Positions 1 to 25,409 of a stretch of DNA of 25,409 nucleotides are shown here, piece by piece (the stretch's first letter is position 1; every line of letters starts with the position of its first letter). This DNA comes from a virus. The stretch covers positions 1 to 25,409 of IMG/VR virus record IMGVR_UViG_3300037549_000148; one strand, given 5' to 3'. The notes beneath the pieces are model-generated. The model worked only from the letters and a program-made list of their open reading frames with translations, did no database searches and was not told where the DNA came from. The position numbers and the translations under genes are program-made.

Positions 1-593
1 GTGGCACCAGAAATGACTGCGGCAGCACTACCAAACACGTTCTTGACAGTATCAGTGGTACCTGTGGAGGGCAGGATATTTACGTTGATCGAACCATCAG
101 CATTGGGTTCTAGGATATTCCCATTAGATCCAACGACTTCTACCTGGCCAATGGATACAGTGCCATCGAAAACGATGGGCATTGGGTTGTTCTTATCGTA
201 GAAATTACCGTATTGGTCTACAAAGACCACCCTATCGGCTACGGTGGGGTCTGATTCGTAGACCGCTTTGTAATGGTCACCATCGGGCGGGTTCGCTGTT
301 TTACCCTGCTCTGCAGCCCCTATAGTGGCTCCAGCGGCCAAAGTATAGGCAGAGATATCATAAGGCATCCAAGACGTTACATTGGCGCTTGGAGGCCCTA
401 CTATGAGCATAGTAGGGGACAGAACCTTCATGATTTTAACGTTTATGGGTGTAGGGAGTGTGGAGGAGGAGAGATAGGCTATTTGCTTGGTCTTGAAACC
501 AGCTGTATTAGCTAGCGTAATAATACCTTGTGCGGTACCATCAGCCGTAAATGCTTGCGGTGGAACTACGTTCCAACTACGTTCTAGCGCCAT
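1..593 (-). CDS. Virion structural protein, partial (C-terminus off the left edge)
   Basis: An open frame runs without a stop from an ATG at 593-591 to the window edge, giving about 197 residues of N-terminal sequence. An AAGGG-type ribosome binding site precedes the ATG. The protein begins MALERSWNVVPPQAF and has a beta-rich, low-charge composition. A later part carries the Asn/Gly/Asp-rich stretches VFDGTVSIGQVEVVGSNG and NADGSINVNILPS, which look like beta repeats of tail or baseplate decoration proteins. From memory, similar proteins starting with a 'V-P-P-Q-A-F-T' stretch occur among structural proteins of large phages, but no enzyme motif is visible. It is the last gene seen in the leftward late block, beyond the tRNA cluster. 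The structural role is inferred from composition and context; the exact position in the virion is unknown. Confidence 0.75.
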   Translation of the reverse strand, partial: MALERSWNVVPPQAFTADGTAQGIITLANTAGFKTKQIAYLSSSTLPTPINVKIMKVLSPTMLIVGPPSANVTSWMPYDISAYTLAAGATIGAAEQGKTANPPDGDHYKAVYESDPTVADRVVFVDQYGNFYDKNNPMPIVFDGTVSIGQVEVVGSNGNILEPNADGSINVNILPSTGTTDTVKNVFGSAAAVISGA

Positions 594-649
594 ATCCCAT
601 TTCCCTTGATCTACAACCCTATGTAGATATAGGTAAGATTAGGACAAAA

Positions 650-725
650 TGGGCTGCCTGATGGGACTCGCACCCACTTCGCCTGTCTTCACAGGACAGG
701 GCCTCGACTCTTCGGCCTCAGACAA
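650..725 (-). tRNA. tRNA-His (anticodon GTG)
   Basis: Read on the minus strand, a 5-bp anticodon stem (CTGTC/GACAG) closes the loop CTGTGAA, giving anticodon GTG. The T-arm is GTGGG, TGCGAGT, CCCAT. The acceptor strands TTGTCTG and CAGGCAG pair with two G-T wobbles. The discriminator base is C73, as expected for histidine tRNAs, and CCA is encoded at 652-650. The D-arm is weak, with a GCC/GGC stem and no clear GG in the loop, and position -1 would be T rather than the usual G. The call is sound, but the exact 5' end is less certain. Confidence 0.75.
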
Positions 726-736
726 ATCGTTATAAA

Positions 737-826
737 TGGTCTAACAAGAAGGAGTTGAACCTCCGAAGCCCCGAAGGGCTCCAGTTTTACAGACTGGTGT
801 AGCTAACCGGCAGCTACCTTTGTTAG
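737..826 (-). tRNA. tRNA-Tyr (anticodon GTA)
   Basis: This is a class II tRNA with a long variable arm. Acceptor strands CTAACAA and TTGTTAG pair perfectly, followed by discriminator A and an encoded CCA (739-737). The anticodon stem CCAGT/ACTGG closes loop CTGTAAA, so the anticodon is GTA. The variable arm AGCCC-TTCG-GGGCT is a clear hairpin. The T-stem is GGAGG/CCTTC. The D-stem GTAGC/GCTAC is one pair longer than usual, and the base at position 8 appears to be A rather than the normal U. Confidence 0.85.
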
Positions 827-833
827 ATGAAAA

Positions 834-911
834 TGGTCTAGTAGGCAAGATTTGAACTTGCGTCCTTTCGCTTCCAGGGCGAACCGTCTGGCCAGGCTGA
901 CTTACTACTAG
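834..911 (-). tRNA. tRNA-Pro (anticodon TGG by geometry), with C at position 33
   Basis: Acceptor strands CTAGTAG and CTACTAG pair perfectly, with A73 and an encoded CCA (836-834). C1-G72 with A73 is the pattern of bacterial proline tRNAs. The D-loop AGCCTGGCCA has the invariant GG. The anticodon stem TTCGC/GCGAA closes the seven-base loop CCTGGAA, which puts TGG at 34-36. Position 33 is then C instead of the near-universal U. The T-arm is GCAAG, TTCAAAT, CTTGC. A serine reading (GGA) would restore a U before the anticodon but breaks the loop geometry and lacks the long variable arm. It is the first of three tRNAs in transcription order. Confidence 0.8.
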
Positions 912-957
912 TTGTGTTTGCGCGTATCGCTGCATAAAATCTCCAAAGTTTAAAAGC

Positions 958-989
958 AAAAGCCCTCGATGCGTTTCCGCAGAGGGCTT
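958..989 (-). terminator. Rho-independent terminator between the HNH gene and the tRNA cluster
   Basis: On the minus strand AAGCCCTC and TGCG pair with CGCA and GAGGGCTT around a GAAA tetraloop, with a two-base bulge (TC), followed by TTTTGCTTTT. It lies 77 bp downstream of the HNH stop codon. The tRNAs lie beyond it, so they need read-through or their own start. Confidence 0.8.
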
Positions 990-1065
990 GGGGAGTAACA
1001 GACAAAAATAATCAACAAGCCCTTACATATGTGGGTTCCTAGGATGTGGGAGTAGATTATAATTC

Positions 1066-1413
1066 TTATTCGTTCTCATGATGTATAGATTGTCTCTCGT
1101 TAAAATGTTCCTTAGCATGACAGTTACCACAAAGTATTACACATTTTCCTATTTCTTTCAAGATATTTTCTTTTCCATACCCCATACCTATCATACACGA
1201 AACTTCTATAGTTTTATCTCTTAAATGATGAAATTGCAGACATGCAGGATGATTCTCTGGGCATCTACCGCATTTTAGGGTAGACTTTAGCTCTGCGAAC
1301 CATTCTCTAAGTTCTGTACGCCTTTCCTCTTGGCGACGACTTTTTTCGGCATACATTCGTTTGTACCGAGCTTTGTCGTATTCCTTTTGATATTCTTTAG
1401 TCCATTTAGTCAT
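1066..1413 (-). CDS. HNH endonuclease (small, free-standing)
   Basis: This 115-residue protein has a very basic, helical N-terminus (residues 1-45, rich in K/R/E/Y) and a C-terminal HNH-type zinc and metal centre: C48-x-x-C51, the histidine pair H62-H63, and C95-x-x-C98-H99. This order (CxxC, HH, CxxCH) is that of compact phage HNH nucleases, which typically nick or cut DNA and act as homing endonucleases. The gene is more AT-rich than its structural neighbours. It sits between two terminators and has an extended -10 promoter immediately upstream, so it looks like an independently expressed insertion. The ribosome binding site is weak (AAGG about five bases from the ATG). Target site and activity are not known. 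Confidence 0.85.
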   Translation of the reverse strand: MTKWTKEYQKEYDKARYKRMYAEKSRRQEERRTELREWFAELKSTLKCGRCPENHPACLQFHHLRDKTIEVSCMIGMGYGKENILKEIGKCVILCGNCHAKEHFNERQSIHHENE

Positions 1414-1423
1414 TTAGACCTTG

Positions 1424-1432
1424 ATTATATCA
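1424..1432 (-). promoter_or_regulatory. Extended -10 promoter TGATATAAT for the HNH gene
   Basis: The minus strand reads TGATATAAT, which is a perfect TGn extension plus TATAAT. It ends 10 bases before the HNH start codon, just after the terminator of the tail operon. No good -35 is seen, which is tolerable for an extended -10 element. The transcript would have a leader of only a few bases. The same motif occurs before three other genes in the window. Confidence 0.6.
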
Positions 1433-1439
1433 TAGAAAC

Positions 1440-1467
1440 AAAAAAGGCCCCAGATTTCTCTGGAGCC
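1440..1467 (-). terminator. Rho-independent terminator of the late tail operon
   Basis: Minus-strand GGCTCCAGA and TCTGGGGCC pair (one G-T) around a GAAA loop, followed by five T residues at 1444-1440. It lies directly downstream of the tail tube gene and marks the end of the long leftward structural transcript. Confidence 0.85.
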
Positions 1468-1493
1468 CTTTGTCACTTTTCAGTGGTTTCGGA

Positions 1494-1946
1494 TTAAGGC
1501 AGGCTTACGGCCCCTGCACTTTCGTCTTGATCGCCAGATTCATCGCTAAGTCTGAGACCAGTATAGTTGATGGTGATTCTAGAAGTAGCCCTTGCATTGT
1601 GATTGCCATTCATTGAGTTTGGCACGCAACCGATAGCAATGAGGATAGTAGACCCAGACTGGCGATCAACGATCGCAATACTTACGCCTTCTAGGGTCAA
1701 TAGATCCTGGATCTTTGGCACTGCGGGTAGAACGTGTGGACCTTGACCTACGATCCTAAATCCAGAGCAAGAGATCGTCACAGCTTCATAAGAAGTAGGG
1801 GTGATCTCGTCTGGGCTATAACGACCAAGAAGATGAATTGGCTCAGTGCCGATGTTCATGTTGTATGTACAAGTTTCGTAAATACCAACCAGTTGGTTGT
1901 TTACGTAAACTTTGGCTCGTGCGCCAGTGAGGACTTTTGAAGGCAT
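1494..1946 (-). CDS. Tail tube protein
   Basis: This 150-residue protein begins MPSKVLTGARAKVYVNNQLV and is almost entirely beta-strand-like, with few charged clusters and no enzyme motif. The size, and the position immediately after the sheath gene, are those of the contractile-tail tube subunit (T4 gp19 counterpart), which forms the inner conduit for DNA. A good AAGGAG site lies nine bases before the ATG. A terminator follows the gene. The C-terminus (about residues 133-150) is acidic and polar, and may be a flexible tail. The assignment rests on gene order and fold type rather than on a diagnostic motif, because tail tube proteins diverge widely. Confidence 0.75.
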   Translation of the reverse strand: MPSKVLTGARAKVYVNNQLVGIYETCTYNMNIGTEPIHLLGRYSPDEITPTSYEAVTISCSGFRIVGQGPHVLPAVPKIQDLLTLEGVSIAIVDRQSGSTILIAIGCVPNSMNGNHNARATSRITINYTGLRLSDESGDQDESAGAVSLP

Positions 1947-1972
1947 ATATAATTCTCCTTATTCCTTAAATA

Positions 1973-4129
1973 TTAAGCAGCGCTCTGAACTTGGCTGAAG
2001 TTGAGGTTGAGTGGGATAAAGTACACAGCGGTAGCGAGCTTGATCTCAACTCCAACGTCCATTTCAGGACCACTGATGCTGACACTTTGGTTCTTGTAAC
2101 CAAGAGGAGCGTCGATGCTACCAGCGATCAATTTCAATTTCTTGTAGCCATCCATTTTCTGAGCTAGGTAGCTGAGAGCGGTAGCGGCGTCTACGTCGGC
2201 AAGAGACTTACCAACGAAGGCAACTTTGAAGCTTTGAGCTAGGTCTAGGGCGATAATGTCAGAGCAGTATACGGCCTGAATGCTGTTGTATACAAAGTTG
2301 GTGTCGAAACCGTAAGTGGTTTGGTCACTAACCCAGTATTCTCTCGTTGTGTCTTTCGACAAGAACAAGAGACCAGCGTTTAGAGCGTCTTCTACGTCAC
2401 CAGGACTTCCAGAATCGAATCCAACTGGATCGACATAGCTGATTACGTTAGCAGCCTTGTTGACGATAGCTTTGTAGAATCCACCAGCTTGCATACCGGC
2501 AGCGAGGCACGAGCCGTACCAAGGAAGGTACTGAGTGGCAACACCGACCGAGTTGTCTTGAACGATTTGTTGCATCGTAAGCGAGCAGCGATAATTGCCA
2601 AGACCTTGAGCAGCTTCTTTGCAATTATTGTAAGTATCATTGATCGACAAGATACAGATACGGTGCCTCTTGAGCTTTGGCGTACTGTACTGAATACAGT
2701 GACTCTTCACAGCTGCGTTAATGGCAGAGATCGTGTAGGTACTTCCGCTATCAGTATTCCCAGCAATGATATCTTGCGAAGAATCCTGAGAGAACAGGGG
2801 AACGATGATATTACACTGAATACCGGCAACTTGAGCTAGTGCGTTAACAATATCAGCTGACTGCGTGGCGCCGCGAGCGCCACCAGACAAGAATACTGCG
2901 TTAACCATTGGAGCAGGCAGACCAGCTTCTCCGGTAATAGCAGGAACAAAGTTAAGAGAAAGCGAGTTGGCGATAGCAGCTTGGAAATCAAAGGCAGATT
3001 TCTTGATGCGTCCTGGAGTAACACCGACAGCGCTAGAAGCGATGCCGATAGCTGTTACAAGGTCCAAAGTATTTTTTGGAGGCAATTGTTGAGCATTAGC
3101 AGCGCTTACGGCAGTATAGCCAGGTTGTGCAGAAATAAACGCAGCAAGATCAGAAATAGTTCTGTATTGCGAAAGGTCAATAGTAAGACTAGCGCCAATG
3201 CCGCCAGCTACAGTAGTAGTCAAAATACCGGCAGCCGAGATCGTCAGAGTACCGGTAGTACCTTGATAACCTACGAAAAGACCTATTACAGCATTTACGT
3301 CAATCGCTTCACTGACATTAATGTCAGGGCGAACGATACTAACTTCTACGCCAGGTTCTTGAGCAGACGCGAATACACCAGCGGGAAGACCTAGGGAAGC
3401 AAGGTCTCCAGGAGTAGAGTCAACTAGTTCAAGAGCTTTGCCCCAGCCTTTGCGATAAGCGCCAGCATCTGGACTTACATTAAGCTGAACGGAGCTAGGA
3501 GCAGAGCCAGCAGAGGCTACTACGCCAGCGGGAAGAACGGAGTTGAGTTCAACTACAAGGTGAGGAATAGTGTCGTGAGCGCCAGTGGTGCCGCTAAGGG
3601 CTACGGCGACTAGAGCGCCGCCATTGATTCTAACGCTAAAGGTAGCACCGTTAAGAGGTGCGCCAAGAGCAGGAATGGTACCGCCAGCTACTTCTGGAGC
3701 TGCTTCAACATTGATGGAGCTAATTTGGTACTTGTACAGATTACCAGGAAGACCCCAGTTTTTATCAAACAGGGTACCATAGTCAGTATCTACAAGGGCA
3801 GAAGCTTTCGTGCCAGAGTTCGTCTTAACGAGATACACAGCATTAGCGGTGCCCGTGATATCGGAATCGTTAGAAGGAGCCGACAGGGCGCGCATAGCAT
3901 CAACTAGCTGACCGCTGACATACATAGCTTGAACTTTGGCGAGCTGATCTGGAGTAAACTTGTTATTGGCCAATACTACGCTCTGGTAGCTAGGGCCACC
4001 GTCTGCTTCGCCAATAATAACGATGATACCCGAAGAACCGAGTCCTACTGGATTACTTTGTACAGTAATGTTAGGATAACTGTCAGGAATATTGGTATTT
4101 ACGAAAGATGTTACTAGTCTTAGTGACAT
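1973..4129 (-). CDS. Contractile tail sheath protein
   Basis: This 718-residue protein builds the outer contractile sheath of the tail. The N-terminus (about residues 20-50, with PNITVQSNPVGLGSSG then IIVIIGEADGGP) matches the usual opening of sheath proteins: a short extended arm, then a strand ending in a Gly-rich 'GEA.GP' turn. Residues of about 145-370 form a beta-rich, Ala/Gly/Thr-rich insertion, probably surface-exposed domains. The later part (about 400-610) fits the conserved sheath core, followed by a C-terminal subdomain (about 620-718) that in this family makes the inter-subunit and tube contacts. AAGGAG lies seven bases before the ATG, and the tube gene follows after 26 bp. The size is within the range for sheaths of large myoviruses. 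Confidence 0.9.
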   Translation of the reverse strand: MSLRLVTSFVNTNIPDSYPNITVQSNPVGLGSSGIIVIIGEADGGPSYQSVVLANNKFTPDQLAKVQAMYVSGQLVDAMRALSAPSNDSDITGTANAVYLVKTNSGTKASALVDTDYGTLFDKNWGLPGNLYKYQISSINVEAAPEVAGGTIPALGAPLNGATFSVRINGGALVAVALSGTTGAHDTIPHLVVELNSVLPAGVVASAGSAPSSVQLNVSPDAGAYRKGWGKALELVDSTPGDLASLGLPAGVFASAQEPGVEVSIVRPDINVSEAIDVNAVIGLFVGYQGTTGTLTISAAGILTTTVAGGIGASLTIDLSQYRTISDLAAFISAQPGYTAVSAANAQQLPPKNTLDLVTAIGIASSAVGVTPGRIKKSAFDFQAAIANSLSLNFVPAITGEAGLPAPMVNAVFLSGGARGATQSADIVNALAQVAGIQCNIIVPLFSQDSSQDIIAGNTDSGSTYTISAINAAVKSHCIQYSTPKLKRHRICILSINDTYNNCKEAAQGLGNYRCSLTMQQIVQDNSVGVATQYLPWYGSCLAAGMQAGGFYKAIVNKAANVISYVDPVGFDSGSPGDVEDALNAGLLFLSKDTTREYWVSDQTTYGFDTNFVYNSIQAVYCSDIIALDLAQSFKVAFVGKSLADVDAATALSYLAQKMDGYKKLKLIAGSIDAPLGYKNQSVSISGPEMDVGVEIKLATAVYFIPLNLNFSQVQSAA

Positions 4130-4140
4130 TGAAATTCTCC

Positions 4141-4425
4141 TTATCTAACTTTCTTCAAACCGAAGTGTTTTAATCCAGCTTCAAATTTCTCTGGGTCATC
4201 GAGCTTAACTGCCTTCAGATGTACCCATAAGATTTGTTCTAATTCTTTAGGCTTGTCATATTTCTTCTTTTCTTTTGCCCAAAAAATCCTAAATTGTTCT
4301 CTCTTTTCTAGACCAGATAGCGCGCGAGCTTCAGGCTTATAAAGCGAAGCTCTATAGGCTTTTGATTCTTCTAGCGACATTTCTTTAGCGTTTTCCATTA
4401 CAGCTTCTCTCTCTTTCTTGGCCAT
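4141..4425 (-). CDS. Small helical virion protein sharing a module with the prohead protease tail
   Basis: This 94-residue protein is highly charged (K/E-rich) and predicted helical throughout. Residues from about 40 on contain EKREQFRIF followed by two further helices ending in KFEAGLKHFG. This resembles the extreme C-terminus of the prohead protease (residues 410-458), which has EKREEFRSF and a similar helical end. The gene starts two bases after the stop of its upstream neighbour, so the two are probably translationally coupled, and it sits directly before the sheath gene. A tail-assembly or chaperone-like role is possible from position, but nothing in the sequence proves it. Confidence 0.7.
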   Translation of the reverse strand: MAKKEREAVMENAKEMSLEESKAYRASLYKPEARALSGLEKREQFRIFWAKEKKKYDKPKELEQILWVHLKAVKLDDPEKFEAGLKHFGLKKVR

Positions 4426-4427
4426 AA

Positions 4428-4853
4428 TTAACCTACTGGCAGAGATAATTTTGTCTTACGTTTAGATTCCATATGGCCAATAAATTTAGCTAGTTTGATG
4501 TGACCTTTCATTTCGTCAAATCCAGCTACGTTCTTGCCATCTTGTCCAACTTGAGTTGGTGTAGTACCTGCAAGCTCGTTATTACCCTCTTTTTGTTCAG
4601 CGGGATTAGCTTGAGGAGACTTTTGGTTTCTCACGTCGTCAGAGACACCCTCAACATGTTCTTTTGGGTGGATTTCTCCTGCATTAGCTTTACCATTAGA
4701 ATGTTGATTTTCAGCATTTTGGTCAGCTTCTTTCTCTGGCTTCTTCCAGGGCATTTCAGCTTTAGCAAGCTCACACTTAGTAAGTAGTTCCTGAGTCTTT
4801 TTCAAGACTGCAAAAGCTGCTTCCTTAGCTGTATATCTCTTTTCATGCGCCAT
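4428..4853 (-). CDS. Unknown virion-cluster protein, helical ends with a disordered middle
   Basis: The start is placed at 4853 because an AAGAGG site lies seven bases upstream. A longer frame to 4895 would add 14 residues and overlap the neighbouring gene. The 141-residue product opens with a helical segment (MAHEKRYTAKEAAFAVLKKT), then LAKAEMPWKK. Residues of about 45-110 are rich in Q, N, G, E and K and look disordered. A basic helical end follows. The LAKAE pentapeptide fits the hydrophobic-x-K-(S/T/A)-E motif found in the scaffold and other genes here. No known domain is recognised. It lies between two other small charged proteins upstream of the sheath gene. Confidence 0.7.
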   Translation of the reverse strand: MAHEKRYTAKEAAFAVLKKTQELLTKCELAKAEMPWKKPEKEADQNAENQHSNGKANAGEIHPKEHVEGVSDDVRNQKSPQANPAEQKEGNNELAGTTPTQVGQDGKNVAGFDEMKGHIKLAKFIGHMESKRKTKLSLPVG

Positions 4854-4881
4854 ACTTAAACCTCTTGTACAATAAGGAAGA

Positions 4882-5256
4882 TTACCGCTTCCCATGTCTC
4901 TGCTCTAAAAAATCCCTTAACTTCTGAATACTTGGCTGTTTTACGTCCTCAGACTTGAAAAATAATGATGGCTTACCAAATGGGTCGGCCAACTTCTTGG
5001 ATTTAGGCATCTTTACGGCAGTACTGCCAACTTTTGCTGGATTTGGCACTGCCACACTAGGAACTTTCGTGCTCAAAGATTTGACTATTTCCTCAAATTT
5101 CTCTATATTGCCCTCAGACTTGTGCCAAGCACCATTAACCGTGGCCCAATCCCTATCAGTAAAGTCTTCTATTTTTTTCCCACGCTGTTTAGCGACAGAA
5201 TGCTTAATAGCTTGCCATTTCTTCTCGTCAGCGGGCGTTTTGATAAATCCGGTCAT
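4882..5256 (-). CDS. Unknown virion-cluster protein with two KSE motifs
   Basis: This 124-residue basic protein opens with MTGFIKTPADEKKWQAIKHS, a helical segment of the type 'ADEKKW.. AK..A.KQ..' that I have seen in small phage virion proteins of unknown role. Two copies of the motif hydrophobic-x-K-S-E occur, at residues 46-48 (AWHKSEG) and 101-103 (FFKSED). Between them is a Pro/Val/Lys linker. If the motif is a maturation cleavage site, this protein would be cut into three fragments inside the head. The ribosome binding site is poor (AAGG far from the ATG), so the gene may depend on translation of the gene upstream. Confidence 0.7.
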   Translation of the reverse strand: MTGFIKTPADEKKWQAIKHSVAKQRGKKIEDFTDRDWATVNGAWHKSEGNIEKFEEIVKSLSTKVPSVAVPNPAKVGSTAVKMPKSKKLADPFGKPSLFFKSEDVKQPSIQKLRDFLEQRHGKR

Positions 5257-5276
5257 ACGTATAAGATTACGTAACC

Positions 5277-6326
5277 TTATTCGTCCTGATCTTCTGCGTC
5301 ATCTGCTTCAGAGTCGTTTTCAGCATCAGTTACCCAGGATTCGTTAGACTGGTCTATAGTGGAATTGGTATCTAGATTACTAAGAATCCTAATTCCACCA
5401 GAATATCCCTTACTTGCCTTCGGATTAGATCCGACCGGCTTGCTTTTAAAGCCTACAGACTCTATAAAACGTCTTGGAGATTTTACCCAACTGTTTTCCA
5501 CCTGGCCGTTTAGGTTCATATATCGGCACCAGGCCTGTTCGCCGCCTGGAGTAGTAAAGGATTCGTCGAAATCAGGGCCACCGCTAGAAATGCTACTTTC
5601 TGAAAAGCCATTGGCTTCCAGCAGGCTTTCTCTGTAGCGAAGAATGGAGTACTTAACAATAGACCATAAAAACAACATGTTCTGGGCATCGCCGTGGGCA
5701 TGGCATCCAATAGTGTAGGTTTCATCAAAGAAGGAATGCTCTACCCTTGCTTCGTAATACTGAAACTGAGGTAAGATACCGAATTGAGTAGCAGAAACTT
5801 CCAAGTTAGGTTCAATAGAGAGACCGTCTGGAGTAATGTCTAAGATTTTGTACCCTACGCCATTGGCAGGGTTTAGTAGGATCATGCCTGGCGCAACGCC
5901 AGACAGGTCTATAGAGTCGTCTACGGACACCATACCGGTGTCGTCGTCATACCCTGCAGGTACGAATGGCTTGATAATATAGGGAATGGGCTTGCCAATC
6001 TGATTTGGCATCAATACAGATTTCTCGGTGGATTGATCGGCCATAGTCTTCATTTCTGGCTTTTCGTTGCTGGGGCCAAGCTGGATGGTAATGCATGGCA
6101 ACCTATCCTTGTCGTCGCGGCCACGAAGATACACGTCGATCTGATTTGCTTTGAACCATTCTTTGCAGGCATCGATATTTTTCTGGCCGTACTTATCGGT
6201 AAGATAGGTAATGTTGACAAGATCACTCATCATATGCTGTAAAAGCCAAGGATTCTTACGCATGTCGTCCATGCCAAGCTCTATGGCTGCTTTAATTATG
6301 ATATCGCCTTGAAAAATACCTGACAT
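5277..6326 (-). CDS. Virion structural protein, tail terminator or connector candidate
   Basis: This 349-residue protein has a helical N-terminus (residues 1-70, IIIKAAIELGMDDMRKNPW then KYGQKNIDACKEWF), followed by a mixed region with PCITIQLG and a central beta-rich part (about 120-220). The C-terminal tail (about 315-349) is strongly acidic and ends in Asp/Glu runs. GGAGC nine bases before the ATG is the likely ribosome site and lies within the end of the upstream gene. Position between the gp10-like protein and the sheath/tube genes fits a tail-terminator or neck protein, but this is inference. The acidic tail is unusual and may be a flexible binding arm. Confidence 0.65.
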   Translation of the reverse strand: MSGIFQGDIIIKAAIELGMDDMRKNPWLLQHMMSDLVNITYLTDKYGQKNIDACKEWFKANQIDVYLRGRDDKDRLPCITIQLGPSNEKPEMKTMADQSTEKSVLMPNQIGKPIPYIIKPFVPAGYDDDTGMVSVDDSIDLSGVAPGMILLNPANGVGYKILDITPDGLSIEPNLEVSATQFGILPQFQYYEARVEHSFFDETYTIGCHAHGDAQNMLFLWSIVKYSILRYRESLLEANGFSESSISSGGPDFDESFTTPGGEQAWCRYMNLNGQVENSWVKSPRRFIESVGFKSKPVGSNPKASKGYSGGIRILSNLDTNSTIDQSNESWVTDAENDSEADDAEDQDE

Positions 6327-6329
6327 AAA

Positions 6330-7067
6330 TTATTTGCTCCATTTAGCCAGAATTTCTGGTAGGAAGGTCTGTTCCCATTCTTTTTCTGCCCAAGCTTGTG
6401 CTTTATCCAAAAACTTTTTAGGCTGGTAGCCAGGATGCATCCACTTACCTGCGCTAGCTGGGCCGCTACTGACCGTCCTAAAGGTTAATATATCACGGCG
6501 CACGTTACCTGTTTTCGTAAGGGTCTGGTAGATGGACACGCCTTGAAGGACTGGAGTGTTACCTTTACCAGGGATTTCACCACCAAAATCCTTCCTATGA
6601 AGCAGGCCAGTTTTAGGCGAACCGTTAGGATTACTCTCTATTTTTTTGAATGGAATGCCTTCTTTCTTTAGAGCAGATTTAACCTGTTCTCGTAATTGAA
6701 ATTCGTACCCAGTAGAAGATGCTTTAGACTTATCCTTAGAAAAAGGAATGACTACAAACTTCTTTCCTTTAAGTAGGCCAGGCTTCATGTCCGTATTTGG
6801 CTCGATTCCCTCTTCGATCCACAAACCTTTTTGGTTAATGCTTACTACCCAAATACCAGGAGAAATGTCTTCCATCTCAACAGATTTAGAAAATGTTTTA
6901 AACGTGGGTGAACTTAGCTCTGCGCCTGCATCCATGAGGACGTGAGCTTTCGTCTGAGCAGCCAATCTAGCAACGCCTTTGTTGACATCCTGTGCTACTT
7001 CAGCAGCATATTCTTTTAGGGTATTAGCTAGGGCTGTAGTGTCTAATTTTATTTTTAGATTACTCAT
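6330..7067 (-). CDS. Head-tail joining or tail-completion protein, HK97-gp10-like candidate
   Basis: The protein has 245 residues. The N-terminal part (about 5-55) is an amphipathic helix with the pattern 'A..L..E.A..V..DV..GVARLAAQTKAHV', and the C-terminal part has GKWMHPGYQPKKFLDKA followed by a helix. A substrate-like loop between them ends in a beta strand carrying WVVSINQKGLWIEEG. This helix, strand, then 'hPG..p..Fl..A' arrangement is typical of the HK97 gp10-like family, which completes tails at the head-proximal end. The gene lies two bases from the upstream stop, with an AGGGG-type site inside that gene. Confidence is moderate because the family is recognised by pattern only. Confidence 0.65.
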   Translation of the reverse strand: MSNLKIKLDTTALANTLKEYAAEVAQDVNKGVARLAAQTKAHVLMDAGAELSSPTFKTFSKSVEMEDISPGIWVVSINQKGLWIEEGIEPNTDMKPGLLKGKKFVVIPFSKDKSKASSTGYEFQLREQVKSALKKEGIPFKKIESNPNGSPKTGLLHRKDFGGEIPGKGNTPVLQGVSIYQTLTKTGNVRRDILTFRTVSSGPASAGKWMHPGYQPKKFLDKAQAWAEKEWEQTFLPEILAKWSK

Positions 7068-7069
7068 CC

Positions 7070-8947
7070 TTACCCCTGCCCTTTAGATTGGTCGTCCTTT
7101 CCTCTAGAAGGAGGCTTAATTGGCACGCCTGTAGGGCTTTGTACCATGCCTTTCTTCCTATCTATGAAACGTGTATCGCCAGTCTTTGGATCGATAACTT
7201 TTTGTTGACCTTTAGCGTTTATCGCTCCTGGAGGCAAAGGAGTCCTAGCTACATGCTTGGTAGCTTTCGATGGCAGCTTGCCAATGGGTTGTCCCACTGG
7301 CGCTTTAGACTTTGGGGCGGGAGCAGCGCCCTCCGCAGACGCTGCGTGACCAGGTTTGCGCTCGCCGCCCTGATCTGGATGTTTAGGGAAAGGCTCTTGC
7401 CATTCATTGGCGGGAGCACCATTTTGGAGTTCATTAATGACTTGCTCGCCTTGAGGACCAATAGGGCCTTCAGATTCTGGAGAACCAGAGTTATCTAGTC
7501 CACATAGCTTACAAAGTTCAATCATAGCTTTCAGCATCATAATAGAAGCGTTGTAAAGAGTAGGGTCTTGCATCTTAGAATTCTCCAATGCCATTTTGGC
7601 ACCCTTGAATTGCTGTAGAGACTGTGACACCATTTGGACAACTTTATCTTTTTGAATTTCGTCTGATTGTTGGTCTAATCCTTCGCGCAATACAGCAGAA
7701 AGGTCTGGTTTTTTGTCCTCTGCCGCGTGTTCCCCATTTAATCCCATATCCGTTGCTGTGTTGGATTCAAAACCATCAGGCCTACTTATATTGCCTTCAG
7801 CGGCATTACCTACAACGTCTGTATCATCAATTTGAGCAGCCATAGCCTTTTCGTCTGGCTTGCCATCAATCGTTTCGCCCTCAATTTGCTGAGCAATAGC
7901 TTGCAAGTGCTCTTTGGAGTGGGCTCCTTCTTCTGGAATTGCAGCACCTTCAGGAGAAACGGCGTCGTTAGCCTGCATCTCGTCAGCGCCAGCACTGGCT
8001 GGAGCTACTGGTGCGCCAGCAGTGTTATCCATAGGGTTGGCCTGGCCAACACCAACTGGAGAAGAGTTATTCCCCATTTCTGGTTTACCATTTTGAGGAG
8101 GGTCCATGCCCATTTCATTAGCTTGAGCTTTTTCTTCAGCTGATCCAGCTGGAGCTTGAGCATTATTGGAGTCAGGAGATTGAATTTTTGTATTTTGCTC
8201 TGGATCTTGTTGACAAAAAGGACACGCTTCTGCGCCTTCTTCGGCTTCTTTACAGAAGGGGCAATCATCAGCAGGATCAAGAACAGCTTCTTCTTGACAG
8301 AAAGGGCAAGACTCTTCGCCTTCAGCTACGGCAGCATCATGGCAATATTTGCAATGGTCAGGATCAATACCATCGCTTTCTTCGCAGTACTTACAGTGTG
8401 ACTCTCCACCCTGCGGTGCCTCCACAGGAGGAGCTTTAGGAGCGTCTTTCTTCTCTTCTGGTTTTTTGTCTGCCATATTCTTACCCTCTGACTTTTCTAA
8501 GTATGCTTCAGCGAGTTTGTACTCTTCTTGAGTAGCTTTACCTTTCTTAACTCTCTTTCTTGCATCATCAATATCTTTTTCTACATCTTTACCATAGAAC
8601 GCAGTTTGGTTTTTGCCCCGAAACTTAGCAGCCAACAGAGCACGACCGCCTTCAGAAAGGCTTTCACCGACACCAACGGAAATAGTGATTCCAGTAGCAT
8701 ACTCATGATCTTTTCTGAGACGTTCAACATCTTTAACCGCATCTTTTGGTACTTTGAAAGACCCTTCATCACCGCCACCTGAAATTACTTTGCCACCGTG
8801 CTCTGCTACCCAATGATTTACGATCTGGTGACCTAGATCGATCTTGGCAGAAATGTCATGTAGGGCCTTCTCATCATTGGCAATAATAGCGCGACCAACT
8901 TTTTTGCCACAGCCATCGCCATCGTAGCTCAGATAAAGCTTACTCAT
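7070..8947 (-). CDS. Multidomain virion-cluster protein: mCpol/GGDEF-like palm domain plus five CxxC knuckles
   Basis: The protein has 625 residues. Residues 1-120 look like a nucleotidyl-cyclase/polymerase palm of the mCpol-GGDEF group: a first strand with the Asp pair in YDGDGCGKKVG (D9, D11), a helix NDEKALHDISAKID, a hairpin SGGGDEGSF (G57-G59, D60, E61), then TISVGVG and the closing LLAAKFRGKNQTAFYG. All expected metal-binding acids are present. A KSE motif follows at 152-154. Residues 185-245 hold five CxxC pairs (C185/188, 199/202, 214/217, 229/232, 242/245), probably zinc knuckles. The rest (about 250-625) is Pro/Gln/Ala/Glu-rich and mostly disordered, with one helical patch near 440-490. 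AGGAGG lies just before the ATG, which overlaps the upstream gene by 8 bp. Enzymatic activity and product are unknown. Confidence 0.8.
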   Translation of the reverse strand: MSKLYLSYDGDGCGKKVGRAIIANDEKALHDISAKIDLGHQIVNHWVAEHGGKVISGGGDEGSFKVPKDAVKDVERLRKDHEYATGITISVGVGESLSEGGRALLAAKFRGKNQTAFYGKDVEKDIDDARKRVKKGKATQEEYKLAEAYLEKSEGKNMADKKPEEKKDAPKAPPVEAPQGGESHCKYCEESDGIDPDHCKYCHDAAVAEGEESCPFCQEEAVLDPADDCPFCKEAEEGAEACPFCQQDPEQNTKIQSPDSNNAQAPAGSAEEKAQANEMGMDPPQNGKPEMGNNSSPVGVGQANPMDNTAGAPVAPASAGADEMQANDAVSPEGAAIPEEGAHSKEHLQAIAQQIEGETIDGKPDEKAMAAQIDDTDVVGNAAEGNISRPDGFESNTATDMGLNGEHAAEDKKPDLSAVLREGLDQQSDEIQKDKVVQMVSQSLQQFKGAKMALENSKMQDPTLYNASIMMLKAMIELCKLCGLDNSGSPESEGPIGPQGEQVINELQNGAPANEWQEPFPKHPDQGGERKPGHAASAEGAAPAPKSKAPVGQPIGKLPSKATKHVARTPLPPGAINAKGQQKVIDPKTGDTRFIDRKKGMVQSPTGVPIKPPSRGKDDQSKGQG

Positions 8948-9929
8948 GCTTCCTCCTGAGTACTTCTAGAAGCATCTCGATGTTTTCTTCATCCCAACCT
9001 TTACTAAATCTTACTTTTATTCCATCTTCACTTTTCTTAATGAAAACTTTGCGTTCCATGTCATCGCCTAGACAGACGCAGCCAGAAAATACTTGGCCAT
9101 TGAAAATATTCTTACCACAATCGGGGCAATCAACCTTTTCACTTTTAGCCATGTGAACAGAGTATTCGCCTTTTTTGAGCTTTCTAGACTCAAGGAAGTC
9201 CTTTACGGGAGACCCCTTCTTTTTTGGCGCTTCAACAAAGTTAGGCTCTTTTTTATGAACCACGGCATTCGCTACCTCGATTCCATTGGTTATACCGCGA
9301 AAATACGGCTCAGACTGAGGAGCAGAGTGTTCTGCGAGGTGTCTTAAGTCTGCAATCTGTTTATGCTTCTTTTTCTCAGCTTCCAATTCTTCAGTTAGCT
9401 TCATCAAGAAAAAGTTGTGAGCAGCTTGCTGATGGGCTAACTTCTTTTCCACTACTTTTTCTACAAGGTCATGGAGTGCAAAACGCTCGTCGATTAGCTT
9501 TTGTACTTTTTGCTCAATGTCTTGTGCTACTGGTGATTCTTTATGTAGTTCCTGTGAGTCGTACAGCTCAAAAGCAGACATAATCACTAGGCCTAGACCG
9601 GGGATAGAGCGAAATTTGAAATCTACAAGTATCTTGTGATCTTCTACAACTTCTCCGCTATACTGATCTCGCTCGTGCTTCGTGGCCTTGAGAACAGCAT
9701 TTCCAGGAACAGGAATTTTTACTTCCTTATTCTCTCCAATGTTCATTGGAGCAAGCTCTCTAATAAGGAATGACATGATAGTGCGAGGGACAATTTTCAG
9801 TCCGATACGCATATCATCAATATCATTTACACTTTTTGTACCCGGTTTCCATAGCTCGGTTTTGGCCAAAGACTCCATAAAGTCTTCGCCCAAAGTCTTC
9901 TCTAGAAAATAGGTAACTCTAGAAGACAT
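8940..9929 (-). CDS. Virion-cluster protein with coiled coil and C-terminal zinc ribbon
   Basis: This 329-residue protein has an alpha/beta N-terminal half (about 1-130, with MRIGLKIVPRTIMSFLIREL and a strand VDFKFRSIPGLGLVIM). A long charged helix likely to form a coiled coil follows (about 135-200, including EELEAEKKKHKQIADL), then a basic linker and a C-terminal zinc-binding segment with C268-x-x-C271 and C284-x-C286. Three motif hits of the K-(S/T)-E type are present: LAKTE (22-26), MAKSE (260-264) and IKKSE (297-301). The last two flank the zinc ribbon, so cleavage there would release it. It overlaps the palm-domain gene by 8 bp and is probably translationally coupled to it. Function unknown; a structural or capsid-internal role is inferred. 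Confidence 0.7.
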   Translation of the reverse strand: MSSRVTYFLEKTLGEDFMESLAKTELWKPGTKSVNDIDDMRIGLKIVPRTIMSFLIRELAPMNIGENKEVKIPVPGNAVLKATKHERDQYSGEVVEDHKILVDFKFRSIPGLGLVIMSAFELYDSQELHKESPVAQDIEQKVQKLIDERFALHDLVEKVVEKKLAHQQAAHNFFLMKLTEELEAEKKKHKQIADLRHLAEHSAPQSEPYFRGITNGIEVANAVVHKKEPNFVEAPKKKGSPVKDFLESRKLKKGEYSVHMAKSEKVDCPDCGKNIFNGQVFSGCVCLGDDMERKVFIKKSEDGIKVRFSKGWDEENIEMLLEVLRRKHE

Positions 9930-9938
9930 GATTATTCC

Positions 9939-10388
9939 TTACGAAACAGATTCTTGTTTGATGGAAGTTTCGTCATCAATGAGGAACACTAGGAGAGTAG
10001 CGGCACTGGCAATAACCCAATAGTTATCTGCACAGGCTAGATACGTCCAAGAGTTTGCGGGGCAAGGAACGCCCACATTACCACTAGCGTCGGTGACGCC
10101 TGGAGCCAGTGACGATGGGGCAGAGGCCACATTACCAAGAGTTACAGAGCCTATGGCGCCAGCATTGTTATACACAGCCAAGCATTTTCCAGGAAAATCT
10201 AGTCTCCTAGCAGTAGAGGCATCGGTAGTGTAAGCAACGACTCCACCGCTGATAAATTTCAGAGGTACGAGATGGCGTCCAACTTCAGACACTTTCTTAG
10301 AGCCAGCAGCATCGCTGTATTCTAGGTTAGCGATTGCTGAAGGATCTTGAATTTTATTTCCTGGGATATTTCTGCTATTTTTTGCCAT
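9939..10388 (-). CDS. Small virion protein, possible decoration protein
   Basis: This 149-residue protein starts with a polar arm (MAKNSRNIPGNKIQDPSA) followed by a compact beta-rich domain of about 100 residues with many Gly, Ala, Val and Thr, including SVTLGNVASAPSSLAPGV and an aromatic strand NSWTYLACADNYWVIAS. Size and composition resemble small head-decoration or tail-surface proteins. AAGGAA lies nine bases before the ATG. It follows a 311-residue structural protein with a 36-bp gap. No enzyme motif is present. The structural role is inferred from context. Confidence 0.65.
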   Translation of the reverse strand: MAKNSRNIPGNKIQDPSAIANLEYSDAAGSKKVSEVGRHLVPLKFISGGVVAYTTDASTARRLDFPGKCLAVYNNAGAIGSVTLGNVASAPSSLAPGVTDASGNVGVPCPANSWTYLACADNYWVIASAATLLVFLIDDETSIKQESVS

Positions 10389-10424
10389 GATCTTGATTTC
10401 CTTATAGTTATTACTATTCTAAGA

Positions 10425-11360
10425 TTACTCTTCGTCTTCAGTGATAGTACTCATATCGACCGGGATCGTGAATTTATTAGGGTTAACCTGCTCCCTTGGA
10501 GGCGCATCTGCCCTTTCTGGAGTTTTCGTCTTATTCTGGTTAAGCTTCTCGCCTCTGTTTTGATTATGAAATACAAATTCGCGAACAATTACAGCATGCA
10601 TTGGCATTCTTTGAGGTGATCGCACACCACCAGAAGTCACGTTGGTTACGCGCACTTCTTTAGGAAGTGCGACCACATAATAGAACGAGTTATACAGATA
10701 CCTAACAGAATAAATCCTACCTTTTCCAGTATTTGGATCAGTTCCAGGATTCTTACCGCCAGGTAACCATCGAATGTTTCCTTGCGCCGTTATAGAATAG
10801 TCAATCCCTTCTTGGTATTCTATATTGCGACTGTCAACTATTGGATCTTGAAGCTTGACGATAGGAAACATTGGTTCATTATCTATATCAGATTGATAAT
10901 CCATTTTATGCGATGTAGCTACTTTAACGTCTGCATTTATGTCAGAAATATAAAGGCGGTCCCCAGGCATGAGATAGATGCGGCAGCCATCATCCTGGTC
11001 AACTTTGTTGTAAAAACGAGGCATCACCAGCCTGGACTCTGAAGGGTCCACAACCCCACCGGCACTTCTCTTCTGCTCCCTAGTGTTATCGGTCATGGTG
11101 GCCGTAAAAATACCAGCACAACGATAGATCATGCCATTTGAGGTAATGGTATCTACGCCATCGCTTCTGCGGTAGTCGCCACGGTCATTTTGACCAATAG
11201 GACTCGGCATAGCTCTGAAGTGCTTAAAATCTACGCCCAAGCTATTGACGAAAATGTCTAGCCTGTTTAGGTCGAACGATTGCTGCTCTTGCGGCGCAAA
11301 AGGAGTAATAGTTGGGATTTGTAAACCTTTAGGTCTTCGATTCGACACGACACTTTCCAT
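10425..11360 (-). CDS. Virion structural protein of unknown position
   Basis: This 311-residue protein has a Pro-rich start (SNRRPKGLQIPTITPFAPQ), a central beta-rich domain with RIYLMPGDRLYISDINADV, and the strand-turn segment YLYNSFYYVVALPKEVRVT. The C-terminal 50 residues are rich in N, Q, K and P and look disordered. The start ATG lies 32 bases inside the end of the preceding gene and has no good ribosome site, so it probably depends on re-initiation. It lies in the middle of the late block, and similar proteins in large phages are usually just called virion structural proteins. Confidence 0.65.
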   Translation of the reverse strand: MESVVSNRRPKGLQIPTITPFAPQEQQSFDLNRLDIFVNSLGVDFKHFRAMPSPIGQNDRGDYRRSDGVDTITSNGMIYRCAGIFTATMTDNTREQKRSAGGVVDPSESRLVMPRFYNKVDQDDGCRIYLMPGDRLYISDINADVKVATSHKMDYQSDIDNEPMFPIVKLQDPIVDSRNIEYQEGIDYSITAQGNIRWLPGGKNPGTDPNTGKGRIYSVRYLYNSFYYVVALPKEVRVTNVTSGGVRSPQRMPMHAVIVREFVFHNQNRGEKLNQNKTKTPERADAPPREQVNPNKFTIPVDMSTITEDEE

Positions 11361-11703
11361 CCATACAGTAGCTAGCTATTTCTTCGAGTTTTTTATCGCT
11401 TTCCGCATGGTTATTGACCATAAATTTTATGATCTCATTGTAGTCTAATTGTTTTGCTAGTTTAGCTAGTTGCTTGCCAGTCTTGGCCCCTAAGATAAAG
11501 TTGCGATGATTGAATTCTATGTTCAGCTTAGCACTAATCCCGTGCTTATATAGTCTCTCTATTTCGCTAAGAAATTTATCAATACATGGATCTTCGGGTT
11601 CGTAATCAACTACTATCTGCTTACACCCTATTACTTGTTTTTCTAAGGGTTGATTCATGTCATACGAAACTTCTTTTCTGGCTCCAACTATCTTGATACA
11701 CAT
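11329..11703 (-). CDS. Unknown 124-residue protein
   Basis: This protein has two mixed parts: a strand-rich N-terminus (MCIKIVGARKEVSYD, then KQIVVDYEPEDPCIDKFL) and a helical C-terminus (GAKTGKQLAKLAKQLD, then KFMVNNHAESDKKLEEIA). Cysteines are at positions 2, 27, 40, 113 and 118, without a clear zinc pattern. It is packed tightly, starting one base after the upstream stop and overlapping the downstream start by 32 bp. No strong ribosome site is seen. I do not recognise a family. The tight packing in the late operon is the only evidence of role. Confidence 0.6.
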   Translation of the reverse strand: MCIKIVGARKEVSYDMNQPLEKQVIGCKQIVVDYEPEDPCIDKFLSEIERLYKHGISAKLNIEFNHRNFILGAKTGKQLAKLAKQLDYNEIIKFMVNNHAESDKKLEEIASYCMDGKCRVESKT

Positions 11704-11704
11704 G

Positions 11705-12208
11705 TTATTTGTTCAACCTCAAGCCTACTTTGCATCCGACAGCCTTCTCGACCGTGGCGCCAGCCATACCTTTAGCGAACTCTTTGGGAATATCTAGGCC
11801 ATTCATGGTTAAAAATTGCTTATCTAGAGTGCCCTCTGCAGAAGCGATCTTTAAATTTTGCTTAGTAATATCAAATCTTACGCTGTTACCCTCATGAATA
11901 GAGTAAATATCGTGACCAGACTTACGAAGATCATCACTTAGGAAGTGGCTATGCTTTTCAACCACAACGTTATCGGAGAAAGCTTCAGACTTCATCATAG
12001 CTGGTTGAAATGATGGATACTGCTTTTCTAAATTGTACTTTACTACGGCTGGGTGACTACCAGCGGCTAACGCCTCATCCCTGAACTTGCCTTTCGGCTT
12101 CCCGGTAGCAATCCAGAAACCGCCCTTGGTTCGGATGAGTTTTACCGGTCGCCCATCGAGCATACCTGCGTCTTCTATACTGTGAATTTCTTGTTCTGTG
12201 ATTTGCAT
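11705..12208 (-). CDS. Unknown virion-cluster protein with one KSE motif
   Basis: This 167-residue protein begins with MQITEQEIHSIEDAGMLDGR and a small domain containing KGGFWIATGKPKGK. A single motif hit MMKSEAF (K73-E75) divides an N-terminal part of about 75 residues from a C-terminal part of about 90. The C-terminal part has mixed alpha/beta character and ends KVGLRLNK. GGGAAAT before the ATG is the likely ribosome site. It lies between the 2H phosphoesterase and an unknown gene with gaps of one base, so it belongs to the same transcript. No known fold is recognised. Confidence 0.65.
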   Translation of the reverse strand: MQITEQEIHSIEDAGMLDGRPVKLIRTKGGFWIATGKPKGKFRDEALAAGSHPAVVKYNLEKQYPSFQPAMMKSEAFSDNVVVEKHSHFLSDDLRKSGHDIYSIHEGNSVRFDITKQNLKIASAEGTLDKQFLTMNGLDIPKEFAKGMAGATVEKAVGCKVGLRLNK

Positions 12209-12209
12209 A

Positions 12210-13040
12210 TTATTTCCCGTTTTTTACCGCGTAAGCGTGTCGTATACCCTTTTCCATACAGAGCTTGAGCATTTCTGCATCATTTCCAAAGTGGAACTTC
12301 GCTCTTTCCTCATGCTTTTGCATGACCTCTTCTTTCAGTCCAGGGTTATCTTCCAAGTAACGAACTAGCTCGCTGTCTCCTAATCTAGTGACCTTGACAT
12401 GTTTTACAAGGTCCAATTCTAACGAAACCGTATCTCTGACTATGCTCGGAATCATGCTTTCCGAAGCAGCTAGCTTATCTTCCTCTTCTGCTTCAAACTG
12501 ACCAGGTAGCCTAGCGTGCTTTGGTCGGTAACTTGCTACCACTTTAGCTTTATGGTGAAGTTCAGCTGGTAGAAACTCTATACCAAGTACATGAGCAGAT
12601 TTTGACTCAGACTCTTTCACGCGATCCCAGAGTTCTTTGTCCACTGAAATATGGGCCGCAAACTGGTAATTGTTGTGATAACCTAAGTGTTTAAAACAGT
12701 CGTGACTCTCCTCAATATCCTTTATCTCAGGTCCATGTAGTTTCAGTACATAGATCGTGTACCCCGTTCTCCCTTGGATAGTCGTGGTCTCAACCTCGAC
12801 TTTCTTTGGATCTGGCGGTACAAGTGCCAGTGTTTTAGCTATTTCATGAACCTCTTCTTCCTTGTCCTTTTCTGCGTCAAAAAGCTTTATCGTTACGTGA
12901 TACAAAATTCCTATGTCTGGCCTATCGCTTACACCCTTCACTCTAACGGGATACATTAAATCCATTCCCTTTTCCGCAAACTTTTTGTAAGTTTCAGCGT
13001 CTTCGTTCTTATGAAGATATATTGGTAAAATGTTTTCCAT
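12210..13040 (-). CDS. 2H phosphoesterase-like protein
   Basis: This 276-residue protein carries the two signature motifs of the 2H phosphoesterase superfamily (LigT, cyclic phosphodiesterase, anti-CBASS Acb1): YHVTIKLF with H48-x-T50, and FAAHISVD with H130-x-S132, 82 residues apart, each at the end of a hydrophobic strand. Family members hydrolyse 2',3'- or 2',5'-phosphodiester bonds in RNA ends or cyclic nucleotides. Residues 180-276 add a charged helical extension not expected for the minimal domain. AAGG is distant from the ATG, and a TATAAT on the minus strand (about 13055-13050) lies nine bases upstream, so an internal promoter is possible. Substrate unknown; an Acb1-like role is one option, RNA processing another. 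Confidence 0.75.
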   Translation of the reverse strand: MENILPIYLHKNEDAETYKKFAEKGMDLMYPVRVKGVSDRPDIGILYHVTIKLFDAEKDKEEEVHEIAKTLALVPPDPKKVEVETTTIQGRTGYTIYVLKLHGPEIKDIEESHDCFKHLGYHNNYQFAAHISVDKELWDRVKESESKSAHVLGIEFLPAELHHKAKVVASYRPKHARLPGQFEAEEEDKLAASESMIPSIVRDTVSLELDLVKHVKVTRLGDSELVRYLEDNPGLKEEVMQKHEERAKFHFGNDAEMLKLCMEKGIRHAYAVKNGK

Positions 13041-13055
13041 ATGAGCTATTATACC

Positions 13056-13889
13056 TTAGAAATTACCCATTATAAATCTGTTGCTAAAAATGGTCCTTAG
13101 CTGTGCTTCTATCTTTAGTCTTTTGGCCTGTAACTCTTCGATTCTAAGCTGATAAATACGTGGACCGGGACCGCTAGAAGACTGAGAGATACCATCCTGC
13201 GATTGGCTCTGCGAGGTGTGGATGAAAGTAGCGGCGATCATACTCAAAAGGTCAATTGCTGCGACGCATCCGATCAACTCGTTCACGTTTGTAGGGATTA
13301 GACCTTCTTTATTTGAAAGGCCGGAAGTGTACTTGATCTGCCAATAGGCAGGAACCCAGTTAAGACCATCCATAACTGACAAAAATGCAATACCGGCGTT
13401 GCCCACTGCGCCCTGTACAGAATTTACGCCATACGCGGCTAGAAGGGGGATTACGTTGATAATTCGTTTCTCAAAGTTTGAAGTTTCGATCCAAGTAGGT
13501 GGGATTTCAAAGATAATATTCTTATCTGCACTCACAATAGCCAGCTGCTCGATACTGAGGATCGGACCCTGTGGGGCAGTAAGATGAATGTAGGCTTTAT
13601 AGTCTTCGGACTTGAATGGAAGCTTATCTTGACGTTGACCTTTTACAAGAGTAGTTTTTAGGTCAAGTTCTACTTGGTTTCCAGCCAAATAAATGCGATC
13701 CTTAAGTTCGTCGTCCGAAAAGGTATCGCCGTTAGAGAACCAAAGAGGTATGCCTTTTAGGAAACGGCTTCGTAGCTGTTCAGGCGTGAGCATGGGCTCT
13801 ACGCGCTTGAATAGGTTAGAATCAGCAATCATGTGGACTGGATATGCTGCGGTACCGTAGCCCTTTGTTTGTGGAAAGTCAGTTCCCAT
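13056..13889 (-). CDS. Virion structural protein, neck or head-tail adaptor candidate
   Basis: This 277-residue protein has a central alpha/beta region (FKSEDYKAYIHLTAPQGPIL, then IIFEIPPTWIETSNF). A Gly/Ala-rich hydrophobic helix pair (about 140-215) follows, then a Ser/Gln-rich linker and a C-terminal helix (ELQAKRLKIEAQLRTIF). It contains one K-S-E (93-95), but the residue two places before the Lys is Pro, not a hydrophobic core residue, so it is a weak motif hit. The start overlaps the upstream stop by one base (TAATG), with GGGAG six bases away, indicating translational coupling. Position at the beginning of the late block suggests a neck or connector part; this is inference. Confidence 0.6.
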   Translation of the reverse strand: MGTDFPQTKGYGTAAYPVHMIADSNLFKRVEPMLTPEQLRSRFLKGIPLWFSNGDTFSDDELKDRIYLAGNQVELDLKTTLVKGQRQDKLPFKSEDYKAYIHLTAPQGPILSIEQLAIVSADKNIIFEIPPTWIETSNFEKRIINVIPLLAAYGVNSVQGAVGNAGIAFLSVMDGLNWVPAYWQIKYTSGLSNKEGLIPTNVNELIGCVAAIDLLSMIAATFIHTSQSQSQDGISQSSSGPGPRIYQLRIEELQAKRLKIEAQLRTIFSNRFIMGNF

Positions 13890-14356
13890 TAGCAGCTCCC
13901 ATCGTTTGTAGGATCATCTACACCGATCATGTTCATAACGCTGAATCTGCGAACTACAGAGCCTTCCATGATTGCAAATTGTACGTTGCCGCCGCCAGGG
14001 CTCTGGAGCGAGGAAAGAGAGACCTTCCAGATAGAGCTATCGTTTGCATCAGCCTGTACTGCCGTTGCAACAATCGTTTTACTATTGTCGAGCGATGGAA
14101 AAGTTACAGTAATTCCATAGGGTTGGTTCTGAGAGCCAATGCCCAACATATACCTTAAGCCAGCAGAAGGATTGACGGGGGTTATTCCCGTAAAGACACC
14201 AAAATTAGACGTATTGTTGACATTCACTGCTTGATCAATGTCAAGTATTTGAAAATACAAGGTATTTGGGTCGCCAGCACGCACAATCCATTGGTTTCCA
14301 AAGGAATAGTTATTGACGTTGCAATAAGAAATTATTGGTTTTGCACTTAGTCTCAT
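13889..14356 (-). CDS. Virion structural protein, first gene of the long late operon
   Basis: This 155-residue beta-rich protein starts MRLSAKPIISYCNVNNYSFG and contains WIVRAGDPNTLYFQILDID and VTFPSLDNSK, the style of phage proteins with a jelly-roll or Ig-like fold. It has no enzymatic motif. GGGAG lies upstream of the ATG. It is followed with a one-base overlap by the 277-residue protein, and the two probably form a complex. It is the first gene of a leftward run of about 13 kb that ends at the terminator near 1440. Promoter signals upstream are not clear. Confidence 0.65.
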   Translation of the reverse strand: MRLSAKPIISYCNVNNYSFGNQWIVRAGDPNTLYFQILDIDQAVNVNNTSNFGVFTGITPVNPSAGLRYMLGIGSQNQPYGITVTFPSLDNSKTIVATAVQADANDSSIWKVSLSSLQSPGGGNVQFAIMEGSVVRRFSVMNMIGVDDPTNDGSC

Positions 14357-14479
14357 CTTGTATTTGCTCCCAAATCGGTGTATTCTAGGGTTAAGATTGG
14401 CACAAACTACCTAGAAGTGAGTTAAACGTAGCATTTTAATAGGTATTTAGGATTGCTTAGGCATTTAAAGGAGATACAC
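14357..14479. promoter_or_regulatory. Divergent intergenic region
   Basis: These 123 bp separate the leftward late operon from the rightward diphosphohydrolase gene, so both should have promoters here. I see only weak candidates: on the minus strand TAGTTT with TAGAAT 16 bases apart, and on the plus strand TTAAAC with TATTTA. A strong AAAGGAGA ribosome site for the rightward gene is at about 14467-14474. Confidence 0.35.
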
Positions 14480-14920
14480 ATGTCAGATGGTCAAAATAAG
14501 GACACGAACCCTAATCCAGCCCCCGCTCTTGGAACCAATCCAAAAGATTTATTGGGGATCAAAAAAGTACAGCTTAACCTAGTACCTGCATCAAGTATCA
14601 TTTATCAAGCTCTGGCCATGGAAGATGGGGCACGCAAATATGGACCCTATAACTGGCGTGCGAACAAGGTAATTGCCTCTATTTATGTCGCCGCAGCTAT
14701 GCGTCATCTTCAAGCTTGGTACGATGGTGAGCAGGTGGCCTCTGATAGCCAAAAGCCTCACCTAGGGCATGCCCTGGCCTGCATAGGCATCATCGTAGAC
14801 GCTCTTGAGACTGGCAACCTGGTAGACGATCGCCCTCTTCCCGGCGCCGCAGGTAAGCTCATTGCCGAATGGGAAGAAAAGAAGGCTGCCGCAGCTAAGG
14901 CGTCTCCCTCAAAAAGCTAA
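14480..14920 (+). CDS. dATP/dGTP diphosphohydrolase-like protein (MazZ/DUF5664 type)
   Basis: The start is placed at 14480 because AAAGGAGA lies five bases before this ATG; an upstream ATG at 14453 has no such site. The 146-residue protein has the hallmark order of the DUF5664 family: NPKDLLGIKKVQLNLVP (20-36), GARKYGPYNWR (50-60), AMRHLQAWYDGE (73-84) and HLGHALACIGIIVDALE (94-110). The family is an all-helical relative of MazG nucleotide pyrophosphohydrolases and is thought to cut dATP or dGTP to the monophosphate. In phages that replace adenine with 2-aminoadenine it belongs to the Z pathway. No PurZ or DatZ gene is in the window, so that link is unproven. The C-terminus is an Ala/Lys tail. 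It is the lone plus-strand gene within a minus-strand block. Confidence 0.85.
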   Translation: MSDGQNKDTNPNPAPALGTNPKDLLGIKKVQLNLVPASSIIYQALAMEDGARKYGPYNWRANKVIASIYVAAAMRHLQAWYDGEQVASDSQKPHLGHALACIGIIVDALETGNLVDDRPLPGAAGKLIAEWEEKKAAAAKASPSKS

Positions 14921-14943
14921 GGCCGCGCTTTACAGCACGGCCT
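14911..14943 (-). terminator. Terminator between convergent genes
   Basis: AGGCCGTGC and GCGCGGCCT pair around TGTAAA on the minus strand, followed by TAGC and five T residues. The T-run lies inside the last codons of the plus-strand gene. It should stop transcription of the adhesin gene. The hairpin may also slow the opposite transcript, but that side lacks a T-run. Confidence 0.6.
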
Positions 14944-14977
14944 CGTAACTCCTTCTACGCTTGGTAGATGAATTAGT

Positions 14978-16903
14978 TTATGGGGCTTTTGTTACTGCGT
15001 TGCTGTCTAGGGTTACTGCAGTCTGAGCGTACAGGTGTCCACTAAAAGCGGCGTTCGTTTGAAGTGCGAGAGAGGTTGCTCCAAGCACGATACCTTTGAA
15101 TACTGCGTTTGCGCCAATAGTCATAGCGCCCGATAGTTGCCAGAAGATATTTTCTGCTTTCACACCGCCGCTGAGAATAACGCTCTTAGCAGATGCCATG
15201 GTAAGAGTACCAGAAATCTGCATGATGAAAACATCATTTGGTCCACCAGAAATCGTCACGTCATTGGAGATCGTAACACCGGTAGTCCACTTATAAAGAC
15301 CTGGAGTAAGAGTAAGTCCACCGATTTCACCAGAACCTAGGTTCGTGAAATCTGGAGAAGTTCTTCCGGCAGCATTAGTATAAGCAGCATTCATGTCGCT
15401 GATAGCTTGAGTCAACGCAGCAGGGGTAGCATCTGCGTAGTCAGCAGCATATACTTTTCCTGGCGAAACTACTTTGGCAGAAGTTGAGAAATCACCACTA
15501 CCATCTAGTGTTAGCGAGAAGCCAGTGATCGCGGTGTGAGCGATAGGGCTCACGGCCATGTTACCGGTGATAACCGATGCACCAGCATCAGAAATACCAG
15601 CTTCCGATAGAATCGTGTAGTTGGCAGCAGTCAATAGGTTAACAGCGGCCAATGCGTTAGAAATGTTTAGAGACAGACTGTCTGCGCTGAATGGAAGCGT
15701 TCCGCCACCACCAGAAGTATCTGCTTTGGTAGCTCGCAAAGTTTTATTACCATAAAGGCTAACATTGAGTCCTTTACCGGCAAAGTTGGCCACGCCAGCT
15801 ACTGCAGCCATCGACACAGTTCCTGCGAGAGCGCCAGTACCAGTTAAAAGGCTAATCGTAATAACCGCAGTTGCATCTGCGCCAATAGTAACGGTAGCAC
15901 CACTAGCATCTTTTACAGTAATTACAGGCTGAGTAGCAAATGCTACGCCTTGTTGAGCAGAAGAAGGCTGCGTAGACCACACAAGGTGAGTTGCAACGCC
16001 AGCGCTGCCAGTAATCACGTAAGAGTAGCTTGCAACGGCAGAGTTGCCGCCATTTGGATCAACTGATAGAACTTTCAGCGTCAAACTAGAGCCAACCGAA
16101 ATTGGAGCAGAGTATTGAGGACTAGCAAGGCTAGGAGCGCTACCATCTACAGTGTAGTAAAACAAAGTGCCTGGAGTAAGCGAAGAAAGTACTACGGACT
16201 GAGTACCAGAGTAAGAGCCAGCAGGAAGGTTGGAAATAGGAAGTGCGATTACACCAGAAACAGCAGAGACAGAGGCGCCGTTAGCAGTAGCATCTACGCC
16301 AAGCACGTTGCTATTGATAGCAGCGGCAGTTTTCACAGCAATTGCAGCGGCAGAGTCGTTAGCTAGAATGTTTACTTGAACGCCAGTAAATCCAGCAGGA
16401 GCTGGGTCTGTGTTCGATCCGCCAAGAACGTTGTACCAAACATAATATTGATTTGCGTTGCCGCCGTTATATAGTTCGACATAGCCAGCTGCTCCAGAAG
16501 AGGAGAAGGCGCTACCGGCAGGATACGACAAGGCAGCAATTTGTTGTTGGCCAGAGCGCATATTGGATGCGCTAAAACCAGCAGGCATAGCTACGGCTAC
16601 TGGAGGGTTGATAATGTTGGCAGGGTTAGCCAAAAGATTTGCTAGAGCGTCGTTGGCGGCAGGAGCATTTGCGAAACCATCAACCATGTACTGAAGGTCT
16701 CTTGGGGTAAGAGCATAGCCACCTAAGATGGCAGCTTGAATGTCATTAGCTACAACTTTGTCACCCATTGCAATCACTAGCCTTTTAAGGGTATCAGGTG
16801 AAAGCAGAGCGCTACTTGCAAAAGCAGCGGCCAATTCGTTACCGGCTACCTTATCTGTAAGGGCGTCGATAAGAAAAATAGTGGAATTCTTAGATAGGGC
16901 CAT
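14978..16903 (-). CDS. Virion surface protein with C-terminal DUF3494 ice-binding-type domain
   Basis: The protein has 641 residues and shows a domain series. Residues 8-92 hold three degenerate helical repeats of about 30 residues (DKVAGNELAAAF, DKVVANDIQAAI, NAPAANDALANL), a probable virion anchor. Residues of about 150-220 match a small domain seen in phage structural proteins (YYVWYNVLGG, then DPAPAGFTGVQVNI). Residues 228-298 resemble the chitobiase-type 'FYYTVDGSAPS' domain. Residues 305-395 are an Ig-like domain. Residues 417-641 fit DUF3494: ITGNMAVSPIAHTAITGF, GGLTLTPGLYKW, NIFWQLSGAMTIG, and the closing LYAQTAVTLDSNAV. DUF3494 proteins form a beta-solenoid that binds ice or acts as an adhesin. 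AAGGAG precedes the ATG. A role as fibre or surface adhesin is inferred. Confidence 0.85.
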   Translation of the reverse strand: MALSKNSTIFLIDALTDKVAGNELAAAFASSALLSPDTLKRLVIAMGDKVVANDIQAAILGGYALTPRDLQYMVDGFANAPAANDALANLLANPANIINPPVAVAMPAGFSASNMRSGQQQIAALSYPAGSAFSSSGAAGYVELYNGGNANQYYVWYNVLGGSNTDPAPAGFTGVQVNILANDSAAAIAVKTAAAINSNVLGVDATANGASVSAVSGVIALPISNLPAGSYSGTQSVVLSSLTPGTLFYYTVDGSAPSLASPQYSAPISVGSSLTLKVLSVDPNGGNSAVASYSYVITGSAGVATHLVWSTQPSSAQQGVAFATQPVITVKDASGATVTIGADATAVITISLLTGTGALAGTVSMAAVAGVANFAGKGLNVSLYGNKTLRATKADTSGGGGTLPFSADSLSLNISNALAAVNLLTAANYTILSEAGISDAGASVITGNMAVSPIAHTAITGFSLTLDGSGDFSTSAKVVSPGKVYAADYADATPAALTQAISDMNAAYTNAAGRTSPDFTNLGSGEIGGLTLTPGLYKWTTGVTISNDVTISGGPNDVFIMQISGTLTMASAKSVILSGGVKAENIFWQLSGAMTIGANAVFKGIVLGATSLALQTNAAFSGHLYAQTAVTLDSNAVTKAP

Positions 16904-16950
16904 TTGAAATCTCCTTAAGGTCTACCTGCGTAGGCAGGGAATATTCACTC

Positions 16951-17658
16951 TTAAGATTGTGTCGGCAAGTCTACTACGTAGCTTTCGCCTTCCTTAACAA
17001 TCCTTGTAAACCCTGGATATCGTTGACCATATCGTCCATCCAGGCTAGAAGCGTTAACAAATAATCTGTCCATGAAATACGTGTGACCAGCACCTTCGTG
17101 AATGTGTCCAAAAACGTGCATTTTTACCTTAGTTTCTAGGATTTTGTTCCATAAATCCACGCAGCCCACGTTTTCGTGGCCTTTGCCGCCATGATTATGC
17201 CTACGAGGTGCTTCATCTCTCATTTTATGGGGAGGCCCATGCGTTACCAGTACATCGGTATCATTTGGGATCAAGTCCCAGTGTTTCTTGATATCTTCTC
17301 CACGATTTCGGTTAAAAGCCCAGTTACAAAACTCTGGCTGCACAGGCGAACCCCAAAATTTGATACCCTCTAGTTCTACACCAGAATCGTTCAAAAGATG
17401 GATATTCCTAGACTCACACTCTTTGGCCCAAAGTTGAGGCTTAGTTTCATAGCCCCAATCATGGTTTCCAGCAATTAGGACCAAGTGCTTATAGTCCTGT
17501 TTTTGGAACCAATCAAGAAACTGTGTAATTTCCTCATCAGAGCCACGACCAGTAGCGTCACCGGCATGAATGAGAATGTCGCCACCGGGCAACTTTAGGT
17601 TGTCGTGACGCATATGCGTATCAGAGATACAGTCTATTTTTAAACCTTGCAATTCCAT
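16951..17658 (-). CDS. Calcineurin-like metallophosphoesterase
   Basis: All five metallophosphoesterase motifs are present in this 235-residue protein: SDTHMRH (D13, H15), HAGDATGRG (D34), GNHDW (N65, H66), VTHGPP (H140) and FGHIHEG (H185, H187). The pattern resembles the MPPED/class III cyclic-nucleotide phosphodiesterase-like group, which acts on phosphomono- or diesters with two metal ions. The substrate cannot be told. The gene lies between the capsid operon's terminator and the adhesin gene, with its own extended -10 box (TGATATAGT) only six bases before the ATG and no ribosome site, so its message may be leaderless. It appears to be an independent unit rather than a structural gene. Confidence 0.9.
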   Translation of the reverse strand: MELQGLKIDCISDTHMRHDNLKLPGGDILIHAGDATGRGSDEEITQFLDWFQKQDYKHLVLIAGNHDWGYETKPQLWAKECESRNIHLLNDSGVELEGIKFWGSPVQPEFCNWAFNRNRGEDIKKHWDLIPNDTDVLVTHGPPHKMRDEAPRRHNHGGKGHENVGCVDLWNKILETKVKMHVFGHIHEGAGHTYFMDRLFVNASSLDGRYGQRYPGFTRIVKEGESYVVDLPTQS

Positions 17659-17664
17659 ACCATT

Positions 17665-17673
17665 ACTATATCA
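17665..17673 (-). promoter_or_regulatory. Extended -10 promoter TGATATAGT for the metallophosphoesterase
   Basis: The motif lies between the capsid-operon terminator and the ATG at 17658, from which it is separated by six bases. Transcription would start on or next to the start codon. It differs by one base from the motif before the HNH gene at 1413 and the prs-like gene. Confidence 0.5.
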
Positions 17674-17674
17674 T

Positions 17675-17706
17675 AAAAAAGGCCAGGTTGCAAAGCAACC
17701 CAGCCC
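17675..17706 (-). terminator. Rho-independent terminator of the capsid operon
   Basis: Minus-strand GGCTGGGTTGC and GCAACCTGGCC pair over 11 bp (two wobbles) around TTT, followed by six T residues (17680-17675). It lies 22 bp downstream of the major capsid protein stop codon. Confidence 0.85.
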
Positions 17707-17727
17707 TTAGTTTTTAAACACTACTTA

Positions 17728-19125
17728 TTAGGTAGGGTTATTGAGGCTTAGTTGGCCCGTAATGTTCTCTACGAGAACGTTCTTACGAGGTTGGTAAGCA
17801 GCCAAGCTGAGGAAGCGAAAGTGGGCTTCAGGCAAGCTGAGGTCACTAACGGCAAGTTTCAGTTTGGAGTAGGGAGCCAATTGGCCGAATCCCATGGTGT
17901 TACCTTGAACGAGGAATCCAGTTACGGAACCAGGTTGACGGTTACCAAGGTCGGAGAAGGTAGCACCAGAGCCAGCAGCGTTTACGGCGATCTTACCTAC
18001 GAACTTGGCAGTAGCTGCCGAGCCGTTAAGGTCAGAACGGTATACGTTGAAGTACTGAGCAGCACCAGAGATCACGATCTGAACTTTGTCACCAGCGGTT
18101 ACAGCTTGCGAAGCAGCAGCAGAAGGGATCGATTCACCACGAATACTGCAAGCAGTAACGTAATAAACATACGAACCAGTCTGGAGCAACGAACCAGCAG
18201 CACCGGCATCCGAGATCGAAAGCGTAGGAGCAGCAGGGCTGCCATTGCGCGAACGAGCAGGACGGGTTTTGCCAGACAAGAAACGCGAAGCTTCGAGAGA
18301 AACTACAGCACTAGAGGTCCACTGGGTACGCAGGTGCGCGCCAGTTGCTTCTTGCGCCGAGCCAGCGAGCATGATACGCTCTTTAGCATGGGCGATCTTG
18401 TTATAAGCCGAGAGGCTGATAGGGTCGAGCATAAGACGGTCAGCAGCACCCATGTTCATTGCAGAGCGTACTGCGGAGTCTTCGATGATGGATTGCGTGA
18501 GCGTTCCACCGGCAGAGATCACTACAGTTTGGTCGGAACCATACTCAGCAAACATAAGGTCTTGCGTATTTTGTTGGCCATCAGACTGACGAACTTGTTG
18601 GTCCATACCAATCATGTTAGGCATCTTAGCAACAGCGAGGGGGTTACCATCGAATACACCAGCGTTTGAGAAGTCGGATTGACCACGGAAGCAGTCAAAT
18701 TCGATATCCCCAGCTAGCTTCATTGCAGCGTCTGCGGCAGCACGGTCTTCAGCTTTTACACCGTCGAAAGCACCGATCAGGTTAGCGGCAACAGTAACAC
18801 GACGGGTCGTGCTGTAGTATGCCATAGGCACTACTGCACGGACGTAATTACTTGTGTCTTCTTCGCCGATTCCACCTTCAAACTGAGCAGAACCTCCAAA
18901 TACACCGTAGTCGAGCTGACGGTTGAACTGGTGCAATTGCGACTTCACATCTTTCGATGGAAGCATCTTTTGCAACTTGATATGGCTGTCGTCGAACGTT
19001 ACATTGTGCATGACGGGGGAAAGGTCTTCCACCATCAAAGCAGCGCCTTGTACTAGTTGACCTGGAGCAGCATTGTAACTACCTGCTTCAAGTGCTTTCA
19101 TTAGGGATTGAAGTTGTTCAATCAT
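17728..19125 (-). CDS. Major capsid protein with Ig-like insertion
   Basis: This is the likely major head protein, HK97-fold type. I prefer the second ATG (19125, 465 residues), because AAGGAG is eight bases before it but only two before the first ATG at 19131. Numbering below counts from the first ATG. The N-terminal arm (about 11-50) contains GSYNAAPGQLVQGAALMVED, typical of capsid proteins of large phages. Residues 50-290 cover the E-loop and P-domain. Residues of about 300-400 are an inserted Ig/FN3-like domain (TGSYVYYVTA, RGESIPS, FNVYRSD, TFSDLGNRQPGS). The A-domain end follows. No K-S-E motif is present, so the protein may not be trimmed. It is the last gene of a three-gene operon after the scaffold. 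Confidence 0.9.
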   Translation of the reverse strand: MIEQLQSLMKALEAGSYNAAPGQLVQGAALMVEDLSPVMHNVTFDDSHIKLQKMLPSKDVKSQLHQFNRQLDYGVFGGSAQFEGGIGEEDTSNYVRAVVPMAYYSTTRRVTVAANLIGAFDGVKAEDRAAADAAMKLAGDIEFDCFRGQSDFSNAGVFDGNPLAVAKMPNMIGMDQQVRQSDGQQNTQDLMFAEYGSDQTVVISAGGTLTQSIIEDSAVRSAMNMGAADRLMLDPISLSAYNKIAHAKERIMLAGSAQEATGAHLRTQWTSSAVVSLEASRFLSGKTRPARSRNGSPAAPTLSISDAGAAGSLLQTGSYVYYVTACSIRGESIPSAAASQAVTAGDKVQIVISGAAQYFNVYRSDLNGSAATAKFVGKIAVNAAGSGATFSDLGNRQPGSVTGFLVQGNTMGFGQLAPYSKLKLAVSDLSLPEAHFRFLSLAAYQPRKNVLVENITGQLSLNNPT

Positions 19126-19154
19126 ATTCATTTCTCCTTGATTACTTCCACTGC

Positions 19155-20132
19155 TTACTTGAGCAAATGGCTGATACTGTTAATGCTTGCACCGCTGAGG
19201 TAGTAAGCGTTGATTAAATCTCGTTCTGACTTTTCTAGCTTTGGGTCCATGGACTTTTTGCCTAGAGCTGCATCGATCTCACCTTTGGTAAGTACTTTTT
19301 CTTCTACGGTGTTTTCGCTTTTGGCGATAACTTCCATCGAAGTAATTGCTTTACCTTGGGGTGCGACTTTCTTCTCAACCAATTTGGTCAGGAATGCCGT
19401 TACCGCGTCTAAGTTTTTTTGAAGGCCTTCACCTTTAGCTTTTTGAGCTTCTAGTTCAGACTTAACAAGTTCTAATTCTGTTTTTTCCATATTTCCCTCT
19501 GACTTATGAAGTCCTACATTGATCTTGTCGCCATGAGCGTCACTGGCAGCGCTTTTAGCCCCAGGAGTAGCTTTTAGAGGTGCGGCTTCAATTTTTCCAC
19601 CGTTTTCTCTTTTTAAAGCATCTTCACTCTTTTGAATTGCTGGCTGAACATTATTGTCTGGTGAGTTCTGCAGAGCAGCTTTTGGCTCTGCTTCAGACAT
19701 TTTCATGTTCGCGCCGCCGCCACATTTGGCTAGTTTTGCAATACAGTCATGGTGAGCCTTTAGTTCAGGTTCACTCATAGACATGTACATCTTTTCCATA
19801 TGTGCCAAGTCTTCTGAATCGTAATCGCAACCAGCGGCCTGTGCAGGAGGAGCAGCGGCATCAGCTTGAGGAGCTGGAGCAGCTTGAGCAGCGGGAGCAG
19901 CAGCTTCGGGCTTATGTTCACCCTCAGCAGGAGCTTTCGCTTCTGGAGCAGGTGCTTTTTCGCCTTCTGGCTTCTTCTCTTCTGGCTTCTTCTCTTCTTT
20001 TTTAGGCTCTGGCTTCTTTTCGCCATCTTCAGATTTAGCAAGTTTGAAGTTTTCTTCAGCCTTAGCTAAATGCGAAGTAAACTCTGTTTCCACTTCGGAA
20101 ATGAGCTTTTCGAGCTGTTGTTCGGTGTACAT
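19155..20132 (-). CDS. Scaffold / prohead core protein
   Basis: This 325-residue, K/E/P/A-rich protein directly precedes the major capsid gene, the classic scaffold position. Residues 36-100 are low-complexity (runs of PEEKK, then Ala/Pro/Gln), and the C-terminal third is helical. The motif hydrophobic-x-K-S-E occurs six times (KSE at 33, 168, 210, 224, 271 and 300), plus MEKTE at 215-219 and LAKAE at 22-26. These spaced sites fit destruction of the scaffold by the prohead protease encoded divergently nearby. The tail 303-325 (RDLINAYYLSGASINSISHL) is probably the capsid-binding end. AAAGGAG lies seven bases before the ATG. Identification rests on position and composition. Confidence 0.8.
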   Translation of the reverse strand: MYTEQQLEKLISEVETEFTSHLAKAEENFKLAKSEDGEKKPEPKKEEKKPEEKKPEGEKAPAPEAKAPAEGEHKPEAAAPAAQAAPAPQADAAAPPAQAAGCDYDSEDLAHMEKMYMSMSEPELKAHHDCIAKLAKCGGGANMKMSEAEPKAALQNSPDNNVQPAIQKSEDALKRENGGKIEAAPLKATPGAKSAASDAHGDKINVGLHKSEGNMEKTELELVKSELEAQKAKGEGLQKNLDAVTAFLTKLVEKKVAPQGKAITSMEVIAKSENTVEEKVLTKGEIDAALGKKSMDPKLEKSERDLINAYYLSGASINSISHLLK

Positions 20133-20156
20133 GGTGTTTCTCCTTTGTACTGCCGA

Positions 20157-20621
20157 TTAAACAGACTTGGTGGGCCAGTATAGGTCTTCCAGATCAGCAA
20201 TTGGAGCAGCAGCGTTGAGATTGGCTTCGTTTACGGCAGAACCGTTAGCGATAGCTTTTTCTTGGTAGCGACAGCCAAGTTTTTGCGCTTCATACTTAAT
20301 CACTTCGATATCAGCAAGAGACGCTTCTGGGTTGTTCGACGAAGCTAGCTCGTAAGCTAGTTCAAGAATATGGGGAGCATAAGCAAAGGTAGATCCACCG
20401 AAAACATCTTTGGATTGCATGTCTGGGTTTCTAATGCGAAGTAGAACAACTGGTTGAGCTTCTGCTTCGTTTGCATTATGGGAACAGAAAATCATGGGCC
20501 AGCCCTGAGCATCAAATGCGAGACGAACAGAGTTCAGACCTGCCGAGCCTGGTACCAAACGGATACGAAGCTTGTCAGCTAGATCGCGCACCAATGCGTT
20601 GGCTTTTGCGGTAGATTGCAT
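20157..20621 (-). CDS. Unknown protein, first gene of the capsid operon
   Basis: This 154-residue protein has an alpha/beta start (MQSTAKANALVRDLADKLRI), a strand-rich middle (WPMIFCSHNANEAEAQPVV, then LLRIRNPDM) and a helical part (HILELAYELASSNN). AAGGAG lies nine bases before the ATG. An unusual set of inverted repeats lies just upstream (20645-20677). The gene lies directly before the scaffold and capsid genes, so a head-related role such as decoration or minor capsid protein is likely, but no family is recognised. Confidence 0.65.
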   Translation of the reverse strand: MQSTAKANALVRDLADKLRIRLVPGSAGLNSVRLAFDAQGWPMIFCSHNANEAEAQPVVLLRIRNPDMQSKDVFGGSTFAYAPHILELAYELASSNNPEASLADIEVIKYEAQKLGCRYQEKAIANGSAVNEANLNAAAPIADLEDLYWPTKSV

Positions 20622-20644
20622 AGTAAATTTCTCCTTGGATTACT

Positions 20645-20677
20645 GTGTTAACACTGGTTATCCGTGTTAGGATAACC
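20645..20677. repeat. Nested inverted repeats in the leader of the capsid operon
   Basis: Two perfect palindromic units sit side by side. GTGTTAACAC occupies 20645-20654. GGTTATCC and GGATAACC (20656-20663, 20670-20677) flank a six-base loop GTGTTA, which repeats half of the first palindrome. On the minus strand they lie 24 to 56 bases before the ATG of the capsid operon's first gene. They could be a dimeric repressor operator, or RNA that can fold in two mutually exclusive hairpins. There is no T-run, so it is not a simple terminator. Confidence 0.7.
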
Positions 20678-20780
20678 CTTCGATATGTATAAAGAATACT
20701 GCTCTGACACTTTATTGTATAAAATCAAATACTTAAAGATTATTTTCCTCAAAAATAATAATTTGTACTTACATTGATTG

Positions 20781-20789
20781 TGATGTAAT
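20781..20789 (+). promoter_or_regulatory. Extended -10 promoter TGATGTAAT for the HNH and protease genes
   Basis: The box is nine bases before the ATG of the HNH gene. A TTGTAC at 20763-20768 is a possible -35, but its spacing (15 bp) is short. The surrounding bases (TGTGAT, then CTTT) are nearly the same as at the promoter before the prs-like gene. It would also serve the protease gene 9 bp downstream of the HNH stop. Confidence 0.5.
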
Positions 20790-20798
20790 CTTTACGTA

Positions 20799-21329
20799 AT
20801 GAAGAAATGTAGTGGTTGTAAAATTCTAAAAAGTTATGGAGAGTTTTATAAGAGAACTGCTTCGCCGGACGGTCACGGAAATTTATGTAAAGCATGCAGC
20901 AAGGAGTATGCTTGCACCGAAAAATGTAAGAACAAACGCAGAAAAAGAGATAATAAAAATAGATCAATTTTAAACAAAAAACATAATGAATACGTTAAGT
21001 TAAATAGACAAAAATGTAACGAACATCAAAAGATTTATTACCATAAATATTGGGAAAAAAGCCGAGCGAAGAAAAATGAATACGAATCTAGACCAGAAAG
21101 AAAGGCTGCCAATAATGCTAAATCGGCTAGAAGACGTGCTAAGTTAGCTATTTCTAGCTTTGCTGGTTTTTCTACACAGATAAATGATTTTTATAAAAAT
21201 TGTCCATTGGGATTTCATGTAGATCACATAGTTCCTCTGAATGGAGAACAGGTATCAGGATTGCATGTTCCATGGAATCTTCAATATCTGCCTGCTTCAG
21301 ACAATCTTAAGAAGAGTAATAAGATTTAA
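20799..21329 (+). CDS. HNH endonuclease with N-terminal zinc finger
   Basis: This 176-residue, strongly basic protein has an N-terminal zinc finger with C4-x-x-C7 and C30-x-x-C33 (CSGCK, then CKACSKEY), a long K/R/N-rich helical linker (about 45-120), and a C-terminal HNH nuclease: H140-x-D142-H143, followed by GLHVPWNLQYLPASDNL with N160 and N169. The layout is that of phage homing endonucleases, in which the linker binds DNA. The gene is AT-rich compared with the capsid genes beside it. It lacks a clear ribosome site, and its promoter ends nine bases before the ATG. It lies between the capsid operon and the protease gene that would be expected to stand next to it. Confidence 0.9.
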   Translation: MKKCSGCKILKSYGEFYKRTASPDGHGNLCKACSKEYACTEKCKNKRRKRDNKNRSILNKKHNEYVKLNRQKCNEHQKIYYHKYWEKSRAKKNEYESRPERKAANNAKSARRRAKLAISSFAGFSTQINDFYKNCPLGFHVDHIVPLNGEQVSGLHVPWNLQYLPASDNLKKSNKI

Positions 21330-21338
21330 AGGAAAACT

Positions 21339-22724
21339 ATGACTTCGTGTACATATATCGATGGCATCGCGTCTTCTCAAGCTATTGATACTGCTGGAGA
21401 AGTCGTTGATCTTAAGGGATTAGATTGTTCTTCCCTATTGGGCGCCGCGCTCAATTGGGAGCACAAAAGTGACACTCCTGCCCAAGTGGTTGGTAAAATC
21501 CTTGAATTTAAAAAGATTTTTTCAGACAAAGACTGCGACAATGAGCGCCAGCGCTATTACTGGAACAAATATCAGATTCCTTATCTATATATTCTAGGTA
21601 GACTGTTTGATGATAAGAAAGACTCTTCGAGGGAAGCCGCAGCGATATTCTTAGATGATGCTCAAAATCCAAACGAACCAAAGATGGTGGGATTCAGCGT
21701 AGAAGGCTCCAAAATTCCTGGTGCCAAAGAAGGCATGGTCCTTACTCGTTCAATCGCTCGCAAAGTCACCATCACCACAATTCCAGCTAATAAGACCTGC
21801 GTCGCAGAGATGATTCCTTCGCCTCATGCCAAGAAGGACGATCTAGACTCTATTTTTAAGACAGAATCTACGCAAGTAGAATTCTTCAGTCCTAACTCTA
21901 AATACTTAGATTTCTTACAGAAAAAAGAAGAAAATATGGATAAAAATGAAGATTCCTCGGACATGAACAAATCCATTCCTTCTGGCTGGAAGCCAAGCCT
22001 CACTCAGCACTCTCAGCTTGGCCAGATTGCATCCCTATCCCATCCTGAGCATGGCATCGTTACAGTTCACAAAAATCCAGAAACCGGAAATCATGAAGTA
22101 AAACACCGTGGTGCTCTAGCTGGAGTAATGGGACAGAAAGGTGTTTTTGGCAATGCGAAAGATGCAATGGCCCATGCTTCCAAGTATGTAAACGCTGTAC
22201 ATAGCGGTAAAGTAATACCTAGAACTCAGGTAAACATGCCTTCTAGTGATAAACTACCTAACGCTCAGTTAGGTGGAAAACATGTTAGTAAAGCACCAAA
22301 TCTAGCTAAAGCGATTGATGCTGGATCTGGCAATGTCGCCCCAGGCCAACTAACTGGTGGTTCCGCTTTAGTATCTGAAAGCCTTGGTGGAAGGATGCAG
22401 AGAAAGAAAAAGAGCATATCCGTAACTACTGGATCTGGCAATATGGGTGGTATGGGCGGAACGCAAGGTGGTATGGGCGGAATGGGCGCCATGGGCGGTA
22501 CCGGTGGTGGCGGAACGGCCAAATCTGAATGGCTAAAGCGAGCTGAAGACGCCTACTCTAGTTGGGAAAAGCGCGAAGAATTTAGAAGTTTCATGAAAAA
22601 GAGTATGCCAAACATGGTTAAAGGCGAGATAGACGCTATTGGTCAAGTAATCGCCCTGAAAAAGTCATTAGAAAACGAAGAAAGTCTGGAAAAAATGTTC
22701 TCCGAATACTTTACAAAAGAATAG
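21339..22724 (+). CDS. Prohead maturation protease with long C-terminal extension
   Basis: The protein has 461 residues. Residues 1-165 fit the herpesvirus-assemblin-like phage prohead protease fold: start DTAGEVVDLKGLD, catalytic His in NWEHKSD (H42), nucleophile Ser in VGFSVEGS (S120), and RKVTITTIPAN. A linker (166-215) has IFKTE (172-176), a possible self-cleavage site. Residues 215-292 form a small alpha/beta domain of unknown function. Residues 324-353 copy the N-arm of the major capsid protein. Residues 366-392 are Gly/Met-rich. After a K-S-E at 395-397, a helical module (400-461) resembles the 94-residue protein at 4141. It therefore appears to combine protease and internal scaffold. 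AAAGGA lies five bases before the ATG, and a terminator follows. Confidence 0.85.
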   Translation: MTSCTYIDGIASSQAIDTAGEVVDLKGLDCSSLLGAALNWEHKSDTPAQVVGKILEFKKIFSDKDCDNERQRYYWNKYQIPYLYILGRLFDDKKDSSREAAAIFLDDAQNPNEPKMVGFSVEGSKIPGAKEGMVLTRSIARKVTITTIPANKTCVAEMIPSPHAKKDDLDSIFKTESTQVEFFSPNSKYLDFLQKKEENMDKNEDSSDMNKSIPSGWKPSLTQHSQLGQIASLSHPEHGIVTVHKNPETGNHEVKHRGALAGVMGQKGVFGNAKDAMAHASKYVNAVHSGKVIPRTQVNMPSSDKLPNAQLGGKHVSKAPNLAKAIDAGSGNVAPGQLTGGSALVSESLGGRMQRKKKSISVTTGSGNMGGMGGTQGGMGGMGAMGGTGGGGTAKSEWLKRAEDAYSSWEKREEFRSFMKKSMPNMVKGEIDAIGQVIALKKSLENEESLEKMFSEYFTKE

Positions 22725-22760
22725 GCCATTGAAGGCTGATAAGCGTCACTCGCTGTCGCG

Positions 22761-22790
22761 GGGCACCATAAAGGGTGCCCTTTTTATTTT
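22761..22790 (+). terminator. Rho-independent terminator after the protease gene
   Basis: GGGCACC and GGTGCCC pair around ATAAAG, followed by TTTTTATTTT. It separates the protease transcript from the NAD-related genes downstream. Confidence 0.9.
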
Positions 22791-22791
22791 C

Positions 22792-22819
22792 TTGATTTAG
22801 AAATCGACTGTGATATAAT
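22792..22819 (+). promoter_or_regulatory. Sigma70-type promoter for the NAD-related genes
   Basis: TTGATT at 22792-22797 and TATAAT at 22814-22819 are 16 bases apart, and the -10 box carries a TGA extension (TGATATAAT at 22811-22819). It lies just after the protease terminator and 76 bases before the prs-like start codon. Confidence 0.75.
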
Positions 22820-22835
22820 CTTTTATGTAAGGCAA

Positions 22836-22895
22836 GTTTACCTGGAAACCCTAGATTGACGTGGGTATATAGGTAGACTCGAAAAGGAGCCCCAC
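22836..22895 (+). promoter_or_regulatory. Candidate structured leader of the prs-like gene
   Basis: GTTTACCT (22836-22843) can pair with AGGTAGAC (22871-22878) with one wobble, enclosing ACCC (22848-22851) and GGGT (22863-22866). GTGGG (22861-22865) could instead pair with CCCAC (22891-22895), directly between the ribosome site AAAAGGAG and the ATG. Two alternative folds, one covering the start region, are what a translational switch would need. No known riboswitch class is recognised. Confidence 0.4.
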
Positions 22896-23669
22896 ATGAT
22901 TTGTCTAAACGGTTTTACCGTCACGCCCACTATCTTCCCCGATAATACCTCTCAGGTATGGAAGCTTCCGGCAGATGTCCTCGCCACCGACTACGCCTTC
23001 ATAGATTGGACCTTTACCACAGAAGGTGATATTGTTCAACTTGCACAATTGAAGGATCTTCTAGACTCCCACGAAATACCCTCATGTCTACGCATCAGAT
23101 ACCTACCTTATGGTCGTCAAGACAAGGCTGTGTCCAATGATGCTACCTTCGCACTGCACTCTTTCGCCAAACTCCTAAATCGACTCTATTTCGATTGCAT
23201 CGAGATTATCGATCCACACAGCTACATAGCTACGGACCTGATTAAGAATTCTGTAGCAATTCAATCTACTACACTATCTAAAATCTGGAACGATGGTGAA
23301 TACGATATCGTCTGCTACCCTGATAAGGGAGCATTGACAAAATACTCTAAAATTTATGACTTCCCATTCCTCTATGGGGAAAAGGTTCGTGACCAGTCTA
23401 CTGGAAATATCACGAAATACGAAGTTATCGGTGATCCCGCAGGCAAGAAAGTCCTTATTGTGGACGACATTTGCGATGGCGGCATGACCTTCAAGATTTT
23501 GGCCAAGGATCTCTTGGCTAAAGGTGCTAAAGAGGTAAATCTCTTTGTCACGCATGGCATTTTTTCGAGAGGATTGAAAACTCTTAAGGATGCTGGCATT
23601 AACCGTATTTTCGCTCAAGATGGTGAAGCGTCAGAGGTTCAAGGTACTGTCGTTTATGTTAAAATGTAG
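22896..23669 (+). CDS. Ribose-phosphate pyrophosphokinase-like protein (Prs, or Adps of a NARP1 pair)
   Basis: The 257-residue protein belongs to the PRPP-synthetase family. Residues 68-77 RYLPYGRQDK match the ATP-binding loop region. IIDPHS (104-109) supplies the metal and ribose contact. VLIVDDICDGGMTF (186-199) is the PRPP-binding signature, and VTHGIF near the end is also conserved. It is shorter than cellular Prs (about 310 residues) and phage-type. The enzyme transfers pyrophosphate from ATP to ribose-5-phosphate. In NARP1 phages a homologue (Adps) acts on ADP-ribose instead. The NAMPT-like gene that follows supports an NAD-related job. Sequence alone does not tell the two substrates apart. 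AAAAGGAG precedes the ATG. Confidence 0.85.
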   Translation: MICLNGFTVTPTIFPDNTSQVWKLPADVLATDYAFIDWTFTTEGDIVQLAQLKDLLDSHEIPSCLRIRYLPYGRQDKAVSNDATFALHSFAKLLNRLYFDCIEIIDPHSYIATDLIKNSVAIQSTTLSKIWNDGEYDIVCYPDKGALTKYSKIYDFPFLYGEKVRDQSTGNITKYEVIGDPAGKKVLIVDDICDGGMTFKILAKDLLAKGAKEVNLFVTHGIFSRGLKTLKDAGINRIFAQDGEASEVQGTVVYVKM

Positions 23670-24081
23670 TGCCTGTAATGAAATAAAAGACTTTGAAGAG
23701 TTTTCTCGTAATAAATCGAGAAGATACGGAAGAAATTGCGTCTGTAAGAAATGTATAAATGAAAATGAAAGCTACAAGGAAAAGAAAAGTAAATACAACA
23801 AGTCTGCCAAAGGGCAAACTTCGTATTTTAAAAGTCATTTAAAAAAGAAATTTCAAATGACAATTGAACAGAAACTACAAATGTTCAACAATCAAAATGG
23901 ATTGTGTGAAATGTGCGATAGACCTTTCAAGGATTTGAAATCTGCGTGCGTCGATCATAATCACGAAACTGGACAAAAAAGAGGTCTTCTTTGTAAACCA
24001 TGTAATACTTTTCTTGGTATTATTAAAGAAGATTCAACAAAAATAAAGACTTATATAGAGAAATATAAGTCTCAACTATAG
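23656..24081 (+). CDS. Recombination endonuclease VII-type (HNH/treble-clef) protein between prs and nampt
   Basis: I place the start at 23656 (141 residues), 14 bases inside the end of the prs-like gene, because it begins directly with a zinc finger: C4-x-x-C7, C30-x-x-C33. Longer starts only add sequence shadowing the prs frame. The C-terminal half is the endonuclease VII core: LCEMC (C84, C87), VDHNHETG (D100, H101, N102, H103) and GLLCKPCNTFLGIIKE (C113, C116). T4 gp49 is the model for this family, which resolves branched DNA. Free-standing small forms with extra zinc fingers are often homing-type. The gene is AT-rich. It separates two genes that act in one pathway, so it looks like an insertion. 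The ribosome site is weak. Confidence 0.85.
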   Translation: MLKCSACNEIKDFEEFSRNKSRRYGRNCVCKKCINENESYKEKKSKYNKSAKGQTSYFKSHLKKKFQMTIEQKLQMFNNQNGLCEMCDRPFKDLKSACVDHNHETGQKRGLLCKPCNTFLGIIKEDSTKIKTYIEKYKSQL

Positions 24082-24092
24082 GATATTATAGC

Positions 24093-25409
24093 ATGAAAAA
24101 TATGTCTGCAATGCTACTATGTGACTTCTATAAAATCGCTCACCGCGAAATGTATCCTCAAGGAACCGAGGTATGCTACTCAACTTGGACTCCTCGTACT
24201 TCCAGAATGAAAGACGTGAATGGCGTGGTGGTAGCTGGAAACCAAGCGTTCGTAAAAGAATGGCTCCTAGGTTTCTTCCAAGAAGAATTCTTCGACCGTC
24301 CCAAGGCTAAGGTGGTAGCTGATTACGCCCGAATCATCAAGTGTACGCTTGGCGTGGCGAATCCTCCTACGGCCCATATCGAAGCCCTCCACGATCTTGG
24401 ATATCTGCCTCTTTTGATCAAGGCTGTGCCAGAAGGAACGATCGTTCCCTTGCGTGTACCGGCCCTGACCATCCAGAATACTGATCCCCGTTTCTTCTGG
24501 TTGACTAACTACATCGAGACCCTTATCTCGTGCGAACTCTGGCCTACCTATACGGCTGCGACGATCGCAAACGAGTATCGCAAAATCCTTGACAAAGCTG
24601 CCATGGAAACTGTGGGTAACACCGAGTTCGTTCAATTTCAAGGCCATGACTTCTCCATGCGAGGAATGATGGGTCTGCAAGCAAGTTATAAGACCGGTCT
24701 TGGCCACCTTCTTTCCTTTGCTGGAACGGATACTATTCCTGCAATTATGGCCGCAGAGGCTTACTATAGTGCCAATGTAGAGAAAGAGCTTGTGGGAACC
24801 TCCATTCCTGCCACAGAGCATTCGATTCAATGCAGCTATGGTAACGATATGGAATATTTAGAGAATATGATCTCACGAGTTCATCCTTCTGGCTTCGTTT
24901 CTATCGTTTCTGATGGCTATGATTTCTGGGACGTAATTGGACGTGTCCTTCCTGCTCTGAAGGATAAGATCATGGCCCGCAAAGGCGGTCCTCTTGGTGA
25001 TAAAGTAGTGATTCGCCCAGACTCTGGCGATCCTGTGAAAATTGTTTGCGGCGATCCAGAAGCGCCCAAAGGCTCTCTTGAGTATAAAGGCGCTGTGGAA
25101 GCACTATGGGATATCTTCGGTGGCACCAAGACCGACAAGGGCTACAAACTCCTTGACAGCCATATCGGCCTGATCTATGGAGACGCCATTACTCTTGGTA
25201 GAGCCAAGGAAATCGTGGATCGCCTGAAAGTCAAAGGCTTCGCCTCCATCAACGTAGTGTTCGGGATCGGTTCTTACACCTACCAGTACAATACACGCGA
25301 TACTTTTGGGTTCGCAATTAAATCAACTGCTTGCGTGATCAACGGTAAAGAAAAGCAGATTTTCAAGAATCCTAAGACCGATGATGGTACTAAGAAGTCT
25401 CAGAAGGGC
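24093..25409 (+). CDS. Nicotinamide phosphoribosyltransferase-like protein (NAMPT, or Namat of a NARP1 pair), partial
   Basis: The frame runs from ATG 24093 to the window edge, giving 439 residues without a stop; full-length family members have about 460-490. NAMPT hallmarks are present: SAMLLCDFYKIAHREMYP at the N-terminus, FQGHDFSMRGM, PATEHSIQC with the catalytic histidine, VSDGYDFW, VIRPDSGDP, HIGLIYGDAIT, and FGIGSYTYQYNTRDTFG. Cellular NAMPT joins nicotinamide to PRPP to make NMN. In NARP1 phages a NAMPT-like enzyme (Namat) joins nicotinamide to ADP-ribose pyrophosphate and gives NAD+ directly. AGGA lies nine bases before the ATG. No NMN adenylyltransferase is seen in the window, which fits NARP1 but may simply lie beyond the edge. 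Confidence 0.9.
   Translation, partial: MKNMSAMLLCDFYKIAHREMYPQGTEVCYSTWTPRTSRMKDVNGVVVAGNQAFVKEWLLGFFQEEFFDRPKAKVVADYARIIKCTLGVANPPTAHIEALHDLGYLPLLIKAVPEGTIVPLRVPALTIQNTDPRFFWLTNYIETLISCELWPTYTAATIANEYRKILDKAAMETVGNTEFVQFQGHDFSMRGMMGLQASYKTGLGHLLSFAGTDTIPAIMAAEAYYSANVEKELVGTSIPATEHSIQCSYGNDMEYLENMISRVHPSGFVSIVSDGYDFWDVIGRVLPALKDKIMARKGGPLGDKVVIRPDSGDPVKIVCGDPEAPKGSLEYKGAVEALWDIFGGTKTDKGYKLLDSHIGLIYGDAITLGRAKEIVDRLKVKGFASINVVFGIGSYTYQYNTRDTFGFAIKSTACVINGKEKQIFKNPKTDDGTKKSQKG

Follow-up and report, generated by a model that had tools for sequence, protein, structure and literature searches.

An mCpol-type nucleotidyl cyclase palm, predicted to be active, in a structural-operon protein of SPO1-like myophages

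Why should a large group of tailed phages carry, among its head and tail genes, a domain of a family with which bacteria make an anti-phage signal, and may these phages bring their own signal-maker into the host? The question is raised by a 625-aa protein encoded in a viral DNA stretch of 25,409 nucleotides (IMG/VR record IMGVR_UViG_3300037549_000148). This whole stretch, referred to here as the window, is the entire virus record, and the phage genome is therefore incomplete. In the available parts of two Panoptes studies, mCpol is described as a host immune enzyme of bacteria and archaea whose product acts as a decoy that the cell monitors, and the Panoptes effector as one that is triggered when its cyclic nucleotide is lost (PMC12657218, PMC12657230). 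GGDEF domains have already been proposed in phage-delivered proteins (PMC5512222). A phage mCpol is apparently new, to the extent that absence, which is weak evidence, can tell: the available parts of PMC12657218 and PMC12657230 name no phage form, and none was found in the open-licence literature searched. If a conserved, mostly intact mCpol sits in a phage structural operon, phages would use host immune chemistry, probably delivered at entry.

The gene is located on the minus strand (8947 to 7070), where its open reading frame was confirmed. It starts with ATG, with AGGAGG close on the 5' side, and belongs to a run of mostly minus-strand genes between those for an SPO1-like major capsid protein and a tail sheath. 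The following features define this setting.

7070..8947, minus: whole gene, 625 aa, with mCpol palm, CxxC-rich linker, helical hairpin and C-terminal beta element (open reading frame; orthologues at the equivalent place in Mx1 and viral contigs)
8940..9929, minus: upstream neighbour, 329 aa, overlapping the palm gene by 8 bases and conserved together with it
6330..7067, minus: downstream neighbour, 245 aa, which served as bait and tree marker (phrog_16819, E=3.7e-6)
1973..4129, minus: tail sheath (phrog_279, E=6e-28)
17728..19131, minus: SPO1-like major capsid protein (phrog_752, E=6.7e-42; 51% identity to Mx1)
19155..20132, minus: scaffold-like protein with six KSE motifs (position and Mx1 counterpart)
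21339..22724, plus: head maturation protease (phrog_1028, E=2.3e-7; 38% identity over 183 aa to the putative prohead protease of Mx1)

A sequence-only reading of this DNA had likened the N-terminal part of the protein to the palm domains of mCpol and GGDEF proteins, with the metal-binding acids intact. All of the motifs it quoted were found in the 625-aa protein (YDGDG with D9 and D11, GGGDEGSF with D60, TISVGVG and KFRGKNQTAFY), and the likeness is supported by sequence profile and predicted structure, since an HMM search and a structure superposition both gave matches to palm cyclases. The residues concerned are as follows.

8597..8935, minus: mCpol palm domain, residues 5-117 (PF18182, E=9e-14; OptS structures by Foldseek)
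8921..8923, minus: catalytic Asp D9, KpOptS D6 (OptS alignment; invariant in all 42 intact palms, since this is how intact was defined)
8768..8770, minus: catalytic Asp D60, KpOptS D57 (OptS alignment; likewise invariant by definition)

Residues 5-117 scored 52.3 bits with the Pfam mCpol family PF18182 (E=9e-14; cut-off 26.4), and the NCBIfam mCpol model NF033576 also matched (E=2e-12, 47.8 bits; cut-off 40). When the PDB was searched with the single sequence, OptS/mCpol entries were the sole significant matches (E about 3e-7); a profile built from 32 phage relatives retrieved OptS with E-values of 9e-21 and 8e-20, far ahead of a GGDEF protein (0.0017). A Pfam scan of the 625-aa protein gave mCpol and a weak Cas10 palm, and PF00990 (GGDEF) was absent from it. 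For an AlphaFold2 model of residues 1-160 (mean pLDDT 92.5, pTM 0.85), the top Foldseek ranks were the OptS crystal structures 9PD0, 9MNR and 9NWN. Over these entries the TM on target is 0.84-0.91 and the rmsd 1.5-2.1 Å, with about 0.90 and 1.5-1.8 Å for the top superpositions; GGDEF domains, other cyclases and Cas10/Csm1 rank below them. According to the available parts of PMC12657218 and PMC12657230, KpOptS uses D6 and D57 as catalytic residues and contacts the base through S30 and N34; in the alignment these correspond to D9, D60, S33 and D37 of the phage palm, respectively. The Ser of the first base-contact position is kept as S33; the equivalent of N34 is D37 here and varies across phages. 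These results indicate that the N-terminal domain, as judged from sequence and model, is a genuine mCpol palm nucleotidyl cyclase that is predicted to be active.

The likeness to Panoptes OptS/mCpol (PDB 9MNR, 9PD0, 9NWN) comprises the domain family, the predicted fold and the aligned catalytic Asp pair and conserved Ser. However, OptS is a stand-alone defence enzyme with a membrane effector, whereas the phage palm is one domain of a 625-aa protein with no effector, and KpOptS N34 is replaced by D37. GGDEF cyclases and the Cas10 palm belong to the same palm superfamily, and intact GGDEF genes occur in Mx1-type relatives, but the phage palm profile is that of mCpol, not GGDEF, and a Cas10 context is absent.

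When the full-length protein was compared with named phages by plain tblastn, no match emerged. The orthologue in an isolate, Myxococcus phage Mx1 (OR576727), was reached through synteny alone; it is a 468-aa gene at the equivalent place (33963-35369) with a degenerate palm. Viral contigs were fetched with the neighbouring genes, and not the palm, as bait, and the palms were then collected with an HMM of the domain. This yielded 52 distinct phage palms, Mx1 among them, and in most of the phages so fetched the palm lies at the equivalent place in the interval from capsid to tail sheath. The structural-operon setting claimed from the sequence alone is hence backed by synteny over dozens of phages, and by profile, predicted structure and synteny the palm domain is carried by a core structural-operon protein of an SPO1-like myophage group.

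Both D9 and D60 are retained in 42 of the 52 palms. All 42 of these intact palms also have D11, K108 and G111, and 41 have S33. Position 37, the base contact N34 in KpOptS, is variable among them (N in 12, D in 11, E in 5, Q in 4, and others), so that the product is not readable from sequence. Close pairs show purifying selection (L044-L045, pN 0.047 vs. pS 0.63), and two silent changes separate the palm domain of the window from that of L002; the misregistered pair L015-L057 was left out, and in the dN/dS comparisons with L001 and L003, silent sites were saturated. On the bacterial side, an mCpol search gave one plasmid match, in Sulfitobacter, and 58 genomes of one phylum held no mCpol locus except in a bog Deltaproteobacteria MAG itself, the source of the only two loci in the genome scan. 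Because both of these loci have the phage gene context (the palm, then the same C-terminal parts, and the same upstream neighbour), they were taken as phage contigs binned there. In L065 (6205-7986), about 197 codons of extra open frame precede the palm; they include an EF-hand-like DQNKDGLVTHD stretch and have no Pfam match.

The distribution of palms that have lost the active site bears on whether catalysis matters. In a 60-row tree built from the downstream neighbour, 14 rows form one clade (support 100/99), and the palm was typed in 13 of them. Seven of the 13 have lost D9, D60 or both (Mx1, L066, L075, L092, L094, L097 and L107), compared to three of 39 outside the clade (L102, L106 and L108, all with NGD in place of DGD), where 36 are intact. 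A PF00990 GGDEF gene was found in eight phages, all in the 14-row clade (L066, L073, L075, Mx1, L099, L101, L104 and L105), and the GGDEF motif is present in all four of the GGDEF proteins read. Parsimony gives six changes in total and, once one NGD group and one palm-less group are subtracted, about four separate changes, of either direction, inside the clade. Fisher tests gave p=0.018 for large contigs and p=0.001 for the clade vs. the rest, neither being corrected for kinship; the GGDEF association comes from one clade only, and several dead-palm contigs are fragments that end short of the GGDEF position. On the 64 kb contig L094, the palm is dead and no GGDEF was detected. The concentration of losses in the clade holding all GGDEF phages suggests that catalysis, and not the fold alone, is selected. 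In the simplest interpretation, a second cyclase eased the demands on the first, and what selection acts on is catalysis. In a further clade (L021, L022 and L023), the gene and its CxxC part are kept and the palm is gone; the large contig of this clade has neither palm nor GGDEF, which implies that the function is dispensable.

The same pattern weighs on the possibility that the palm survives as a relic with a structural or sensory role, in which the fold is kept, maybe for nucleotide or metal binding in the head or neck, and catalysis is unimportant. The gene persists in Mx1 and other phages whose palm is dead, and in L021-L023, which have no palm; this fits a relic and implies that the remaining parts of the protein have a role of their own. 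A relic is harder to reconcile with a full active site in 42 of 52 palms over wide divergence, or with the clustering of losses alongside a second cyclase, which would not be expected from a role in structure alone; we consider it unlikely. The isolate to which these observations point is Mx1 (L006), with its dead palm and a motif-intact GGDEF enzyme gene beside the capsid gene (protein WNM70324; 17173-17904, between the genes for prohead protease and capsid protein). At the GGDEF loci L087-L089, the gene adjoins one for a kinase-like protein.

Evidence that the palm might be virion cargo is indirect. The sequence-only reading had pointed to a KSE tripeptide, located at 152-154 as claimed, as a place where the palm might be separated from the rest during head maturation.

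8486..8494, minus: KSE 152-154, a candidate site for the head protease, where the folded N-terminal part stops (KSE enrichment in the window and concentration in the Mx1 structural block; model confidence falls here)

The window proteins contain 14 KSE tripeptides, compared to 2.8 in shuffles (maximum 8 in 500), and the scaffold-like protein whose gene adjoins that of the capsid protein accounts for six of the 14. Mx1, a complete genome, has 17 in its structural block (11,045 aa; 2.8 expected) and 2 in the remaining 36,876 aa (7.7 expected). Among K-x-E tripeptides, KSE also ranks first by enrichment in most of the relatives tested, the exceptions being L034, L101, L104 and L108. This pattern of concentration in the sequences is as would be seen for a head-protease recognition site. 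A precedent is phage SPN3US, whose head protease has AXE as its motif, likewise short and with E as its last residue, and whose packaged proteins are ejected into the host (PMC10052503), but the use of KSE in the phage palm protein rests on statistics, not mass spectrometry. The proposal that KSE frees the palm thus gains from the concentration in the Mx1 structural block and loses at the exact site, which reads KAE, KAE and KNE in the three nearest relatives and others farther out; as the tripeptide is not strictly conserved, cleavage at this place is hypothetical. A nested gene starting at the Met after KSE (LEKSEGKNM) was considered and rejected, as this Met occurs only in the closest relatives and two of these have a poor ribosome-binding sequence ahead of it.

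The structural block of Mx1 also encodes a 1479-aa polyvalent protein (24404-28843), which has GNAT (acetyltransferase), ART-PolyVal and NUDIX domains and KSE at 309, 608, 955 and 1253, the first, second and last of which are outside its domains. Polyvalent phage proteins carry enzymes, including GGDEF, that have been proposed to be delivered to the host at invasion (PMC5512222). The presence of the ART-PolyVal/NUDIX/GNAT protein of Mx1 in the same block as the palm gene is a point of likeness. In contrast, mCpol is not among the domains in PMC5512222, and the palm gene is a conserved, syntenic part of the structural operon.

The remainder of the 625-aa protein contains three further features.

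8213..8395, minus: five CxxC pairs, residues 185-245, possible metal sites (sequence; unfolded in the model; 0-6 pairs in relatives)
7505..7702, minus: helical hairpin, residues 416-481 (model confidence mostly 70-90)
7133..7225, minus: C-terminal beta element, residues 575-605 approximately (model confidence near 85 for most of its length)

The CxxC pairs, described in the earlier reading as zinc knuckles, are real and begin at C185, C199, C214, C229 and C242, with a sixth, separate pair at C479. They are bare repeats, 13-15 residues apart, in an acidic linker for which the full-length model gives no fold (pLDDT about 40-53); the CCHC spacing CX2CX4HX4C was not found, and many relatives with an intact palm have no such pairs. 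The zinc-knuckle assignment was consequently dropped.

We propose that the palm is virion cargo: carried on a structural protein, cut free and delivered, it would make a cyclic dinucleotide and thereby dampen the signalling immunity of the host. As a whole, this explanation stands at about an even chance of being right. Its steps would be as follows. The C-terminal parts would anchor the 625-aa protein in the head, and the head protease would cut at K-S/A/N-E right after the palm. The freed palm, of about 154 residues, would go into the host with the DNA and dimerise like OptS; early in infection it would make a cyclic dinucleotide from ATP and/or GTP, as the intact active site and the pattern of losses suggest. 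The product would then interfere with host nucleotide-signalling immunity, either by keeping a Panoptes-type effector off once the host signal has been depleted by the phage's own sponges or phosphodiesterases, or by serving as a decoy or as a cyclic dinucleotide signal of altered form. The first option is in line with the available parts of PMC12657218 and PMC12657230: since the Panoptes effector fires on cyclic nucleotide loss, a nucleotide-depleting phage would profit from its own synthase. Given the apparent replacement by GGDEF, the product may be c-di-GMP-like and its target another cyclic dinucleotide pathway. If true, the virion-cargo explanation predicts virion-borne cyclic nucleotide synthesis as a counter to Panoptes or CBASS.

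Structural operons are usually expressed late. This favours an enzyme that works late in the producing cell, for example on host c-di-nucleotide levels or as a guard against co-infecting phages, and not at entry. The fusion of the palm to the conserved C-terminal parts of a structural-operon protein, the KSE pattern and the full synteny with neck and head genes all argue against such a late role, which we regard as improbable, to the same degree as the relic. Delivery of the palm with the virion is the reading retained here. A fuller version of it is doubtful, if somewhat better placed than either of these alternatives: a host-family synthase, injected as cargo, would hold up the inhibitory signal watched by Panoptes from the onset of infection, while a 2H phosphoesterase or sponges disarm CBASS-type signals, GGDEF having taken over in one clade and the mCpol site having decayed several times.

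The candidate phosphoesterase is encoded in the same operon.

12210..13040, minus: probable 2H phosphoesterase, HxT at 48 and HxS at 130 (both motifs in orthologues; weak PDB and Pfam matches to 2H enzymes)

Its two HxT/S motifs are 82 residues apart, with a spacing of 80-83 in 24 orthologous sequences. The PDB matches are weak but convergent (1VDX, 2FYH, 2D4G and Acb1 7T26), and the Pfam matches, also weak, are to LigT_PEase and Acb1 (the latter with E=0.088 and 2 members only). From its sequence, the product is probably a 2H phosphoesterase. It shares with Acb1 (anti-CBASS, T4 gp57B) the two HxT/S motifs of the 2H superfamily, and Acb1 is among its weak profile matches; its identification as Acb1 itself was rejected, since hhalign against T4 Acb1 was not significant (probability 2%). 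A search for the Acb1 family over the genomes gave no match anywhere, controls included. In several relatives the protein is extended C-terminally, with weak similarity to SLT transglycosylases. Hairpin proteins of the Acb2/Tad1 type, a family assignment that does not tell Acb2 from Tad1, were seen in 3 of 17 large relatives (L128, L129 and L130), all with intact palms, and this is no evidence of linkage to the palm.

A phage-borne, Panoptes-like defence against rival phages, to which the enzyme family shared with OptS might point, is very improbable, as ten nearby proteins gave no Pfam match to OptE-like, CARF-2TM or SAVED-2TM genes, no membrane segment is predicted in the immediate neighbours of the palm gene, and the adjacent membrane effector of Panoptes OptSE, be it OptE (S-2TMbeta) or CARF/SAVED-2TM, was not found next to the phage gene.

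Several other genes of the window were noted. Two tRNA genes, for Tyr and Pro, are located at 737-911 (minus). The structural operon also encodes a 641-aa protein (14978-16903, minus) with a C-terminal ice-binding domain (PF11999, E=4e-68) after chitobiase/Fn3-type domains; the ice-binding-like domain is possibly a particle decoration. Genes were also observed for a dATP/dGTP diphosphohydrolase-type protein (14453-14920, plus), a calcineurin-like phosphoesterase (16951-17658, minus), a phosphoribosyl pyrophosphate synthetase-like protein (22896-23669, plus) and endonuclease VII (23590-24081, plus).
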